From Limibacter armeniacum (lineage in GTDB: Bacteria > Bacteroidota > Bacteroidia > Cytophagales > Flammeovirgaceae): a DNA stretch of 64,000 nucleotides. Every line of letters starts with the position of its first letter. The stretch's first letter is position 1. A program made the position numbers and the translations under genes. Below, piece by piece: positions 1-64,000 of this stretch. The stretch is from the NCBI RefSeq assembly GCF_036880985.1, contig NZ_JBAJNO010000008.1:1240001-1304000 (forward strand), written 5' to 3'. Under the pieces are notes generated by a model, which was given only the letters and a program-made list of their open reading frames with translations, did not search any database and was not told the origin of the DNA.

Positions 1-281
1 AAGGGCTGAAGGAGGCTGACGAGGCGGTGGGCATCCAGCTTTCGGGCGCCGACCAGGAGCTGCACGCCCGCTATGACTGGTCATTGGGAGATACCAGTCT
101 GGATGGAAAGTACAAGGACACCCACAACCAGGCGGCGGAAGCCCACAGGTTTGGCATCGGGAAGGCCGAGGAGGCAAAGCCTAAGCAGAAGCAGGCAAAA
201 CCCAAAAAGGAACCGAAGAAAAACACAAGCAAGAAGATGACCGAAGAGGAGCTAAGGAAGAAGGCCATAGACATGCTCTAG
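1..281 (+). CDS. MuA-type DDE transposase, C-terminal end (partial)
   Basis: The frame starting at base 3 is open from the window edge to a stop at 279-281, so the gene begins outside. About 93 residues are visible, ending in a Lys/Glu/Pro-rich tail (KPKQKQAKPKKEPKK). No catalytic residues are in view. The assignment rests on position: in Mu-like phages the transposase gene directly precedes the MuB ATPase, which follows here after 71 bases. MuA C-termini carry the basic region that contacts MuB, which fits this tail, but another early protein cannot be excluded. Confidence 0.6.
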   Translation, partial: GLKEADEAVGIQLSGADQELHARYDWSLGDTSLDGKYKDTHNQAAEAHRFGIGKAEEAKPKQKQAKPKKEPKKNTSKKMTEEELRKKAIDML

Positions 282-294
282 CCCGGGCTTTTGC

Positions 295-312
295 GCCCTG
301 TACCTTTCACCC
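295..312 (+). repeat. 18-bp direct repeat, copy 1 (leader of the MuB gene)
   Basis: GCCCTGTACCTTTCACCC occurs here, 40 bases before the MuB start, and again at 3422-3439, 39 bases before the start at 3479. Both copies lie in short intergenic leaders at nearly the same distance from an ATG. A weaker relative (CCTGTACCC) lies just before the gene at 5134. A shared promoter, operator or processing site for early genes is an inference. Confidence 0.6.
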
Positions 313-352
313 TTTTACGTCCCTGATACACCCTAAAACACAATTTGAGAAC

Positions 353-1282
353 ATGGAACAAGTAATGGAATACACCACCGAGGAAAAGCAGCAGATCATT
401 GACCTGCTCCAGTACAAGCGGGAGCAGTCCAGCCTGGGCAGCGACGCCAAGTTTGCCGTCAGCATCGGGCTGAACAAGGGGGTCTACTCCCAGCTCAAGA
501 ACGGCAGGTACACCAACAAGGGCGGCAAGTCGCTGCTCTCGCACCAGAACTGGGTGCGCATCGCCCGCTTCGTGGGCTACAGCCACCACAGCGAGCTGTC
601 CTGGAAGACCGCCCGCACGCAGGTGTTCTCCGTGATCAGCGCGCAGCTCACCTTCTGCCAGCAGCACAGCACCACGGGCATTTTCTGCGACATCGCCGGC
701 ATCGGCAAGAGTCATGCGGGCAAGGCCTACGCCGAGCAGAACACCAACGCCTTTTACCTCAACTGCGGGGAGGCGCCCAAGAAGTCGGGCTTCATCAAGC
801 TGCTGGCCCGGACACTGGGTTTTGAGCAGGCGGGCAGCCTGGAGCAGCTTTTCATGGACTGCGTCTACTACCTGAAGACGCTGACCAACCCCATCGTCAT
901 CCTGGACGAGGCGGGTGACCTGGAGCAGAGCGCCGTGCTGCTGCTCAAGCGCCTCTACAACGAGCTGGAATTCGCCTGTGGCCTGTACATGTTGGGGGCC
1001 GAGGGGCTCAGGAAGAAGATGGACACCGGCGTAAGGCTGAGGAAGAACGGCTACGAGGAGATATTCAGCCGCTTCGGGGGCAAGTACACCAGGCTGATCC
1101 CGGAGGGGCACGAAAGGCTGAAGTTCATGAGGGCCATGGCCCGTGACATTGTCGAGGCGCAGGGGATCAAAAACCAGGAGGCCATCAAGAACATCCTGAC
1201 CATCAGCGCGGGCTTTGACATGCGCCGCATCCGCAAGGAGGTGATGAAGGTGCAGCTGGAGGAACGCCTGAACAGCAACTGA
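353..1282 (+). CDS. MuB-like AAA+ ATPase, target-selection protein of transposition
   Basis: A 309-residue AAA ATPase, close to the size of Mu B. Residues 20-100 form a helix-rich N-terminal region compatible with the helix-turn-helix domain of MuB; a Walker A motif (AGIGKSH) lies near 115-121 and Walker B (IVILDEAG) at 181-188. In Mu this protein binds target DNA as an ATP-dependent filament, delivers it to the transposase and gives target immunity. The gene lies directly after the transposase remnant and before Gam, the standard early order. The second Met (357) is also possible as start. No defect is visible. Confidence 0.88.
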   Translation: MEQVMEYTTEEKQQIIDLLQYKREQSSLGSDAKFAVSIGLNKGVYSQLKNGRYTNKGGKSLLSHQNWVRIARFVGYSHHSELSWKTARTQVFSVISAQLTFCQQHSTTGIFCDIAGIGKSHAGKAYAEQNTNAFYLNCGEAPKKSGFIKLLARTLGFEQAGSLEQLFMDCVYYLKTLTNPIVILDEAGDLEQSAVLLLKRLYNELEFACGLYMLGAEGLRKKMDTGVRLRKNGYEEIFSRFGGKYTRLIPEGHERLKFMRAMARDIVEAQGIKNQEAIKNILTISAGFDMRRIRKEVMKVQLEERLNSN

Positions 1283-1331
1283 GCATACCATACCTAGTCA
1301 TAATGTCTAACAATTAAAAACAATCTGAACG

Positions 1332-1742
1332 ATGAACAAGAACAAATTCAACAACCCGGAAACACTGCTGTCGAAACTGGCCCTGATCAGGCTGGAGAAG
1401 GAAAGGATCGCCGAGGAGCAGCGCGAGCTGGAGGCCAAGATCCAGGAGTGGGTGGACGCGCACCCGGAGCAGTTTGCGGAAAGCAACACGCTGAACCTGG
1501 AGGGCGGCAAGCTGGCCTTGACCACGCAGCGCAAGGTGGAGGTCAGTCCGGACTTCGAGGCGCTGGAGTTTGCCCTGGAGTACCCCGAGCTGGTGGACAT
1601 CAAGCTGCCGCTGGCCAAGGTGAGCAAGGCCATGTCGCTGGAGAAGGTGGCCGCCGACCTGGAGCAGGCAGGCATCCGCATTGTGGAGAACCCGAAAAAA
1701 CGCCTGACGATCACGGCCTACCCACCGTCAGACAAGCAGTAA
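1332..1742 (+). CDS. gam: Mu Gam-like host-nuclease inhibitor
   Basis: A 136-residue protein with an N-terminal coiled coil (about residues 14-40, KLALIRLEKERIAEEQRELE) followed by a compact domain with the Gam-type segment LEGGKLALTTQRKVEV. Gam proteins form Ku-like dimers that bind DNA ends and shield them from host exonucleases during transposition. Length, coiled coil and position after MuB agree with the family. It follows MuB after a 49-base gap and probably belongs to the same early transcript. Confidence 0.75.
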   Translation: MNKNKFNNPETLLSKLALIRLEKERIAEEQRELEAKIQEWVDAHPEQFAESNTLNLEGGKLALTTQRKVEVSPDFEALEFALEYPELVDIKLPLAKVSKAMSLEKVAADLEQAGIRIVENPKKRLTITAYPPSDKQ

Positions 1743-1794
1743 ATGTATCACCGGGGGCGGTGGCCAACCCGCTGCCCCCTAACCTGAAAGTGAG

Positions 1795-2253
1795 ATGAAC
1801 CAAAGGCAAAGGAAATACTTCTACGTGCTGCTCAAGAAGCTGGGGTTGCAGGAGCAGAAGGGGCTGCTGGTGTTGCAGTACACCGAAGGGCGCACCGACA
1901 GCACCGCCGCCATGAGCCAGCAGGAGGTCAGCCGCATGCTCGATGACCTGGGCAGACAGGCCGGAAAGCTGCCGGTAACTGGGGAACAGGTATCCGTCAA
2001 GCGGATGCGTAGCAAGATCCTGCACCTGGCAGGCGAGAGCGGCTTCGCACCGGAAGGGCAGATCAACTGGGACCTGTTCAACGGCTTTATGGAGCGCCGC
2101 AGCTACCTGCAAAAGCCCCTGGGCAAGTACGCATACAAGGAACTTCCCCGGCTGGTGAGCCAGTTCGAGCAGATGGCCGACAACTTCCGGCGCACCCGCT
2201 TCAATGCCTACCTGCAAGAAGAACTCAAAAACCTAAAGATCGGCACAAGATGA
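1795..2253 (+). CDS. GemA/gp16-like phage regulatory protein
   Basis: A 152-residue basic protein. The N-terminal half (RKYFYVLLKKLGLQEQKG ... MSQQEVSRMLDDL) has the layout of the Mu gp16/GemA (DUF1018) family: a short helical hairpin ending in 'LG', then a 'S..lt..E...ml..L' helix. GemA in Mu modulates host gene expression and supercoiling; the role here is unproven. The last codon overlaps the next ATG by 4 bases (ATGA), indicating translational coupling. The match is by pattern only, so confidence is moderate. Confidence 0.5.
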   Translation: MNQRQRKYFYVLLKKLGLQEQKGLLVLQYTEGRTDSTAAMSQQEVSRMLDDLGRQAGKLPVTGEQVSVKRMRSKILHLAGESGFAPEGQINWDLFNGFMERRSYLQKPLGKYAYKELPRLVSQFEQMADNFRRTRFNAYLQEELKNLKIGTR

Positions 2254-2591
2254 ATCACCAACACTTTACACTCTCGCTCTACCGGCAGGAATGGGACATC
2301 CTCCGGGAGGTCATCAGGAAGGCACTGGAAAGCGGCAAACAGGGCCCCCCGCTCCCTTACCTGCTGCTGCGGGAGCTGTCCGGGGCTATCGGGGAGCTGG
2401 ACACCTCAGGCTACCTGACCACCCTGCAACTGAAGGAGTCCGAGACCGTGGTACTGAAAGACATGGTCCGCGCCGCATGGGGCAGCCATGCCGCCAGCCA
2501 GGAGGAAAAGCACTTTATCTGCGCACTCTGGGGAGCACTCGACAGCTGGGTAAGCATCAATATTTTACAACAACTACATAAAACCGCCTAA
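2250..2591 (+). CDS. hypothetical early phage protein
   Basis: A 113-residue, mostly helical protein that I do not recognise. It has no signal peptide, membrane segment or cysteine motif. It overlaps the preceding gene by the sequence ATGA and is followed 5 bases later by the next gene, so it is certainly part of the early operon. A role in early phage regulation or DNA metabolism can only be guessed from context. Confidence 0.7.
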   Translation: MNHQHFTLSLYRQEWDILREVIRKALESGKQGPPLPYLLLRELSGAIGELDTSGYLTTLQLKESETVVLKDMVRAAWGSHAASQEEKHFICALWGALDSWVSINILQQLHKTA

Positions 2592-2596
2592 AAACT

Positions 2597-3082
2597 ATGG
2601 AAACAGAACTGGAACTAATGATTGTGGAGATTGACCCGACGCTGACGATACGCATCCACTCCAGCGAGGACATCAACAACTTTGTGGTGACCAACACCGA
2701 TGCGGCCAGGGCCCTGAAGGTTGACCCCGGCTACCTGCGCAACATCAAGAGCAACAACCTGGACGTGCTCAAGCGGGACAGCGACTGGATCATCTTCCGG
2801 ATGCCGACCGCCGGGGGCTACCAGCTCACCACCTGCTGGAGCCGACAGGGCATCATCAAGCTGTGCGACTTCTTCTCCCACCCGGAAGCCCGGAAGCTGA
2901 AGCAATGGGCCAAGGACTTCACCCATGCGGACCGCAAAAGGAAGGAGCACCACAGCGGGGCCCTGAAGGATGCGCAGATAGAGCTGCTGATGAGGATCGT
3001 GAACGGGGAGATGAGCGAGCAGACCCGCAAGGAGGTCATGAAGGCCTTTGAAACACTTAGAGCAATAATCAACAACAACTAA
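2597..3082 (+). CDS. ORF6N/BRO-N-like phage DNA-binding or antirepressor protein
   Basis: A 161-residue protein. Residues 28-95 resemble the small antirepressor-type domain of phage proteins: a segment matching transcription-factor-like helices (NTDAARALKVDPGYLRNIK), then an aromatic strand (WIIFRM) and the helix WSRQGIIKLCDFFSHPEARKL, which recalls ORF6N/BRO-N proteins, where 'W..G...L......A..f..W' is typical. A helical C-terminal tail follows (residues 110-158). Such proteins regulate lysogeny or early transcription. The relation is a pattern judgement. Confidence 0.45.
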   Translation: METELELMIVEIDPTLTIRIHSSEDINNFVVTNTDAARALKVDPGYLRNIKSNNLDVLKRDSDWIIFRMPTAGGYQLTTCWSRQGIIKLCDFFSHPEARKLKQWAKDFTHADRKRKEHHSGALKDAQIELLMRIVNGEMSEQTRKEVMKAFETLRAIINNN

Positions 3083-3094
3083 TCTAACTCGACA

Positions 3095-3373
3095 ATGGAA
3101 AATCTTATGATGAACGAAGAGATGGGCACAACGGTATTGGCCCCAATCAGAAACCGCTACTTCCTTTGCGATTCGGTATATGTGTTCCACAAGGGCATGA
3201 TCCTGCAAACGCTGGTGTCGGCCATCTTCCTGCTGGACGAGGAGACCGGGCAGGTGGGCTACTCGGTGTATGTGGGCAGGCAGGAGCGCATAGACGTGCC
3301 GGAAAGCAGGGTGTTCGGCACCGTGGAGGAGCTTTTTGACAGTATCCCCAAAAAGACCGTCTCCCTCGGGTAG
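3095..3373 (+). CDS. hypothetical early phage protein
   Basis: A 92-residue protein with mixed beta and helical character (VYVFHKGMILQTLVSAIFLLDEETGQVGYSVYV reads as strands of a small beta domain). I recognise no family. It starts 12 bases after the preceding gene and ends shortly before the second copy of the 18-bp repeat, so it probably closes the first early transcription unit. Confidence 0.65.
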   Translation: MENLMMNEEMGTTVLAPIRNRYFLCDSVYVFHKGMILQTLVSAIFLLDEETGQVGYSVYVGRQERIDVPESRVFGTVEELFDSIPKKTVSLG

Positions 3374-3421
3374 GCAAACGGGCCGGAGCTGCCACCCACC
3401 CGGTGGCGGCCCCATTCCGTG

Positions 3422-3439
3422 GCCCTGTACCTTTCACCC
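3422..3439 (+). repeat. 18-bp direct repeat, copy 2 (leader of the gene at 3479)
   Basis: Exact second copy of GCCCTGTACCTTTCACCC (first copy 295-312). It lies in a 105-base gap after the gene ending at 3373 and 39 bases before the chosen start at 3479. The equal spacing in both leaders argues for a regulatory role rather than chance. Confidence 0.6.
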
Positions 3440-3478
3440 CTAAACACCCTGTATCGGAAACAAAACCTTAAAAATCAA

Positions 3479-3982
3479 ATGCGCATAAACCACGATTACG
3501 TCTTCGAGACCAAGAAAGGCAAGGTGTCGGTCAGGGCCACCAGCCTTGTGGAGGCAGCCAAGAGGCTGATGTTCTGTGGCGTAAAAGCCACCCCATACAC
3601 CCGTACAAAGAGGACCCTCAAGTACAGGCTAAGGCGAAAAGGCCTGACGGGCTACCTGCAACTGGAGTACCACCCCGAGACCGGCAGCCTGGAGCGGTTC
3701 TACAGCACCTTCAAAAGGGAAGGGAAACCGCTTGACAAGGTACAGGTCTATACCTTGCTCCAAGTCATCCCCCTCACGGCCGGCAAGGTGGCCGAAATGG
3801 AGGAGGACTTCACGGTAACCCATCTCCAGCACCGGTCAGGTGGTAAGGATACCAATCTGGGTGGGGACATGGGAAAACTTCTCGGCAGGCATAAGGCCGG
3901 AAGCCCCGCAGAGCCGGCACCGGGAGCCGGAAGGATGCAGGTAAAAAACTACAGCAACATTAAAAGCAACGTACTATGCTAA
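3479..3982 (+). CDS. hypothetical early phage protein
   Basis: A 167-residue basic protein starting MRINHDYVFETKKGKVSV. The start at 3479 is preferred over an in-frame Met at 3419 because the upstream start would make the 18-bp repeat coding, while that repeat is non-coding in its other copy. The first 110 residues look like a small alpha/beta domain rich in Lys and Arg; the last 50 are low in structure (Gly, Pro, Ala). No family is recognised. The end overlaps the next gene by 7 bases. Confidence 0.6.
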   Translation: MRINHDYVFETKKGKVSVRATSLVEAAKRLMFCGVKATPYTRTKRTLKYRLRRKGLTGYLQLEYHPETGSLERFYSTFKREGKPLDKVQVYTLLQVIPLTAGKVAEMEEDFTVTHLQHRSGGKDTNLGGDMGKLLGRHKAGSPAEPAPGAGRMQVKNYSNIKSNVLC

Positions 3983-4389
3983 GAAGGATAATGAATAGAA
4001 AAGTGAAGGCAAGGTTTTACTGGTATTCAAGCAGTGCTGAGATTGCCAATTTACTCTTTAATGGGGTGATCCCTGCTGGGACTCCCTGCTACAGCTCCAT
4101 ACGGTGTGCCAGGGACAATAGGAGAATAGGCCTGAACCGCCAAAACGCTATGGTGCTGGAAATGGAGTTTGACCTCTACTTCTGGTTCTGGCTACTCCAC
4201 TACTTGCCTGCCCGCCTGGAGTCCTGGATAGTAAAGGCAAGGGGGAAAGGCGAGCTGAAGCATCACCTTTGCGGGTCTACCACAAAGGACCACCCTTTCG
4301 AGTCGCTGGCCTACTCCTTTGTCAACGGGGAGGGAAGAGTGATACACAGGGTCTTTGCGACAAGACAGGTGACCTATTCCATACCTTAA
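3976..4389 (+). CDS. hypothetical early phage protein
   Basis: 137 residues if translation starts at 3976, or 132 from the second Met at 3991. The middle holds an aromatic stretch (FDLYFWFWLLHYLPARLESW) that could be an amphipathic helix or a short membrane contact but is interrupted by charges. No family is recognised. Base composition is lower in GC than the early genes before it, suggesting a separately acquired accessory gene. Confidence 0.6.
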   Translation: MLRRIMNRKVKARFYWYSSSAEIANLLFNGVIPAGTPCYSSIRCARDNRRIGLNRQNAMVLEMEFDLYFWFWLLHYLPARLESWIVKARGKGELKHHLCGSTTKDHPFESLAYSFVNGEGRVIHRVFATRQVTYSIP

Positions 4390-4401
4390 CCCCTATTAAC
4401 T

Positions 4402-4620
4402 ATGGCACAATACATTGATGAGCATGGTTTTTTGAACGAAATAGACCATGAGTTCACCCCCCAGATAGTTTGCCCCCATTGTGGTTATGAAGATGAGGAT
4501 GTAGATGAGTATCATGACAATGAGGGAGAGTCCAGGTGTGGCAACTGCAACCGATGGTTTTTATACGAACGGCATTTCTCTTATTCAACATACCACCTAG
4601 ATGAAACCGACGATGAGTAA
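4402..4620 (+). CDS. small acidic zinc-ribbon protein
   Basis: A 72-residue, very acidic protein with two CxxC knuckles (CPHC at 24-27 and CGNC at 47-50) separated by about 20 residues, the layout of a zinc ribbon. Phage proteins of this kind often contact RNA polymerase or DNA, but the target is unknown. It starts 12 bases after the previous gene and overlaps the next by a few bases. Confidence 0.65.
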   Translation: MAQYIDEHGFLNEIDHEFTPQIVCPHCGYEDEDVDEYHDNEGESRCGNCNRWFLYERHFSYSTYHLDETDDE

Positions 4621-4978
4621 CCCTAAAGCCATACTGTATTTCACCTTTCTAACCGACAGGGATTACAAACGGATCAAGCCATTGCTAAAGGGGGAGTTTA
4701 TGCTGCTGAAAACAAGGCGGATCAGGGAAAAGCAGATATGGCTGGAACCAGAAGAGCGAGTCAAGCCGTTTGACTACTACATCAGAATCCCGCTGGACCC
4801 ATACAAGTGGATCATTGTCTGTGAGGAAAAACCCAAGCTATCTGATTACGAGGTTCAATGGGTTTCAATTAACTTACCGAATCACAGAGAGGTGAACTAT
4901 GCCTATCATACTCCAGCAGGGATAAAGTTCCTGATAGGGGGCCGAAAGCTAACCACCTATAACCCGATATCAAGGTGA
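4613..4978 (+). CDS. hypothetical early phage protein, last gene before a terminator
   Basis: A 121-residue protein starting MSNPKAILYFTF; the ATG at 4613 overlaps the previous stop and is preferred to the Met at 4601, which is deeper in the upstream gene. Predicted strands alternate with Lys/Arg-rich turns. No family is recognised. The gene is followed by a clear terminator at 5025, so it closes the early + strand operon. Confidence 0.6.
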   Translation: MSNPKAILYFTFLTDRDYKRIKPLLKGEFMLLKTRRIREKQIWLEPEERVKPFDYYIRIPLDPYKWIIVCEEKPKLSDYEVQWVSINLPNHREVNYAYHTPAGIKFLIGGRKLTTYNPISR

Positions 4979-5024
4979 ATAATGGAACCCCTTACAGCCC
5001 CTTCATGTGGAAATACGATTAATC

Positions 5025-5055
5025 AAAGCCTCCGGATTGGAGGCTTTTTATTTTG
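5025..5055 (+). terminator. rho-independent terminator of the early operon
   Basis: A 9-bp stem (AAAGCCTCC / GGAGGCTTT) with a 5-base loop is followed by a T-rich run. It lies 47 bases after the last early gene. Confidence 0.85.
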
Positions 5056-5133
5056 GCATGAATTGTTAAAAAAGTTCCCATCATTTAAAAAAGATAACAT
5101 TTTTGAGACCTGTACCCTGAAACCATTCACTGT

Positions 5134-5373
5134 ATGAAGTTTTTTGACCTGAAGAAATATGCCATCAAGAAGCGGTTTGATGAAGAGATCAAGAAGATGC
5201 CCTACGGGCGTTTTGACAGCCGGAAGGACATCGTGCTGGAAAAATTGCAGTATGAGTTTTTCCTGAGCAAGCGCAGGCTGTCTGATATCCTTTTCTGCGA
5301 GGAGATCCTCGAACCGACTGAGAACATGAAGCGGATGCTCTCCTCCTCTTCCCTGTTCAGCAAAGATATATAG
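5134..5373 (+). CDS. small basic phage protein in its own transcription unit
   Basis: A 79-residue Lys/Arg-rich protein (MKFFDLKKYAIKKRFDEEIKK...) with no recognised domain. It is flanked by two terminators (5025 and 5416), so it is transcribed alone between the early + strand genes and the - strand late block. A regulator of the early/late switch is an attractive guess from this position, comparable to Mor/C in Mu, but no helix-turn-helix can be named in it. Confidence 0.6.
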   Translation: MKFFDLKKYAIKKRFDEEIKKMPYGRFDSRKDIVLEKLQYEFFLSKRRLSDILFCEEILEPTENMKRMLSSSSLFSKDI

Positions 5374-5415
5374 CGGATTCCATTTGTATCCATTTGGGTT
5401 TTATGTGAAGTTTTG

Positions 5416-5450
5416 AAAATCCCCCTTGCCTTGCAGGAGGGATTTTTTTA
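5416..5450. terminator. bidirectional terminator between convergent phage units
   Basis: The sequence AAAATCCC ... GGGATTTTTTT forms a stem with an imperfect inner part, with an A-run on the left and a T-run on the right, so it can stop transcripts from both sides: the small + gene at 5134 and the - strand late block ending at 5448. Confidence 0.75.
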
Positions 5451-5990
5451 TTGCCGCATCACCCGCTTGCCAAGCTCAAGCCCAGCACCGGCGGTTTCGG
5501 TCAGGGCCTTCCAGCTGTCGCAGCTCAGGTCGTGCAGGCTGGTGCTGTAGGAGATGATATGGACCGGCACGCCCTCATGGTCACTGTCGAGCTTTCTGCC
5601 GACCCCTATCAGGCGGGAGAAAGCGGGGTGGCTGATCCCCTTGACCACTTCATTGACGGCGGCAACCAGCCGCAAATGCTCCAGTGCTTTTTCCATGCGC
5701 TGGCTGTCAATAGTCCGGTAGCGGGTACTGCCCAGCTCCTTGCTCTCCAGATGCAGGTTGACCAGTTCCTGGCTGGCGTCCGTGTTCCTTCCCTGCTGCC
5801 TGATGGTGGCCTCGGAGAATTCCACAAACACCGCCGGAAGGGGGTAAGCCCTTTCCGACTCCTCGTAGAGGTACTGGTTGTTGAACAGGTCCACGTGCGC
5901 CACGTCCTCCAGCCCGTAGGTGGCGAAGATGTCTTTTGCCCTTTGGCTCTTCAGCTCTTCGGCTATTGCCTTGTAGAGTATATCCAGCAT
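5448..5990 (-). CDS. probable tail terminator / tail completion protein
   Basis: A 180-residue protein that ends the - strand late block. The order gpG-like morphogenesis protein followed by this gene matches the neck/tail-completion part of Mu-like phages. The sequence reads as an alpha/beta protein beginning with a helix (MLDILYKAIAEELKSQ), then 'PLPAVFVEFSE', a layout seen in tail terminator (gpU/gp37-like) proteins. That assignment is inferred from position and fold pattern, not from a recognised motif. It follows the previous gene with no gap. Confidence 0.5.
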   Translation of the reverse strand: MLDILYKAIAEELKSQRAKDIFATYGLEDVAHVDLFNNQYLYEESERAYPLPAVFVEFSEATIRQQGRNTDASQELVNLHLESKELGSTRYRTIDSQRMEKALEHLRLVAAVNEVVKGISHPAFSRLIGVGRKLDSDHEGVPVHIISYSTSLHDLSCDSWKALTETAGAGLELGKRVMRQ

Positions 5991-6521
5991 TTAAATACGT
6001 TTTAATCCTGATTTAATCGTTTCCTCAATCTGCCGCTGTATGCGTTTTCCCAGAAAGGCAGAAGCTCCCATAAACTGCCGTTTGGGGATATTCTGCTTTA
6101 TGGTTCTGCTGTGCCCGCTTCTCTTGTGCGCCTTGACCTTGCTCCCTCTTCGGGTATGCTCCCTTACCGTTGTACCCTTGATGCGCTGCTGCACCGTTCC
6201 CTTAAATCCCTCATTGTGGATTCTTGCATAAGGGACATCGGTGCCTACCGTGACACTGTCACGGCTCTTGCTTACAATACGGATACTGCGGCGGAGCCTT
6301 CCGGACTGCACCAGGGTGGTCAGGTTCTTTTTCTTGCCCGTCTTTCCCCATCGGCCCTTCTCATCCTTCTTGGTGGGTTTCCACCGCTGGTAGCCCCGGT
6401 CGATAAAGCCCTTCCGCTTGAAGGACTGCTTGTAGAAGCTGACCGCCGTCACACCTACCAGCTGTGGGGTCTTGCGGTAGGCTTTCAGCAGTGCATCCTG
6501 TGTCTTTATCCACTCTTTCAT
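5991..6521 (-). CDS. phage virion morphogenesis protein (Mu gpG / HK97 gp10-like)
   Basis: A 176-residue basic protein. The diagnostic part is SGRLRRSIRI ... VTVGTDVPYARIHNEG (about residues 72-106), the hallmark of phage virion morphogenesis proteins that act at the head-tail joining or tail completion step. The C-terminal region (KRQFMGASAFLGKRIQRQIEE) is also typical. A Lys/Arg/Gly-rich insert lies between (about 110-145). It is packed against the tape-measure gene without a gap. Confidence 0.8.
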   Translation of the reverse strand: MKEWIKTQDALLKAYRKTPQLVGVTAVSFYKQSFKRKGFIDRGYQRWKPTKKDEKGRWGKTGKKKNLTTLVQSGRLRRSIRIVSKSRDSVTVGTDVPYARIHNEGFKGTVQQRIKGTTVREHTRRGSKVKAHKRSGHSRTIKQNIPKRQFMGASAFLGKRIQRQIEETIKSGLKRI

Positions 6522-8414
6522 CTAGTAAGCTGTTTCTGCATTGCGCACGACACGGGTCAGGAGTTCGCTGAGCTGCGACTCAAGGTCCTCTGCCTCTGCA
6601 ATGCTGTTTTTCACATGGATGGTAACGTTCTGAGCCAGTGCCCCCAGGTTGACGGTTATGCTCCGTCCTGCACCGCTGCCGCTTCCCCCAAATGAGTTGG
6701 AGGCCTCCGGCGTCGGAGGGGTCACGGGCGTTGCGGTTCCACCACCAGCCATCGTGCTGTCGGCTTCCGGGTTGCTGGCCTTTGGGGTATCCGTGGTTTT
6801 CACCTGGATAATCTCCTTCTTTCCGGCAAGGTCACTGCTGAAGTCCTTCTTCAGCTTGTCCCAGTTGGCGCTTGCCAGGTCAAAGTCACCCGCCAGCAGG
6901 TTGTTGACAATCTCGAAGGCAGTCTTTGCCGCTCCCGTCACGGCCTGTATGCTGGAAAGGATCTTGGATTTCATCCTGTCCCAGGTACTGCCTTCCCCAA
7001 AGAGGCGGTCCACCAGTGCCTTGCCGCCAATCTTCTGCCAGAATTCCGAGACCTTTCCCCCCAGCCAATCCCAGAGCTTGCCGATCCCCTTCAGGGCGGA
7101 GGTCCACAGCATCCATACCATGTAGAGCTCTTTCGCCACCGCCTTGATGGATTGCATCACGGCCCAGATGGCGACCTTGAGCACAAGCCCTACAGGGGCG
7201 ATGGCAGCCTTGATGTATTCCCAGGTGATGCGGAACTGCTCGGCATGGGCATTGATAAAGGCCATTGCCTGGTTGATGGTCTGGTAAAAGAGCAGCCGGG
7301 CTTTCAGTGTCAGCGTATCAAAGAAGTTTCCTACAGCGGAGAAGGTTCCTGAGAATTTCAACACTTCCTTGTTGATGGCCTCCTCCAGGGCAAGGCGCTG
7401 CTTTTGCTTCCGGATGTAAGGATCGTTCATGTCGATAAGCTTGCCCATTTCCAGGTCCATGTTCCGGAGCATGCCGATAAAGCGCTTTCCGGCATCCTCA
7501 CCGGGACCGGCAAACAGGTTGGCGATGATTTCCTGCTGCGCCTGCAAGTCGGCGTTTTTCATCACGCCACTGATCTGTTGCAGGGCGTCCATTGTCGTCA
7601 TGGCCCCGCCCTTGATCCTGGCAGACATGGCATTGACATCCACCCCCAGTTTTTGCAGGCTGTCCCTGGTCGCTTTCGGGAGTTCCTTCAGCCGCAGGTT
7701 GGCTTCCTTGATGGAGTCTATGGCCTTGTCCTGATAGATCCCCTCCCGGAAGGACTTCACGATCAGGGCCCCCGACTGCTCGGCATTCAGTCCTGCCGCC
7801 TTCAGCTGGGTGGAGTATTCCTTGATCCAGTCCAGGTCAGCATTGCCTCCGGTAGCCAGCAGCACATCCTCAATCACCTTGGCGGCCTCCATGCCTGTGA
7901 TGCCAAATTCCTTTGACATGGCATTGGTAGCCTCCCTGACCTCCTTGGCTTCCTTTCCGAACACCGAGCTGATACCCATCACCTTGGCCGTGAGGTCGTC
8001 CAGCTCCTGCCCGGTCACCTGGAAGAGCAGGCGCACCTGGGTTTGCTGCTCCCGGGCTTCCTTGCTCACCTTTACAAGGTGCTGCCCCAGCTTGTAGATA
8101 CCTGTCACCAGCGTGACCACCGCCGCTGCCGCTGCCAGGTAGGGGTTGGAGAGCATAGGCCCCAACTGGTCCATAAAGGGCACCTTGCTGGAGATGGCCT
8201 CATAGAGTTGCATATTCTGAAGGGAAAAGGCTTTCAGCCCCTGGCTGGCCTCCTGTGTTCCGGAGCGGAAGCGGGAGAAGAGCCCCTTCGTCTTGGTTTT
8301 CAGGCTTTCGGTAGCGGTTTCCACCTTCCGGAACTGTTTCCGGATGCCGTCCAGCCCTTGTGAAAAGCTGTCCTTGATGTTGAACCGTATGCCTATATCA
8401 ATTAAACTGCCCAT
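6522..8414 (-). CDS. tail tape measure protein
   Basis: A 630-residue protein with a charged coiled-coil N-terminus (residues 15-60), hydrophobic helices near 90-110 and again near 390-440, and a Gly/Ser/Thr/Pro-rich region (about 555-600) before a final helix. The segment around 130-330 resembles the conserved TP901-type tape measure domain (AKEVREATNAMSKEFGITG, ALIVKSFREG). Tape measure proteins set tail length and pass into the host membrane during DNA entry. In most Mu-like phages this gene directly follows the tail assembly chaperone; here it is on the opposite strand, more than 9 kb away. Confidence 0.85.
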   Translation of the reverse strand: MGSLIDIGIRFNIKDSFSQGLDGIRKQFRKVETATESLKTKTKGLFSRFRSGTQEASQGLKAFSLQNMQLYEAISSKVPFMDQLGPMLSNPYLAAAAAVVTLVTGIYKLGQHLVKVSKEAREQQTQVRLLFQVTGQELDDLTAKVMGISSVFGKEAKEVREATNAMSKEFGITGMEAAKVIEDVLLATGGNADLDWIKEYSTQLKAAGLNAEQSGALIVKSFREGIYQDKAIDSIKEANLRLKELPKATRDSLQKLGVDVNAMSARIKGGAMTTMDALQQISGVMKNADLQAQQEIIANLFAGPGEDAGKRFIGMLRNMDLEMGKLIDMNDPYIRKQKQRLALEEAINKEVLKFSGTFSAVGNFFDTLTLKARLLFYQTINQAMAFINAHAEQFRITWEYIKAAIAPVGLVLKVAIWAVMQSIKAVAKELYMVWMLWTSALKGIGKLWDWLGGKVSEFWQKIGGKALVDRLFGEGSTWDRMKSKILSSIQAVTGAAKTAFEIVNNLLAGDFDLASANWDKLKKDFSSDLAGKKEIIQVKTTDTPKASNPEADSTMAGGGTATPVTPPTPEASNSFGGSGSGAGRSITVNLGALAQNVTIHVKNSIAEAEDLESQLSELLTRVVRNAETAY

Positions 8415-8456
8415 ATAAATTTCACTAATGTTAATATTTTAAACAATAACCTTTCT

Positions 8457-8708
8457 TTGAATCCTTCTATTTTGTTTATATTTTTAGCATGTATTTTAAA
8501 TTTCATATTTTTTACAATGTTTATGCCTGATGTAAAGTCCAGCAAGGTCACCGTCAAGGGCGACCACAACCAGATTATCACCAATGAACAGCCCGGCAGG
8601 CAAGCCCTGATCAAGGACAAGCTTTTTCACCTGATGTTCGCCGTTTCCAACGGCCAGTCCAAAAGCATGACAATCAACAGGATCAAGGAGATCTACGACA
8701 TGCTTTAA
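8457..8708 (+). CDS. small membrane-anchored protein on the strand opposite to the late block
   Basis: From a TTG start at 8457 this gives 83 residues: a hydrophobic helix (about residues 4-23, ILFIFLACILNFIFFTMF) followed by a soluble part. From the ATG at 8517 only 63 residues and no membrane helix would be made. The frame lies between two - strand genes and overlaps the end of the portal gene by 4 bases. The well-formed hydrophobic start followed by a polar domain makes it more than a random frame, but the start codon is uncertain. No family is recognised. Confidence 0.45.
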   Translation: MNPSILFIFLACILNFIFFTMFMPDVKSSKVTVKGDHNQIITNEQPGRQALIKDKLFHLMFAVSNGQSKSMTINRIKEIYDML

Positions 8709-10708
8709 GGTTCAAAGCCCTTGAGCTTAAAGTAAGGGTGACTCTCATCGAAGATCACCTTTTCTTTTCCCACATTCTTTGCAAATAAGGGGTGCACCTT
8801 GTCAGGGTAGCGCAGGCGTTCCTTTGGGGTCTTCCGTGCGGTCTGGTTGGGTACCAGCTCCACGTCGCAGCGGCAGCCCCAGCCCAGCGGCGGATAGTTG
8901 CTTGTCCAGAACGGGTCGTCTACCGGCAAGGTGATCCCCTCCAGCCTTCGGTGCTCCTCCCTGACCCTGCTGTCATTGACCGTGCTGTAGCGCAGCATGT
9001 AGTCCTCCTTGTGCTGCTCGGCTTCCTGCCACCTGGCCGCCATCGTGGCCTGCGCTATGGCCGCATCGTATTCCGTCCGCAGCCAGGTGACATTGTAGGC
9101 ATGGTGCTTCTCCAGAGCCAGCTCTCTGAAGGCATCCCATTCCCTGAGGCGGCCATCCTGCAACAGCAGGGCATTGATCTCCTGGCAAAGCACAGCCTCC
9201 TTGAAGGAGGAGAACAGGTAGACATTCTCCTTGAGTGACTTGAGCATGGTGTGGTCCGGGGAGTCATAATCCAGGTCGACCAGCCTTTTTCCATACCCTT
9301 GCTCGACTCCCTTATATAAGGTGTCACCCACCTGGTTTGCCAGTGCCTTGAAGTCCCTGGTCTTCCAGAGTCCCTTGAACCCCCTTTTGAACAGCCTTTC
9401 AGCCACCTTTAGAAAGAGTTTAAGCAGTTCAGGATTTCCCTCTGCCATTTGTGGCTCTTGGTGGCCGGTGATGCAACAGCCCGTTTCATGGTAGAGCGCG
9501 ACCAGCTGTTGCTCCAGTCCGCTCCCCTTACCCTTTCCCGGCTTTTCCACTGGCTTGGGCTCCTCTGCCAGGATGGGGGTGCCATAGGTTTCAGTGATGT
9601 ATTCCGGATCGATACGGTACTGGGTGGCGATCCACTTGTCCACCTCCAGCTGCGTTCCTGCCAGCTTGAGGCTCTTGGAAGTATCGAAGCGGAAGTGGTT
9701 GCCCTCCACAGCATAGCCATGCTTGCCCAGCAGCGGCAGCACGTAGTCGTTGACCATGTATTCTACATAGCGGATATCGGCCTTGTATATTTGTTCCCTG
9801 GTGGTGTCGTGCACCTCCGCCTGGCTTCTGGAGGAGCCATCCTCCGTGGTCATGGTCTGCCCCAGCACCCGCTTGGATATTTCCTTGTTCGCCAGCTCGA
9901 TGGCAGAGGTGAACACCTTCTGCCCATCGGTATTCTTGGACTCATGGATCTCAAACTGTGCATCGAAGGGCAGGATGGCGTACATGGCTTCCCCCATGGC
10001 TTCTAGGTATTCCTCCAGCCCATCGAGTACCTGCTTGTCCCGGCTATCGGTCTTGGCAATCCGGTACGGGAAACCGTATACCTCCTGGTAGAGACTGTAG
10101 AAGCCTACGGCCTGCTTCTTGAATACCGTGTAGCGGGAGGCCTCCAGGAGCAACCCGGTATGGTCCGTGGTATCGTCCTTCAGGAAAAGGTAGAAGTCAT
10201 TGTAGGGGGGCTCTGCCAGGAAAAAGCGCTGCTCCCCGTTCACATCTGAGAGTACGGCACATTCCTGCGGGATGGCATGGGCCCGGTCAATGGACTGGAC
10301 TGCCACCACATGCCCCTTGTCCAAGACAAACTCAATGACCGAGTAACCGTAGTAGATACTCTCGACGACCATGCGGATAATGTCGTGCATCCACTTCTTG
10401 TCCAGCTCCTCAAAGAGTGCCTCGTTCTTTTCCCCATTCGCATCAAGGATGTGGAAGGGCGTATTGAGCACCGAGAGCGTTCGGGTATTCAGCACGGTTT
10501 GCAGGTGCGTATCGAGAAGGGCGTCCTCATAGATGCGTACCAGCTCCTCCCTTCTGGGGCGGTAGATGTCAATGGCGGCCTGGTGTGCCTTGCGCCATTT
10601 CTCGGTATCCATCCGCTCCAGGTAGCGGCTGCGCTGCTGCATTTTCACCCTTTTGGAGGATGGGCGGTTTAGAGCGCTCCTGCTTGATTTTGTGTAATAC
10701 ATATACAA
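8705..10708 (-). CDS. portal (Mu gp29/DUF935) fused to MuF-type minor head protein
   Basis: One 667-residue chain combines two Mu structural proteins. Residues about 25-390 match the DUF935 portal family (RPRREELVRIYEDALLD, YYGYSVIEFV, DGLEEYLEAMGEAMYA, SRSQAEVHD). After a Gly/Lys/Pro linker (about 395-405), residues 430-650 match the gpF/SPP1 gp7 head-morphogenesis domain, ending with the usual signature VNDSRVREEHRRLEG ... PPLGWGCRCDVE. The portal forms the DNA gate and MuF proteins are minor capsid components. No stop or frameshift separates the parts. In Mu they are two adjacent genes. Confidence 0.85.
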   Translation of the reverse strand: MYMYYTKSSRSALNRPSSKRVKMQQRSRYLERMDTEKWRKAHQAAIDIYRPRREELVRIYEDALLDTHLQTVLNTRTLSVLNTPFHILDANGEKNEALFEELDKKWMHDIIRMVVESIYYGYSVIEFVLDKGHVVAVQSIDRAHAIPQECAVLSDVNGEQRFFLAEPPYNDFYLFLKDDTTDHTGLLLEASRYTVFKKQAVGFYSLYQEVYGFPYRIAKTDSRDKQVLDGLEEYLEAMGEAMYAILPFDAQFEIHESKNTDGQKVFTSAIELANKEISKRVLGQTMTTEDGSSRSQAEVHDTTREQIYKADIRYVEYMVNDYVLPLLGKHGYAVEGNHFRFDTSKSLKLAGTQLEVDKWIATQYRIDPEYITETYGTPILAEEPKPVEKPGKGKGSGLEQQLVALYHETGCCITGHQEPQMAEGNPELLKLFLKVAERLFKRGFKGLWKTRDFKALANQVGDTLYKGVEQGYGKRLVDLDYDSPDHTMLKSLKENVYLFSSFKEAVLCQEINALLLQDGRLREWDAFRELALEKHHAYNVTWLRTEYDAAIAQATMAARWQEAEQHKEDYMLRYSTVNDSRVREEHRRLEGITLPVDDPFWTSNYPPLGWGCRCDVELVPNQTARKTPKERLRYPDKVHPLFAKNVGKEKVIFDESHPYFKLKGFEP

Positions 10709-10744
10709 ATAGACGTTAGATGCTGATATAATCCGAAATACACC

Positions 10745-10761
10745 GTTTAACTGCGTTTAAA
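10745..10761. promoter_or_regulatory. paired GTTTAAAC-like motif upstream of the portal gene
   Basis: GTTTAAC (10745-10751) and GTTTAAA (10755-10761) are spaced 10 bp, 37 bp upstream of the portal start (transcribed leftward). Nearly the same pair occurs at 17644-17661 and 21209-21227, each just before a phage gene. Possibly an operator for a phage or host regulator; the function is inferred from repetition. Confidence 0.5.
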
Positions 10762-10779
10762 TGGGGGTGTTTCCGGCCA

Positions 10780-11340
10780 TTAATAGTAATGCCTTGCCGT
10801 GGAGGGCTTTCCCTTCCTGATCAGGGGCCTTTCTTCCTCCCCTTTCTCATCCAGGAGCCTGGGCCAGTCCACATGTACCTCATCCTTCTGGAGGGAGACA
10901 AGAAAATCCCGCGCTTCCTTGTACTGTTCGTACCGGTCTTCCGGCACGGTGCGCTTGGCCACCTTCCCGTAAAGGATGTAAAGGGTGAAGTAAATGCTGT
11001 ACTCCACCAGGGTAATGTCCCTGGGGTCACCCACCTGCCAGCTTGCCGGGTTGGCTTCCGGACCGGTGGCAGTCTCCGTGAGGCACGTATAGATGTAGGT
11101 GTCCCCGTTGCCATCCGTGTAGCTGGCCACATCATCGGGGTAATAGGTCTGTCCATCCGTGAAGGTGAGCACCTGGATAAGCAGCTGTGCCGTATCATAC
11201 TGCCTGCTGATGATCTTGCGAACCTTCTCCACCGCCATGCGCTCAGCCTTGAGCAGGACGCTCTGCCTTCCTTCGGTGAGCACTTCCAGCTCGTCTGCTT
11301 CTACGATGCTTTCGTAGTCCGTGTCTGTCAGGAATCTCAT
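10780..11340 (-). CDS. Mu gp36-like head-tail joining protein (DUF1320)
   Basis: A 186-residue protein starting MRFLTDTDYESIV at 11340; a longer frame upstream only overlaps the next gene. The N-terminal half is helical (AERMAVEKVRKIISRQYD), then 'ITLVEYSIYFTLYILYGKV' and 'DRYEQYKEARDFLVSLQKDE', the pattern of Mu gp36/DUF1320 connector proteins. An insert (about 75-115) with 'YTDGNGDTYIYTCLTETATGP' resembles a small carbohydrate-binding-like beta module of the type seen in some Bacteroidota phage connectors. It overlaps the preceding gene by 4 bases. Confidence 0.65.
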   Translation of the reverse strand: MRFLTDTDYESIVEADELEVLTEGRQSVLLKAERMAVEKVRKIISRQYDTAQLLIQVLTFTDGQTYYPDDVASYTDGNGDTYIYTCLTETATGPEANPASWQVGDPRDITLVEYSIYFTLYILYGKVAKRTVPEDRYEQYKEARDFLVSLQKDEVHVDWPRLLDEKGEEERPLIRKGKPSTARHYY

Positions 11341-11636
11341 ACCTTGCTGATTAGTGTGAAAATGATTTCCGACTCCCTGATAAAGCGCCCCTCGTCCTCG
11401 CTGCGGAGCACATTGCAGGCGTGTTTCATGATCAGGCGCTGCAAGTCCTCGGCAGAGTAGAAGTGGTCCGGCATCGAGAGGCTTGCCGTATAGTGCTCGC
11501 CCTTGTACTCGAACTGGTAGATAAACCTGAGCTCGTGCAGCTCCCGCTTGCCTGAGGCCTTGAAGAAGCCCCCAAAAATCAGTACTGCCCACACGGTGGC
11601 AAAGGTGAGCAGCACTACGATTGTTTCTGTTTCCAT
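11337..11636 (-). CDS. small membrane protein of the late phage block
   Basis: A 99-residue protein with one N-terminal transmembrane helix (residues 5-24, TIVVLLTFATVWAVLIFGGF) and a soluble domain of about 70 residues. It overlaps the gp36-like gene by 4 bases and lies 4 bases after the terminase, so it is co-translated with head genes. A holin or spanin-like role is possible but not supported by any motif; no family is recognised. Confidence 0.65.
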   Translation of the reverse strand: METETIVVLLTFATVWAVLIFGGFFKASGKRELHELRFIYQFEYKGEHYTASLSMPDHFYSAEDLQRLIMKHACNVLRSEDEGRFIRESEIIFTLISKV

Positions 11637-11640
11637 TCTC

Positions 11641-13137
11641 TTAATACGTTTCTATTTTCCTGCGTTTGCCCGTCCTGGGCTTTTGCCTTTCCACATGGTT
11701 CCTGCGCATCAGTTCCGAGATGGCGCCATGCAGGCTGTCGGGGGCGTCATCATGCGCCCCGGACCCCTTTTCAAAAGCAAGGGTTTGGTCAATGCTAACA
11801 GTGAAGTCCTGGTTCTCCTTATGCTTCTCATTATAGTAGACCATCCCTTTTTCCCAGAAAGGGGAAATCCCCTCTATACGCTCATACTTGTTGGCCTTGG
11901 GTTTCCGGTCGGCCACCACGGGCAGGTAGTACCCCCGGCGGTCGCCTTCCTCGTCAAACTCATTGATGAACTTGTCCTGGATGAAGTTGCCTTCCATCAT
12001 CATGGCGCAGGGAACCTTGCCATGCTGTAAGCGGTCCTCGTACAGGTCATAGCACCACTGCACGGCATTGGTAATGGTGGTCTTGCGCACGAAGGCTTCC
12101 AGTATGTGGAATTCACGCCCTTTCTTACCCACCAGGTGGATGGCCTTGTAGTCCCCGTTTTCGGTGTAGGAAAGGTCCCCATACAGGCAAAGGGTGTCGT
12201 ACTGTCTCAGTTGCAGGGGCTTTTTCCAGCGAATCCAGTCTGCCTGGAACACCGTCCCGTCCTCGATCGGGTTGTTCATGTACTCCCGCTGGAAGGAGCG
12301 GTGCGGGATTTCCTCCTGCAAGCGGTCCCAGTACTCCTTGGTGTACTTCTGTGGCCAGTTCACCTTCCCCTCCTTGTCTAGGGCGTTGACCTGCAAGTGG
12401 TAGGCATTGGGCAAGGCCTCCAGGATGCCTGCCAGGATGCTCTGCTTGTGGATGCGGTTGTTCACAAGGAGAAACCGCTGGCGCAAGTCCGAGAAGCAGC
12501 CCATCAGGTCCTCCAGTATCCATTCCACCGCCTCCCTGACCCTGCGGGGGTTGGCGGAACGCTTCTTTGAGTCGCAGTCATCGACCACGATATAGTCCGG
12601 GCGGTGCTGCCGCTTGCGGATACCCCTAGGCGATTGCCCCAGACCGATGCAGGAGAAGTAGGTGCCGTCCTTTGCCTGGAACCTTCCCTCTGACCATTCC
12701 CCGGATTGCATCTGTTCTCCAAAGTCATTGATGTAACGCTGGTTGTATTGCAGCTCGGCCTGCACGTCGGATAGCAGCAGCTTGGCCTTTTCCTCGGTTT
12801 CCCCCACCAGCAGCATGTAGTTCAGCTCCCCGCTGGCTTTCCAGTAGAGGGGAAAGAACACATCAGCGTGTGTGCTCTTGGCAGCCCCCCGGAAGGCCTC
12901 CCAAACGGCGCTGACATACTGCGCCTTCTTCAGCTTGTTGGCCATGCGCTTGTGGAACCAGGCACTTTCCGATTTGACATAGTGCGGAAAGTAGTAGGAA
13001 CAAAAAGCCGAATAGTCACCCAGCAGGTGCTGTATCCTTCTGCCTTTGTCCTCTTCCGTTTCGTTCAGGTCAATGGGTGTGGCCTCGGCAACCAGCTCGC
13101 AGAACTCAATCCACTCGTTGTAATCCTTCCTGTTCAT
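11641..13137 (-). CDS. terminase large subunit (Mu gp28-like)
   Basis: A 498-residue DNA-packaging motor. The Walker A-like motif FRGAAKST is at residues 82-89, Walker B with the catalytic acid (YIVVDDCD) at 182-189, and a coupling motif near 222-228 (FLLVNNR). The C-terminal RNase H-like nuclease starts with 'LCLYGDLSYTENGDYKAI' (first metal-binding Asp near 321). The segment 'GLGQSPRGIRKRQHRPDYIV' is characteristic of this family. It overlaps the small subunit by 4 bases (ATGA on the - strand). Confidence 0.92.
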   Translation of the reverse strand: MNRKDYNEWIEFCELVAEATPIDLNETEEDKGRRIQHLLGDYSAFCSYYFPHYVKSESAWFHKRMANKLKKAQYVSAVWEAFRGAAKSTHADVFFPLYWKASGELNYMLLVGETEEKAKLLLSDVQAELQYNQRYINDFGEQMQSGEWSEGRFQAKDGTYFSCIGLGQSPRGIRKRQHRPDYIVVDDCDSKKRSANPRRVREAVEWILEDLMGCFSDLRQRFLLVNNRIHKQSILAGILEALPNAYHLQVNALDKEGKVNWPQKYTKEYWDRLQEEIPHRSFQREYMNNPIEDGTVFQADWIRWKKPLQLRQYDTLCLYGDLSYTENGDYKAIHLVGKKGREFHILEAFVRKTTITNAVQWCYDLYEDRLQHGKVPCAMMMEGNFIQDKFINEFDEEGDRRGYYLPVVADRKPKANKYERIEGISPFWEKGMVYYNEKHKENQDFTVSIDQTLAFEKGSGAHDDAPDSLHGAISELMRRNHVERQKPRTGKRRKIETY

Positions 13138-13577
13138 AGTTCCCCGTTCTTGATTTTCTCATCAATGAAAAGCCTCATCCAGTTGTTCATCTTTCCGGCC
13201 GCTTCCACATCACGGCTTTGGATAAAGCGGGTCAGCTCCTTGAAAGCCTGGATGTAGTTGGAGGCCAGCAGCTTGTTGCCCCTCAGCTTCTCGATGGAGC
13301 TGACCAGCTTGGCGATGGAGTCGGCCTTTTCCACGGCATCCTCCGAGATGGAGACCTTGTGGATCTTCTCCGTCAGGTTGGCAATTACCGCCTCCGAGGT
13401 GATGGTGTTGGCCTTCTTGATATTGTCCCAATCATACTTTGCCTTGTTGTTGGTGAAGGTCTTGCGGTCCTTCCACCCGACAATCTTGCAGATTTCCTCC
13501 TGTGTCATGTCGGTATGCACATAGAGTTGCAGTGCATAGTTCCTTTTGTCCTGTTCGGTGAGCGCCCCTTTTTCCAT
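13134..13577 (-). CDS. terminase small subunit (Mu gp27-like)
   Basis: 147 residues from the Met at 13577, which has a purine-rich AAAAAGG just upstream; a longer frame to 13736 has unlikely low-complexity residues and would occupy the divergent promoter region. Residues 25-50 contain a helix-turn-helix of the packaging type (MTQEEICKIVGWKDRKTFTN). The C-terminal half is helical, suited to oligomerisation. It recognises phage DNA and hands it to the large subunit encoded immediately after it. Confidence 0.75.
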   Translation of the reverse strand: MEKGALTEQDKRNYALQLYVHTDMTQEEICKIVGWKDRKTFTNNKAKYDWDNIKKANTITSEAVIANLTEKIHKVSISEDAVEKADSIAKLVSSIEKLRGNKLLASNYIQAFKELTRFIQSRDVEAAGKMNNWMRLFIDEKIKNGEL

Positions 13578-13743
13578 CCTTTTTGATACAAAAGAGCCTG
13601 AAAATCCAGTCAACTTCAAAAGAACTTCCGCACCCTGCGTAAGGGCGTTGCAAGGGTTGCATAGGGGGAGGCAATGCTGCGAAACCCGGTTTGAAAATAC
13701 TGCCTCAACCTCATTTGTTTGTAGGGAATTCAACACGTAAGGT
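13578..13743. promoter_or_regulatory. divergent promoter region between the two late phage units
   Basis: This 166-base gap separates the leftward terminase block from the rightward protease-capsid block, so both late promoters must lie here. TTTG elements suited to a Bacteroidota promoter are visible on the + strand near 13691 (TTTG) and 13715-13722 (TTTGTTTG). No clear operator or terminator is seen. Confidence 0.5.
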
Positions 13744-14844
13744 ATGTTCGAGATAGTAGCAAAATCCAGTCAGAGAGAAGCCGATATCATGCTGCATGGC
13801 GATATCATGAAATGGGGCGAGGTGGACCTGAATACGGTCAAGGCAGCGGTTGCGCCTTTGCTGGGCAAGTACAGCACCATTAACCTGCGGATACACTCCC
13901 CCGGGGGGTCCGTGTTCGAGGGGTCTGCCATCTACTCTTACCTGAAGAGCCTGCCTGTCAAGGTGAATGCCTATGTGGATGGTATCTCGGCCAGCATGAT
14001 GACCATTGTGATGCTGGCGGCCGGAAGAGTGGAGGCGGCAAGGAACGCCCGCTTTCTTGTGCATGGCGCTGCCGTGTCACCTGCCGGGAGGGGAACCCCC
14101 GCGCAGTACAGGAAAGCGGCCGAAGAGATTGAGAGCATGAACCGTCAGATGGCGGAAATCTATGCCGGGAAGACCGGCAAGGAAGCCTCCTGGGTACTGG
14201 AGAACTGGCTGGGGGAAAACGAGGTGCACTTGTCTGCGCAGGAAGCGTTGGAGGCTGGCCTGATTGACGGCATCTACGAAAGCAGACTGATGATGCCCCC
14301 GGAAGGAATGGAAGCGGACCGCATGGTCGCATTTTATGATAAGCAGATTTTAGGGAAACCGAAAAGCAAGATGAAACAACAACTAATGGCACTGCTGGCG
14401 ATGCATGGGATGTCGCTGGACCCGCAGGCCTCGGCAAGCGACGAGGCGTTTATGGGCGCCTTTACCGCCAGGTTCAATGCCCTGGTACAGGCAAAGGAAA
14501 AGCTGGAGGCACAGATGAGGGCCTCTGAAGGGGAACAGCTCCTGGGGGAGGCTGTGGCACAGCGAAAGCTGACGGCCAAGCAGGCGGAGAACCTCAAGCC
14601 CATGCTGGAGACTTCCGGCATTGAGGCCATCCGCAATTACCTGGCCTGCCTGGAGCCGGTAGCTGTGGTATCGCAGCAACTGCAACGAGAAAAGCAAACG
14701 CCAACCTCGCCAAAGGCGCAGGCAGGCAGAGATAACTGGACTTTTGATGACTATCAAAAGAAAGACCCGAAGGCCTTGCTGCACATCAAGGAGCAGGAGC
14801 CGGAGAAATACAGTGAATTAGTTCAAGCATACATTAACCAATAA
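13744..14844 (+). CDS. ClpP-like prohead protease fused to a scaffold domain
   Basis: A 366-residue protein. Residues 1-190 are a ClpP/S49-type serine protease: HSPGGS (oxyanion region, 51-56), the nucleophile in DGISASMM (Ser84) and FLVHGAA (His107). From about 205 the protein is a Lys/Glu/Ala-rich helical scaffold (AKEKLEAQMRASEGEQLLGE) ending in a polar tail. This matches Mu gpI/gpZ-type fusions, where the protease frees itself from the internal scaffold after prohead assembly. It is the first gene of the rightward late operon. Confidence 0.88.
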   Translation: MFEIVAKSSQREADIMLHGDIMKWGEVDLNTVKAAVAPLLGKYSTINLRIHSPGGSVFEGSAIYSYLKSLPVKVNAYVDGISASMMTIVMLAAGRVEAARNARFLVHGAAVSPAGRGTPAQYRKAAEEIESMNRQMAEIYAGKTGKEASWVLENWLGENEVHLSAQEALEAGLIDGIYESRLMMPPEGMEADRMVAFYDKQILGKPKSKMKQQLMALLAMHGMSLDPQASASDEAFMGAFTARFNALVQAKEKLEAQMRASEGEQLLGEAVAQRKLTAKQAENLKPMLETSGIEAIRNYLACLEPVAVVSQQLQREKQTPTSPKAQAGRDNWTFDDYQKKDPKALLHIKEQEPEKYSELVQAYINQ

Positions 14845-14848
14845 GAGG

Positions 14849-15754
14849 ATGGCTTTAGAAGTAGAAATTTGGGAAAGGGACCTGGCCAGGAACTTCTATC
14901 CGGACAACACCTTCATGACGAAGGGCAAGGATATGACAGCGTTTGTGGTCAACGGCAAGACCGTACACTCCCCGCAGGAAGGGGCCGACCCGAACGTGGC
15001 GGTCAACAGGGCTACGGTGCCTGCCACCATTTCACAGAGAACCGATGCTGACCTGACCTGGGACCTTTCCGAGCTGACCACCGACCCCACCCTGCTCAGG
15101 GATATTGAGGAGATCGAGACCAGCTACGACAAGCGCAACAGCATCATCTCCCAGCACGGCAAGACGCTGAACAAGAAGGCGGCAGGCCTGATCCTGAACA
15201 ACTGGGCAGCCACGGCAGCGGGAAGGGTGATCACCACTACCGGCGGGGAAAGGGAAGCGACAGCCCCCGCGGCTACCGGCAACAGGAAGGCAGTGGATAA
15301 CAAGGATATCCTAAAGGCAAAGTCTATCCTGGATCTGGAGGATGTGGATACCGAAGGGCGTTACGCGCTGTTCTCGGCATCCATGTACAATGACCTGCTG
15401 GCCAACGATGCCTTTATCGATGCCTCGCGTTTCGGGGCGGCGGTGATCCCTTCCGGGGTGATCGGCCGCATTCACGGTTTCTGGGTATACATGCGCAGCC
15501 ATGCAATGATTTTCGACACGGCCGGCTCACTGAAAGCCCTGGGGGCCGCAGGAGCTGCGGACGACAAGGAGTCTGTGCTGTTCTGGCATGAGGACTGTGT
15601 CAAGTACGCAAAAGGCAACGTGAAGATTTTCCACAATGCCGGGGAGGCAGCCTACTACGGCGACATCTTCTCTGCCATGGCAAGGGCCGGCGGCAAGCAC
15701 TCCTACACGGACCAGTCCGGTGTTGTTTCTCTCATCCAAGACGCAAGTGTATAA
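14849..15754 (+). CDS. major capsid protein
   Basis: A 301-residue protein directly after the protease/scaffold gene (4-base gap), the invariant position of the major capsid gene. Its layout (N-terminal arm with 'FVVNGKTVHSPQ', long helix KRNSIISQHGKTLNKKAAG, central beta domain 'RYALFSASMYNDLLAND', C-terminal 'VKIFHNAGEAAYYGDIFSAM') agrees with HK97-fold capsid proteins of the P22/Mu-like type. It would assemble into the icosahedral shell. Confidence 0.85.
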   Translation: MALEVEIWERDLARNFYPDNTFMTKGKDMTAFVVNGKTVHSPQEGADPNVAVNRATVPATISQRTDADLTWDLSELTTDPTLLRDIEEIETSYDKRNSIISQHGKTLNKKAAGLILNNWAATAAGRVITTTGGEREATAPAATGNRKAVDNKDILKAKSILDLEDVDTEGRYALFSASMYNDLLANDAFIDASRFGAAVIPSGVIGRIHGFWVYMRSHAMIFDTAGSLKALGAAGAADDKESVLFWHEDCVKYAKGNVKIFHNAGEAAYYGDIFSAMARAGGKHSYTDQSGVVSLIQDASV

Positions 15755-15993
15755 TGAAGGCAACCAAGAAAATGATTGATCTGGCGCAGGAGGTCATGCA
15801 AGCACAACAGGTGAACCGGGTATGGGTCAACGCGAAGGGACATTACTTCACACAGGAAGACTGGGCCCTGCACTCGGTAGGTGGCGATAAGGACAGGATC
15901 GCTTTGATAAAGGCAAAGGAGGAGGTACAGGAGCCACAGGCCCCTGCACCTTCCAAGGAAGAGATAAAGGAAGAAACCCCCGATAGCAAATGA
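15754..15993 (+). CDS. small phage head protein, function unknown
   Basis: A 79-residue protein; the first 50 residues form a small folded unit (VNRVWVNAKGHYFTQEDWAL), the rest is a Glu/Lys/Pro tail. The sequence recalls short head proteins between capsid and tail sheath in Bacteroidota phages. It overlaps both neighbours by single codons (TAATG at the start, ATGA at the end). Confidence 0.6.
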   Translation: MKATKKMIDLAQEVMQAQQVNRVWVNAKGHYFTQEDWALHSVGGDKDRIALIKAKEEVQEPQAPAPSKEEIKEETPDSK

Positions 15994-17231
15994 TCAAGGG
16001 AGTAGAGATAATCAAGGTTACACCATCCCCGTCAGCATCGCTGGCGGAGGTGGCTACCTCAGGGCTGATCGTCGAGGCGGTGGATGTGGCGGGCAAGTTT
16101 GAGGCTGGCAACCTCTACCATTTCCTGAGTATCCGTGACGCGCAGGCGGCTGGCTTGAGTGAGGATTATGACCTTTCCAACAGTGTGGTGGTCTACCATC
16201 ACATCCGTGAGTTTTTCGCGATGGCCGGTGAGGGGGTATCCCTTTATGTGATGCCCGTGGCGAAAGACAGTACCCAGACCGTACTGGCCGGTGAGGGCTA
16301 CCTCAAGAAACTGGTACAGGATACGGAAGGAAAGGTGTTCCAGGTAGGCATTGCCACCAACCCAACGGTAGATGATGCGATGGTAAACGGGCTGGAGAGT
16401 GACCTGGTGGCTGCCATTCCGGTGGCACAGGCAACGGTTGACTGGGCATTCTCGGCCATGTTCCCGACCCGTGTCATTCTGGAAGGGCGCAACTTTACGC
16501 CCCCCGTGGCTGCCGTGGAGGACCTTAGGAACCTGACAGATGTGTCGGCTCCCAACGTGTCGGTAGTGGTCGCTCAGGATTATAACCATGCCGCCAGGGA
16601 TGCAGCCTTCAGCCATTACGCCGCCGTGGGGACAGCCCTGGGGACCATGGCTGCCGCAAGGGTGCATGAGAGCATGGGATGGGTCGAGCAATTCAACCTG
16701 ACCGATGCGGGCAAGGGCCGTTGGCTTTCCGCCGGGCTCTCCAACCATACGCCAGCCACGGCCATACAGCAGGACTGGGGTGCACTGGATGACAAGGGGT
16801 ACATCTTTGCCATCAAGTACCCGCACCTGGATGGCTTCCGCTGGAATGGGGACCATACCTGTACCCAGGTGGAGGTAGCCGAGGACGGCACGATGAACGA
16901 GAGTCAGCAGCGTTTCGGGCGTACCGCAGACAAGGCGATACGAGCGGTGTATGCAGCCCTGATCCCGAAAGTGAACAGCCCCCAGTTGCTGGATGCCAAT
17001 GGAAAACTGCCACCTGTCATGGTGGCCTCCTTCAAGGCAGCGGCAGAAAAGGCCATTGACCGCCAGCTGGCAGGCGAGATATCGGCAAGACGCGTGATTG
17101 TCGACAAGGACTCTGTGCTGCTGCCGCCCAACCCCGTGCTGAAGGTCTCACTGGAGGTGGTTCCGGTGGGTTCTGCCGATACCATTCAAGTTAGTTTCGC
17201 ACTCAAAAACAGTTTGAACAATGGCAATTAA
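15990..17231 (+). CDS. contractile tail sheath protein (DUF2586-like)
   Basis: A 413-residue protein with the layout of tail sheath proteins: N-terminal strand region, a central insertion domain (about 110-300), and a conserved C-terminal domain with 'RRVIVDKDSVLLPPNPVLKVSLEVVPVG'. The helix 'DKAIRAVYAALIPKVNSP' and 'GEISARRVIVD' are typical of the DUF2586 group. Its presence shows that the phage is a myovirus. It overlaps the tube gene by 11 bases. Confidence 0.82.
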   Translation: MIKGVEIIKVTPSPSASLAEVATSGLIVEAVDVAGKFEAGNLYHFLSIRDAQAAGLSEDYDLSNSVVVYHHIREFFAMAGEGVSLYVMPVAKDSTQTVLAGEGYLKKLVQDTEGKVFQVGIATNPTVDDAMVNGLESDLVAAIPVAQATVDWAFSAMFPTRVILEGRNFTPPVAAVEDLRNLTDVSAPNVSVVVAQDYNHAARDAAFSHYAAVGTALGTMAAARVHESMGWVEQFNLTDAGKGRWLSAGLSNHTPATAIQQDWGALDDKGYIFAIKYPHLDGFRWNGDHTCTQVEVAEDGTMNESQQRFGRTADKAIRAVYAALIPKVNSPQLLDANGKLPPVMVASFKAAAEKAIDRQLAGEISARRVIVDKDSVLLPPNPVLKVSLEVVPVGSADTIQVSFALKNSLNNGN

Positions 17232-17649
17232 GAGAGCTTACGGGTGGAGTGACATCGATACGGAGATACTGGGAACCGTCCCGGTATATATCCAGGAGAT
17301 CAGTTACAGCAAGGCCCAGGAGAAGAGCAACGGCTATGGACGCGGCTCCTCCCCGAACCGAAGAGGGAGAGGCAACAAGTCTGTGGAGGTGTCCATCACG
17401 CTTGGGATGGAAACGGTGGTGGCGATTGAGGACTATATCCGTGGCAAGTACGGGGAAGGCTATGACCTGCTGGACCTGGAGCCGTTTGACATCCCGGTGA
17501 CCTATGACAATGGGGAGCGGGTGGTGCAGGACATTATCCGGGACTTTGAGTTCACCAGCATTGGACGTGGTGCAGCGCAAGGCGACCAGTTCATTGACCA
17601 GGAGCTGCCTGGTGTCGCTTCGGACATTAATTTCAACATAGCCGTTTAA
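17221..17649 (+). CDS. tail tube protein
   Basis: A 142-residue beta-rich protein directly after the sheath gene, the standard place of the tail tube. The sequence starts with a flexible arm (MAIKRAYGWSDIDTEI), then 'VPVYIQEISYSKAQEKSNGYG' and 'VEVSITLGMETVVAIEDYI', and ends with strands (IIRDFEFTSIGRGAAQGDQ) typical of tube subunits that stack as hexameric rings. No motif alone is decisive, but position and length agree. Confidence 0.75.
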   Translation: MAIKRAYGWSDIDTEILGTVPVYIQEISYSKAQEKSNGYGRGSSPNRRGRGNKSVEVSITLGMETVVAIEDYIRGKYGEGYDLLDLEPFDIPVTYDNGERVVQDIIRDFEFTSIGRGAAQGDQFIDQELPGVASDINFNIAV

Positions 17650-17661
17650 CGGCGTTTAAAC
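17644..17661. promoter_or_regulatory. paired GTTTAAAC-like motif before the tail chaperone gene
   Basis: GTTTAAC (17644-17650) and GTTTAAAC (17654-17661), 10 bp apart, cover the tube gene stop codon and end 13 bases before the chaperone start. Related pairs are at 10745 and 21209. The function is inferred only from repetition in leaders. Confidence 0.5.
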
Positions 17662-17674
17662 CCCATATAGACAC

Positions 17675-18433
17675 ATGGAAAACACCGAAAAACAACTGGA
17701 AGAAAAAGTAAGCCTCACCTCAGAGCAGAAGGAGCACTGCAAACTTTTGTCTTTGAAAGAAAAGGACTATGTAAAACTGCTTGAGGAGTATGGGGAGCTG
17801 TTTCTTTTGAAAATCACAGAAGAACGGGAGGATGAGGTAGAGGCTGATATTCATATGCTTGTCAAGAAACCGAACCGGTACCATGTCAACCACTATCTGG
17901 TGAAAGCAGAGCAGAAACCGATTGAGGCAGTCACTGTCTTCTTGCGTAGCTGTATGGTAGCCGGTGATGAACGTATCTGTGAGGATGTAGAAAAGTTGAT
18001 GGCAGCCTTTTCCCCATTGCAGGAAATGATCAATGGGTCTGACCCTATTCTTACCAAGTCGCCCAAACCAGAACCAAGGGTTTTGAAAGCGTTGGATATG
18101 GATGCGGAAGAGTTCAACAGCTTGAAAGGGAAGTATGCTGAGAAGGGCATTAACCTGCACCTTGTTGAGGTAGCCACCAATGAGACATTCACCGAGTTCA
18201 TATCCTTGCTGGTGAAATCACCGAACAAGGATATCATGAATGATTTCCTGAAGAAATCAGAAAGAGTACCAGTAGATGCCATGCGTCAGCTTATCGCAAG
18301 ATGTGTTGTCCATGGTGACAAGAGAACGGTATTGGAAGACCTTCAACTAACGATCAGGGTTGGAAGGACCATCAACAAGATCGTGACAGGCTACAAAGGT
18401 GTCTTGGTCTCTTCGATCAAAAAAAAGGCTTAA
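17675..18433 (+). CDS. tail assembly chaperone, unshifted product, with internal duplication
   Basis: A 252-residue acidic and helical protein between tail tube and baseplate genes, the place of Mu gp41 and lambda gpG. It contains two homologous copies of about 116 residues: LVKKPNRYHVNHYLVKAEQ (from about 62) aligns with LVKSPNKDIMNDFLKKSER (from about 178), each followed by a 'ca..GD.R....D...l' stretch. The zero frame ends in an A-run and TAA at 18431. A conserved heptamer just before the stop points to a longer frameshifted form (see 18427-18636). Such proteins coat the tape measure during tail assembly. Confidence 0.75.
   Translation: MENTEKQLEEKVSLTSEQKEHCKLLSLKEKDYVKLLEEYGELFLLKITEEREDEVEADIHMLVKKPNRYHVNHYLVKAEQKPIEAVTVFLRSCMVAGDERICEDVEKLMAAFSPLQEMINGSDPILTKSPKPEPRVLKALDMDAEEFNSLKGKYAEKGINLHLVEVATNETFTEFISLLVKSPNKDIMNDFLKKSERVPVDAMRQLIARCVVHGDKRTVLEDLQLTIRVGRTINKIVTGYKGVLVSSIKKKA
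18421..18427 (+). promoter_or_regulatory. -1 ribosomal frameshift site A AAA AAG
   Basis: The heptamer A AAA AAG (in zero frame: AAA AAG) is the same slippery sequence used by E. coli dnaX. It ends 3 bases before the zero-frame stop at 18431. The -1 frame downstream stays open for 69 codons and reads as a natural protein. Programmed frameshifting at this position is well established for tail assembly chaperones of long-tailed phages. Confidence 0.75.
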
Positions 18434-18636
18434 CCTGGATAGACAAGTGGGATGCCATCATTGAGTACATGTTCAAGGTGGACCCCGCAACCCTATCCGA
18501 TGACGAATGGGTAACATACATCGCCAAGGCTGAATATATAAAGGAACTGGAAAATGGAGATCAGAACGGACGCACTGAAGGACAGGTTGAAGGCGGCGTT
18601 TCAGGACGTGGTGCTGGGACAGGACGCAGGGTTTGA
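18427..18636 (+). CDS. -1 frame extension of the tail assembly chaperone (G-T type)
   Basis: After a -1 slip at 18421-18427 translation continues GLTWIDKWDAIIEYMFKVDP and on to a TGA at 18634-18636, adding 69 residues and giving a product of about 320. The extension has no start codon of its own near its beginning, and the 120 bases between 18433 and 18554 would otherwise be an unexplained gap. The first 40 residues are helix-forming with ordinary composition; the last 27, which overlap the next gene, are Gly/Arg-rich and may be a tail without structure. The longer form is expected to bind the tape measure. Confidence 0.72.
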   Translation, partial: GLTWIDKWDAIIEYMFKVDPATLSDDEWVTYIAKAEYIKELENGDQNGRTEGQVEGGVSGRGAGTGRRV

Positions 18637-19135
18637 CTACCAGCCTGAAGAAGGACCCAAGCTGGGAGCCGTCAGGCAGAGGGAAGTGCGCTACCGTTCC
18701 TCCACTTTTGGTACCCCGCTATTCGACCGGATAGCATTGGCAACCTCAGGGGGAAATACCTACAGTTTCCAGACAGACCCCTTACTGGAGCTTCAATACC
18801 GGAAAAAGATCACCGAGACCCCTGTCAACGGCAGCGAGTCCGTGGTGGAGATGTCCGGCATGGAAGCCATTGACATCACCATACGTGGGGTGCTGTGGAA
18901 CCCTGACGGGAACTATCCGGAAAAGGAGCTGAAACGGTTGCTTGGGATGGTCAAGGAAAATGCCGTACTGGATTGCTCCAGCTACCTGCTGTCGTTGCAC
19001 GGCATCGATAACCTTATCATAAGAAGCCTTAGCCTGCCTGCCCTGGAAGGGTATGAGGACTCTCAGCCCTTTGTGATCAGTGCCCGTTCGATCAAGAGTG
19101 CCGAACTGGAGATATTAGAAACAGCACTGCTATGA
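18554..19135 (+). CDS. probable baseplate protein (DUF6046-like)
   Basis: A 193-residue protein with mixed strands and helices, between the chaperone and the baseplate hub. The core 'VEMSGMEAIDITIRGVLWNPDGNYPEKELKRLL' and 'NLIIRSLSLPALEGYEDSQPF' resemble a family common in Bacteroidota prophages. By position it takes the place of Mu gpN/gp43-type baseplate or LysM-type tail proteins. It overlaps the frameshift extension by 83 bases and the next gene by 4. Confidence 0.55.
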   Translation: MEIRTDALKDRLKAAFQDVVLGQDAGFDYQPEEGPKLGAVRQREVRYRSSTFGTPLFDRIALATSGGNTYSFQTDPLLELQYRKKITETPVNGSESVVEMSGMEAIDITIRGVLWNPDGNYPEKELKRLLGMVKENAVLDCSSYLLSLHGIDNLIIRSLSLPALEGYEDSQPFVISARSIKSAELEILETALL

Positions 19136-20100
19136 TATATGTATTGAGCTGTGAAATAACAGCGGGGAAATTACGGACCAGGCATGTGGCAAGGGTACAG
19201 GTCCGTTCCACCTGGAGAGAGCTGACGGATACGGCAGTGATTGAGTTGCCCCGTAACCTTGACCTGAAGGGAAAGTCCCTAGATGAGGTGGTCAAGCGTG
19301 GTGACCGGGTAGACATTTTCTTGGGGTACAATGGTGGCCTCAAGCGTGAGTTCACAGGCTTTGTCAGGAAGGTGGAACGGGATGTGCCCGTCAGGATTTA
19401 CTGCGAGGATTATGCCTACCTGCTGGACAGGAAGGTGGAGCCCAAGGCGTGGGCAAGTGTCACGCTGGAGGGCTTGGTGACCTACCTTACTGCGGGCTTG
19501 GGCATTGCCTCTGAGGTCGTGGATGTCAACCTTGGCAAGGTTCGTCTAGAGAAAGGCAGCATTGCCGATGTGCTGATGCAGGTGCGGGATACTTTTGGGC
19601 TGGTGGCCTACTTCCGCCATAACCCGGACAACAACACCAGGCCCACCCTGTTTGTGGGGTTCCCCTATGACCTGGTTACCGACAAGGATACAGCCATACT
19701 GCACCGGCAGAGGAATGTAGCCAACAGCTCGGGCCTGAAGTACCAGGGCAAGGAGGATGTGCAGGTGACCATCAGGGCCATTTCCAATGCGGCAGACAAG
19801 ACTGCCAAAAAAACCGTGGTGGAAGTGGGCAGCGGTCCGGTACGCACCCGCAACTACATGCCGGGGTTGAGCAAGGAGCAGCTCAGGTCACTTGCCACCA
19901 AGGAGCTGGATAACCTCAGGGTGGATGGCTTTTCGGGAAGCCTGGAAAGCTTTGGCATTCCCTATATCGCACACGGGGATGCCGTCCGGATTATAGACCA
20001 GCAGTATGTGGATGAGGATGCCAGGTACCTGTCCGATGGGGTGGATATTGAATTTTCAGACACCTTCAGGCGGAAGGTGAAAATAGGCAAGAAGTTATGA
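19132..20100 (+). CDS. baseplate hub protein (gpD / Mu gp44-like)
   Basis: A 322-residue beta-rich protein with the layout of phage hub proteins: 'DTAVIELPRNLDLKGKSLDEVVKRGDRVDIFLGY' (first barrel), 'REFTGFVRKVERDVPVRIYCEDYAYLLDRK' and a C-terminal part 'GFSGSLESFGIPYIAHGDAVRIID'. Hub proteins form the trimeric platform under the tube that holds the spike. It overlaps both neighbours by 4 bases, so it is translationally coupled. Confidence 0.75.
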   Translation: MIYVLSCEITAGKLRTRHVARVQVRSTWRELTDTAVIELPRNLDLKGKSLDEVVKRGDRVDIFLGYNGGLKREFTGFVRKVERDVPVRIYCEDYAYLLDRKVEPKAWASVTLEGLVTYLTAGLGIASEVVDVNLGKVRLEKGSIADVLMQVRDTFGLVAYFRHNPDNNTRPTLFVGFPYDLVTDKDTAILHRQRNVANSSGLKYQGKEDVQVTIRAISNAADKTAKKTVVEVGSGPVRTRNYMPGLSKEQLRSLATKELDNLRVDGFSGSLESFGIPYIAHGDAVRIIDQQYVDEDARYLSDGVDIEFSDTFRRKVKIGKKL

Positions 20101-20606
20101 GGGATGTAAGGAGCCTGCTGGTACAGCTGATCAGGGAGCAGCAACCCGTCACCGTGATTGCCGGGGAGGTGAAGGCCGTGGACAGGACCACCTGTGACGT
20201 GCAGCCTTTCGAGAGTGAGGTCCTGTACCAGGACATTATGCTCAACCCCAATGCCTCCGAGGAGTTCCTTGTGACCCCCAAGGTTGGTAGCACGGTGGTA
20301 GTACTGCTTTTTCCAGACCAGGTGTCAGGGGTGGTGGTGTCCTTCTCCGAGGTGGAGCAGGTCACCATCAACGCAGAGATAAACCTGGACGGCAATACCA
20401 ACACGACAGTCAAGGGGCAAGGTCTGGTCAGGGAGCTGGGCAAGCTCAGCAACCGGGTGGACAAGATAATAGAAGCCTTGGGGAAAGCGCCTGTGGCCGC
20501 CGGTGATGGCGGAGCCTCCTTCAAGGCCAGTATCGTGTCTTCACTCTCCAGCCTGGAGAGTGAAGACTTTTCAGAAATAGAAAACCAAAGAGTAAGACAT
20601 GGCTAG
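20097..20606 (+). CDS. baseplate spike protein (gpV / Mu gp45-like)
   Basis: A 169-residue protein with an OB-like N-terminal domain (VIAGEVKAVDRTTCDVQPFE ... VTPKVGSTVVVLLFPDQVSGVVV) and a short beta-helix-like stretch (VTINAEINLDGNTNTTVKGQG), the plan of phage membrane-piercing spikes. A helical C-terminus follows (about 120-169), which is unusual for a spike tip. It sits between the hub and the gp25-like wedge, the canonical order. Confidence 0.72.
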   Translation: MRDVRSLLVQLIREQQPVTVIAGEVKAVDRTTCDVQPFESEVLYQDIMLNPNASEEFLVTPKVGSTVVVLLFPDQVSGVVVSFSEVEQVTINAEINLDGNTNTTVKGQGLVRELGKLSNRVDKIIEALGKAPVAAGDGGASFKASIVSSLSSLESEDFSEIENQRVRHG

Positions 20607-20901
20607 AAAAGACATCCTACTGGACGAGGACCATAACCCACAAATCATCAACGGTGACTTTGTGGTGGGTGAAAGCGATGAGCAGCACATAGAACTCCTG
20701 ATGCAGTCAGCTAAGGGGGACTGGAGGGAATCCCCAGTGCTTGGCGTGGAAGCCATCAACCACCGGGAGGGCAACAGTAAAATCAGTTTGAAAAGGGACA
20801 TTGAGCGAAATTTGGAACTGGATGGCTACCTAGGGGTGGACATTGACATTCTGGATGATTTCTCAGTGATCATTAACCAGGGGGACAATGGAGCATCTTA
20901 G
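20599..20901 (+). CDS. baseplate wedge protein (W / T4 gp25-like, Mu gp46)
   Basis: A 100-residue protein. The stretch EQHIELLMQSAKGDWRESPVLGVEA is the usual core of GPW_gp25 proteins, which link the sheath to the baseplate wedge. Size and position after the spike agree. It overlaps the spike gene by 8 bases and the next gene by 14. Confidence 0.75.
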   Translation: MARKDILLDEDHNPQIINGDFVVGESDEQHIELLMQSAKGDWRESPVLGVEAINHREGNSKISLKRDIERNLELDGYLGVDIDILDDFSVIINQGDNGAS

Positions 20902-21196
20902 TATGGCGCAACAGTCTGCCTCCCTATTGTCAGATACCAAGAGCCAGCCCTATGTGGTCAGGCTGCTTGTGAGCATGCTGGTCATTCTACTGGCGGGGGT
21001 CATTACCGTCAGCAGCATGTTCTATAATTTCTCCACCAGGGCCGTGCAAGTCATCGAGCAGAACTCATCCACGAACAGAAGTCTCATTGGGTTGATAGAC
21101 AACTACCAGAGCGAAAGCAAGAAGGAGCATAAGGAACTGCTGAAGGGCCAAGCGGAAATGGTCAGGAGAATCGAGGCCCTAGAGAAGGGCCAGTAA
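20888..21196 (+). CDS. single-pass membrane protein with coiled coil, possible lysis protein
   Basis: A 102-residue protein: short N-terminal part, one transmembrane helix (about 25-48, VRLLVSMLVILLAGVITVSSMF), and a charged helix to the end (ESKKEHKELLKGQAEMVRRIE). Start at 20888 or the Met at 20903. The layout suits a spanin or holin accessory protein, and it lies beside two further small membrane-type genes, but no family is recognised. Confidence 0.55.
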   Translation: MEHLSMAQQSASLLSDTKSQPYVVRLLVSMLVILLAGVITVSSMFYNFSTRAVQVIEQNSSTNRSLIGLIDNYQSESKKEHKELLKGQAEMVRRIEALEKGQ

Positions 21197-21208
21197 TTAT
21201 TTTTAACC

Positions 21209-21227
21209 GTTTAAACAGTGATTAAAC
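21209..21227. promoter_or_regulatory. paired GTTTAAAC-like motif, third copy
   Basis: GTTTAAAC (21209-21216) and GATTAAAC (21220-21227), 11 bp apart, directly precede the ATG at 21229. The perfect first half-site is the palindrome GTTTAAAC. Compare 10745 and 17644. Confidence 0.45.
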
Positions 21228-21228
21228 A

Positions 21229-21549
21229 ATGGGAAAACTGTTCACAATTCTTAAAGCCGTACTTCAGTACGCATGGATCATTGACCTGGTGACTTACCTG
21301 GTCAAGTCGGGTAAAAACCTGCTGGAACACAAGGAGCCCCTAAAGGCTGCTGCGGACAAGGTCAAGGAGATTTTCGGGGCACTGGAACTGACACCACAGA
21401 ATATCCCCAAGGTAGTGGAGACGCTGGAGCTAACCGCCGAAGCTGGCGGGGTGGATGAGCTGCACGAATTCCTGACAGAGGCAAAGGCGGCTGGTATCCT
21501 GGATAAGCTCAGGGACATTATCGAGCCTGGTGTGAAGGCGGATGTATAA
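21229..21549 (+). CDS. hypothetical phage protein in the lysis region
   Basis: A 106-residue protein with an N-terminal hydrophobic or amphipathic helix (FTILKAVLQYAWIIDLVTYLV) and a helical body (ADKVKEIFGALELTPQNIPKVVETLELTAE). No family is recognised. It ends one base before the small membrane peptide at 21550. It may be membrane-associated. Confidence 0.6.
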   Translation: MGKLFTILKAVLQYAWIIDLVTYLVKSGKNLLEHKEPLKAAADKVKEIFGALELTPQNIPKVVETLELTAEAGGVDELHEFLTEAKAAGILDKLRDIIEPGVKADV

Positions 21550-21633
21550 ATGGGTTGGGTAGTATTTGCAGTCGTTGTCGCCTTAGGGGCGGCAGCGACT
21601 TTTATCAATCTGAAAAAGTATAGAAATGGCTAA
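21550..21633 (+). CDS. 27-residue membrane peptide
   Basis: ATG at 21550 directly follows the previous stop; the product starts MGWVVFAVVVALGAAATFIN and ends in a basic tail (LKKYRNG). It is almost entirely one transmembrane helix, and its stop overlaps the start of the next gene by 8 bases. The tight packing makes it a credible small gene; a role with the lysis genes is inferred from position. Confidence 0.5.
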   Translation: MGWVVFAVVVALGAAATFINLKKYRNG

Positions 21634-22045
21634 AGGACAAATTCAAGGCGTATTGAAGCGCTTTCCGGATGACGGCAGGCAGGTATTGGGGCGCATGCAT
21701 GTGTACAGGGGAATTGACCAGGTTTTCAGTACCTGTACGCTGGAGCTTTCCGACAAGGGGAATGCCCGAAACATTAGCTGCATTCCAAGGGGTACGTACA
21801 AGGTGGTCCCCCGCCATACCGATGCCAGAGGCTGGCACTACGAGATAAGTGGGGTACCGGGCAGGAGCTTGATCCTGATCCACCCTGGTAACTTCCACAG
21901 GGATATCCAAGGGTGTGTGCTATTGGGGACAGACTTCATAGACATAGATGGGGATGGGCACAAGGATGTGGTCAGCTCCCGCAGGCAATGTGATGCCCTA
22001 TGGGATTGTATCGGTGAAAATGAGTGGACATTGCAAATCATCTAG
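21626..22045 (+). CDS. DUF5675-like protein, probable cell-wall/lysis protein
   Basis: A 139-residue protein with the DUF5675 pattern: 'CTLEL' early, 'ISCIPRGTYKVVPR' (about 51-64) and 'LILIHPGNFHRDIQGCVLLG' (about 82-101) with the conserved His and Cys. Genes of this family lie in lysis regions of many Bacteroidota phages, and a peptidoglycan-directed activity is suspected but not shown. It is preceded by small membrane genes, which supports a lysis module. An Asp/Gly loop (IDIDGDGHKD) near 109-118 resembles a calcium-binding loop. Confidence 0.65.
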   Translation: MAKGQIQGVLKRFPDDGRQVLGRMHVYRGIDQVFSTCTLELSDKGNARNISCIPRGTYKVVPRHTDARGWHYEISGVPGRSLILIHPGNFHRDIQGCVLLGTDFIDIDGDGHKDVVSSRRQCDALWDCIGENEWTLQII

Positions 22046-22047
22046 AA

Positions 22048-22875
22048 ATGGCCAGGACACGAAAGGAAATATACGACGAAATAATAGCTGAAAAGAACCG
22101 GGTGCAGCAGCTGGATGTGCTCTCTGATGAGAAGCAGATCAAGGAGGCGCTTTCAGAGATGGCAGAGGTACAGAGCGGTAGCAAGGTGGCAGTATGGAGG
22201 CTTTGGCTGTATATCGTGTCCTATTGCATATGGCTTCATGAGCAGGTGTTTGATGCGCACAAGGCAGAGGTAAACACTTTGATTGCCTCTGCCAAGGTGC
22301 ACACTGCCGGGTGGTATGCCGAACGCATGCTGGAGTATCAGCATGGTGATCTGATTCTTTTGCATCCAGATACTAAACAGCCTTACTATGAGGTAGTGGA
22401 TGAAAGTAAACAGGTAGTGAAAAGTGTGGCGGTCACGGGACGTGGTTATGCGCTTGTGAAGGTAAAGGGCGAAGCTGGTAGGCTCTCGACAGATGAGGCA
22501 CAAGGCGCAGAGGCTTACCTTCGGGAGATACAGGAGCCGGGGGCGCAATTGGCACTGATCAACCTGGACTCTGATAAGCTTACCCTGTATGCAGACCTGT
22601 ACTATGAGCCGGAACTGGATAAGGCTACAGTGGAAGCGGCGGTCCGGTCGGCTGTTGAAACCTATATCTCCGGACTGGACTTTAACGGTATTTTGGCAGT
22701 ATCCGATCTGGTGGATTATGTGAAGGATGTGGCAGGCGTGCGTGACTTTTATATCACAGTGCTGCGTGCCCGCCCGGATATTGGCACCTATGAGGATGTA
22801 CAGGCACGGTATTACCCAGCTTCTGGCTGGATGGAACTGGAGGACTACAATGTAACCCCTATAGCTGATGTTTGA
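22048..22875 (+). CDS. baseplate J-like protein (Mu gp47-like)
   Basis: A 275-residue protein starting MARTRKEIYDEI, 2 bases after the previous stop. The first third is helical (EKNRVQQLDVLSDEKQIKEALSE), then the conserved baseplate J core 'TGRGYALVKVKGEAGRLSTDE' and the C-terminal 'VEAAVRSAVETYISGLDFNGILAVSDLVDYVKDVAGV'. J-like proteins form the baseplate wedge that triggers sheath contraction. It is shorter than Mu gp47. It overlaps the next gene by 8 bases. Confidence 0.7.
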   Translation: MARTRKEIYDEIIAEKNRVQQLDVLSDEKQIKEALSEMAEVQSGSKVAVWRLWLYIVSYCIWLHEQVFDAHKAEVNTLIASAKVHTAGWYAERMLEYQHGDLILLHPDTKQPYYEVVDESKQVVKSVAVTGRGYALVKVKGEAGRLSTDEAQGAEAYLREIQEPGAQLALINLDSDKLTLYADLYYEPELDKATVEAAVRSAVETYISGLDFNGILAVSDLVDYVKDVAGVRDFYITVLRARPDIGTYEDVQARYYPASGWMELEDYNVTPIADV

Positions 22876-23344
22876 TATTGACTTCTCTCTGATCACTTAC
22901 AGGCTTTTGCCTTCCTTTTTGCGGAAAGGGACTTTACTTTCTTGGATTTACCTGCTTGTACATAACATCAAGATACTGACGGCTGACTTTAAGCTGTTCC
23001 GCTCACAGGTAAAGGATGAGTTGATATGGGGACGCTCCAAACTGGCAGTGGAAACACTCGCTAGGGAGCGGTTCAATAACCAGAACATATTCCTTGTCAC
23101 CCAGCTGGTGGAACTGGATGAGTTTCTGGTATTCCCGCCTGAATACCGATCACTTACGCCACTTGTGGCTGAAAAGGGCGTGGCCAAAGTCAAGGTCCGT
23201 CCACCTGGAGAGGCAATTGACCTGTTCCGTACTCAACTGACTGTACAGGTACCTGTAGCATTGCAGCCGCAGGAAAATGAAATAAAGGTTTTTCTTTCCC
23301 GCTATTTGCATGTAGCTGTGATTTATGAAATCGAGTATATCTAA
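22868..23344 (+). CDS. probable baseplate / tail protein I (Mu gp48-like position)
   Basis: A 158-residue protein after the J-like gene and before the fibres, the position of Mu gp48 or P2 gpI. The sequence has an N-terminal helical region (RLLPSFLRKGTLLSWIYLLVHNI) and a C-terminal beta region (VQVPVALQPQENEIKVFLSRYL). No diagnostic motif is seen, so the call is mainly positional. The stop overlaps the next ATG. Confidence 0.5.
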   Translation: MFDIDFSLITYRLLPSFLRKGTLLSWIYLLVHNIKILTADFKLFRSQVKDELIWGRSKLAVETLARERFNNQNIFLVTQLVELDEFLVFPPEYRSLTPLVAEKGVAKVKVRPPGEAIDLFRTQLTVQVPVALQPQENEIKVFLSRYLHVAVIYEIEYI

Positions 23345-24333
23345 TGAAAAAATTCAATACACCTCCAAAGGGAGCAATCTATAATACTGCTGATTTTGAG
23401 CACCTGTATAAGTCTGTAAAGGAACTGGCTGATGCGCTTTCAGGGGTACTCACCGAGAGTGCGGCACCTGTCAGGATTACAGGCGTGGAATGGACAGTGA
23501 ATGTTTCGAATTATAGCTGTACCGAAGGTTGGCTTTTGTATCAGAATACCATTTATAAGGTGGAAGCATTTTCAGGAACTGCCACTGGTGCACAGGTACC
23601 TGTATTCAAGCTACAGACCGTAAATGCAGTTCATGAGCCTCATGACCTTTACGAGGGCTTTAATAAGGTAGGTTCATTCTTTCTCTGTACCGAGGAAAAG
23701 CTAAAGCCTGAGTTTGGGGCTGCCGGAACGGGATTGTTTGATTATGATGCCATTATCAAGAACCCTGTAAAGCGAAACAGTGATGCCATTGCGGGACTTC
23801 AGGGGCTTTTGCCAGGGATGATTGTGGATTACTATGGCAGTCTTTCAAATTTTAATGGTTCTGGTTTGGGTATTGGCGACATGATTGGCTATGCCCTTTG
23901 TAATGGACAAACACATGACCTTCCAAGTGGTCAATTCATAACGCCAGACCTCCGAGGTCGCGTGATTATTGGCAAGGGAGACTCTTCACTTGCTGGTGGA
24001 AACCCAGAAGCCAACCTGAATGAATATTTTGAAATAGGGAATGTGGGAGGTTTAAGGGAAGTTATCCTTACCATCAACCAAATGCCTGAGCATAATCATA
24101 ATGTAGGGAATGGGACTGCCAGTGTCGCACAAGGTGACTTTGGTCTGATTCGTAGGTCTGCCACTACTGATACCAATAGTTGGACGGTTGATGCAGTGGA
24201 TGCAGAAGGAAAAGGAGTTGAGCCTGATGTAATTACAACGCCAAAATCCATTCCAATGCAAGGAGGTGGGCAAGCTCATGAAAACAGGCAGCCTTATATG
24301 GTTTTGGGCAAGGTAATAAAGCTACCACTATGA
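23344..24333 (+). CDS. tail fibre protein with phage tail collar domain
   Basis: A 329-residue protein. The C-terminal half has the tail collar pattern: 'IGDMIGYALCNGQTHDLPSGQ', 'TPDLRGRVIIGKGD' (about 198-212), 'LTINQMPEHNHNVG' (about 238-251), and a final 'ENRQPYMVLGKVIKL'. Such domains end short fibres and carry metal-binding His residues (HNH). The N-terminal half (about 1-150) would attach it to the baseplate. It overlaps the next fibre gene by 4 bases. Confidence 0.82.
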   Translation: MKKFNTPPKGAIYNTADFEHLYKSVKELADALSGVLTESAAPVRITGVEWTVNVSNYSCTEGWLLYQNTIYKVEAFSGTATGAQVPVFKLQTVNAVHEPHDLYEGFNKVGSFFLCTEEKLKPEFGAAGTGLFDYDAIIKNPVKRNSDAIAGLQGLLPGMIVDYYGSLSNFNGSGLGIGDMIGYALCNGQTHDLPSGQFITPDLRGRVIIGKGDSSLAGGNPEANLNEYFEIGNVGGLREVILTINQMPEHNHNVGNGTASVAQGDFGLIRRSATTDTNSWTVDAVDAEGKGVEPDVITTPKSIPMQGGGQAHENRQPYMVLGKVIKLPL

Positions 24334-26477
24334 AGCTAAAGAAACGCACCACAGAAGGAATGAACCTTCTGGATATAGTACTAACCGAAGAGGGAAGCGT
24401 TGAGGGGATTGTAAATTTCCTTCAGCGCAATCCTGGTATTAATCCCAATGGGATTATTCCCGCAGGTACTGAGATTGTTGTGGATACGGAGGAAGTCCAG
24501 AGCCGTAGTGTGGTGGATTATCTCAAAGGGCGTAACCTTCGGGTGAATACTGGAGATATTGAATCACCTGCATCACCTTCAGAACTTATAGCTGTAGCTA
24601 CTGCTATCGGTGAAATCACCTTAAGCTGGGCAGATAACAGCCAAGGTTTGTATGGCTTTGAGGTATGGCGTAGGCGTAAGGGAGCATTGGAGTTTACGCT
24701 AGTGGAGGAAACGGATGTGGCAGAAGTAGGCTATGTTGATACTGGGCTAGGTCATGGGGTGACTTATGAGTATAAGGTGCGTATTCTTGGCTTTGCTGGA
24801 GCTGTTGATTATTCAAATGTGGCAGAGGCTACCACTATTTCTGCGGATTTGGTTATCAATGCCTCAAATCCTGTAGGTATCAGTATAGCTGGTACTGGAG
24901 AGTGGAGACATGAAGGCGGCGTTTCTTATTTGTTTGCAACTGCTGGGAAGTCTGCTGTTTCAGGTATTTACCTATGTGATGCGGGTGTGTCTGGTGTGGT
25001 GGATGTATCAGATGCTGGTTGGACTTCCTTGGTGTACCTCTGTGTCAATAAGGCTACAAATCTTGATTTGCGTGTAGGTGATTGGATTAATCAGGATGGG
25101 GTAACTATTGAAGTGGTGAATAGCTATGTGTTTAAAGACCTTTTAAAACCTTTTATAGCACATGTTAAACAGGTCAATGATGTTGCTGCCAATCCTAACA
25201 GAACCTTGGATATTGGTATTATCACTACAGACCCAGCGGAAGATGCAGACCTATTGGCTGATATTGACTACTTGATAGCGAATGGCTGGAATGTGAAGAT
25301 TGTGTATGATAAGCTTCTGTCTTTTAAAGTTTCTGCTAAAACATTTTTGGACACAAGAGGAAGAGTCACAGATAATGCTGGGGAGGATTTGTGGCTAGTG
25401 AATGGGCAAGTGTTTGTTAGTGGGTATGTGAATCAAAATGATGTGGTGGAGGTTTATCATACGGAGCCTGCTAGTTTGATGGATGTTATAATCGACAATA
25501 TTATTTCAGGTAATATTATTCCAACACAGTCATTGTTAAGTGGATCAAAACTATCAGCTAGAAATAGTTTTGCATCAAAGCAAGTATTATTTAATCTTAT
25601 ATATGAGATAGAAGGACTCAACCCTTTAAATGAATTTACTCTCGATATATTAGCGAGTGAAACAATTGACTTATATGAAGATGGTGATATTCTCAAAAGT
25701 GAATTGATAGATGCTGTTAAAGTAATTGACAATCTAAATGTAATTTATCCTAAACTTAGAATAGGTCCTGATTCGGGTTTCTCTGGTTTTAATGCTACTG
25801 GCTCTGGGGATTATACTGAAAATGAGAATGTAGCTTGGAAAGAAGGAGATTTTGGGGTGTCGTTTGATGGTAATCAGATACTAAATCAGATAAAATACTT
25901 TGAAGTGTTTGACGATGGGTTGGTAGGTATATTTATCCGTAACAACCTCAATATGGAAGGCTGGAAAATATGGAGTACACAGAATACTTTCTCTTTTAAT
26001 GCTGGTAATACCCCAATTTCAACGGCGGATCAAATTGATTTCTCGAATCAAGTTGCTATAAGTCAAGTTATTTACAATAGTATATATGAGTTTAAAGCCC
26101 CATTAGGCTCGACTATAAACGTGCTAAATCTGTTAAATGTAGATTCAGGTATACATTTGGATTTGTCAGATTATGTAATATCTCTCAATGCAGGATTTAC
26201 ATTTAGATATTGTAGTGCCGAACAACTCATTTTTTCTGGAGTAGGGAACAGTATAGGCGCGGTTGTGTGTGACTTCAGGGATTCAAAACTTAGAGGTGTG
26301 AATGACTGGTCAGGTGTTACATTGAACAACACGACAATCAGATACCAGAATGCTGACAATGGAGGTTTTCCTTTGGAAATCATTGTAGCGGATGGTTCGA
26401 CGATTGCCGCTCCGCTGGAGAATAAACCACTGAAAATACGGACTGTTGATGGTACAATACTTTATTCTAATTATTAA
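24330..26477 (+). CDS. long tail fibre / receptor-binding protein with fibronectin type III domain
   Basis: A 715-residue protein, the last phage gene. After an N-terminal attachment part (1-80), residues about 85-175 form a fibronectin type III module (PSELIAVATAIGEITLSWAD ... VTYEYKVRILGFAG). The remaining 500 residues have no recognised domain; the end (about 600-700) is made of repeated strands compatible with a beta-solenoid. From about 25100 the DNA becomes markedly AT-rich, unlike the rest of the phage, which suggests that the receptor-binding part came from another source. Confidence 0.7.
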   Translation: MKLKKRTTEGMNLLDIVLTEEGSVEGIVNFLQRNPGINPNGIIPAGTEIVVDTEEVQSRSVVDYLKGRNLRVNTGDIESPASPSELIAVATAIGEITLSWADNSQGLYGFEVWRRRKGALEFTLVEETDVAEVGYVDTGLGHGVTYEYKVRILGFAGAVDYSNVAEATTISADLVINASNPVGISIAGTGEWRHEGGVSYLFATAGKSAVSGIYLCDAGVSGVVDVSDAGWTSLVYLCVNKATNLDLRVGDWINQDGVTIEVVNSYVFKDLLKPFIAHVKQVNDVAANPNRTLDIGIITTDPAEDADLLADIDYLIANGWNVKIVYDKLLSFKVSAKTFLDTRGRVTDNAGEDLWLVNGQVFVSGYVNQNDVVEVYHTEPASLMDVIIDNIISGNIIPTQSLLSGSKLSARNSFASKQVLFNLIYEIEGLNPLNEFTLDILASETIDLYEDGDILKSELIDAVKVIDNLNVIYPKLRIGPDSGFSGFNATGSGDYTENENVAWKEGDFGVSFDGNQILNQIKYFEVFDDGLVGIFIRNNLNMEGWKIWSTQNTFSFNAGNTPISTADQIDFSNQVAISQVIYNSIYEFKAPLGSTINVLNLLNVDSGIHLDLSDYVISLNAGFTFRYCSAEQLIFSGVGNSIGAVVCDFRDSKLRGVNDWSGVTLNNTTIRYQNADNGGFPLEIIVADGSTIAAPLENKPLKIRTVDGTILYSNY

Positions 26478-26518
26478 TATAAAAGCCTCCCGGTTATGGA
26501 AGGCTTTTATATTTTTGT
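26477..26518 (+). terminator. terminator of the late phage operon
   Basis: A long stem (ATATAAAAGCCTCC / GGAAGGCTTTTATAT, one mismatch) overlapping the fibre stop codon is followed by TTTTT. Confidence 0.8.
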
Positions 26519-26539
26519 GTGATTGTGATAAATTCAGGT

Positions 26540-26558
26540 ACAATTCGATTAGAATTGT
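26540..26558. repeat. inverted repeat in the phage right end
   Basis: ACAATTC GATTA GAATTGT, 28 bases inside the phage end. Mu ends carry transposase-binding sites in the first 150 bp; this dyad could be part of such a site, but a single short palindrome is weak evidence. Confidence 0.4.
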
Positions 26559-26586
26559 GAGTACATTTCGTTTTACCGTTTATACA

Positions 26587-26720
26587 TCCCTGACAAAGTT
26601 ATAGATGCCTTTTACTTTTTCAGCAGGTGACAGTTTTTGCCAACCCTTTTTAAGAATAAGCTGTTGAATAATTTCTGACGAAAAATCAAGGATAGGCGTT
26701 TCTTCCAGATATTGTTTCAT
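26587..26720 (-). pseudogene. transglutaminase-like protein gene, 5' part, interrupted by the prophage
   Basis: Read leftward from the ATG at 26720, 44 codons (MKQYLEETPILDF ... GIYNFVRD) match the N-terminus of transglutaminase-like proteins, in which 'Y(L)..T..lDf....I' and 'k...iY.fVRDEI' are typical. Immediately after the codon start for the Asp of VRD the reading frame meets TG TAT AAA of the phage and stops (TAA). The last host base is 26587. The remainder of the gene, with the catalytic Cys-His-Asp residues, must lie beyond the left end of the prophage. The gene is therefore inactivated in this genome. Confidence 0.8.
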
Positions 26721-26791
26721 GTGTATTCTTTTAGTCCTTTAACATGAAGCAAAGTTGGTAAGGTGGTGGATGAAAAAATTGTATAAACTGG

Positions 26792-27529
26792 CTATAGTTG
26801 CTGGATCTTCTTTGGTGAAAAACCAAACTGTTGCTTAAAAGCCTTACTGAAATGTGCGCCATCAGCAAAGCCAAACTCATAAGCAGATGCTGTGATGCTT
26901 TGATTTTTTAGGGCTGTAAAGGCAAGCCTTGTCCTTGTCCATATCTGTGCCTTTCTAAAAGAGGTGTTCATGGATTCCTTGAACAAATGCAGGAAACGAC
27001 TTGGAGACAAGAAACAATGTGCGGCAACTTCCTCCAATGACACCACCCTGTGGCTATGTGCTTCCAGATAATCCATGCCTTTCAGGATTCTTGCATCCAG
27101 ATGTGTTCCTTCCTGACATTGGCAACCATAATCTGTGATGGTATCTGTAATGCTTTTTGTAAAATGATTGAAGTCCTGATCCGCCAAAAGTTGCAAGGCA
27201 ATCTCTTTTAGCTGATCAATGATAGGGTCATTCAGTGTCGCTACCTCCGATTCAGAAATAACCTGAAGGTAATGCCCAATCCGTGAAGTGGGGTTCAGCA
27301 GCAGCAGCAGATGATTGCCATCACAGTTGAGCTGATGCGATATATTGGATTGTATCACCATTCCGTTGCTGCTGCAAAAACGATCGTTTTCTGTAACCAG
27401 AGCCAGTTCACCATGAAGCGGAATACTTAGCTGAATGGCATAATGGCTGTGTGGCTTGTTGTCACTGAAAGTGCCCAAAAACAAACCCCAGTCCTTGCCG
27501 ATATGTATATGGTTTTGATTACTCGCCAT
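26792..27529 (-). CDS. AraC-family transcriptional regulator
   Basis: A 245-residue protein with a cupin-like N-terminal sensing half (1-130) and a C-terminal AraC DNA-binding domain (about 145-245) holding two helix-turn-helix units: VVSLEEVAAHCFLSPSRFLH and ITASAYEFGFADGAHFSKAF, then the family end 'FGFSPKKI'. It overlaps the glycosyltransferase gene by 11 bases and is transcribed with it, so it may regulate that gene; the inducer is unknown. Confidence 0.88.
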   Translation of the reverse strand: MASNQNHIHIGKDWGLFLGTFSDNKPHSHYAIQLSIPLHGELALVTENDRFCSSNGMVIQSNISHQLNCDGNHLLLLLNPTSRIGHYLQVISESEVATLNDPIIDQLKEIALQLLADQDFNHFTKSITDTITDYGCQCQEGTHLDARILKGMDYLEAHSHRVVSLEEVAAHCFLSPSRFLHLFKESMNTSFRKAQIWTRTRLAFTALKNQSITASAYEFGFADGAHFSKAFKQQFGFSPKKIQQL

Positions 27530-28784
27530 TTTTCCCTTCTACCATTTCAATGATTTCCTGACCAAAATTTTCTGACTGCATCTGTGCAGAGAGTTTTAAG
27601 GCATTTTCCTTATAGAATTTGTTTTGCCATAGGTCTAGCACCTTTTCCTGAAACACATTTGCCTTGAGCTTGCTGATGGCAGGACCTTTTGGACCAACTC
27701 CTTTCTTTGAAAGGATATCATTCCAAAGAAACTGGTCGATGATATGCGGAATGATCAGGGAAACACATCCGTACTTGACCGCCATATGGCTCGTACCCGA
27801 ACCACCATGATGGACAACGCCATACATTTTTGGAAATGCCCAGTCATAAGGAATCTGGGAGACGAAATGGATTAAATTCTTGTCGTATGCTTCAGGCTCC
27901 ACCAGTCCGCCAGCAAAGGTGTTGATGATGGCAGGGATTCCGTTTTTCTGAAGCACATCCAAGATCATCTTCGTTTTTTCAGCAGGATTAGGATTGGTCA
28001 TGCTACCGAATGTGACCAGCAGGATCTTGTCGTGTTTGCCAACAAAATCTTCAAGCGCTTTGTCAGGTGTCCAGTTAACAGTCTTGTCCCTTTCGTGGTA
28101 GCCAAGCACTTTTACATGCTTATCCCAGTAATCGGGTTTTGAAAATAGGGAAGGGGAAATGGTGTAAATGGTTTTCCCATTGAACAGCGCTTGTTTGATT
28201 TTTTTCCTGCTTATTCCGTCAGAGATTTTCAGTTGCTTGGCAACACTAAGAATGGTCTGTACAAGACCTAAAGAGGCAATGCTGTAAGTCAATTTGTTGA
28301 AGAATGGACCATAGTCACCATCAAATGCTACATGAGCATGCTCTTTTGCATAATGCATGACGTAAGGCATCGGGTAGACAAGGATATTGCAGTCCTTGTT
28401 TTTCATACCCCAAAGGATTGGGTAAATCATTTTACCGTTATGGATAATTCTGTCGGGCTTTTCTTCTTCAATCACTTTGTACTGTAATTCAACCAACTCC
28501 TTGTTGATATTCTTGTAGCGTGTGGCAAGCTTGATGTAGGCAGCCATTTTTTGTAGCCCCGTTCCACCACCACCTAAGGCAGCTTTACCTTCCTTGCTAT
28601 CTAGCATTTCAATAAAGGCAGTACCCAGAGAGGTGAATCGGAATCCTGAATCTTCTGCCAGACTTCTGAATTGTGCTGGGAAAAGGCAAATGATATCATG
28701 CCCCTGTTTTTGCAGGATTTCACCCAATGCCAGAAAAGGCTCCATATCACCACGTGTTCCAATAGACGCTAAAAGAATCTTCAT
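27519..28784 (-). CDS. GT1-family UDP-glycosyltransferase
   Basis: A 421-residue soluble glycosyltransferase of the GT-B fold. The N-terminal 'MKILLASIGTRGDMEPFLALG' binds acceptor; the C-terminal donor motif includes 'YGVVHHGGSGTSHMAVKYGC' (about 322-341) and 'HIIDQFLWNDIL', as in macrolide and sterol glycosyltransferases and rhamnosyl/glucosyl transferases of the MGT type. The acceptor is probably a small lipophilic molecule or antibiotic, so glycosylation may protect the cell. It is the first gene of a two-gene operon with the AraC regulator. Confidence 0.85.
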   Translation of the reverse strand: MKILLASIGTRGDMEPFLALGEILQKQGHDIICLFPAQFRSLAEDSGFRFTSLGTAFIEMLDSKEGKAALGGGGTGLQKMAAYIKLATRYKNINKELVELQYKVIEEEKPDRIIHNGKMIYPILWGMKNKDCNILVYPMPYVMHYAKEHAHVAFDGDYGPFFNKLTYSIASLGLVQTILSVAKQLKISDGISRKKIKQALFNGKTIYTISPSLFSKPDYWDKHVKVLGYHERDKTVNWTPDKALEDFVGKHDKILLVTFGSMTNPNPAEKTKMILDVLQKNGIPAIINTFAGGLVEPEAYDKNLIHFVSQIPYDWAFPKMYGVVHHGGSGTSHMAVKYGCVSLIIPHIIDQFLWNDILSKKGVGPKGPAISKLKANVFQEKVLDLWQNKFYKENALKLSAQMQSENFGQEIIEMVEGKNGE

Positions 28785-28871
28785 TCCAAAAAGTTGATCG
28801 TTAGTTTCAGTTTGGCAGTCAAGTTAGTGAATTCTGTATTTTGTACAATTCCATGTTATGAGGTCAGGAGA

Positions 28872-28907
28872 TAAAAAGCCCAACCGATTGTTTTGAATCA
28901 GTTGGGC
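28872..28907 (-). terminator. terminator after the truncated haemoglobin gene
   Basis: GCCCAAC ... GTTGGGC with an inner GATT/AATC extension; on the - strand the stem is followed by TTTTTAT. It lies 53 bases beyond the haemoglobin stop. Confidence 0.75.
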
Positions 28908-28960
28908 GTCAAAGAGTGAACAAGTAAAATATCCTGTCTATAATGGAGGCAATTTAATGA

Positions 28961-29347
28961 CTAGACCCTAATCATCTGCTCTTTTAATGAATAGGCAATT
29001 GCCAAAATATCTTTTTTGGTTTCCTCGTCTTTTCCATGTTTGTCCAGCACAGAGAGAATGTCATCTACGACATTCATATATTCTGCTTCACTGATATTCA
29101 TCCCTCGATGAGCAGTGAGCATATCCTTGCCGGTGTAGGCTTCGGGACCTCCACTGCCTGAAGCCAGAAAAGTAATCAAGTGCAACCTTACTTCTTCAAA
29201 GTGAACAGGATCATCCTTCAATGGTAGAAACCTCGCTTTAACAACGGGGTTATTCATATGAGCATCAATGATGTCGTCAACAAGGGCAGTAATACCCTCC
29301 AGTTTTCCCAGTCTGTCATAAAGTGATGTGTTGTTATCGGCTTCCAT
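28961..29347 (-). CDS. group 1 truncated haemoglobin
   Basis: 128 residues from the Met at 29347 (MEADNNTSLYDRLGKLEGI); the longer frame upstream overlaps the OmpA gene and is not coding-like. The 2-over-2 globin pattern is clear: 'LYDRLGKLEGI', 'ASGSGGPEAYTGKDM' and the proximal His in 'LTAHRGMNIS'. The position normally held by the B10 Tyr (in 'DFY') appears to be Ile here (VDDIIDAH), which would change ligand handling. Such proteins handle O2 or NO. It follows the OmpA-like gene by 64 bases. Confidence 0.85.
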   Translation of the reverse strand: MEADNNTSLYDRLGKLEGITALVDDIIDAHMNNPVVKARFLPLKDDPVHFEEVRLHLITFLASGSGGPEAYTGKDMLTAHRGMNISEAEYMNVVDDILSVLDKHGKDEETKKDILAIAYSLKEQMIRV

Positions 29348-29411
29348 AATAAAACGGTTGTGTTTGAGTATGATAAATGCGAATTGAATTGGAGAAAGCC
29401 GTAACCAAAAG

Positions 29412-30056
29412 TTACAGCTTTCCTTCTTTCGCTTGTTGTTGCATATCTTCATTGGCATAGATGGCCAATTCTACTCTTCTGTTTTTGGCTCTGTTGGCAT
29501 CGTCATTAGGGTACTTCGGTTGGGTCTCTCCGTACCATTTTTCTGTAATGCGGGACCTGTCTATCCCTTGGCTCACCAGAAAATCACCAACAGCTTTAGC
29601 CCTTTTTTCAGAAAGCTGCATGTTGTAATCATCGGCGCCGCTATCATCAGTATGTCCTTCAATCAGGAGATTGGTGTCCTCATATTTCTTGAAAACTTCA
29701 GCAGCACTTCTCAGGTCATCCTTGTAGGAGTCACTGATTTCGGCTGAGTTGATTTGGAAGGCAAGGGCCGCATCAAATGTGACATTGATCCCTTCATTCA
29801 CCCTGTTTACTTCTGCGGTTGGGATCGCCTGCTCAAGTTCTTGAGCTTGCTTATCCATTTTCTTTCCGATAAGGTTACCTGCTGCACCACCTATGGCAGC
29901 ACCAGCCAAAACACCCCATATGCTTCCTTTAGAAACTGCCGCACCAATTGCGGCACCTCCAGCTGCACCAATGGCAGTTCCTTTTTGCTGTTTATTCATG
30001 GATGCACAACCCATGCAAAGTGTAATAGCAAGTGAGAATATGATCAGTTTTTTCAT
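29412..30056 (-). CDS. OmpA-family lipoprotein with glycine-zipper
   Basis: A 214-residue outer-membrane lipoprotein. A lipobox (LCMGC, Cys16) follows a short signal peptide; residues about 26-65 are a glycine-zipper region (GTAIGAAGGAAIGAAVSKGS); residues about 90-200 form an OmpA/Pal peptidoglycan-binding domain with 'LLIEGHTDDSGADDYNMQLS' and 'NRRVELAIYAN'. It probably ties outer membrane to cell wall. It precedes the haemoglobin gene on the same strand. Confidence 0.9.
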   Translation of the reverse strand: MKKLIIFSLAITLCMGCASMNKQQKGTAIGAAGGAAIGAAVSKGSIWGVLAGAAIGGAAGNLIGKKMDKQAQELEQAIPTAEVNRVNEGINVTFDAALAFQINSAEISDSYKDDLRSAAEVFKKYEDTNLLIEGHTDDSGADDYNMQLSEKRAKAVGDFLVSQGIDRSRITEKWYGETQPKYPNDDANRAKNRRVELAIYANEDMQQQAKEGKL

Positions 30057-30101
30057 AGCAGATTTTGGTTGTATAAAGTCTAATACCTTAAGTCATTTGA
30101 T

Positions 30102-30935
30102 TTACTTACATACCAGTGCCGCAAACATGTCCTTGTCCATCTGGTTCCAACCAAGCTCGTTAGCTTTGGTGATATCGGCACAAACTTGTTCCTTTTCTTC
30201 AGGGGTCATCTTTTCTTTCAGTTCTTTGGCCTTGGTCGTGCCATATTTGTCTTGCATGATTCTGAGTCTTGCATTGCTTCGAATTATGTACATGTCGAGA
30301 TCATTTCGTCCCATGCTTACAGCTTTATCATAGGCTTCAAAGGCTGTGTTATAATCTTTGGCATTCATGTACATATCCCCTCGCTGTATCACAAAATCAG
30401 TATTTTCAGGGTCGAGCGAAACAGCCTGATCCAAATACATAAAAGCGGAATCCTGTTCGCCTAACTGACGGTCATACAGTGCAGCCATCAGGGCGTAGTT
30501 GGAGGCTCTTTCCTTAGTGTTCTGATTTTTTTCAGTCAATTCAATGACCTTATTCAGAGAACTTTTGGCGCCTTCTGCATCTCCCATTTTACCTAAAGCG
30601 GTTGCCTTCTGGAAGTGCGCAACAATACTTCTGTCCTTGGTGAGTTTTAAGGCTTCATCAGCTTGAGCAATGGCATTCTGGTAATCTTCCAGTCCATTAT
30701 AAGCTTCTGCCATATGTTCTGCACCTTGAATCTTGGCATCTCTTGTTTTACAATCGCCTCTAAACTCCTCAAGCATTGTAAGAGCTTCTTGAAAGGATTT
30801 AACTTGGAGTGCAGAATCGGCAGCACTGAGTTTGGTTTTGCACTTCTTGGACATGGTGAATGTTTGCGCCGGTAACAGGGTAGGAAGGGCAATTATCCAC
30901 AGGAGGATGATGAAAGGTGGGAATTTCTTATTCAT
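30102..30935 (-). CDS. exported tetratricopeptide-repeat protein
   Basis: 277 residues from MNKKFPPFIILLWIIALP, a signal peptide ending near LPAQ (residue 23); an earlier in-frame Met lacks this. At least four TPR units follow (for example AEAYNGLEDYQNAIAQADEAL, ALMAALYDRQLGEQDSAFMY, MYMNAKDYNTAFEAYDKAVS). The protein should be periplasmic and serve protein-protein contacts. The partner is unknown. Confidence 0.8.
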   Translation of the reverse strand: MNKKFPPFIILLWIIALPTLLPAQTFTMSKKCKTKLSAADSALQVKSFQEALTMLEEFRGDCKTRDAKIQGAEHMAEAYNGLEDYQNAIAQADEALKLTKDRSIVAHFQKATALGKMGDAEGAKSSLNKVIELTEKNQNTKERASNYALMAALYDRQLGEQDSAFMYLDQAVSLDPENTDFVIQRGDMYMNAKDYNTAFEAYDKAVSMGRNDLDMYIIRSNARLRIMQDKYGTTKAKELKEKMTPEEKEQVCADITKANELGWNQMDKDMFAALVCK

Positions 30936-31054
30936 GCACGCTGTCGTTTTGTGGTAGAGAAAGGGTACACGGTATGTAAAAGAATGTGAACCCTTTCTAC
31001 AAATAATCAATCAGGTGCGTGATTTAGTTCAGATTGTGAGCTGTTTCAAAGATT

Positions 31055-31552
31055 TTATTGATGGAGATTTTTAGCTTTTGCCATCGCACTGATAAAATCT
31101 GTTAGTCTTTTTTCATCTACTTTAACTTGTCCCAAAGAAATATTCAATTCCTGAAAGCCTAGTCCTTTGCTGAAATGCGCCATCTTTTGGTACCATTTAC
31201 CTTTTGATTTGGAAGGCTCAAAAGCTTCATCTATAATAAGGCATATGAATTTTTGTCCATGAACATCGGTTAAGTAGGCATCACAGATTACTTCCCAATT
31301 AATAAAACCCTGATTGGTGGTACGGTCATAGATACCAATCTCATTAATAATGATCTGTGGTCTTCGGTCAAAAAGGTGGAACAAGCCAATTGGAAGCCCC
31401 AATCCAAATAAGCCAATGTTTAACCATCCTACAATTTTAGGCGCTTCTGTATAGATTAAGAGTATAATGCCCAAGGAAACGAATAATGAACATAAAAGGA
31501 TCATTTTAAGGGCTTTCCATGGGGATTTGTATAGTTTGAGTTCTTTCATCAC
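31055..31552 (-). CDS. two-helix membrane protein (STM3941-like)
   Basis: A 165-residue protein with two transmembrane helices near the start (about 15-34 and 40-60) followed by a cytoplasmic beta-rich domain (RPQIIINEIGIYDRTTNQGFINWEVICDAYL). The layout, a KxY start, two helices and then a small PH-like domain with a conserved 'I.W..I', is that of the STM3941 family, whose function is unknown. It begins at the stop of the next gene upstream, so the two are co-transcribed. Confidence 0.6.
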   Translation of the reverse strand: MMKELKLYKSPWKALKMILLCSLFVSLGIILLIYTEAPKIVGWLNIGLFGLGLPIGLFHLFDRRPQIIINEIGIYDRTTNQGFINWEVICDAYLTDVHGQKFICLIIDEAFEPSKSKGKWYQKMAHFSKGLGFQELNISLGQVKVDEKRLTDFISAMAKAKNLHQ

Positions 31553-32257
31553 TTAAAAATATTCCTCAATAATGAGTTCATTAAGATTATTCTGATTGTT
31601 GATATCTATATACTCTTTGTAAAATAGTTTTATTTTCTTGAATACCCTGTCGTATTTTGCATATTCAACACTATTTGAAACTTTAAACCAAATAACAACC
31701 TTTCCATTGCTAGCTTGAATTAGCGTGGATAAAGTTGAAAGTATTTTCTCTTCACTATCAGTGTCTTGATTGTAAGAAAGTTTTCCATCTTCGGATAGAG
31801 AAATACTCACAAGTTCATACCCCTTAGGTATATTACTGAGTTTCTTTTTGATATCAGTTTTTTCTAATGAATGACAAAGTTGAAAAATAAGATGGAGAGC
31901 AATTAGTTTGGAAAATTTATTCTCAAATCCCTTATCCTCAAGATTGCTGTAGATATAATGAGCCTTTTCACTCCTGCGTATGTTAGATTTTAATACAGCC
32001 CAAGTTGAAAGAATGTTTTTAGGTGTCTGCTTGAGTTCTTCTTCTGTAAATTCCTCTTTAAGTATTTCAGCTATAGATGCTTTAGCTAATAGTGGAAATG
32101 TCTCTTTATCAATTGAGAAGGGTAGTTCACCTAAGTATTCAAGCGTTTCAAAAATAGCATAATAGCTTTTCCCACTTTTATCGTTTAAAGCCCTTAATTT
32201 AATAAGGTAGTTTTCAAAAGAAATCAGTTCATGTTTGAACCGTGAAGTAAATGACAT
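31553..32257 (-). CDS. hypothetical protein
   Basis: A 234-residue, Lys/Glu/Leu-rich, mostly helical protein (N-terminal three quarters) with a short strand region (KLSYNQDTDSEEKIL, KVVIWFKVSNSVEYAKYD). There is no signal peptide or membrane helix. I do not recognise a family. It is in one operon with the membrane protein that follows it directly (no gap). Confidence 0.65.
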   Translation of the reverse strand: MSFTSRFKHELISFENYLIKLRALNDKSGKSYYAIFETLEYLGELPFSIDKETFPLLAKASIAEILKEEFTEEELKQTPKNILSTWAVLKSNIRRSEKAHYIYSNLEDKGFENKFSKLIALHLIFQLCHSLEKTDIKKKLSNIPKGYELVSISLSEDGKLSYNQDTDSEEKILSTLSTLIQASNGKVVIWFKVSNSVEYAKYDRVFKKIKLFYKEYIDINNQNNLNELIIEEYF

Positions 32258-32387
32258 ACGAAAAGATTTAAGTAAAAAAATTAATCACTTGCTTGAATAA
32301 AAACCAAAGTCTGTGACTGTCGGGTAAGTAAATTAATAAATTTATCCAATTGCCTTTCCGTTTTCTCTTCTGACCCTGCCAGTTTTA

Positions 32388-32642
32388 TTAATGCTTCAAA
32401 TAGCTGTAGGTCTTGTGATGGTGTTTGGTAACTGTAATAATTAGGTCCATTTTCAGTTCTATCAAAGCCAATACGTCTTTTGTATCCATCAGGTCTTCGA
32501 TGATAGTGACCTTAACACCAATTTTTTTAAATGCAGGAAGTAAAGATTCTTTTAATATTGTTAGTCCTTCGTCCGTTTTGCTGGGTTTAAAATCAAATTG
32601 GAAAAGGTTTGTATAGGTACCACCGGTTTTTTTTGAGACCAT
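32388..32642 (-). CDS. small hypothetical protein in a region with two overlapping frames
   Basis: An 84-residue frame starting MVSKKTGGTYTNLFQFDFKP, followed by a helical part (LTILKESLLPAFKKIGVKVT). A second - strand frame, open from about 32514 to the stop at 32281 and ending LTRQSQTLVFIQASD, overlaps its last 40 codons and also reads like protein (GFDRTENGPNYYSYQTPSQD). One real gene broken by a frameshift near 32500 would explain both halves. No family is recognised in either. Confidence 0.35.
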   Translation of the reverse strand: MVSKKTGGTYTNLFQFDFKPSKTDEGLTILKESLLPAFKKIGVKVTIIEDLMDTKDVLALIELKMDLIITVTKHHHKTYSYLKH

Positions 32643-32772
32643 TTTGACTTTGATTATTGTCTTGAGCCATTGTGAAAGAGTTTAGCCCACTACAAATAAT
32701 CAGAAGGAGTAAGGAGTTGATCGATTTAAGGAACATGCTGGGTATTGGTGTTAGATAAGAAAAGACCAAAAC

Positions 32773-33264
32773 TTATTTTTTGCTACGGATTGTAGTGCCA
32801 ATTTTAAGTGAGGCATTTAATACTTCTGTATTGGCTTGTCCCCAGTCATGTCTCACTAGGTTTGGGCCTATATCAAATTGGATAGTGAAGCCTTTTTTTG
32901 CTATATATTCATATCCTATAGGTATATAAAGGCCAATTTGCATTTCACTAGAGCTACCAAAAATGGGATTATAATTAATTAATGCAGCTTGGGTTCCAAT
33001 ATACATCGATGAGGTATGGTAGGATCTGTCAGTCACATAAATATTTGTTCCGATATGTCCATCAAGTAGTACACCTAAGCCGAGGTTGAGAGAAGCTCTT
33101 TTGTTGATATTGTAATTCAGGTTTACCCCCAAAAATTCAGGACCGAACAACTGAAGAAAAATACTAGTGCTATTATAAACACGAGTAGATTCCTTTTGAG
33201 CATAACAATTGGGAGGAATGATGAATAGTATATAGAGAAATAGCGCTTTTAAGAAGTAATGCAT
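32773..33264 (-). CDS. small outer-membrane beta-barrel protein
   Basis: A 163-residue protein with a signal peptide (about 1-22, ending CYAQ) and alternating strands (ASLNLGLGVLLDGHIGTNIYV, MQIGLYIPIGYEYIAKKGFTIQFDIGPNLVR), typical of the small porin-like barrels common in Bacteroidota. No specific function can be assigned. Confidence 0.65.
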   Translation of the reverse strand: MHYFLKALFLYILFIIPPNCYAQKESTRVYNSTSIFLQLFGPEFLGVNLNYNINKRASLNLGLGVLLDGHIGTNIYVTDRSYHTSSMYIGTQAALINYNPIFGSSSEMQIGLYIPIGYEYIAKKGFTIQFDIGPNLVRHDWGQANTEVLNASLKIGTTIRSKK

Positions 33265-33269
33265 GGGTA

Positions 33270-33307
33270 ATAGTGTCTTTAGTTTTTTTCTTTACCGAAG
33301 ACACTAT
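33270..33307. repeat. inverted repeat in the leader of the barrel gene
   Basis: ATAGTGTCTT and AAGACACTAT (10 bp, loop of 18) lie 6 bases before the - strand ATG at 33264. In the mRNA this hairpin would sit directly at the ribosome binding region. It could equally end the upstream unit, but a T-run is not adjacent to the stem. Confidence 0.45.
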
Positions 33308-33351
33308 ATAGATGGTTACACTTTCAAGAATTATTTGGGCATCATTAATAT

Positions 33352-34029
33352 TTAAAACTGCATTACATTTTCAGGGTCGGTCAGTTTGCTTTTTATGATA
33401 TCAAAATCACTGACTGTGAAGTCGGGTTTTCCATGTAGAGGGTATATCTGCAATACAGGGCGACTGATACTGTTCCAAGCCGAACAGAATGAAGGCCAGT
33501 CATCATCTGAAATAGGTGGGTGTGAGAACTCTTTACCATCTTTCTCATAGTTGTTCCCAACAGCCGAATCACCCGTGAAAAGTCGTTCGGTTAGGTGCTG
33601 ATAGATTACAATAGAGCCAGGCGTGTGTCCCGGGATATTATAAATGCTCAGGTTGTACCTTTCATACCATTCTGAAGCTTCCATGATATTTTCCAGTGGC
33701 TCTCCCAAATAGTCGTCAGGGTGCGCATATATCGGAGCGTCTATCCAATTGCGGACATCTGTAATTTTGCCAAATGCTTGCTTGATTAGGTCGCTATGGG
33801 TCAGAATCATTCCTGTGACGGTGTAACGCTCCATCAGCTTTTCGACGGCTTCCTTGGTAATGTGGTGGACACAGTCAATTAAAACAGCTTCATCCTGATA
33901 GGTGATGGCGTAGGATTGTCCATGTCTGTAGTCAGCTTTTGGGATGCGGAACATGTAAAGATTTTCTGTCAATTGAACAGATTCACCTGCTTTGACAGCG
34001 TAGATTTTTTCAATGAGTGCGTTCATCAT
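33352..34029 (-). CDS. metallo-beta-lactamase-fold protein with incomplete metal site
   Basis: A 225-residue MBL-fold protein. Later motifs are kept (IPGHTPGSIVIY with His near 145, FTGDSAVGN with Asp near 163, YPLHGKPDF with His near 208). The first motif HxHxDH, however, reads LTHSDLIKQ, keeping only the first His, so one zinc ligand set is missing. The protein may bind one metal or have lost catalysis. It lacks a signal peptide and is followed by the beta-barrel gene after a 90-base gap. Confidence 0.75.
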   Translation of the reverse strand: MMNALIEKIYAVKAGESVQLTENLYMFRIPKADYRHGQSYAITYQDEAVLIDCVHHITKEAVEKLMERYTVTGMILTHSDLIKQAFGKITDVRNWIDAPIYAHPDDYLGEPLENIMEASEWYERYNLSIYNIPGHTPGSIVIYQHLTERLFTGDSAVGNNYEKDGKEFSHPPISDDDWPSFCSAWNSISRPVLQIYPLHGKPDFTVSDFDIIKSKLTDPENVMQF

Positions 34030-34070
34030 GGTTGTAGTAATTATGCTTGAATATTGTGGTCGAGAATAAT

Positions 34071-35207
34071 TTACTTTTTAACCCATTGAAATAAAAGAAA
34101 TCCAAGAATTGCTATTAAGAATATTCCACAAGCCACCGCTGAAATAACCATCCAGAACACTTTAGTGATCAGGTTGTCTAACTGGTCAAAGGCATTGGTA
34201 ATGCTTCTGTTAGCAATGGCGTCAACTTCAGAAAGTATCGCTTTCCGTTCTTCCGTAATTTTATTGAAAATAATTACCCTTTCAGATCTTACCTCTTCAA
34301 TAAGTAGGACTCTTTCCTGCTGTAGGTCGGCAGTAATGTACCGTCTTTCATTGTCAACAAGGGAAGGGATTCTTTCTGTCACCATTGTAAGCCTGTCAAG
34401 GTAGGATTCAAGATGGTCTATTCGGTTGAAGACTTGCGATGTTATGGAGTCACTGGCAACCTGCTCCAAGGATTGCCTGATCAGGTAAGCAGCTTGCCAC
34501 CTTGCTTGCCTTGGCAATAGGTCAATATATAGGTTTAATCGTTCGGTTAGTTGTTGAAGGGTTTCAGTAGCGCCACTTGCCATTTTTTTCAATCCCATTT
34601 TTTCTTTGTCTACATACTTCGACAGAAGTGGAGTAGTGGACATACGGTTGAAGTAAATACTTTGAATGGGGTAATCCTGAGCAAATTTTTTAATGGTTTT
34701 GGAAGCTTTGGAGGAGTCACGGTTTTCGGAAAGGGTACTGAATACTTGCATGCTTCTGTTGATAAGGGAGTCGGAGGTGGTGATAGCCAAAGGTTGGTAT
34801 GGACCAAAAAGCTGGTTGCCTGCTCCGTTTTCAAAGAAATGCTTCATCTGAATGCACAATGCGCTGATATCAAAAAGCCCAATTAAGGGGTCGTTGACTA
34901 GCATAGCTCTTTGAGCAGCAGGAATGGCATACATTTTCCATCTTAAGGCATTGTCTTTGACTGTCCAGTCCTCTGAATGCTGCAAAATACTGTCCGCCGA
35001 CTCTTCAATTAAACCAGCAAAGTCAATCAGGAAAGCATTCATTTGTTGCCTGAGGTCGTAGGATGTGATATCGACAGGCTGTTCCACTTGCTGCATAGAG
35101 GCAGATTGCTTGCTTTCCAGTATTTTATCTTCTTTGGCTTTTTGACTTTGCAGGACGCAGGATGAAAAAAATATAACAATGATCAGGTATGCTAGAGTGA
35201 GCTTCAT
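34071..35207 (-). CDS. lipoprotein with coiled coil and C-terminal membrane helix
   Basis: 378 residues from MKLTLAYLIIVIFFSSC, a lipoprotein signal with lipobox FSSC; an upstream in-frame Met would hide it. The body is helical with a coiled coil at about 250-335 (ERIPSLVDNERRYITADLQQERVLLIEEVR), and the C-terminus has a clear transmembrane helix (VFWMVISAVACGIFLIAILGF) and WVKK. A protein with an acyl anchor and a membrane helix could join two membranes or lie in one. No family is recognised. Confidence 0.7.
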   Translation of the reverse strand: MKLTLAYLIIVIFFSSCVLQSQKAKEDKILESKQSASMQQVEQPVDITSYDLRQQMNAFLIDFAGLIEESADSILQHSEDWTVKDNALRWKMYAIPAAQRAMLVNDPLIGLFDISALCIQMKHFFENGAGNQLFGPYQPLAITTSDSLINRSMQVFSTLSENRDSSKASKTIKKFAQDYPIQSIYFNRMSTTPLLSKYVDKEKMGLKKMASGATETLQQLTERLNLYIDLLPRQARWQAAYLIRQSLEQVASDSITSQVFNRIDHLESYLDRLTMVTERIPSLVDNERRYITADLQQERVLLIEEVRSERVIIFNKITEERKAILSEVDAIANRSITNAFDQLDNLITKVFWMVISAVACGIFLIAILGFLLFQWVKK

Positions 35208-35277
35208 AATTGGGGGAGTTAAGGCAAACAGGCATATAAAAAGTAACCTTTCTGTAGTGTGATAAATTCCCTGTGTA

Positions 35278-36072
35278 TTACTCTGAAATACTTTGGTCTT
35301 GGAAATCAACTTTATTGATATACCATTTCAACTTGACTTGGAGTACAATGTCAGATGTGTCAAAGTCATCATTGATATCCAGTCGGGAACGCTGGAAGTT
35401 AAGCAGGGCTTCCAACTCCCATGAGGGATCCCAGGAGCAGCCCATACCGAAGCCAATGCGCGCCTTGTTTCTTAAAAACTCGTTGAAACTTTTATTGGTG
35501 TCAAAGAAGAACTCATAGTTGATTGTTGCATAGTATTTTATATCAGTATTCTGGATGGGAAGGTAAGCTTTTGCTGAAAGCTTATACCGTAACCTGACCT
35601 CTGACTCCCATCCATTTTCTTCACCACGACCATTGAGCCAGTAGATCACCCGCTGTTCAACCCTGATGTAATGCGAAATATTAACCCACCAAATGCTTGG
35701 CCATTTTATGATTATTCCTTGAAAAGGGCGTAGCTCAAGCTGGTCACGAAGTACATCTGCATTGTTGATAAAGAAAAGCCCAACGCCAGCCCTCAGTTCA
35801 AACTTTGGTGAAATACGGTAATTGATTGAGGGGCGTACTGATACCCTGAGCCACGTTCGATCATCCCAAAGTAATCGGAAGCCTGCATCACCATAATACT
35901 GGACCTTGTCACTTTTTTCATAGTAGGCAATATAATCCATCCAGAATTGCTGATTGACTTTAAGGTCTTCAACATTTGTGTTGTTCTGAGGAGGAGTGTT
36001 CTGTGCAAAAAGCATTTCAGAATTTAGTAAAGCACAGTGCAGGAGGAGGAGAAAACATGCCTTTCGAAACAT
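35278..36072 (-). CDS. DUF2490-family outer-membrane protein
   Basis: A 264-residue protein with a signal peptide (about 1-23) and repeated strand patterns (QFWMDYIAYYEKSDKVQYYGD, DDRTWLRVSVRPSINYRISP, HYIRVEQRVIYWLNG) ending with 'IVLQVKLKWYIN'. The plan matches DUF2490, a predicted outer-membrane barrel common in Bacteroidota and of unknown role. It is on the same strand as the next lipoprotein gene, 70 bases away. Confidence 0.75.
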   Translation of the reverse strand: MFRKACFLLLLHCALLNSEMLFAQNTPPQNNTNVEDLKVNQQFWMDYIAYYEKSDKVQYYGDAGFRLLWDDRTWLRVSVRPSINYRISPKFELRAGVGLFFINNADVLRDQLELRPFQGIIIKWPSIWWVNISHYIRVEQRVIYWLNGRGEENGWESEVRLRYKLSAKAYLPIQNTDIKYYATINYEFFFDTNKSFNEFLRNKARIGFGMGCSWDPSWELEALLNFQRSRLDINDDFDTSDIVLQVKLKWYINKVDFQDQSISE

Positions 36073-36325
36073 GGTGTGGCAGGTTATGTTGTCAGTGCCT
36101 CAGTAATATGAGAGAGATTGCACAAGAAAAGATATGAACTTAATTTTTCAATAATAATTACTTAAGTCATCCTTAAAAACCTGAATCAGGTTATAATCAG
36201 TTTTGGCGATGAGTGTACAATCTCCTAACTTTGCCAGAATTACTTAATCCGTAACGGGTCTGGCTGTCTTCACTTTTGAGGGCAGTCTGAAAGCATTTTT
36301 GACAAACATATTTTGTTGACGATAG

Positions 36326-37072
36326 ATGGCAGTATTACCAAACCAACCAGCACTACAGCCCGAAAAGGATGCCATGGGCAAGGCTATTCAAGATTATTTC
36401 AAGACAGGGAACAAAGACATTGAAGTGACAGTCTATTCAGACTTCAGTGACCCTGATGTAATTCCAGCTGAACTGCTTTTCAGAATGGATGATGATTTGC
36501 CAGAACTGGAACAAGTAGCCATAGAACATTGTGAAGGAGAAGTGCTGGATATTGGCGCAGGCTCCGGTTCACATGCGTTGATGCTCCAGAAGGCAGGTTT
36601 TGATGTAACTGCCATGGATGTTTCCCCATTGTCTATTGAGGTGATGCAGCAGCGTGGCGTAAAAAATACGTTGCAGGAAAATATCTTCTACTACAAAGAG
36701 AAGCAATATGATACCCTTTTGATGCTGATGAACGGGATCGGTTTGGTTGGTACTTTGGACGGACTCAAGCACTTTTTAGAGCATGTCAAGACCCTACTGA
36801 AACCTGGTGGGCAATTGATCTTTGACTCCTCAGACATCATTTACCTTTATCAGGATGATGATGGTTCTTACCTGATTGATATCGCAGGCGAATACTATGG
36901 TCAGCTGGAGTATTGGATGGAGTATGGAGAAGCCAAAGGGGACAAGTTTGGCTGGCTTTATGTAAGCTTCCCTGTAATGGAAGAATATGCAAACGAAGCA
37001 GGTTTCAATGCAGAAGTACTCTATACGGGAGATCACCACGACTATCTGGCAAGGTTGACTTTGCAGAGCTAA
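36326..37072 (+). CDS. class I SAM-dependent methyltransferase
   Basis: A 248-residue cytoplasmic enzyme. Motif I is VLDIGAGSGSHALML (about 73-87), followed by an acidic loop (VTAMDVSP, about 95-102) and motif IV-like YDTLLMLMNGIGL. The substrate cannot be told; the N-terminal extension of 70 residues may bind it. It starts after a 253-base intergenic region shared with the divergent DUF2490 gene. Confidence 0.85.
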   Translation: MAVLPNQPALQPEKDAMGKAIQDYFKTGNKDIEVTVYSDFSDPDVIPAELLFRMDDDLPELEQVAIEHCEGEVLDIGAGSGSHALMLQKAGFDVTAMDVSPLSIEVMQQRGVKNTLQENIFYYKEKQYDTLLMLMNGIGLVGTLDGLKHFLEHVKTLLKPGGQLIFDSSDIIYLYQDDDGSYLIDIAGEYYGQLEYWMEYGEAKGDKFGWLYVSFPVMEEYANEAGFNAEVLYTGDHHDYLARLTLQS

Positions 37073-37176
37073 TTTGAACGAACACTATTTCCTTTATTTA
37101 GGAGTAGATATATAAATATCCAAAGACAATAATATCCTGTTCTGTTACTTGAATTTACGTTCTGATTTTTAAACTT

Positions 37177-38877
37177 ATGGAGCAACAAATACACCTAACC
37201 CGCGCCCAAGAATCAAGGGCAGCTATTGAACGCCTCTATGTGGCCATGCGCCACCTTTTTATCAGAGGATATTACAAACCCTCAGGAGCATCCGGAAGAG
37301 CACTGATTGAAGAGCTGTTGGCTTTGCGTCCTGAAATCTATGGTTCCATCAATGACCCGAGAAAAGTAGAACTGGATGGACTTGTTTATGTGATAGACCG
37401 TTTGCCGAAAGGAATTGAGGCTTGTAGGTTTATTAAGCTTGTATCTGAAGAGGGCTACGAAAATTCAGGCTTTAAGAAGATCATTCCGGCGGCACGTCGT
37501 CGTAACTGCTACCGTATAGATCAGGAGCAGATGTTTATCGAGGTGACAAGAGGTCGAAGTGAGATCTATGATATCCTGACACACCTGACTTTCTTGTTCG
37601 TAGAAGCTGAAAAGATCAAGAACCACTCCTTGGACGAAAAGGGAGAACCTTTGAGAGAGTGGCTTCGACTGGAAGAGATCGTAACAGGGGAAGTGGCTTT
37701 CACCAAGCAGAATGAAGAGATTATCTTCACTTACCTGAGCACCATTCTGGGAAGAACGTATGAGGAGACAAGGGCTGCCCATCAGCGTTTCCAGAAGAAT
37801 GATGACAAGAACAGTGGCTTGTTCAATATCGTCTACTGGTTGGGTAAGTTGGCTATCGATGAGGAGCAGGAAGGGCTTGCACGTCATATCAGTTTCTCAC
37901 CTGCGTTGCGCTCACGCATTGGTCACCACATCTATGGTGAAAGATGGGCTAACCGCATCAAGCATTATCTGTTCAAGAATAATATGATTGAGCGTCCATT
38001 GCATATCATTAGTGCGAACCTTCACAGTGTGATGAATATGCTATACGGAAAGCCGGCTTTGGGTAAGGAATTTGCCAAGATGGACCTTCTTGAAGTTGTA
38101 GAGCAGATAAGTGACGCCAAAAACAGGCACTTGTCTGAAACGGTCAACGTATTTGCCGAAGACTTTGGAATGCATACGCTGAGAGAGAGCTCAGGTACCA
38201 ATATCGCAGTGCAGGTAGTGGATACTGACAAGATTGACTTTACCAAGCTGGACGAAAGTTCATCTTATGACTTGGCGTATATCAAGGAACAACGTCCTGT
38301 CTTGTTGGTAATGGACTATGCATTTGGTGAGCAGGCTTTTGAAGCAATGGATGAGTTGCTAAAACCTTATTCGGAAAATGGTGGACAAGACATCAAATTG
38401 AATGTCAAGTCTGTATCGGTCATGGGGAAAGCAGGAATCCTTTATGGTGGTAAAGGTGATATTATGATTCCATCGTCCCATGTTTTTGAAGGTACAGCGG
38501 ACAATTACCCAATTGACAATGACTTTTCTGTAAAGGACTTCAAGAAGCAGAAAGAACTCGAAGTCTATGAAGGTTCTATGATTACGGTATTGGGTACGTC
38601 TTTGCAGAACAAGGATATTCTGGAGTATTTCAAGAGTAGCTCTTGGAATGCCGTAGGTCTGGAAATGGAAGGTGCACACTACCAGAAAGCCATTCAGGGT
38701 GCTATGGCTGTCCGTAACAACATCAGCAGGGATGTCAAAATTCGATATGCATACTATGCTTCGGATAACCCACTGATTACGGGAAGTACATTGGCTTCAG
38801 GAAGCTTGGGGCTGACAGGGGTAAAACCAACTTACCTGATCACACAGAAAATTCTGGAGAAGATTTTCAATAAGTAA
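37177..38877 (+). CDS. DUF6909-like protein with nucleoside-phosphorylase-like C-terminus
   Basis: A 566-residue soluble protein. The first 330 residues are helical and basic with no recognised fold (RAAIERLYVAMRHLFIRGYY near the start). The C-terminal 200 residues resemble purine/uridine phosphorylases or AMP nucleosidase: a strand-loop 'VSVMGKAGILYGGKGDIMIP', 'MITVLGTSLQ' and the motif 'AVGLEMEGAHY' where the family has EMExA. A nucleotide- or nucleoside-related reaction is an inference. It is a monocistronic gene ending at a bidirectional terminator. Confidence 0.6.
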   Translation: MEQQIHLTRAQESRAAIERLYVAMRHLFIRGYYKPSGASGRALIEELLALRPEIYGSINDPRKVELDGLVYVIDRLPKGIEACRFIKLVSEEGYENSGFKKIIPAARRRNCYRIDQEQMFIEVTRGRSEIYDILTHLTFLFVEAEKIKNHSLDEKGEPLREWLRLEEIVTGEVAFTKQNEEIIFTYLSTILGRTYEETRAAHQRFQKNDDKNSGLFNIVYWLGKLAIDEEQEGLARHISFSPALRSRIGHHIYGERWANRIKHYLFKNNMIERPLHIISANLHSVMNMLYGKPALGKEFAKMDLLEVVEQISDAKNRHLSETVNVFAEDFGMHTLRESSGTNIAVQVVDTDKIDFTKLDESSSYDLAYIKEQRPVLLVMDYAFGEQAFEAMDELLKPYSENGGQDIKLNVKSVSVMGKAGILYGGKGDIMIPSSHVFEGTADNYPIDNDFSVKDFKKQKELEVYEGSMITVLGTSLQNKDILEYFKSSSWNAVGLEMEGAHYQKAIQGAMAVRNNISRDVKIRYAYYASDNPLITGSTLASGSLGLTGVKPTYLITQKILEKIFNK

Positions 38878-38902
38878 GAAACTTGTGGATTGAACATAAA
38901 GA

Positions 38903-38933
38903 AAGCCCTTCGGACAGACTGTCTGAAGGGCTT
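38903..38933. terminator. bidirectional terminator between convergent genes
   Basis: AAGCCCTTCGGACAG / CTGTCTGAAGGGCTT pairs in 14 of 15 positions, between the + gene ending at 38877 and the - gene ending at 38957. Confidence 0.8.
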
Positions 38934-38956
38934 CATTGTTTCATTCAAAACCAACG

Positions 38957-39610
38957 TTATTGGGCACCAGCCTCAAGCAAGGTTTTTTCCATCTCCTTAA
39001 AGCCCATTTTGGAGGCATGCTTCAATGGTGTAATACCTGCTTTGTCACTCAGGTTAATATCAGCACCAGCTTCAATCAACAAGGACAGAATCTGTTGGTG
39101 AACCTCACCGCCATTGCTCAGGATAATAGTTTCCATAAGAGCAGTCCAACCTAAGTTGTTGACATGGTTGATGTTGATATCAGTATTAAGCAACAGCTTT
39201 ACTGAGTCCAGAAACCCAAATTCACACGCCGGAATCAGCGGAGTGCCCCCATAGCGGTTGTAAATGGTAAAATCAGGCTTGCCAAACTCAATCATCAGTT
39301 TCAACATTTCAAACCTTCCTTTTGCTCCTGCATAAAGTAAAGGGTTGTCCAATGTGCTGTCCTGAATGTTGACATCTGCACCTTTCATGACAAGATGTGT
39401 AGCCGATTTTAGGTCATTTTGTTGTACAGCAATAAACAGTGGTGTTCTGCCTTTGATGTCCTGTACGTTCACTTCCGCATTCTCATCCAATAGTCTTTTG
39501 ACTGAATCATGATCCTTTCGTCTCGTAGCTTGAAGCAGCAAATCGCTTTTGGAAGGGGTTTGAATTGGTTTTGGTTTTTCTTTCAAGGTTGTGAATGATA
39601 TAGGTAACAT
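38957..39610 (-). CDS. ankyrin-repeat protein
   Basis: A 217-residue protein with about five ankyrin repeats, recognisable from 'GRTPLFIAVQQNDLKSATHLV', 'LDNPLLYAGAKGRFEMLKLM', 'GGTPLIPACEFGFLDSVKLL', 'GWTALMETIILSNGGEVHQQIL' and 'GITPLKHASKMGFKEMEKTL'. There is no signal peptide. Ankyrin domains bind proteins; the partner is unknown. Confidence 0.85.
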   Translation of the reverse strand: MLPISFTTLKEKPKPIQTPSKSDLLLQATRRKDHDSVKRLLDENAEVNVQDIKGRTPLFIAVQQNDLKSATHLVMKGADVNIQDSTLDNPLLYAGAKGRFEMLKLMIEFGKPDFTIYNRYGGTPLIPACEFGFLDSVKLLLNTDININHVNNLGWTALMETIILSNGGEVHQQILSLLIEAGADINLSDKAGITPLKHASKMGFKEMEKTLLEAGAQ

Positions 39611-39875
39611 TAGTTGATTGGTTAATTAAAATGGATTGTTTGTAAAATAGTACAATATCTACGTCTAATAGAATATAATATTGTAATTATCTTAGTTGCT
39701 TAACAAATGTTTGAATTTGTTAAGCAATTCCGTACAAAAAGTAAACCAAGTATGAAAAGGGCTCTAGGATCAAGAAATCAGGATAAATGGTGTTTATTCA
39801 CGATCTCTTAAGAAGAAATTGCGTCATTTGTGTTATTAAATAATACCAAGAGTTTTGTATAACAAACAGATCAAA

Positions 39876-40091
39876 ATGAAAACACTGAAATTCAAGACCA
39901 ATATCAATTGTGGAAACTGTATCAAGTCTGTTACACCTACATTGAATGAAGAATTTGCGATTATCAACTGGAGTGTGGATACGGACAATCCTGACAAGGT
40001 ACTGACGGTTGAAGGAGAAGAAGGAGAACTGACAGCAGAACTGGTAATGGACGCTATCAAGAAAGCAGGTTTCAAGATTGAGAAGGCTTAA
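39876..40091 (+). CDS. heavy-metal-associated (HMA) domain protein, probable copper chaperone
   Basis: 71 residues from the ATG at 39876 (MKTLKFKTNINCGNCIKSV), preferred over a Met 21 bases upstream because it places the first strand correctly. The metal-binding CxxC is NCGNC. The fold pattern (strand, CxxC helix, strand, helix) is that of HMA domains. It lies 88 bases before the copper ATPase gene and probably delivers Cu(I) to it. Confidence 0.85.
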   Translation: MKTLKFKTNINCGNCIKSVTPTLNEEFAIINWSVDTDNPDKVLTVEGEEGELTAELVMDAIKKAGFKIEKA

Positions 40092-40179
40092 ATTTATGGC
40101 ATAAGGGTCAGGACTTTAGGTGTCGAAGTGTACAGTATTATACCTTGTGTCTAATGTCTTGATCCTAATTACTACAGAT

Positions 40180-42354
40180 ATGAAAGAGACACTCTCCGTA
40201 AATGGTATGACCTGTGCTTCATGTGCCAACATCATTGAGCGGCAACTCAAGAAACAGAAAGGCATTCGGGAAGTGCAGGCAAGCTACGCCAACCATTCGG
40301 TGATGGTTGAGTATGATGAGAAGGAAACGGATATAGCGCGATTTTCTCCCTTGTTGGAGCAGTTGGGTTACAGTATTCAGCAAGAGCATGTATCAGTAGC
40401 AGATGGCGAGGGAGATGTGATAAAGGGAGCAACGGAAGCAAGACGGAAACTAATTGTAGCAGTCGTTTTTGCATCGATAGTCATGCTGATAGCCATGGGA
40501 CCTTGGCACGTGCCGTATGCACCTTACCTGATGTTTGGATTGTCGCTACCCGTATTGTTTTATAGTGGCAGGGACTTCTTTGTTTCAGCTTTGAGACATG
40601 CACGCCATTTTTCTGCCAATATGGATACGTTGGTAGCATTGGGAACTTCCGTTGCTTTTATATACAGTGCGGTACTGACTTTCTTTCCTGACCTTTTTGA
40701 GCATGGGGAAAAAGGAGTTTACTATGAGGCAGCGACCATGATCATTACGCTGATTCTAGTAGGGAAATACTTTGAGGCGAGAGCCAAAAGCAAGACTTCG
40801 GCAGCATTGCATGCACTGATGGAACTGGGCGCTAAAATGGCGACAGTGATTAGAAATGGTGAAGAGGTCAAAGTGCCGATAGAAGAGGTCAAGGTAGGAG
40901 ACCGCCTGATGATTAAGGCAGGAGAGAAGATTCCAGTAGATGGCAGGGTAATCAGGGGGACTTCCACTGTGGATGAAAGCATGATTACAGGCGAGTCGGT
41001 TCCTGTTTCTAAAGAAAGGGGAAATACCCTGATTGGTGCTACAATCAACAAGAGCGGTGTCCTGACCATGATCGCAGATAAGGTAGGAAAGGACACGATG
41101 CTTTCTCAGATTGTTGGTATGGTCAAACAGGCACAGGGCAGTAAGGCTCCGGTTCAGCATTTGGCAGATAAGGTTTCAGGTGTTTTTGTACCTGTGGTTA
41201 TTGTAATAGCCGTATTGGCATTTGCCGTTTGGTATTTCCTAGTAGGGACATCATTTACCTTTGCTTTGTCAGTATTGGTATCAGTCCTGATTATATCTTG
41301 CCCGTGTGCTTTGGGATTGGCTACCCCGACCGCTGTAATGGTAGGTGTGGGGAAGGCAGCAAGCAGAGGTGTGTTGTTCAAGGATGCTGAAAGCCTTCAG
41401 AGACTGAGTGAACTGGATGTGATTGCTTTGGACAAGACAGGCACCATTACAAAAGGTCAGCCTGTCGTTACAAAAGAGGTGTGGAAGGTAGACCTAACAC
41501 AACATGAAAAAGAAGAAGTATTGCAGGCTGTATTGGCAATCGAGTCACAATCTGATCACCCATTGGCTTATGCCCTGACTACTTACCTTCATGAAAGAGA
41601 ACTCATCAAACCAGAGGTGGATAAGATAGAAACCTTTGCAGGAAAAGGTATAGCAGCAGAGGTAAGCGGTCACCAGTACAGAGTCGGGAATTACAGGATG
41701 CTTGAAGAAGTCGGAATTGCGGTCTCAGATGAGGACTTGTCCAGTAGTGGAACAGTAGTATTGGTTGCAAGAGATGGGATTTATGCTTGTGGTTTTGTTG
41801 TAGAAGATGTCCTGAAGGAAGAAGTCAAAGATGTATTGGATGAGTTCAATGCTTCCAAAAAAGAGGTTTGGATGCTGACAGGAGATCAGGAACCAGTAGC
41901 CAAGTTTATCGCTGGACAGGCAGGAATAAAACATTACAAGGCTGAACTCTTGCCTGAAGACAAGCTGAAAGTCATTGAAGAACTGCAACTTCAAGGTAAA
42001 AAAGTCGGGATGGTAGGTGATGGTATCAATGATGCGCCAGCCTTAGCCAAAGCAGATATAGGTATTGCAATGGGAACAGGAACCGATGTCGCCATGCAAA
42101 GTGGTTCAGTCACCTTGGTACATGGGGATTTACAAACCCTTTCGGATGCCGTAACGATCTCCAAACAGACCATGAATACCATCAAGCAGAACCTGTTTTT
42201 TGCCTTCTTCTACAATGTGATTGCAATTCCTGTAGCGGCAGGCATACTGTATCCGGCATTTGGCATTTTGCTCAGTCCAATGATTGCGGCAGCTGCCATG
42301 TCATTGAGTTCCATCTCAGTGGTAACCAACAGTATCAGAGCAAGGTATGCATAA
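40180..42354 (+). CDS. copA: P1B-type copper-exporting ATPase
   Basis: 724 residues from the ATG at 40180 (an earlier Met adds residues that lack homology to the family). One N-terminal HMA domain (GMTCASC, 9-15), eight membrane helices including the copper-binding SCPCALG, the phosphorylation site DKTGTITKGQ, the TGES motif (MITGES), and GDGINDAPALAKADIGIAMG of the hinge. This set is typical of Cu(I) exporters. The operon with the HMA protein suggests copper-dependent induction, but no CueR/CopY-type gene or operator is seen beside it. Confidence 0.95.
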   Translation: MKETLSVNGMTCASCANIIERQLKKQKGIREVQASYANHSVMVEYDEKETDIARFSPLLEQLGYSIQQEHVSVADGEGDVIKGATEARRKLIVAVVFASIVMLIAMGPWHVPYAPYLMFGLSLPVLFYSGRDFFVSALRHARHFSANMDTLVALGTSVAFIYSAVLTFFPDLFEHGEKGVYYEAATMIITLILVGKYFEARAKSKTSAALHALMELGAKMATVIRNGEEVKVPIEEVKVGDRLMIKAGEKIPVDGRVIRGTSTVDESMITGESVPVSKERGNTLIGATINKSGVLTMIADKVGKDTMLSQIVGMVKQAQGSKAPVQHLADKVSGVFVPVVIVIAVLAFAVWYFLVGTSFTFALSVLVSVLIISCPCALGLATPTAVMVGVGKAASRGVLFKDAESLQRLSELDVIALDKTGTITKGQPVVTKEVWKVDLTQHEKEEVLQAVLAIESQSDHPLAYALTTYLHERELIKPEVDKIETFAGKGIAAEVSGHQYRVGNYRMLEEVGIAVSDEDLSSSGTVVLVARDGIYACGFVVEDVLKEEVKDVLDEFNASKKEVWMLTGDQEPVAKFIAGQAGIKHYKAELLPEDKLKVIEELQLQGKKVGMVGDGINDAPALAKADIGIAMGTGTDVAMQSGSVTLVHGDLQTLSDAVTISKQTMNTIKQNLFFAFFYNVIAIPVAAGILYPAFGILLSPMIAAAAMSLSSISVVTNSIRARYA

Positions 42355-42380
42355 CACATTTAGAAATTGAAAAATCAAAG

Positions 42381-42416
42381 CGGCAATATACCTTTAAAGT
42401 ATATTGCCGTTTTTTT
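42381..42416 (+). terminator. terminator of the copper operon
   Basis: CGGCAATATA and TATATTGCCG (10 bp) with a 9-base loop, then seven T residues. Confidence 0.9.
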
Positions 42417-42457
42417 GAAATCAATATTGTCGGAGATGGGGAGTGTTTATTTACTTT

Positions 42458-42524
42458 AGCACAAGTAGCGTATTTCTGCACTCGCTATGCTCCCTTGAAA
42501 TACTAATACTTGCACCAGTGGGGG
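42458..42524 (+). repeat. cassette border repeat, copy 1
   Basis: The first of four copies of a 67-bp border (AGCACAAGTAGCG ... CTTGCACCAGTGGGG) found also at 44050-44118, 45651-45718 and 47299-47366. Only here is it not preceded by the 600-bp spacer. It lies between the copA terminator and the first small coding frame, so it marks the start of the array. In reverse complement it resembles the 'GCGAGTG...ACTTGTGC' border seen downstream of each cassette. Confidence 0.85.
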
Positions 42525-42526
42525 TA

Positions 42527-42688
42527 ATGCAAGCTGAAATTAAGAAACTAACCCATGCATTAAAGCAGGAACTGATGGAGCAAAGTGTGAAAGGAACTAA
42601 AAATGTCAATGACTTATTTGGAAAGTCTGATGATGAGGATGTTCTGATAAATGCTGTTAAAAGTATTATTGACAGATTCAATCAATAA
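42527..42688 (+). CDS. 53-residue protein before the immunity-like gene, cassette 1
   Basis: ATG at 42527, 3 bases after the border repeat; product starts MQAEIKKLTHALKQELMEQ and is helical. It ends 2 bases before the immunity-like gene, so the two are coupled. The first 33 codons are almost identical to the first 33 of the gene at 47369, then both diverge completely. It may be the remnant of a toxin tip, or a small partner of the immunity protein. No domain is recognised. Confidence 0.5.
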   Translation: MQAEIKKLTHALKQELMEQSVKGTKNVNDLFGKSDDEDVLINAVKSIIDRFNQ

Positions 42689-42690
42689 AA

Positions 42691-43392
42691 ATGAAATACT
42701 ATAAAATAAGTAAAAAAATACGTTGGGTCGTTATGCATACAGAGCAGGTAGATAACGACTATAAACTAAAAGAAAACTTAGATATACACGGTAATCAAAG
42801 TCGTTGGGAGGAGGCACCTGTGATACCGCTGACCTTGATTTATGATAGTTCCCAGGAAGCTCCTTCAGAGCCTGAATTTCAGGATATCTATAATTGGCAA
42901 CATAACTTGTTGTGGAATATGTGGCCAGAGCCAAGTGGAAATTATTTGGTTATTTCCAAAAGATTTTGGCAAGTATTAAAAACACACACTTTACCAGAGA
43001 ATTTTATATATGATTCTTTGGTTGCTTATAAAGGGGAAAAAAAACCTTATAAGGTTTTTTTTCCAAAAATGATTGAACCATATTGGTTTTGGGAAAACTT
43101 TAATTATAGAAATTCACTTTTCAAAGAATCAAAAAGTTTTAGACCTAATATTGTATATCAATCCAAACTTAGTTTCCAAGACAAGGAAGAAATACTTAAA
43201 GTTAATACAAGTAAGTTTCTAGATGAAGATAGAATGATATACCCTGAGAAAGTAATGCTTAATGAACCATGGGATATTTTTGTATTTGGCATTAACTTTT
43301 TTATTTCTGAACGTTTAAAAGATGCTTTAGAACAGGCTGGTTGTAATGTAGGGCTAGCCAAATATGAAATAGACTTTGAGGTTATTTCATAA
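42691..43392 (+). CDS. immunity-like protein (Imm11/DUF1629-like), cassette 1
   Basis: A 233-residue cytoplasmic, aromatic-rich protein starting MKYYKI and ending FISERLKDALEQAG ... YEIDFEVIS. The start and the end ('iSerlkdal...g......i.fe') are characteristic of Imm11 proteins (DUF1629), immunity partners of polymorphic toxins. It shares the same start and end with the protein at 45908 and is almost identical to the one at 47532. No signal peptide, as expected for an immunity protein acting on an internal toxin domain. Confidence 0.65.
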   Translation: MKYYKISKKIRWVVMHTEQVDNDYKLKENLDIHGNQSRWEEAPVIPLTLIYDSSQEAPSEPEFQDIYNWQHNLLWNMWPEPSGNYLVISKRFWQVLKTHTLPENFIYDSLVAYKGEKKPYKVFFPKMIEPYWFWENFNYRNSLFKESKSFRPNIVYQSKLSFQDKEEILKVNTSKFLDEDRMIYPEKVMLNEPWDIFVFGINFFISERLKDALEQAGCNVGLAKYEIDFEVIS

Positions 43393-43410
43393 TAGGCTTT
43401 CTTATTTATA

Positions 43411-43450
43411 AACAAGGCAGTTTCCATCAAAGGAAGCTGCCTTGTTTATT
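43411..43450 (+). terminator. terminator after immunity gene 1
   Basis: AACAAGGCAGTTTCC and GGAAGCTGCCTTGTTT pair with one mismatch, then ATTT. A nearly identical hairpin follows the gene at 47532 (48253). Confidence 0.75.
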
Positions 43451-43563
43451 TCTCATTAGTTTAAGTATCAACTTAACACCGCAGCTAAACGAATGTAGTT
43501 GTACGTTACTTGTGCTTAATATTTAAGGGAAGCATAAAATATAAGCCATTGGCTTTCACTCCT

Positions 43564-43605
43564 AACAGGTCTTAGTATCTCACACTAAGACCTGTTGTTT
43601 TTTTA
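43564..43605 (+). terminator. terminator 1 of spacer copy A
   Basis: AACAGGTCTTAGT and ACTAAGACCTGTT form a perfect 13-bp stem with a 7-base loop, then G and a T-run. The same hairpin is in spacers B (45165) and C (46813). Confidence 0.9.
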
Positions 43606-43687
43606 AAACAGCACCAACATTTGCATTAGATACACATTACCGTTAGCTTATATAATAAATAAGTTAATCACTTATAAAGACAAAAAA

Positions 43688-43714
43688 GAAAGGGAGCTTC
43701 GGTTCCCTTTTTTT
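43688..43714 (+). terminator. terminator 2 of spacer copy A
   Basis: AAAGGGAGC TTCG GTTCCCTTTTTTT, a stem with a TTCG loop and a T-run. Copies are in spacers B (45290) and C (46936). Confidence 0.85.
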
Positions 43715-44109
43715 ATGCAGATGCCTATAACTGTTGTAATTGAACAGGATGACATAGCGGGGTAATGTACATTTAGTTAAACACAATAAAGAAGATATAA
43801 AGCAAAGTCAAACAGCAAAGAACTTTACTTATCGTTCATTCCATGAATGATTTAAATCGGTAACCCTATATTGTGCTGAAAGTACAATATTCAATAGCAA
43901 AGGACTTTAGTCCTTTGTCTTCCCACTAATGCAGAAATTAGCTCAATAAGCGAGTGAAGCGAATGTAGCAGGGTGTTACTTATGCTTAATATTTTACTAC
44001 TATTAGCAAGAAATTGATTTTTTAATGGGAAGATGAGCGATTAATTATTTTAGGCACAAGTAGCGTATTCTCCACTCGCTATGCTCCCTTGAAATACTAA
44101 TACTTACGC

Positions 44110-44401
44110 CAGTGGGGGTATGTCCAAGGTTCAAAGGACCTTGTTAAGGTGGTTAAAAAGAAGCCTACTATTGTTGGTCGTTCAGAATTTATCAATCAAA
44201 GCAGTGTTGTAGACTTGAGAAAAATTAAGTCAATTATGACAAGTAAAAAAAATACAAATCAACGATTTACAATTTTTAATTGATAAAAATGGAAGAGTCG
44301 TAATTGCAGATCCATTAGATGTTTATGAGAATGTAGCCCCTAACAATAAGAACATTAGGATGATTGACTTATTAATTGAAGTAGTACAAAAAAATAATTA
44401 A
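44110..44401 (+). pseudogene. orphan toxin C-terminus without start, frameshifted, cassette 2
   Basis: From the end of the border repeat (CAG TGG) a frame runs QWGYVQGSKDLVKVVKKKPT and on for 57 codons to a TGA, with a stop 5 codons upstream and no start codon before it except internal ones. A shift of one base in the 8-A run at 44245-44252 joins it to a second frame, INDLQFLIDKNGRVVIADP and on, ending at TAA 44399-44401 across the ATG of the next gene. 'F.IDKNGRVVIADPLDVY' resembles the tail of polymorphic toxin tips. With 7 A residues the whole would be one frame. It cannot be translated as a full toxin here. Confidence 0.55.
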
Positions 44402-44967
44402 TGGACTTTTTAAAATATAACAAGGAAAGAGTAATTTCAAAAAACATTAGTTTGCTTGAGATTTTATTTAGTGATAAGGTGAAAGACCTGATAAGATGTA
44501 GTTTATATAAGGTTGTAATTGGGGAGAACTTTTCAAGTATTGAAGGAGCTTTACTAATAGAGTTATATTCAGGTAGGATTATAGGTTTAAATGGTCAAGA
44601 TGAATTAAATTCAATTGTCACTTGGTTAGAAAAAAGTGAGAAAGGAGAAGTGAATGAAGACTACTACCTTAATGATAATGAAATCTATCCATATACATTA
44701 GCTGAGTATAGTGAAGATTTAAGTAGTATGATAATCAATAAAAAAGCTGCTTTTATTGACGTTGTTTATCAGCAGTATTTTTCGAATTATAAATACATGG
44801 AGCTCCCAAATGAAGTGGGGATAATTGTTGGGTTCGAAGAAGGTGGTTTTATGACTTTAACACATTACCTATTTAATCAATCCAATGATTTAGACTTAAA
44901 GATTACCTCTAATTATCCAATGATTGATACAAACTTATTTAAAATACAAAGAATATCTCCCCAATAG
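44401..44967 (+). CDS. probable immunity protein, cassette 2
   Basis: A 188-residue acidic cytoplasmic protein (MDFLKYNKERVISKNI...) whose ATG overlaps the stop of the toxin remnant (TAATG). It shares no start or end signature with the Imm11-like proteins of the other cassettes. Aspartate/glutamate-rich loops and mixed strands are usual for immunity proteins. The assignment comes from its place directly after a toxin tip; the family is unknown. Confidence 0.5.
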   Translation: MDFLKYNKERVISKNISLLEILFSDKVKDLIRCSLYKVVIGENFSSIEGALLIELYSGRIIGLNGQDELNSIVTWLEKSEKGEVNEDYYLNDNEIYPYTLAEYSEDLSSMIINKKAAFIDVVYQQYFSNYKYMELPNEVGIIVGFEEGGFMTLTHYLFNQSNDLDLKITSNYPMIDTNLFKIQRISPQ

Positions 44968-45071
44968 TTGAGCATTTGCTTAATCGAACTTGACTTCGTC
45001 GAGTTTGAAATCGTCTTCAAGGGACTCTGTCCCGAATCGAGCCACAACATAGGGAATAGTAGAGAATATAA

Positions 45072-45118
45072 AACAAGCCATCGAGTGTGAAAACTTGGTG
45101 GTTTGTTCTTTTTAGATA
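45072..45118 (+). terminator. terminator-like hairpin after cassette 2
   Basis: AACAAGCCATC and GGTGGTTTGTT pair over 11 bp with two G-U pairs, then CTTTTT. The 175 bases after the immunity gene hold nothing else recognisable and join spacer copy B at 45142. Confidence 0.55.
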
Positions 45119-45141
45119 CTAAGTCCTATTAGAGCTAACAT

Positions 45142-45718
45142 TTAAGCCATTGGCTTTCACTCCTAACAGGTCTTAGTGTCAAACACTAAGACCTGTTGTT
45201 TTTTAAAACAGTACCAACATTTGCATAAGGAACACATTACCATTAGTTTATATATCAAACAAGTCAATCACTTTTAAAGACAAAAAAAGAAAGGGGGCTT
45301 CGGTTCCCTTTTTTTATGCAGATACCTATAACTGTTGCAATTGAACAGGATGACATAGCGGGGTAATGTACATTTAGTTAAACACAATAAAGAAGATATA
45401 AAGCAAAGTCAAACAGCAAAGAACTTTACTTATCGTTCATTCCATGAATGATTTAAATCGGTAACCCTATATTGTGCTGAAAGTACAATATTCAATAGCA
45501 AAGGACTTTAGTCCTTTGTCTTCCCACAAATGCAGATATTAGCTCAATAAGCGAGTGAAGCGAATGTTGCAGGGTGTTACTTATGCTTAATATTTTACTA
45601 CTATTAGCAAGGGATTGATTCTTTAGGTGAAGAAGAGCTATTAATTATTTTAGGCACAAGTAGCGTATTTCTGCACTCGCTATGCTCCCTTGAAATACTA
45701 ATACTTACACCAGTGGGG
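45142..45718 (+). repeat. 600-bp spacer, copy B
   Basis: Second spacer copy, starting with AAGCCATTGGCTTTCACTCC, with the same terminators at 45165-45206 and 45290-45315, the same internal hairpins, the border element near 45550 and the inverted border at 45651-45718. It differs from copy A only at scattered bases and lacks the first border element at its left end. Confidence 0.85.
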
Positions 45719-45911
45719 AAAAGAAGTCCACAGGGGTACAGCTAGAAGCCATGATGGTTATGATAAATTTATTGAAAAGTTAATAGATGATGGAACTTTT
45801 GATAATATGCAATCAATAACAGATTTAATCGATGATTTAAAAGCGATTTTCAAGGATGAGTATACTTCACCAAAAACAGTAGGAACTATTAATGATATAG
45901 ACTCATTATGA
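45711..45911 (+). pseudogene. orphan toxin C-terminus without start, cassette 3
   Basis: Starting at the same border position and in the same frame as cassette 2, 66 codons are open (QWGKEVHRGTARSHDGYDKF ... TINDIDSL) with a stop 4 codons upstream and no start at the beginning. The stop overlaps the ATG of the next gene (TTATGA), the usual coupling of toxin and immunity genes. The first residue codons (QWG) are shared with cassette 2, as expected if a common N-terminal toxin part once continued into different tips. No toxin family is recognised. Confidence 0.55.
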
Positions 45912-46669
45912 GATACTTCAAGTTAGAAATTAATTTTATAGAAGGTGTTGTTTCTGACAGTAGAAGGCATGTTTATATAACAGCCTCTGATATCAAAAAC
46001 AGAGATGAAATTCTTTATCAAAAGTCTACCGATAGCACTGACTTTTATCCCGAAGAGGTAGAGTTTGATCCATTATTAGCTGTTGTAAAGACAGACGATG
46101 TAGTGGATGATATTACAACAACCCCCCCAGAGGGAGTTGAAATGGTATTTTCGGATATTATGTATTGGATATATAATGAACCTCATAATGGTAATTTTTA
46201 TACGGTATCACAAAAGTTCAAGGATACAGTAGATCCATTACAAATACCTGAATTTAAGTTTTATAAATCCAGACTTAAAGTGCGAAATGAATTAAGGGAC
46301 GATTATTGGGTTTGGCAATACTTGGATCGAGAAGAAAGTAAGGTAGTGGATGCAGAGAAGACAAGATATAGGTATGTTATAGGGTTGCTTTCTAGGCAAC
46401 AAGAGCCTCTTGGAGAAGACTCTTACTCATTTTCATCTTTTAAGGGGGGACGTGAATTTGGGAAGAATGTTGCAAAACGGGCGAGATTGAAGTATCAAAA
46501 GCTTGTTTTACAAAATCATATGAAGGGTTTTGATTTACTTCCTTTACCAAAAGGATCTATGATTACTCTGATATCTGAACGTTTAAAGAATGCAATAGAA
46601 TCAGCAAACCTTAAAGGCGTTACTATTCAGGAGTTAGATTTTGAAGTGAAATTTTCAGATGATGAATAG
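45908..46669 (+). CDS. immunity-like protein (Imm11/DUF1629-like), cassette 3
   Basis: A 253-residue protein starting MRYFKLEINF and ending LISERLKNAIESANL ... LDFEVKFSDDE. The end matches the ends of the cassette 1 and 4 proteins ('ISERLK.A.e......i.FEV'), while the middle differs strongly, so it is a distant member of the same family. The coupled upstream toxin remnant has unrelated sequence. No signal peptide. Confidence 0.65.
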   Translation: MRYFKLEINFIEGVVSDSRRHVYITASDIKNRDEILYQKSTDSTDFYPEEVEFDPLLAVVKTDDVVDDITTTPPEGVEMVFSDIMYWIYNEPHNGNFYTVSQKFKDTVDPLQIPEFKFYKSRLKVRNELRDDYWVWQYLDREESKVVDAEKTRYRYVIGLLSRQQEPLGEDSYSFSSFKGGREFGKNVAKRARLKYQKLVLQNHMKGFDLLPLPKGSMITLISERLKNAIESANLKGVTIQELDFEVKFSDDE

Positions 46670-46737
46670 CATTCAATACAACCACTTTCCACATTGATTA
46701 AGCAAGGAAGCTTCTATTAACTCAATCAGTGTTCGAA

Positions 46738-47366
46738 CCGAATGCAGAAGAGCGTTACTTGTGCTTAAGATTTAGGAGAAGTATAAAGCATAAGCAATTG
46801 GCTTTCATCCCTAACAGGTCTTAGTATCTCACACTAAGACCTGTTGTTTTTTAAAGCAGTGCCAACATTTGCATAAGGAACACATTACCATTAGCTTATA
46901 TAATAAACAAGTCAATCACTTATAAAGACAAAAAAGAAAGGGAGCTTCGGTTCCCTTTTTTTATGCAGATGCCTATAACTGTTGCAATTGAACAGGATGA
47001 CATAGCGGGTAATGTACATTTAGTTAAACACAACAAAGAAGATTTAAAACCAAGTCAAACAGCAAACAACTTTACTTATCGTCCATTCCATGGAATGATT
47101 TAAATCGGTAACCCTATATTGTGCTGAAAGTACAATATTCAATAGCAAAGGACTTTAGTCCTTTGTCTTCCCACAAATGCAGATATTAGCTCAATAAGCG
47201 AGTGAAGCGAATGTAGCAGGGTGTTACTTATGCTTAATATTTTACTACTATTAGCAAGGGATTGATTTTTTAGGTGAAGAAGAGCTATTAATTATTTTAG
47301 GCACAAGTAGCGTAATTCGGCACTCGCTATGCTCCTTTGAAATACTAATACTTGCACCAGTGGGGG
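46738..47366 (+). repeat. 600-bp spacer, copy C
   Basis: Third spacer copy with the border element GAATGCAGAAGAGCGTTAC at its left, terminators at 46813-46852 and 46936-46962, small hairpins, the border element near 47198 and the inverted border at 47299-47366. A few single-base deletions (for example in CATAGCGGGTAATG) show it is not an exact recent copy. Confidence 0.85.
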
Positions 47367-47368
47367 TA

Positions 47369-47530
47369 ATGCAAGCTGAAATTAAGAAACTAACCCATGC
47401 ATTAAAGCAGGAACTGATGGAGCAAAGTGTGAAAGGAACTAAAAATATCAATGACTTATTTGGCAAGCCTGCTGAGCCTAAAGATATGATAAGAGCAGTT
47501 CAAGAAATTGTAGACCAAAACAGTATTTGA
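47369..47530 (+). CDS. 53-residue protein before the immunity-like gene, cassette 4
   Basis: Same size and start as the gene at 42527 (MQAEIKKLTHALKQELMEQ) but a different C-terminus (GKPAEPKDMIRAVQEIVDQN). Both begin 3 bases after the border repeat. It ends 1 base before the next ATG. The shared start with diverged end is the pattern of tip exchange in modular toxins on a very small scale, or of gene conversion. Confidence 0.5.
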   Translation: MQAEIKKLTHALKQELMEQSVKGTKNINDLFGKPAEPKDMIRAVQEIVDQNSI

Positions 47531-47531
47531 T

Positions 47532-48233
47532 ATGAAGTATTATGAAATAAGTATGAAAGCCTTATGGGTCGTTATGCATACAGAGCAGGTAGATAACGAC
47601 TATAAACTAAAAGAAAACTTAGATATACACGGTAATCAAAATCGTTGGGAGGAGGCACCTGTGATACCGCTGACCTTGATTTATGATAGTTCTCAGGAAG
47701 CACCTTCAGAGCCTGAATTTCAGGATATCTATAATTGGCAACATAACTTGTTGTGGAATATGTGGCCCGAGCCAAGTGGAAATTATTTGGTTATTTCCAA
47801 AAGATTTTGGCAAGTATTAAAAACACACACTTTACCAGAGAATTTTATATATGATTCTTTGGTTGCTTATAAAGGGGGGAAAAAACCTTATAAGGTTTTT
47901 TTTCCAAAAATGATTGAACCATATTGGTTTTGGGGAAACTTTAATTATAGAAATTCACTTTTCAAAGAATCAAAAAGTTTTAGACCTAATATTGTATATC
48001 AATCCAAACTTAGTTTCCAAGACAAGGAAGAAATACTTAAAGTTAATACAAGTAAGTTTCTAGATGAAGATAGAATGATATACCCTGAGAAAGTAATGCT
48101 TAATGAACCATGGGATATTTTTGTATTTGGCATTAACTTTTTTATTTCTGAACGTTTAAAAGATGCTTTAGAACAGGCTGGTTGTAATGTAGGGCTAGCC
48201 ACATATGAAATAGACTTTGAGGTTATTTCATAA
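47532..48233 (+). CDS. immunity-like protein (Imm11/DUF1629-like), cassette 4
   Basis: 233 residues, differing from the cassette 1 protein at only about ten positions (for example KISKKI/EISMKA near residues 5-10, KGEKK/KGGKK, WENF/WGNF, LAKY/LATY). The identity extends into the downstream terminator. Both genes keep an open frame, so both may be functional. The two cassettes are 5 kb apart with two unrelated cassettes between them. Confidence 0.65.
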   Translation: MKYYEISMKALWVVMHTEQVDNDYKLKENLDIHGNQNRWEEAPVIPLTLIYDSSQEAPSEPEFQDIYNWQHNLLWNMWPEPSGNYLVISKRFWQVLKTHTLPENFIYDSLVAYKGGKKPYKVFFPKMIEPYWFWGNFNYRNSLFKESKSFRPNIVYQSKLSFQDKEEILKVNTSKFLDEDRMIYPEKVMLNEPWDIFVFGINFFISERLKDALEQAGCNVGLATYEIDFEVIS

Positions 48234-48252
48234 TAGGCTTTCTTATTTATAA

Positions 48253-48292
48253 ACAAGGCAGTTTCCATTAAAGGAAGCTGCCTTATTTTTAT
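48253..48292 (+). terminator. terminator after immunity gene 4
   Basis: AACAAGGCAGTTTCC and GGAAGCTGCCTT, then ATTTTTAT; same hairpin as at 43411. It marks the right limit of the array: no spacer or border copy follows. Confidence 0.75.
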
Positions 48293-48445
48293 CTTTATAT
48301 CTAAAAGATCATATCACACAGCCCTATAAACGTGATACCTAACCTCAGGGCTAGATATAATATTCAGGCAAACAATAAATAAAATGCGGATGTTACTTGA
48401 TAAGAGAAACAATTAATCAAGGCAATTACGCTTGAACGATCTAGA

Positions 48446-48820
48446 ATGAAAATCCGAAAAGAGTTTACCTGTCCACTGGAAATAGTACATGATATTCTGA
48501 AAGGGAAATGGAAGACTGTTATCCTTTGGCAGATTTATATATATGGAAAAGTATCCCTGTCGCAGCTGGAGAAAGATATCAAAGGAATTAGCCAGAAGAT
48601 GCTGCTGGAGCAACTGAATGAGTTAAGGAAGTTTGGTTTGGTAGACAAGCATACTTTTGAGGGCTATCCTTTGAGGGTGGAGTACTTTATTACGGCAGAT
48701 AAGGGAAAAAGAATTATTGAAGCATTGGGCATTATGCAGGAAGTAGGGCGTGAGTACCTGATGGAAAGAGCTGCCTGTAATTTGGAAAAGCGTGAACTTT
48801 CTAAGGAAATAGAAGATTGA
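48446..48820 (+). CDS. HxlR-family transcriptional regulator
   Basis: A 124-residue winged-helix protein: 'CPLEIVHDILKGKWKTVILWQI' at the start, then the recognition region 'ISQKMLLEQLNELRKFGLVDKHTFEGYPLRVEYFIT', all diagnostic of HxlR (MarR-related) regulators. It lies ahead of the UlaG-like hydrolase on the same strand (138-base gap) and may regulate it; the signal is unknown. Confidence 0.88.
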   Translation: MKIRKEFTCPLEIVHDILKGKWKTVILWQIYIYGKVSLSQLEKDIKGISQKMLLEQLNELRKFGLVDKHTFEGYPLRVEYFITADKGKRIIEALGIMQEVGREYLMERAACNLEKRELSKEIED

Positions 48821-48958
48821 ATAAATGTTAAATATTAGAGCGTGATTGAAAAAGGAGTCAATGAAGATACCCACAAAAAAGTAGGTAATTGACAGCTCGG
48901 CTTGTTCGCGCTATCATTGTGCATCATTAAAATATTGTTTGACAATAACCTGAGAAAA

Positions 48959-49732
48959 ATGGCACACAAGGCAAGTATTCAACTTTTAAGACATGCAACA
49001 CTTGTAATCAATATAGCAGGCAAAAAGCTGTTGTTAGACCCTATGTTGGGAGAAAAGGATGCATTTGACCCAATTCCCAATGCAGGCAATGATATGCGCA
49101 TTCCGATGGTGGATTTGCCGATCAGCAAAGCAGAACTGGAAAAGCTGGTGGATGAGGTAGATGCTGTTTTTATCACTCATACACACCCTGACCATTGGGA
49201 CCCGATTGCCATGCAGCTGATTCCAAAAGACAAGCCACTATTCTGTCAGGTTCCTGATAAGCAGTTGCTCGAAGGACAGGGCTTTACCACTGTAACCCCT
49301 ATTGCAGATACAATTGAATGGGAAGGAATTACTATTCACAGAACTGGTGGCGAACACGGTACAGGAGAGTTGGCAAAGTTGATGGGAATTGTATCGGGTT
49401 TTGTTTTTGAGTTTGAAGGACAATCCATTTATGTGGCAGGGGATACCATCTGGCATCCTGAGGTGAGCAAGGCACTGGACATTTACCATCCTGATATGAC
49501 CGTACTGAATATGGGTAGTGCACAGTTTCTGCAAGGTGACCCGATCACGATGTCACACAAAGACCTGATCAAGGTGCATGACTACGCGCCAAACACAAAG
49601 ATTGTAGCAGTACATCTTGATACGGTCAATCACTGTCTGGAAACACGTGAGGTACTTTCAAAAATACTGAAGGAAAAAGGTTTGGAAGAAGTTGTCACCA
49701 TCCCTGAAGATGGAGAGGTAGTTTCGTTATAA
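48959..49732 (+). CDS. UlaG-like metal-dependent hydrolase (MBL fold)
   Basis: 257 residues from the ATG at 48959 (MAHKASIQLLRHATLVINI); the extra upstream residues lack homology to the family. The beta-lactamase-fold metal motif is complete: ITHTHPDHWDP (HxHxDH), 'IHRTGGEHGTGE' and 'YVAGDTIWH' (Asp ligand). UlaG-type enzymes open lactones or cleave phosphoesters. It may be controlled by the HxlR regulator just upstream. Confidence 0.85.
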   Translation: MAHKASIQLLRHATLVINIAGKKLLLDPMLGEKDAFDPIPNAGNDMRIPMVDLPISKAELEKLVDEVDAVFITHTHPDHWDPIAMQLIPKDKPLFCQVPDKQLLEGQGFTTVTPIADTIEWEGITIHRTGGEHGTGELAKLMGIVSGFVFEFEGQSIYVAGDTIWHPEVSKALDIYHPDMTVLNMGSAQFLQGDPITMSHKDLIKVHDYAPNTKIVAVHLDTVNHCLETREVLSKILKEKGLEEVVTIPEDGEVVSL

Positions 49733-49759
49733 AGTACGACCAAAGAATTTTCATATAAC

Positions 49760-49795
49760 ATCGTGATGACTGCAGCAGTCATCACGATTTTTTTA
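49760..49795. terminator. bidirectional terminator
   Basis: ATCGTGATGACTG CAG CAGTCATCACGAT, a perfect 13-bp stem, then TTTTTTT. It lies between the hydrolase gene and the convergent GNAT gene. Confidence 0.9.
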
Positions 49796-49799
49796 TTGC

Positions 49800-50309
49800 C
49801 TAGAGTTGCTTATAGAAATAAACCGTTGCTTCCAGTTTACCATCTGAGCTTCTGGCAAAGTCAGGAATCTGTCCTGCTTCCTGATAACCGATGTTGCTGT
49901 ATAGGGTAGAGGCAACATCCCCAAAACGGGTGTCCAGTACAAGCAGCAGCAGACCAAGTTCTTTGGCTGTTTCCTCCATCAGTGCCATCAGTTTTTTGCT
50001 GACACCTTTCCCTCTTGATACTGTATGTACCATCAGTTTCTCCACTTCACCACGGTGTGAGCCGTTTGCCTTGTGGCAAAGTGAAAGCTGTACAGCCCCA
50101 ATCACGGCATCACCTTCCTGTGCAATGAAAAGCTTACGTGATTTGGATTGCAGACCTGCTTCAACACCAGCCCAATAGTCTTTGGCTTCTTGCAAATCAA
50201 ATGGTGTGATAAACCCGACAGATGCACCACTGTCAACACAGTCTTTAAGGAGTGCTTCAAGGTGAGACTCGTGTCCTTTAATTGAATTGATTTCTTTAAT
50301 TTCCAGCAT
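49800..50309 (-). CDS. GNAT-family N-acetyltransferase
   Basis: A 169-residue enzyme. The acetyl-CoA binding part is 'VEKLMVHTVSRGKGVSKKLMALMEE' (motif A with the RGKGVSKKL loop, about 89-113), followed by 'LLLLVLDTRFGDVASTLYSNIGYQE' typical of the end of the fold. The substrate is unknown. It is transcribed alone, convergent with the hydrolase gene. Confidence 0.85.
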   Translation of the reverse strand: MLEIKEINSIKGHESHLEALLKDCVDSGASVGFITPFDLQEAKDYWAGVEAGLQSKSRKLFIAQEGDAVIGAVQLSLCHKANGSHRGEVEKLMVHTVSRGKGVSKKLMALMEETAKELGLLLLVLDTRFGDVASTLYSNIGYQEAGQIPDFARSSDGKLEATVYFYKQL

Positions 50310-50509
50310 AATAGAATATTAGATGTCACACACTTATTTAAAAATAGCTGATGCATCAAAGATATTAATATTCTAACATTTGTTTGAAGAAATAGAATTA
50401 ATCTATGGGTGGATGATCTTATTCAGAGAGAGGGAAAGATATGAGGAAGTATGCCTTTATGAGGGGGAAATAGGTGGTGTAATATGGATTCAGTTAAATG
50501 TTATAAGCA

Positions 50510-50545
50510 AAGAGGTTCCTGTTGTCGCAGGAACCTCTTTTTTTC
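50510..50545. terminator. terminator after the GH20 gene
   Basis: AAGAGGTTCCTG TTGTCG CAGGAACCTCTT, then TTTTT on the + strand; on the - strand it lies directly after the GH20 stop. The 240 bases between the GNAT gene and the GH20 gene hold a short weak + frame and this hairpin, and nothing else that I recognise. Confidence 0.8.
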
Positions 50546-50546
50546 A

Positions 50547-52868
50547 CTATTGGACGATAATCTCATCTACAAAAAGGTAAGCGTTTTGTCCGCTTCCTTT
50601 ATGCCATTCAGGAAGCTTGTCCTGTCTTTCTACCACTACTTTAAGGTAATGGGCAGATACCTTGTCAAAGCTGGCTGTCAGGTCAGTGATCATGTCCTTC
50701 TGTTCCTGTGTTGTCTCAGGAAATGTCTCTGAGGCCACTTCCTTATATGCTTTCCCATCATCAGATGTATAAACCTTCAAGGAACGTGCTCCAAAAATCC
50801 AGCTGCCTGCCTGCACCAGCGTTCCGACTTTTACTTCAGATATTTCAGTAGGTTGTTTCAGGTCAATTACGGCTTCAAGATCGCCATGCAGGAAACCTAC
50901 CCAAGCACCACTGCCAAAGTTCATGATACCTCTCAGTCCGTCATTCAAGGCAGGCGTATATTTCTCATATCTGGAAGAAGGCGCTTTCAACAATTGCATC
51001 GGCTTGAAGCTGGCTATGTTCAACTGAATCGTTTCTGATTTCACCATGCCTTTCTCTCCATTCAGGAAAGTGGTTGCCTTTAGTGTCACAGGTTTATCGA
51101 TTGACAGTTTCTCCCCCTTGTATTGTTCACTTTGCTGATTAGGCTCCGAACCATCAAGTGTATAATAAATCGGTTCACTGCTGAATGTCGAAAGGGCTAC
51201 TTCCACTTTACCTGTCTCAGGGTTTGGAGAAGCTGCTATCTCAGCATCAAAGATATGTTTGGCGTAGTTAAGTCCCATCTGCTCATAATAGCTGATGGCA
51301 TGCAACAAACGAGGTTTGAAATCCTCAAGGTTACGGTCTTCTTTGGCTGACCACAATACCTCTGAAAGGGCCGCCATTCTTGGCAGGATCATATATTCCA
51401 CCTGCTCTGAAGATTTCATATACTCCGTCCAGACATTTGCCTGAGCACCTTTTACATATTGTTGTTCTTCTTCCGAAAGTTCTTCAGGAACTGGTTCAAA
51501 CTCGTAAACTTTGCTGACTGTAGTAAAACCTCCAATTGCCAAAGGTTCCACTTCCTTATCCAAAGACTGGTAATGGTCAAAGTAAACGTGGCTTCCTGGT
51601 GTCATGATCACATCGTGTTTCTGACGTGCTGCCTCAATACCACCATGCATACCTCTCCAAGACATAACAGTGGCATTTGGAGCCAGACCGCCTTCAAGAA
51701 TCTCATCCCATCCGATAATCTGTCTGCCTTTGCTGTTCAGGTATTTTTCAATTCTTCTGATAAAGTAACTTTGTAGTTCATGCTCGTCTTCCAGTCCTTC
51801 CGAATTGATTCGAGCCTGACATTTAGGGCAATTTTCCCACGAAGCCTTAGGGCATTCATCACCACCGATGTGGATATACTCACTAGGGAACAGTGCGACA
51901 ACTTCATCCAGTACATCCTGAAGGAAAAGGAAGGTACTGTCGTTACCCGCACAATATACCTCGTCAAAGATGCCAAAAGTAGTGGCTACATCGTAATGTT
52001 CTCCTTTACAACCGAACTGTGGGTAGGCTGCCAGTGCAGCAAGTGAGTGTCCCGGAAGCTCAATCTCAGGGATAACCGTGATAAACCTGTCTTGAGCGTA
52101 TTGTACAATTTCCTTGATCTCTTCCTGAGTATAGAAGCCACCATAAGGTTGACCATCATACTCATTGCTTCTGCCTGCATGTCCCACAACAGTTTCCTTT
52201 CTCTGGCTTCCTACTGAGGTTAGTTTAGGGTATTTCTTGATCTCAATTCTCCATCCTTGATCTTCCGTTAGGTGCCAATGAAAAGTATTCATCTTGTGCA
52301 TGGCAATCAGGTCAATATAGGTTTTGACAAAGTCGGTGTCAAAGAAGTGTCTGGCCACATCCAAGTGCATGCCTCTGTAACTGAATCGTGGTGAATCCTG
52401 AATCTGCATGGCTGAGATCGCTACCTCATTTCCTTTGGCTTTGGCAGGAATAAGTTGTCTCAAAGACTGCACACCATAGAATGTCCCTTTTGCAGATTGA
52501 CCATTTATCAGTATTCGGTCATTGGAAACCGTCAGCTCATAAGCTTCTGATGCATCCTGATTGGCAGCTGTCAGTACAATGCCGTCATCACTTGGTGTTC
52601 CTGCTGCAATTTTAGGAGCAAATCCCAATGCACCCATGATATAGCCTTGCAGCAGTTCAGCAGTTTTCTCCAATACCGGATCACCTTCAGGGTAAATGAT
52701 AGGTGTATCTTGGTTTAAGACAAACTTGCCTTCTTGGTACTGTATGGATTTGGGTTGGGGTACAATCTCTGCTTTTTGAATGCTTGTAGCATCTTTATCA
52801 GAGGAACAAGCAAACACCATTGCCATTAGTGGCAAGCAGCGTAGTAGTTGATGAAAAAGTCTATTCAT
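50547..52868 (-). CDS. GH20 beta-N-acetylhexosaminidase, lipoprotein
   Basis: A 773-residue exported enzyme. Signal peptide with lipobox FACSS (Cys about 21); N-terminal GH20b domain (about 35-165, 'AEIVPQPKSIQYQEGKFVL'); catalytic GH20 barrel (about 170-520) with the acid pair in HIGGDECPKASWE (Asp-Glu near 336-337); then a chitobiase-type C-terminal beta domain with 'PIYYTLDGSEPNQQS' (about 560-620) and an F5/8 type C discoidin-like domain to the end. It removes terminal N-acetylglucosamine from chitin or glycan oligomers at the cell surface. Confidence 0.93.
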   Translation of the reverse strand: MNRLFHQLLRCLPLMAMVFACSSDKDATSIQKAEIVPQPKSIQYQEGKFVLNQDTPIIYPEGDPVLEKTAELLQGYIMGALGFAPKIAAGTPSDDGIVLTAANQDASEAYELTVSNDRILINGQSAKGTFYGVQSLRQLIPAKAKGNEVAISAMQIQDSPRFSYRGMHLDVARHFFDTDFVKTYIDLIAMHKMNTFHWHLTEDQGWRIEIKKYPKLTSVGSQRKETVVGHAGRSNEYDGQPYGGFYTQEEIKEIVQYAQDRFITVIPEIELPGHSLAALAAYPQFGCKGEHYDVATTFGIFDEVYCAGNDSTFLFLQDVLDEVVALFPSEYIHIGGDECPKASWENCPKCQARINSEGLEDEHELQSYFIRRIEKYLNSKGRQIIGWDEILEGGLAPNATVMSWRGMHGGIEAARQKHDVIMTPGSHVYFDHYQSLDKEVEPLAIGGFTTVSKVYEFEPVPEELSEEEQQYVKGAQANVWTEYMKSSEQVEYMILPRMAALSEVLWSAKEDRNLEDFKPRLLHAISYYEQMGLNYAKHIFDAEIAASPNPETGKVEVALSTFSSEPIYYTLDGSEPNQQSEQYKGEKLSIDKPVTLKATTFLNGEKGMVKSETIQLNIASFKPMQLLKAPSSRYEKYTPALNDGLRGIMNFGSGAWVGFLHGDLEAVIDLKQPTEISEVKVGTLVQAGSWIFGARSLKVYTSDDGKAYKEVASETFPETTQEQKDMITDLTASFDKVSAHYLKVVVERQDKLPEWHKGSGQNAYLFVDEIIVQ

Positions 52869-53036
52869 TTTCTTTACTGTGTAATTGTGTGGATTTAAGA
52901 TTTTATCTGTCTAATAGTAACAAATTGTTAATATACATCCTCAAAAAATAGCAAAGTCCTATCAATTGTTAAAATGACAATATCACTACAACTTAACGAT
53001 TCAGTGATTGAGTTATTCAGGTAATTAGCACCGTAT

Positions 53037-53189
53037 ATGAACTTCAATTATAGCATAGGGGCAACAATAGGAAAGAGGAACAACTTTATTGACAATCCAA
53101 GCTTCTTGGGTTGGGGAATTGATTACCGTAGAATGGTAGGGGAGCAGGTTGTAGTTTTTAAAGAGAAAGCCTCTGTTAATTTCAACTGA
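53037..53189 (+). pseudogene. 50-residue fragment resembling the end of an outer-membrane barrel
   Basis: An ATG frame reads MNFNYSIGATIGKRNNFIDN and ends KEKASVNFN, the last part lying in a hairpin that serves the convergent gene. Alternating strands and the terminal aromatic residue suit the C-terminal strand of a barrel protein, but no upstream part exists. The remainder of the 345-base region 52869-53213 is AT-rich and holds nothing else that I recognise. Confidence 0.3.
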
Positions 53190-53202
53190 ATTAACAGAGG
53201 CT
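53169..53202 (-). terminator. terminator of the - strand lipoprotein gene
   Basis: GCCTCTGTTAATT and AATTAACAGAGGC form a perfect 13-bp stem with a 7-base loop; on the - strand a T-rich stretch (TTTCTCTTT) follows. It lies 12 bases after the stop at 53214. Confidence 0.75.
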
Positions 53203-53213
53203 GCATTGTGAAG

Positions 53214-53840
53214 TTACAGGATGTTGTTGCTTGTTTTTTTGATTGATAGAGGATTGTAACCTGAATCTACAAGACCAACAATACCATAAACGGTCTCACC
53301 AGGCTGAATCGATTTTCCATTTAAAAAATACTGCTCCAGTTCATTCTTGAAGTTTGAGTTAGCACCTGCTGCAATACCCATATTTAATGCAGTTAGACCT
53401 GGTCCTAAACCATAACCAATTGAATAGGTGTTAGTATCTCCGTTGGAATTTGAGGTGTATAGTTTGACAGGAGTCAGTAACAGATAAAGAATATGAAGTT
53501 CTGTATGCTGGCGAAGCTGTGAATGTACAAACGATGGTTGTAAAATATTCACTTCATTATTGCCAGAGTAAAGTTTTAGGTTTTGACCTACTGTAAGTGT
53601 CTCATTTGAATTGTTGACAATTTTGACCGCAACAACTTTTATACCTTTTTTAGCTTCTTTTTTGAAATACTTTTTATTTCCCCTCTCATTTAAAATATCA
53701 TATTTGTATGAAAAAAGAACCTCATCACTATTTGATTGGTTAGAGTAGTTAAATGAATTTGGGGTAATTGATTTAAAACTTGATGCACAAGATGAAAAAA
53801 GGCACGCCGAAAGTGCTAAAAAAATGATTTGTTTTAACAT
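53214..53840 (-). CDS. predicted lipoprotein
   Basis: 208 residues from MLKQIIFLALSACLFSSC (lipobox FSSC, Cys about 18); the upstream Met would place residues before the signal. The mature part is strand-rich with 'EAKKGIKVVAVKIVNNSNETLTVG' and 'GKSIQPGETVYGIVGLVDSGY', a beta-sandwich pattern. No family is recognised. It is monocistronic and should be anchored in a membrane facing the periplasm. Confidence 0.7.
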   Translation of the reverse strand: MLKQIIFLALSACLFSSCASSFKSITPNSFNYSNQSNSDEVLFSYKYDILNERGNKKYFKKEAKKGIKVVAVKIVNNSNETLTVGQNLKLYSGNNEVNILQPSFVHSQLRQHTELHILYLLLTPVKLYTSNSNGDTNTYSIGYGLGPGLTALNMGIAAGANSNFKNELEQYFLNGKSIQPGETVYGIVGLVDSGYNPLSIKKTSNNIL

Positions 53841-54044
53841 TGAATTATAATCTTTAAAATTTGAAAATGTGCTAATAATGTTCAATTATAATAAAATGTA
53901 AATAAGTATTAATTGAATATATTTAGAATTTTTGATTATTCTTAATTCAAAATAGCTGACAATTAATTGGATGTTGATGTAAGTGTCAGGTTTTTAATTA
54001 TTTGCGTTGTTTTTAAAAAATATGAAAGAATAAATATTAAAAAG

Positions 54045-54476
54045 ATGATTAAAAAGTTATTGGTGGTTTTGTTGGTGCTAATGGCTAATGTTGCGATGGC
54101 ACAAAAGGTTGATCAGTCTGCTCTGGTCGGCAAGTGGATTGTAAAGGGGACAGGAAGTCCAGTTGAGCAATTACCTCCTGATGTAAAGCAAGTGATGGAC
54201 ATGATGCGGGACGGTTTTATGTATGCTAAGTTTGAGTTCAAGGCTGACGGTAACTTTTCCCTTGAGTTTCAGGAAAGCGCAAGTGATATGATGAAGGAGT
54301 TGATTCCTGTAATGTCCAATTCAAAATGGAAATTTGATGGACAAACACAGATGTTAATGATCGGTACAGAAAGTGATCATTATAATCATATGCGCATGTC
54401 TGTGATGCAGCAGCAGGGAAAATATTTCTTTGCCTTCAATGATACACCTATCGTGTTGGAAATGGAGAAGCAATAA
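54045..54476 (+). CDS. small exported lipocalin-like protein
   Basis: 143 residues from MIKKLLVVLLVLMANVAMAQ (signal peptide cut after AMAQ); the longer upstream frame has no signal and is not used. The mature part starts 'LVGKWIVKGTGSP' and has 'KFEFKADGNFSLEFQ' and 'SNSKWKFDGQTQMLMIG', a repeated W/K strand pattern of lipocalin-like domains common in Bacteroidota. Likely periplasmic; ligand unknown. Confidence 0.7.
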   Translation: MIKKLLVVLLVLMANVAMAQKVDQSALVGKWIVKGTGSPVEQLPPDVKQVMDMMRDGFMYAKFEFKADGNFSLEFQESASDMMKELIPVMSNSKWKFDGQTQMLMIGTESDHYNHMRMSVMQQQGKYFFAFNDTPIVLEMEKQ

Positions 54477-54498
54477 GAAACTTATTTTTGGGTTTGAT

Positions 54499-56553
54499 CT
54501 AGTCAGGACTTAGTTCAAACCCAAAAATACTTCCTTCACCAGTCGTAGATTTAATTTGCAGTTGAGCAGTATGAATCTTCAAAAAATCCCTGCAAAGCAT
54601 CAGTCCCAATCCAATTCCTTTTTCATCCTTGGTGCCTAGTGTGGTATAATTTCCTTTTGCTTTTTTGATCATTTCAATTTGCTCTTCTGAAAGTCCGACA
54701 CCTGTGTCCTCAATGCTGATCAAACATTTCTTGTCCTGTAGTTTTACTTGTGCAGTTACTTTTCCATTGCTATCCGTAAACTTGATGGCGTTATTGATCA
54801 GGTTTCGAATTACAAAATCAAGCATGCGGTAATCCCCTCTGACTATTATTGGCTTTTCAGGAATACACATCTCAAGTGTGATGCCTTTTTCCTTGGCAGT
54901 AGAGCTGTAAAGGGTGTTGTTTTTATCGATCAGTTCCCTGATGTCAAATGTGCTTTCCTCATAGCGGTTTTCCTGCAATTGTGCCCGAGACCATTGCAAC
55001 AGGTTTTCCAGTAAGTCAGAAAGGTTCTGCAATGACTTGTTGGTTTCGGCAGCAATCTCTTTCATCTCTTCCTGTGATAGGCGGTGACTGTGGTGAAGCA
55101 GCAGATTAAGAAAGGAATCAAAGGTGGCCAATGGACTTCTCAGGTCATGTGAGATAATGGAAAATAGCCTGTCCTTTAGTGCATTCAATGCTTTCAGTGA
55201 CTGTTCTGATTCCTGTAGCTGGGTGACTGCTTCTGCCAGTTCTTTGGTTCTTTCCTCCACCTGCTTTTTAAGCTCCGCTTTTTGTCCGGCAATCAGCTGT
55301 TGTTTCTCACGCTCTTTCTCCTTTTCTAGTCTTTCCTTCTCCAGCTTTCTTTCCAATGCTTCCTGCTGAGACCTTTTAAACCTGTCAGCCAAACCCAATG
55401 AAAACAGGATTACCTGTGATACAACGCCCACTTGTGTGGAATGACTGATCAGCGAGCTTGCTGGCAGGATAGATACCTCTTGCAGGATCAGCAGTAATGC
55501 GCCAACAACAAAAAGGAAATTGGCTACCATAAAATAGATGGCAGGGATATAGCCTTTGCGGTAAACGAGAAACGCTGTCACAATCATGCTGACCAATACA
55601 GTAGCACCGATCAATCCAATGGCTTGTGTGGCTTCCTGAAGAAAGTCCCATTTAGTGGTATAGCTGACTATGCCTAACCCGATTGGGATAATGTAGGCAA
55701 AAGTGAGCCAGATCAGCGCCTTGTCCCAAGCGGGAAGAAACTCTCTCAGATGCAGGTACTTTCTGGTAAACAGTGTTCTGGCTACACCCGTCAACGGAAC
55801 GATCAATGTAAAGCTGTGGGCATCCCAGTAAGGAGCCTTGGGCCACAGAAATACAAGATTCAGTCCGTGATAGAACATCATATAAAGACCAATGCCGGCA
55901 ATGGATAGCACAAAATAGAAATAGCTGATATCCCGAATGGTCAGGAAAATCAGCAGGTTGTAGAGGGCCATTACCAGTATAATTCCGATAAAAAGTGTCT
56001 GGATAAACTGCTTGCGGTATTGTGTCAGCTCATAGGTACGGGCAGGTAGTAGTTGTACCTGTGCTTTTTCCTGTTCCAGAATACTCACTTTTGCACTTAG
56101 CTTGAGTAAAAGCGTCACCGATGACTGTTCATGGATAAGCAGTGGAATGGCATCTTTCTGTAGGCGGTTGGCATGTAGGCTCAGCTTTCCGGTCTGTTCC
56201 AAATGTTCCAGCGAATTAAAGTCCCATGCGTCAATCTCTCCCCATCCTGACAGCTTGAGCGTTTGGTGCAAGGTGGTGTGCGAAGGGTTTGTGATACTGA
56301 CCATCAGCCAATAATTGACCTTTCTGCTGCTGCTGAAATGCATTAACTGTGGTGCAGTGTCAGCAATTGCCGTCAACTTCTCACGAGCATCTTGGGGCGT
56401 CAGCTGTTGCAGTGAATCCTCAAGCAGGATAAATGGAATGTTTTCTTCTGATTGTGTTTCCTCCAATCCTGAAAAGAACAGTAGGTCTGAAGATTGAGCG
56501 TGAACAAACTGAAAGCCAAGCAGCAAACAGCATAATCCAAGAATAATGCGCAT
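54499..56553 (-). CDS. sensor histidine kinase with 7TMR-DISM input
   Basis: A 684-residue hybrid membrane sensor. After a signal peptide (1-19) comes an extracytoplasmic 7TMR-DISMED2-type beta domain (about 25-165, sugar-binding-like), seven transmembrane helices (about 180-390), a charged coiled coil (395-455), a HisKA dimer with H469 in FSIISHDLRSP, and an HATPase_c domain (NLINNAIKF, DTGVGLSEEQ, KGIGLGLMLCR). It phosphorylates a response regulator, most likely the LytTR protein encoded divergently 150 bases away. DISM domains sense small ligands outside the inner membrane. Confidence 0.92.
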   Translation of the reverse strand: MRIILGLCCLLLGFQFVHAQSSDLLFFSGLEETQSEENIPFILLEDSLQQLTPQDAREKLTAIADTAPQLMHFSSSRKVNYWLMVSITNPSHTTLHQTLKLSGWGEIDAWDFNSLEHLEQTGKLSLHANRLQKDAIPLLIHEQSSVTLLLKLSAKVSILEQEKAQVQLLPARTYELTQYRKQFIQTLFIGIILVMALYNLLIFLTIRDISYFYFVLSIAGIGLYMMFYHGLNLVFLWPKAPYWDAHSFTLIVPLTGVARTLFTRKYLHLREFLPAWDKALIWLTFAYIIPIGLGIVSYTTKWDFLQEATQAIGLIGATVLVSMIVTAFLVYRKGYIPAIYFMVANFLFVVGALLLILQEVSILPASSLISHSTQVGVVSQVILFSLGLADRFKRSQQEALERKLEKERLEKEKEREKQQLIAGQKAELKKQVEERTKELAEAVTQLQESEQSLKALNALKDRLFSIISHDLRSPLATFDSFLNLLLHHSHRLSQEEMKEIAAETNKSLQNLSDLLENLLQWSRAQLQENRYEESTFDIRELIDKNNTLYSSTAKEKGITLEMCIPEKPIIVRGDYRMLDFVIRNLINNAIKFTDSNGKVTAQVKLQDKKCLISIEDTGVGLSEEQIEMIKKAKGNYTTLGTKDEKGIGLGLMLCRDFLKIHTAQLQIKSTTGEGSIFGFELSPD

Positions 56554-56703
56554 GAGTTGATAGTGTGTTTAGTGTTGTTGTGTCAGTTAATGGTTTCTGA
56601 ATATTGGGTGAATAATTATTTGAAAAGTAAAAAATTTTATACAATTACAATAATTCAAAGAATATATTGGACTTAAGAATTGATTTGGAAAGAAACTGAA
56701 GTG

Positions 56704-57444
56704 ATGGAAACGGTAAGAATTGCAATTTTAGAAGACAATCTGGTAATGGCTAAAAACCTGACCTTTACATTGGAAGAATTGGGTTATGAAGTAGTCGGGG
56801 AATTTAGAAAAGGGGAAGACTTGCTTGAGAAGATAGCGGACTTGGATGTTGATCTCCTTCTGCTGGACGTTGAGCTGCCAGGTACAGTGGACGGCATTCA
56901 GACAGCGGCTGTATTGCGCAAAGTATATAAAGGGCCTATCATTTACTTGACCTCCCGAAAGGATGAGGATACTTTTTCAAGGGCAAAACCAACCCTGCCT
57001 GCGGCTTATCTTCAGAAGCCATTTGACAAAAATACCTTGCGGTCGAGTATAGAACTGGCAGCATACCATGCACAGCAAGAAGGAAGTGAAACTTCTGAGA
57101 GCAGTTTAGGCGAAGTTGAAGAGCTGGATGTAAAGGATGCCATTTTCGTGAAATCCAAAAACAGGCTGATGAAGGTAATCGTAGGGGATATCCTTTATAT
57201 ACAGGCCAATGATATCTATGCAACTGTCGTAACAGCAGAAGGGCAGTACCTTGTGAATTATTCCCTGAAGCATTTGGAACAACAACTGCCAAGCCTTCCA
57301 TTTTACAGAACACACCGCTCTTTTATTGTGAACCTTGATCGTGTCAGTGGCTTGGAAGATGGACATCTTTTGATAGGAGATAATACCATTCCTGTTGGCA
57401 AAACCTATAGGGAAGAACTGATGAAACATTTTAGGGTATTGTGA
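56704..57444 (+). CDS. LytTR-family response regulator
   Basis: 246 residues from METVRIAILEDNLVMAK; the Met at 56680 is not part of the receiver. Receiver domain 1-120 with acidic E10/D11, phosphorylation site D55 (LLLLDVELPG), T/S switch region LTSRKDE and KPFD. A Glu/Ser-rich linker (about 128-140) leads to the LytTR DNA-binding domain (about 150-246), with 'YIQANDIYATVVTAEGQYLV' and 'FYRTHRSFIVNLDRVSGLE', which binds paired 9-mers as direct repeats. Three such 9-mers are found downstream at 57581-57632, in front of the symporter operon. Confidence 0.93.
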   Translation: METVRIAILEDNLVMAKNLTFTLEELGYEVVGEFRKGEDLLEKIADLDVDLLLLDVELPGTVDGIQTAAVLRKVYKGPIIYLTSRKDEDTFSRAKPTLPAAYLQKPFDKNTLRSSIELAAYHAQQEGSETSESSLGEVEELDVKDAIFVKSKNRLMKVIVGDILYIQANDIYATVVTAEGQYLVNYSLKHLEQQLPSLPFYRTHRSFIVNLDRVSGLEDGHLLIGDNTIPVGKTYREELMKHFRVL

Positions 57445-57580
57445 GATGAGAGACGTAAGTAATTAGACAAGAGTACTAAGGTAAATGCCAAAACTTATAT
57501 CAGAAGTCTCAAGTCTAATGTCTCAAACCTATTATGCAAAGTCTGATTTCTCTAAGTGTACTTTTTACATCAAAAATATT

Positions 57581-57632
57581 TCCGTTCACCTGATAAATCA
57601 CTTCCGTTCACCTTTGAATCTTCTCCATTCAC
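57581..57632 (+). promoter_or_regulatory. three LytTR-type binding repeats upstream of the symporter operon
   Basis: TCCGTTCAC at 57581-57589 and 57603-57611 and TCCATTCAC at 57624-57632. The first two match the LytTR consensus (TA)(AC)(CA)GTTN(AG)(TC) exactly; the third differs in one base (GTT to ATT). Starts are spaced 22 and 21 bp, i.e. 13 and 12 bp between 9-mers, the spacing known for LytTR sites. The site ends about 100 bases before the symporter start and 140 bases after the LytTR regulator gene. Confidence 0.8.
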
Positions 57633-57642
57633 AAGAAAATAA

Positions 57643-57672
57643 TGTTGTGGATAGGTGAAAATTCTACATTGA
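57643..57672 (+). promoter_or_regulatory. possible Bacteroidota-type promoter of the symporter operon
   Basis: A TTG box (TGTTG, 57643-57647) lies 17 bp before TACATTGA (57665-57672), similar to the -33 TTTG and -7 TAnnTTTG pair of Bacteroidota promoters. It directly follows the LytTR repeats, a suitable place for an activator. A small hairpin (TGTCGG...CCGACA, about 57697-57714) lies in the predicted leader. Confidence 0.4.
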
Positions 57673-57734
57673 GACAACAACACATCGAAAGAATTGTCGG
57701 GTAAAGCCGACACTTAACCAGATAAACAACTTAG

Positions 57735-59273
57735 GTGAATATGGAAATGGCAGGATGGATATGCATACTTGGCTACATGGCTGTGCTCATGTTTTTTGTA
57801 ATCAGAGGAGCTCGTAAAACGACTTCCATGACAGATTTTGCTGTAGGCAGCATGATTTTTTCTCCTACTGCGGTTGGACTTTCATTGGCAGCATCCATTA
57901 CCAGTGCGGCAACCTTTATCATCAATCCAGGCTTTGTAGCCTACTACGGAATTAGCGGGGTGATTTCAATGGCTCTGGCGCTACCGTTTGGCGCACTGCT
58001 TTCTTTGGTCGTGCTGACAAAAGGTTTCCGTAAGGCAGGTGTCAAGATGAAATCACTGACCATTGCCCAATGGATAGGAGAGCGATACAAAAGTAAGCGC
58101 TATGCCACGTTCTTTGCTTTCCTATCTATGTTGCTGATTACATTCGTGGTGCTGATTTGCGTGGGACTAACCAAAGTCATCGCCAGTACGCTACAACTGG
58201 ATGAATTATCCGTACTGATCAGTATTGTAGTATTTGTATTCGGTTATGTGATGTTTGGCGGGGCTAATTCAATGGTTTATACCAATATGGTACAGGCAAT
58301 CCTGATGATTGTGGTGGCTGTGGTATTAATAGCTTCCGGTTATGAATACTTCTTTAGCGAAGGAGGAATTTTAGGAAAACTGAAAGAAATAGATGTACAG
58401 CTTGCCGAGCCTCTGAACCCATCCAGCCCGTTATTCAGAGATTATTTTGAGATCATATTCTGTCAGGTCGTTGTGGGTATTGCAGTGGTTTGTCAGCCAC
58501 ATATTATAACCAAGTCATTGTTGCTGAAGAAGGAAAGCGATGTAAATAAATACCTGTTGACAGGGGTGGTAACGGAGATCTTGTTCTTCAGCGTAGTGAT
58601 TGCAGGGCTTTATGCCAGAATAGCTTTCCCTGACCTGACTTTGGATGGACAAGCCATTCCATTGGATGGCGTACTGACAACTTATGTGGTGACCATCTTA
58701 CCTGTATCTGTAGGGTTACTGGTGGTGTTGGGATTGATTTCGGCAGGGCTTTCCACCTTGGAAGGACTAATCCAGACTGTTTCCTCAACCATAACCCAAG
58801 ATATATTGAATCCAATGATGGGGGAGAAATTCAGGAAGAATGAGAAAAAGCAGATTATGACCAATAGACTGGTGATTGTAGGGTTGGGCGTATTGTCAAT
58901 TTTCCTCTCCTATGAGCAGCTGGTTAACCCGAACCTGAGTGTGGGCATCTTTGCACAGAATGGCGTTTACGCCTACTTCTCTGCAGCCTTTATTCCGGTG
59001 CTTTTCGGACTGTTCCTGCCGAAGGTAAGGACGGTGGTTCCAGTAATAAGTTCGCTGACAGCATTGGTGGTACACTTTGGAGTGTACTACGGAGGAATTA
59101 CACCTTATATGCAAGGAGCAATCAGGAATCCGGGTATTGCGGCTGCATTGGCTATTCTGTCAGCCTTATTGGTAGCTGTGGTAGTCCACTTCTCGTTAGG
59201 TGCTAAAGAAAAAGAAGCTGAAACCATTGAGGAAACAAACTCAGCACAACTAAAAGAAACCCAATTGAACTAA
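57735..59273 (+). CDS. sodium:solute symporter (SSS family)
   Basis: A 512-residue membrane protein with about 13 transmembrane helices. The start is GTG at 57735 or ATG at 57741. 'TTSMTDFAVGSMIFSPTAVGLSLAAS' and 'SAATFIINPGFVAYYGISG' are SSS signatures; 'LGLISAGLSTLEGLIQTVSSTITQD' is the typical helix with the Na+-site serine. Substrates of this family are small organic acids, sugars or nucleosides and cannot be told here. It is the first gene of an operon of at least five genes, just downstream of the LytTR sites. Confidence 0.9.
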   Translation: MNMEMAGWICILGYMAVLMFFVIRGARKTTSMTDFAVGSMIFSPTAVGLSLAASITSAATFIINPGFVAYYGISGVISMALALPFGALLSLVVLTKGFRKAGVKMKSLTIAQWIGERYKSKRYATFFAFLSMLLITFVVLICVGLTKVIASTLQLDELSVLISIVVFVFGYVMFGGANSMVYTNMVQAILMIVVAVVLIASGYEYFFSEGGILGKLKEIDVQLAEPLNPSSPLFRDYFEIIFCQVVVGIAVVCQPHIITKSLLLKKESDVNKYLLTGVVTEILFFSVVIAGLYARIAFPDLTLDGQAIPLDGVLTTYVVTILPVSVGLLVVLGLISAGLSTLEGLIQTVSSTITQDILNPMMGEKFRKNEKKQIMTNRLVIVGLGVLSIFLSYEQLVNPNLSVGIFAQNGVYAYFSAAFIPVLFGLFLPKVRTVVPVISSLTALVVHFGVYYGGITPYMQGAIRNPGIAAALAILSALLVAVVVHFSLGAKEKEAETIEETNSAQLKETQLN

Positions 59274-59291
59274 CTAAAACCAATTCAACAC

Positions 59292-60278
59292 ATGAAAACG
59301 AAAGGTTATTGGATGATTCTGCTGACACTGTTGTGGATGGGCGCTTGCCAATCCGAAACACAACAGCAACAGTCAGAAAAGCTTGAAGCTAACACTGAAA
59401 TTTCAGCACCTGATTTTTCATCAAAATTTACCATCAAGCATATTAATCTTCCTTCGGGAAATGAGTTGGCGTATGTAGATGAAGGTACTGGCAGTACCAC
59501 TTTGCTGATGATACATGGCTTGGGAGGTAACCTGAAACATTGGGAAACCAATATCAAAAGCTTGAAGGAAAACTTCCGTTGTATCGCTATTGACTTGCCT
59601 GGTTATGGCAACTCACCTTTTGTGGAAAGTGAAGCAAATGCAGTGACTTTCTATGCAGACCTGATCAATGAATTAAAGCAGGAACTGGGGCTTGAAAATA
59701 CAGTGATAATCGGTCACTCGATGGGAGGACAGGTAGCAATCCATTCGGTACTGAATGCACCTGAAAACTTCCAGAAAATGGTACTGGTTTCACCTGCGGG
59801 TTTGGAGACTTTCTCTTCTGTAGAAGCGATGGGCATAAAAAGTTTTGCAACGGCTGCTTACTATCAGCAGCAAGGTGAAAAGGATATTAAAACAGCTTTT
59901 GCCTTGAACTTCCATCAGCAACCTGAAGTTGCTGAGTCGTGGATTGCAGAAAGAATAGCGATGAAAGAGGAAGAAGGTTTTGACGCATACTGCAAGACAG
60001 TTGAGAGAGGAGTTACCGGTATGTTAGAAGCTCCTGTGGCTGAAAGACTGGCAGAACTGAAAGTACCTGTATTGGTAACTTTTGGTCAGGATGACAAGCT
60101 AATTCCTAACCGAATATTGCATAAGGACATGACCGTACAGCAGGTTGCTGAAAAAGCGTCTGCGATACCAAACCACCAGATTGAACTGATACCTGAGGTT
60201 GGGCATATGCCACATGTAGAAAAGCCACAGGTATTTGAAGAACTACTAAAGCATTTTCTCGAAAGCGCTGAAATCTAG
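59292..60278 (+). CDS. exported alpha/beta hydrolase, lipoprotein
   Basis: A 328-residue enzyme with lipobox MGAC (Cys about 19) after a hydrophobic signal, so it is probably anchored in a membrane on the periplasmic or outer side. The fold begins 'ELAYVDEGTGSTTLLMIHGLGGNLKHWETN' (oxyanion HG), the nucleophile is in 'IIGHSMGGQVAIH' (Ser about 143), Asp in 'FGQDDKLIPN' and His in 'EVGHMPHVEKP'. A lipase, esterase or lactonase is likely. It is 18 bases after the symporter gene. Confidence 0.9.
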   Translation: MKTKGYWMILLTLLWMGACQSETQQQQSEKLEANTEISAPDFSSKFTIKHINLPSGNELAYVDEGTGSTTLLMIHGLGGNLKHWETNIKSLKENFRCIAIDLPGYGNSPFVESEANAVTFYADLINELKQELGLENTVIIGHSMGGQVAIHSVLNAPENFQKMVLVSPAGLETFSSVEAMGIKSFATAAYYQQQGEKDIKTAFALNFHQQPEVAESWIAERIAMKEEEGFDAYCKTVERGVTGMLEAPVAERLAELKVPVLVTFGQDDKLIPNRILHKDMTVQQVAEKASAIPNHQIELIPEVGHMPHVEKPQVFEELLKHFLESAEI

Positions 60279-60335
60279 GCTTTCGGACCAATAAATGACA
60301 AACCCAATTGCACAAATAAACACTTACAAAAAAGA

Positions 60336-62801
60336 ATGAAAATGAAGAAGCTACTATCTACACTCTTGCTGCTGTGCATGACGGCATTGGCTGTTATGGC
60401 ACAGGACAAAGCATCTCTTAAAGGCGCTATCAAGGATAAGCTGTCGGGACAGCCACTGATTGGGGCGACAGTAATGTTAAATGAAATCAACAAGGGAACA
60501 GTTACCAATAGCAGTGGTATGTTCCAGTTGGCAGAGCTTCCGGCAGGAGACTACACCCTGAATGTGAGTTTTGTAGGTTTTGAAACCATTTCACAGAAAG
60601 TAAGCCTGAAGGCTGGTGAAGTGAAAACATTGGACTTTGGTCTGAGTGAGTCAGCGCTGATGAGTGACGAAGTGGTTATCTCAGGTACAAGAAAAGCTGA
60701 AAAAATTACAGAGACACCTGCAACCATCGAAGTAATTGGTGCTGAGCAGTTGGCAGAGTTGCCATCTTTTAACCCTGGTGAATTGCTTGCCCGCCAAAAA
60801 GGGGTAGACTACTTCCGTGCGGGTGTTGTCGGTACTGGTATCAACGTTCGTGGATTCAACAGTAACTTCAATGCCAAAAACCTTCAGGTGACAGATGGCA
60901 GATTCTCTTCACTGATTGCAACAGGTCTACCTCTAGGCCCATTGAATACAGTAGTGAAGGAAGATATTGAAAGAATGGAATTGGTATTGGGACCAAATGC
61001 GGCGCTCTTCGGTCCGAATGCTCACAACGGCTTGATCAACACGATTACCAAAGACCCTAGAAAACACGAGGGAACAACGATTGCGATCAATGCAGGAAAC
61101 CAGAAAATGTTCTCCACAAGATTGCGCCATGCTGAAAAGGTAAGTGACAAGTTTGCTTACAAGGTGACTGGTGAGTACTCAAGAGGTGAAGAGTTTGAGT
61201 ATATTGACTCTGTATACTTGGCACCGAATAACCCAGTTGAAGAGCTTGACCTAGACCGTGACTTTGAGTTTTTCCGTGGAGAAGCAGCTATGATCTACTC
61301 ACCTGTTGAGGACATGGATATTACAATGGCATACGGAGGAAGTAACAGTACTTATCTGGCTCCTACCAACGTAGGTCGTAACCAAATTGTGGACTGGCAA
61401 GTGCATTACCTACAAGGTAAATTCTCCTACAAAGGTTTCTTCGCACAAATCTACCATACGATCAGTAAGACTCAAGATACATATTCCATCAGTGATTATA
61501 CCAAACAGTATTATGGAGCGATCGGAGCAGGTATGAATGAGCAGGAAGCAAGAGTTTATGCCAAAGACCCATCAAGAGGAGCTTTGTTCATTGATGACTC
61601 AAAACGTTGGAATGCTGAAATGCAATACAGCAAAAACCTGTTCGGAGTAGACGTTACAGTAGGTGCTCAATGGCAGCGTGATATGGCTAACTCACACGGT
61701 ACTTACCTGTTGGACAAGAATGAAAAAGACTATATCACAATTGATCAGATTGGCGCTTATGCACAAGCAGAAAAGAAATTTGCAGGAGGGTTGAAACTGG
61801 TGGGGGCCTTGAGAGCAGATAATCACGAAGTATATGGCTTTAACCTGTTGCCTAAGGTGGGTGCAGTTCAGACAATTGGCGATCACAACTTCCGCTTGAC
61901 TTATGGTAAAGGTATTGCAGCACCAACCATCCTGAACATGTATGGTAACCTGTTTGGTGGTCTGATATTGGGTAATGCCGAAGGATTTACAATGGTACCA
62001 GGTGAAGATGGCAGTGTTCAGACAATCGAGAAACAAAGAGTGGAGCAACTTCAAACAATTGAATTGGGCTACAAAGGTCAGCCAGTGAAAAGCAAGCTGT
62101 TTATCGATGCCAATGCTTATTACAATATCTCAAAAGACTTCTTAAGCCCTGTAACAGTAATCGGTGTAGCTGACAAGATGGGTGATCAGAAAGTGACGGA
62201 TGTACAGTCAAACCCTGCTTTGGGAGGATTGGTTGCTACTTATGTCAACTTTGGTGAGTTCAATACTTACGGTGCTGATTTGGGTATCAACTATTACTTC
62301 AGTGATCAGCTGAGTGCTACGCTGAATTACTCATACTTCGGGTATAAAATTGATGAGAACAATCTAGAAAATGACTTCAATAAAGACGGTGTAGTAAACA
62401 AGCTGGACCTATTAGTGAATGCACCTAAAAACAAGGCTTCACTAGGTTTGAACTATAGTGGTAGCAAGTTCTTCGGATCGGTATTCACTCGTTGGGTAGA
62501 GAAATATGATTACTTCTCAAGCTACCAGATTGCAGCTGAAACACAGGATCTGGTTTACCGTGGCGTACCAGTAGTAGAAAATGCAAGAAGTGCCAACGCC
62601 TTCAACTACGGTCCACTTGGTGGGTTTGTAACGATGGATGTTAGCTTAGGTTACCACATCAACGAGATCTTCACAGTATCAGGTATGGTGACAAATGTGT
62701 TTGATCAGGAGTTGAGAGAGTTTACAGCAGCTCCTCCAACAGGTAGACTGATGTCACTGGAGTTGAAAGTGAATTTGCCTTCTTTCACAAAAGCAGATTA
62801 G
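60336..62801 (+). CDS. TonB-dependent outer-membrane receptor
   Basis: An 821-residue outer-membrane transporter. Signal peptide (about 1-22, ending MAQ), carboxypeptidase-regulatory-like domain (about 25-105, 'IKDKLSGQPLIGATVMLNEI'), plug domain (about 110-250, 'ETPATIEVIGAEQLAELPSF', 'NVRGFN'), then a 22-strand barrel ending in LELKVNLPSF-type residues. It has no SusD partner in the operon, unlike polysaccharide loci, so a small or hydrophobic ligand is more likely. It is 57 bases after the hydrolase gene. Confidence 0.9.
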   Translation: MKMKKLLSTLLLLCMTALAVMAQDKASLKGAIKDKLSGQPLIGATVMLNEINKGTVTNSSGMFQLAELPAGDYTLNVSFVGFETISQKVSLKAGEVKTLDFGLSESALMSDEVVISGTRKAEKITETPATIEVIGAEQLAELPSFNPGELLARQKGVDYFRAGVVGTGINVRGFNSNFNAKNLQVTDGRFSSLIATGLPLGPLNTVVKEDIERMELVLGPNAALFGPNAHNGLINTITKDPRKHEGTTIAINAGNQKMFSTRLRHAEKVSDKFAYKVTGEYSRGEEFEYIDSVYLAPNNPVEELDLDRDFEFFRGEAAMIYSPVEDMDITMAYGGSNSTYLAPTNVGRNQIVDWQVHYLQGKFSYKGFFAQIYHTISKTQDTYSISDYTKQYYGAIGAGMNEQEARVYAKDPSRGALFIDDSKRWNAEMQYSKNLFGVDVTVGAQWQRDMANSHGTYLLDKNEKDYITIDQIGAYAQAEKKFAGGLKLVGALRADNHEVYGFNLLPKVGAVQTIGDHNFRLTYGKGIAAPTILNMYGNLFGGLILGNAEGFTMVPGEDGSVQTIEKQRVEQLQTIELGYKGQPVKSKLFIDANAYYNISKDFLSPVTVIGVADKMGDQKVTDVQSNPALGGLVATYVNFGEFNTYGADLGINYYFSDQLSATLNYSYFGYKIDENNLENDFNKDGVVNKLDLLVNAPKNKASLGLNYSGSKFFGSVFTRWVEKYDYFSSYQIAAETQDLVYRGVPVVENARSANAFNYGPLGGFVTMDVSLGYHINEIFTVSGMVTNVFDQELREFTAAPPTGRLMSLELKVNLPSFTKAD

Positions 62802-62824
62802 TAGTAATAAATAAACCATCGAGG

Positions 62825-62853
62825 GGTGAGGCTGCAATGCCTCATTCCTTCAT
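62825..62853 (+). terminator. weak hairpin between the receptor and the SDR gene
   Basis: GGTGAGGC TGCAAT GCCTCATT, a stem of 8 to 9 bp followed by only a short T-rich stretch (TTCATTTT). It may reduce rather than stop transcription into the last operon genes. Confidence 0.4.
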
Positions 62854-62870
62854 TTTAACCGAATAAAAAA

Positions 62871-63614
62871 ATGAAACGACTAGCAGGAAAAACAGCAATC
62901 ATCACAGGTGGTGCAGCAGGTATTGGCAAGACAGCGAGTTTGATGTTTGCCCGTGAAGGAGCTTCCGTAGCCATTTGGGACTTGAATGAGGAAAAGGGAC
63001 TGGAGACGGTTCAGATGATTGAGGAGACAGGTGGAAGAGCGATGTTCCAAAAAGTGAATACCGCTGACTATAACAGTGTACAGTCCGCTGTAAGCAAAGT
63101 GATCCAAGAGTATGACCAGATTGACATTCTGGTAAACAATGCAGGCATCACAAGAGATGCATCACTGAAGAAAATGACACCTGACCAATGGCAGCAGGTA
63201 ATTGATGTAAACCTGACAGGCGTATTTAACTGTACAAAACTGGTGGCAGACCATATGGTCGAAAAAGGTAAGGGACGTATTATCAGTACTTCTTCAGTGG
63301 TAGGTCTGTACGGAAACTTTGGACAAACCAACTATGTGGCGACCAAGTCTGGTGTAATTGGTATGACCAAGGTTTGGGCTCGTGAACTGGGACGTAAAGG
63401 GATCACCTGTAATGCAGTTGCTCCTGGGTTTATCGAGACGGAGATGACCAAACAGATTCCTGAAAACGTGATTGATGGCATCAAGGCAAAAATCCCAATG
63501 GGACATATGGGTAAGCCTGAAGACATTGCAAATGCCTATTTATTCCTGGCTTCTGATGAGGCTAAATATATCAATGGTACTGTCCTAAGCGTGGATGGCG
63601 GTATGGTTGGCTAA
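62871..63614 (+). CDS. short-chain dehydrogenase/reductase, FabG-like
   Basis: A 247-residue NAD(P)-dependent enzyme. The cofactor motif TGGAAGIGK is at 12-20, 'NNAG' at 89-92 and the catalytic set Ser141/142, Tyr155 and Lys159 in 'STSSVVGLYGNFGQTNYVATK'. The end 'INGTVLSVDGGMVG' is typical of FabG/PhbB-type reductases that act on 3-oxoacyl groups. D36/L38 near the strand-2 end (WDLNEE) suggests NAD(H) preference. It is followed by a KAS III gene, which fits acyl-chain metabolism. Confidence 0.9.
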   Translation: MKRLAGKTAIITGGAAGIGKTASLMFAREGASVAIWDLNEEKGLETVQMIEETGGRAMFQKVNTADYNSVQSAVSKVIQEYDQIDILVNNAGITRDASLKKMTPDQWQQVIDVNLTGVFNCTKLVADHMVEKGKGRIISTSSVVGLYGNFGQTNYVATKSGVIGMTKVWARELGRKGITCNAVAPGFIETEMTKQIPENVIDGIKAKIPMGHMGKPEDIANAYLFLASDEAKYINGTVLSVDGGMVG

Positions 63615-63626
63615 TGACCAAGATCA

Positions 63627-63660
63627 GGCACGGTTCGCCGTGTCTTCCCTTTATTTTTTC
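63627..63660 (+). terminator. hairpin after the SDR gene
   Basis: GGCACGG TTCG CCGTGTC with a TTCG loop and a T-rich run (TTATTTTTT). It may end or attenuate the operon before the KAS III gene. Confidence 0.55.
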
Positions 63661-63756
63661 AGATGACTTTATTATTCGCGGACAGGATACACATGCAAGT
63701 GAAAAATCTATTGTCTAGCATCTGGTATCTAACATCTTATATTTTACTTCTACAAA

Positions 63757-64000
63757 ATGAGAAATGCAATCATACTATCCTCAGGTATGTATGTGCCTGA
63801 GCAAATTGTGTCCAATCAATACTTCAATGACTTACTGGGAGAGGATGTCGATACATGGCTAAGAGAAAATGTACAGATTCACGAAAGACGCTGGTGTACA
63901 AAAGAGGAGTCTGTCGCAGACCTTTGTGTCAAGGCAGCCGAGCAGATTCTGGAAAGAGCCAATGTAAAAGCAGAAGAATTGGATCTGCTGATTATCGCAA
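63757..64000 (+). CDS. beta-ketoacyl-ACP synthase III (FabH-like), N-terminal part
   Basis: An ATG at 63757 opens a frame to the window end (81 codons): MRNAIILSSGMYVPEQIVSN, then 'DTWLRENVQIHERRW', 'ESVADLCVKAAEQILERANV' and 'ELDLLIIA', the typical first third of FabH/KAS III proteins (start 'G.Y.P...v.N', 'w...r.GI.eR'). The Cys-His-Asn catalytic residues lie beyond the window. It could act on fatty acids or on a dedicated acyl product together with the SDR enzyme before it. Confidence 0.85.
   Translation, partial: MRNAIILSSGMYVPEQIVSNQYFNDLLGEDVDTWLRENVQIHERRWCTKEESVADLCVKAAEQILERANVKAEELDLLIIA

Follow-up and report, generated by a model that had tools for sequence, protein, structure and literature searches.

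The window, that is, the whole stretch of 64,000 nucleotides of the Limibacter armeniacum genome analysed here, carries a response regulator gene on the plus strand (56704-57444), whose product combines a receiver and a LytTR domain (Pfam Response_reg, 1.2e-19, and LytTR, 4.2e-20, both above cut-offs); about 16 LytTR matches were found in the genome. A divergent gene on the minus strand (54499-56553), located on the far side of the regulator gene from the repeats described below, encodes a sensor histidine kinase with 7TMR-DISM, HisKA and HATPase_c domains (Pfam) and a weak 7TMR-DISMED2 match below the cut-off. The kinase is of the HisKA type and not of the LytS type, which is defined by a His_kinase domain and a 5TM LytS sensor. 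The putative target operon begins with the gene for an SSF sodium:solute symporter (57741-59273, plus strand; Pfam SSF, 3.7e-33), for which a GTG at 57735 is a possible alternative start. The symporter gene is followed on the same strand by genes for an alpha/beta hydrolase with a lipoprotein-like N-terminus (59292-60278; Pfam Abhydrolase_1, 5.6e-28), a TonB-dependent receptor (60336-62801; Pfam), a FabG-like short-chain dehydrogenase (62871-63614; Pfam and NCBIfam) and a FabH-like synthase (63757-64000), which is cut by the window end and continues past it. An acyl-CoA ligase, a second alpha/beta hydrolase and a secreted PHA-depolymerase-like protein are encoded beyond the window (L004 14836-19249). 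The LytTR regulator, the histidine kinase and the symporter had already been named in the initial annotation, and all three assignments agree with the Pfam results. Elsewhere in the window, a 773-amino acid ORF on the minus strand (50547-52868) resembles, by eye only, a beta-hexosaminidase of family 20 that is extended at the C-terminus.

The last protein of the operon matches NF050058, the model for extracellular short-chain PHA depolymerases, above its cut-off (E 1e-88) and also contains a fibronectin III domain; a gene for such a depolymerase is expected in a PHA-utilisation operon. Depolymerase-like genes are likewise present in three other genomes (G004, G014, G140). The symporter and the TonB receptor co-occur in nearly all relatives read, and FabG, FabH and the ligase in most of them; the gene order varies, and the conserved content extends to another order of the class (G140, G058, G260). 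The operon most likely serves the use of extracellular polyhydroxyalkanoates or oligo-esters, a substrate deduced from family names, and its job is likely to comprise polyester breakdown outside the cell, uptake of the oligomers and their CoA-dependent oxidation, again judged from the protein families. A literature search turned up no paper that connects these genes with the use of PHB by Bacteroidetes.

Three direct repeats upstream of the symporter

The 296-bp gap between the stop codon of the regulator gene and the symporter gene contains three 9-mers, TCCGTTCAC (57581-57589), TCCGTTCAC (57603-57611) and TCCATTCAC (57624-57632), whose start-to-start periods of 22 and 21 bp are those given in the initial annotation. 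The corresponding putative LytTR boxes, all on the plus strand, are box 1 (TCCGTTCACC, 57581-57590), which is kept in 18 genomes, box 2 (TCCGTTCACC, 57603-57612) and the promoter-proximal box 3 (TCCATTCACA, 57624-57633). The spacers of 13 and 12 bp fall within the definition of a LytTR-type operator, namely direct repeats of 9 to 11 bp separated by 11 to 13 bp, whereas the copy number of three departs from the canonical two repeats. The general LytTR consensus is [TA][AC][CA]GTTN[AG][TG]; copies 1 and 2 deviate from it at the last position and copy 3 at two positions, so that the consensus match that had been claimed holds only in part.

Single copies of the 9-mer are not unusual: 12 were found in the window with at most one mismatch compared to 9.4 expected. 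The pattern CRTTCAC-N14-15-CRTTCAC, however, has two matches in the whole 8.04 Mb genome, both of which lie within the triple at 57581-57632, and the reversed-pattern control has none. A looser pattern, CCRTTCAY-N12-15-CCRTTCAY, gave one extra two-copy match elsewhere in the genome. The genome-wide search that had been proposed for the triple repeat returned its strict form once, at this locus.

Conservation of the repeats with the regulator

Orthologues of the symporter were collected from 34 genomes, 18 of which, representing nine genera, carry the triple repeat, and 16 of which do not. In all 18 genomes with a regulator of the clade described below, the triple lies 124 to 229 bp before the symporter match, with periods of 22/21 or 21/21 bp and, in one case, 21/22 bp; in the other 16, the best motif match did not exceed those of shuffled sequences. 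As the positives themselves had served to train the motif model, it was re-run with each genus withheld in turn. Eight of the nine genera (10 genomes) were clearly recovered, with scores of 27 to 39 compared to shuffle maxima of 8 to 17. When genus g230 with its eight genomes was left out, the same place was found in six of them, mostly not above shuffles, and the evidence for this genus therefore consists of within-genus conservation and promoter spacing.

The regulators of the 18 repeat-bearing genomes form one clade (support 99/93). Among the genomes without repeats, the regulators of G593, G605, G058 and G140 fall outside this clade, no close regulator was found in G011, G115 and G260, and seven further genomes have none at E<=1e-36; the regulators of G533 and G536, with approximately 36% identity or weaker, were left out of the tree. 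Counted by genus, this corresponds to 9/9 versus 0/13, for which the Fisher probability, uncorrected for phylogeny, would be near 2e-6. An orthologue of the kinase is present in all 13 repeat-bearing genomes tested and, at E<=1e-60, absent from G011, G593 and G140, of which G011 is only 77% complete.

The neighbourhood of the repeats differs between genomes. The regulator gene lies upstream of the symporter in G004 and in the genomes of g230, as in the window, while in G014 the kinase gene takes this place and the regulator gene points away, with the repeats still preceding the symporter. In six genomes (G020, G039, G390, G031, G433 and G451), the regulator gene is far off or on another contig. 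The repeats stay with the symporter whatever gene adjoins, and they are therefore part of the symporter promoter and not of the regulator gene's 3' end. The symporter gene of several repeat-less genomes is internal to the operon, either behind FabH (G011, G593, G260) or behind the depolymerase gene (G140). Between genera, the core identities of boxes 1, 2 and 3 are 0.87, 0.93 and 0.66, respectively, making box 2 the best-kept copy, and those of the spacers 0.36 to 0.43 (chance 0.27); thus, the distance is conserved and the spacer sequence is not.

A search of 58 genomes for a strict RTTCAC triple gave 5 matches and 6 control matches, those of two genomes being tandem arrays, and strict counts across genomes are therefore misleading on their own. 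With a looser three-box pattern, the symporter site was found in 15 of the 18 genomes and other matches were about as frequent as those of reversed-pattern controls, and, judging by these sequence searches, the circuit seems to serve a single operon per genome. Viral contigs contained no match, and plasmid records contained only distant regulators, none of which reaches 60% identity, with 39.6% as the highest value among the five matches listed.

Promoter geometry and predicted regulation

In Bacteroidota, the -7 element has the consensus TAnnTTTG. A partial match to it, TACATTGA, is located on the plus strand at 57665-57672, 31 bp after box 3, and is preceded at a distance of 17 bp by a weak -33-like element (TTG, 57645-57647), assigned on the basis of the Bacteroidota consensus. 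In 17 of the 18 genomes, with every one of the nine genera represented, TANNTT occurs 31 or 32 bp past the third repeat, and it is seen only now and then at other places within the 70 bp that follow; the -7 element played no part in motif training or search. The site thus shows the fixed distance to a -7 element that is expected of a Bacteroidota activator promoter. If the -7 box is set as -14 to -7, the repeats occupy about -99 to -46 on one face of the DNA, and this position just upstream of the core promoter is an activator arrangement. A promoter-like sequence after the repeats had been noted before. A sigma-70 scan near the repeats gave five matches, which is at chance level (3.7 expected), and the Bacteroidota-type box at 57665 is the more credible element. 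Past the -7 element and ahead of the symporter start, the leader also contains a short inverted repeat, TGTCGGGTAAAGCCGACA (57695-57712), which is terminator-like on the minus strand only.

The best explanation, to which we assign a probability of roughly 0.85, is that the three repeats serve the adjacent LytTR regulator as its operator, and that this regulator is predicted to activate the symporter operon in nine genera. The 7TM sensor kinase would respond to a signal, which may be released when polyhydroxyalkanoate or another ester is broken down, and phosphorylate the regulator. By analogy with the LytTR family, the regulator may then occupy the three boxes, which follow one another at intervals of roughly two helical turns along one DNA face, as a cooperative row, and could contact RNA polymerase from the promoter-proximal box, whose end lies at roughly -47 from the predicted transcription start, thereby turning on the genes for the symporter, hydrolase, TonB receptor, FabG, FabH, CoA ligase, second hydrolase and depolymerase. 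The complete circuit of kinase, regulator, operator and operon suggested initially is supported, as a prediction from comparative data, by the co-occurrence in nine genera, the regulator clade, the fixed -7 distance and the persistence of the repeats at the symporter operon when the upstream gene changes. LytTR regulators mostly bind upstream of the -35 element and activate transcription, and their sites consist of 9 to 11 bp repeats with 11 to 13 bp spacers (PMC4847170, PMC11347149). Several points speak against the operator reading: copy 3 is off consensus, the kinase is of the HisKA type and not of the LytS type usual for LytTR regulators, the sites of g230 mostly do not exceed shuffles when this genus is withheld from training, and the tree does not include the regulators of G533 and G536.

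It is rather unlikely that the repeats are the operator of the regulator and that the operon is repressed, or that the main role of the site is feedback control of the regulator gene. One LytTR regulator with three repeats, CoxC, does act as a repressor (PMC11347149); however, its site overlaps the -35 element, whereas the boxes described here, across nine genera, end approximately 32 bp short of the -7 element. Feedback would fit a Flavobacteriales metagenome-assembled genome (MAG), in which a similar triple precedes the regulator gene itself, but here the repeats are positioned 3' of that gene, or the two are on different contigs, and a search of the gap between kinase and regulator genes found no triple. 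Binding by another transcription factor next to a coincidental LytTR regulator is improbable: a paralogue among the numerous LytTR proteins of this genome could bind, but the repeats track the regulator clade over nine genera even where the regulator gene is unlinked, and they are arranged in the geometry of LytTR sites. An origin by chance, or by recent tandem duplication without function, can practically be dismissed. Single copies are indeed common at one mismatch and the strict triples of two other genomes are simple tandem arrays, but here it is the cores that are retained, and the spacers vary both within the triple and from genus to genus; both the cross-genus conservation and the fixed -7 spacing contradict this explanation.

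The conserved putative operator, with three boxes and a fixed promoter spacing, provides a testable target operon that is likely involved in bioplastic or ester breakdown. These bacteria possess many LytTR regulators, yet a literature search of open-access papers found none defining a Bacteroidota LytTR operator; the triple now offers one that can be tested, and it may serve as a template for locating the targets of similar regulators.

Other triple repeats and comparison with known systems

It is tempting to speculate, at somewhat less than even odds, that Bacteroidota LytTR regulators share an architecture of three repeats with a period of 21 to 22 bp, the last of which ends 31 to 32 bp before TAnnTTTG, and that this arrangement is reused for different operons. 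If true, LytTR targets would be predictable from DNA alone. A second triple in G021 supports this idea (L047 12094-12145): TCCATTCAC, TCCATTCAC and CTGTTCAC recur with a period of 21 bp, with TACTTTTG 31 bp downstream, and precede an unrelated operon for an NmrA-like oxidoreductase and a methyltransferase, behind the genes for a distant LytTR regulator (36% identity) and a kinase. The triple of the Flavobacteriales MAG (JAGQVN010000068.1, L036 6200-6251), composed of CCCATTCACC, CCCGTTCACC and GTCGTTCGCC with a period of 21 bp, sits immediately in front of the gene for a LytTR regulator (44% identity) and has no evident -7 box; its position suggests autoregulation. A weaker triple, GTTTACT/ATTCACT/TTTCACT, with a period of 21 bp was seen on the minus strand of G027 (L049, about 8775-8830), just 3' of another LytTR gene and followed by TACATTTG at a distance of about 35 bp. 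The exact motif of the symporter site is not common to all LytTR regulators, as single 5-mer autocorrelation gave little signal over approximately 30 mostly paralogous LytTR loci.

AgrA, VirR and other LytTR regulators of Firmicutes recognize imperfect 9-bp direct repeats with 12 to 13 bp spacers upstream of the promoter. The site described here resembles theirs in all of these features; however, AgrA and VirR bind repeat pairs at Firmicute promoters and control quorum sensing or virulence. The E. coli systems BtsS/BtsR-btsT and YpdA/YpdB-yhjX are LytS/LytTR two-component systems with apparently one transporter target each (PMC5552118, PMC4847170). Common to these and the present system are a LytTR response regulator, a direct-repeat site, apparently one target and an operator that is co-conserved with the regulator across species. 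BtsSR and YpdAB, however, use two repeats, a LytS-type kinase and a single transporter gene, whereas the present system has three repeats, its kinase is of the HisKA/7TMR-DISM type, and its target is a long catabolic operon. Three direct repeats with 12 to 13 bp spacers are known from the CO-responsive one-component LytTR regulators RcoM-1 and CoxC (PMC11347149). They differ in being one-component sensors of another phylum that use 8-bp repeats, TTCNNGCA or TTNNNGCN, and CoxC acts as a repressor, whereas the three-box operator upstream of the symporter is predicted to mediate activation.
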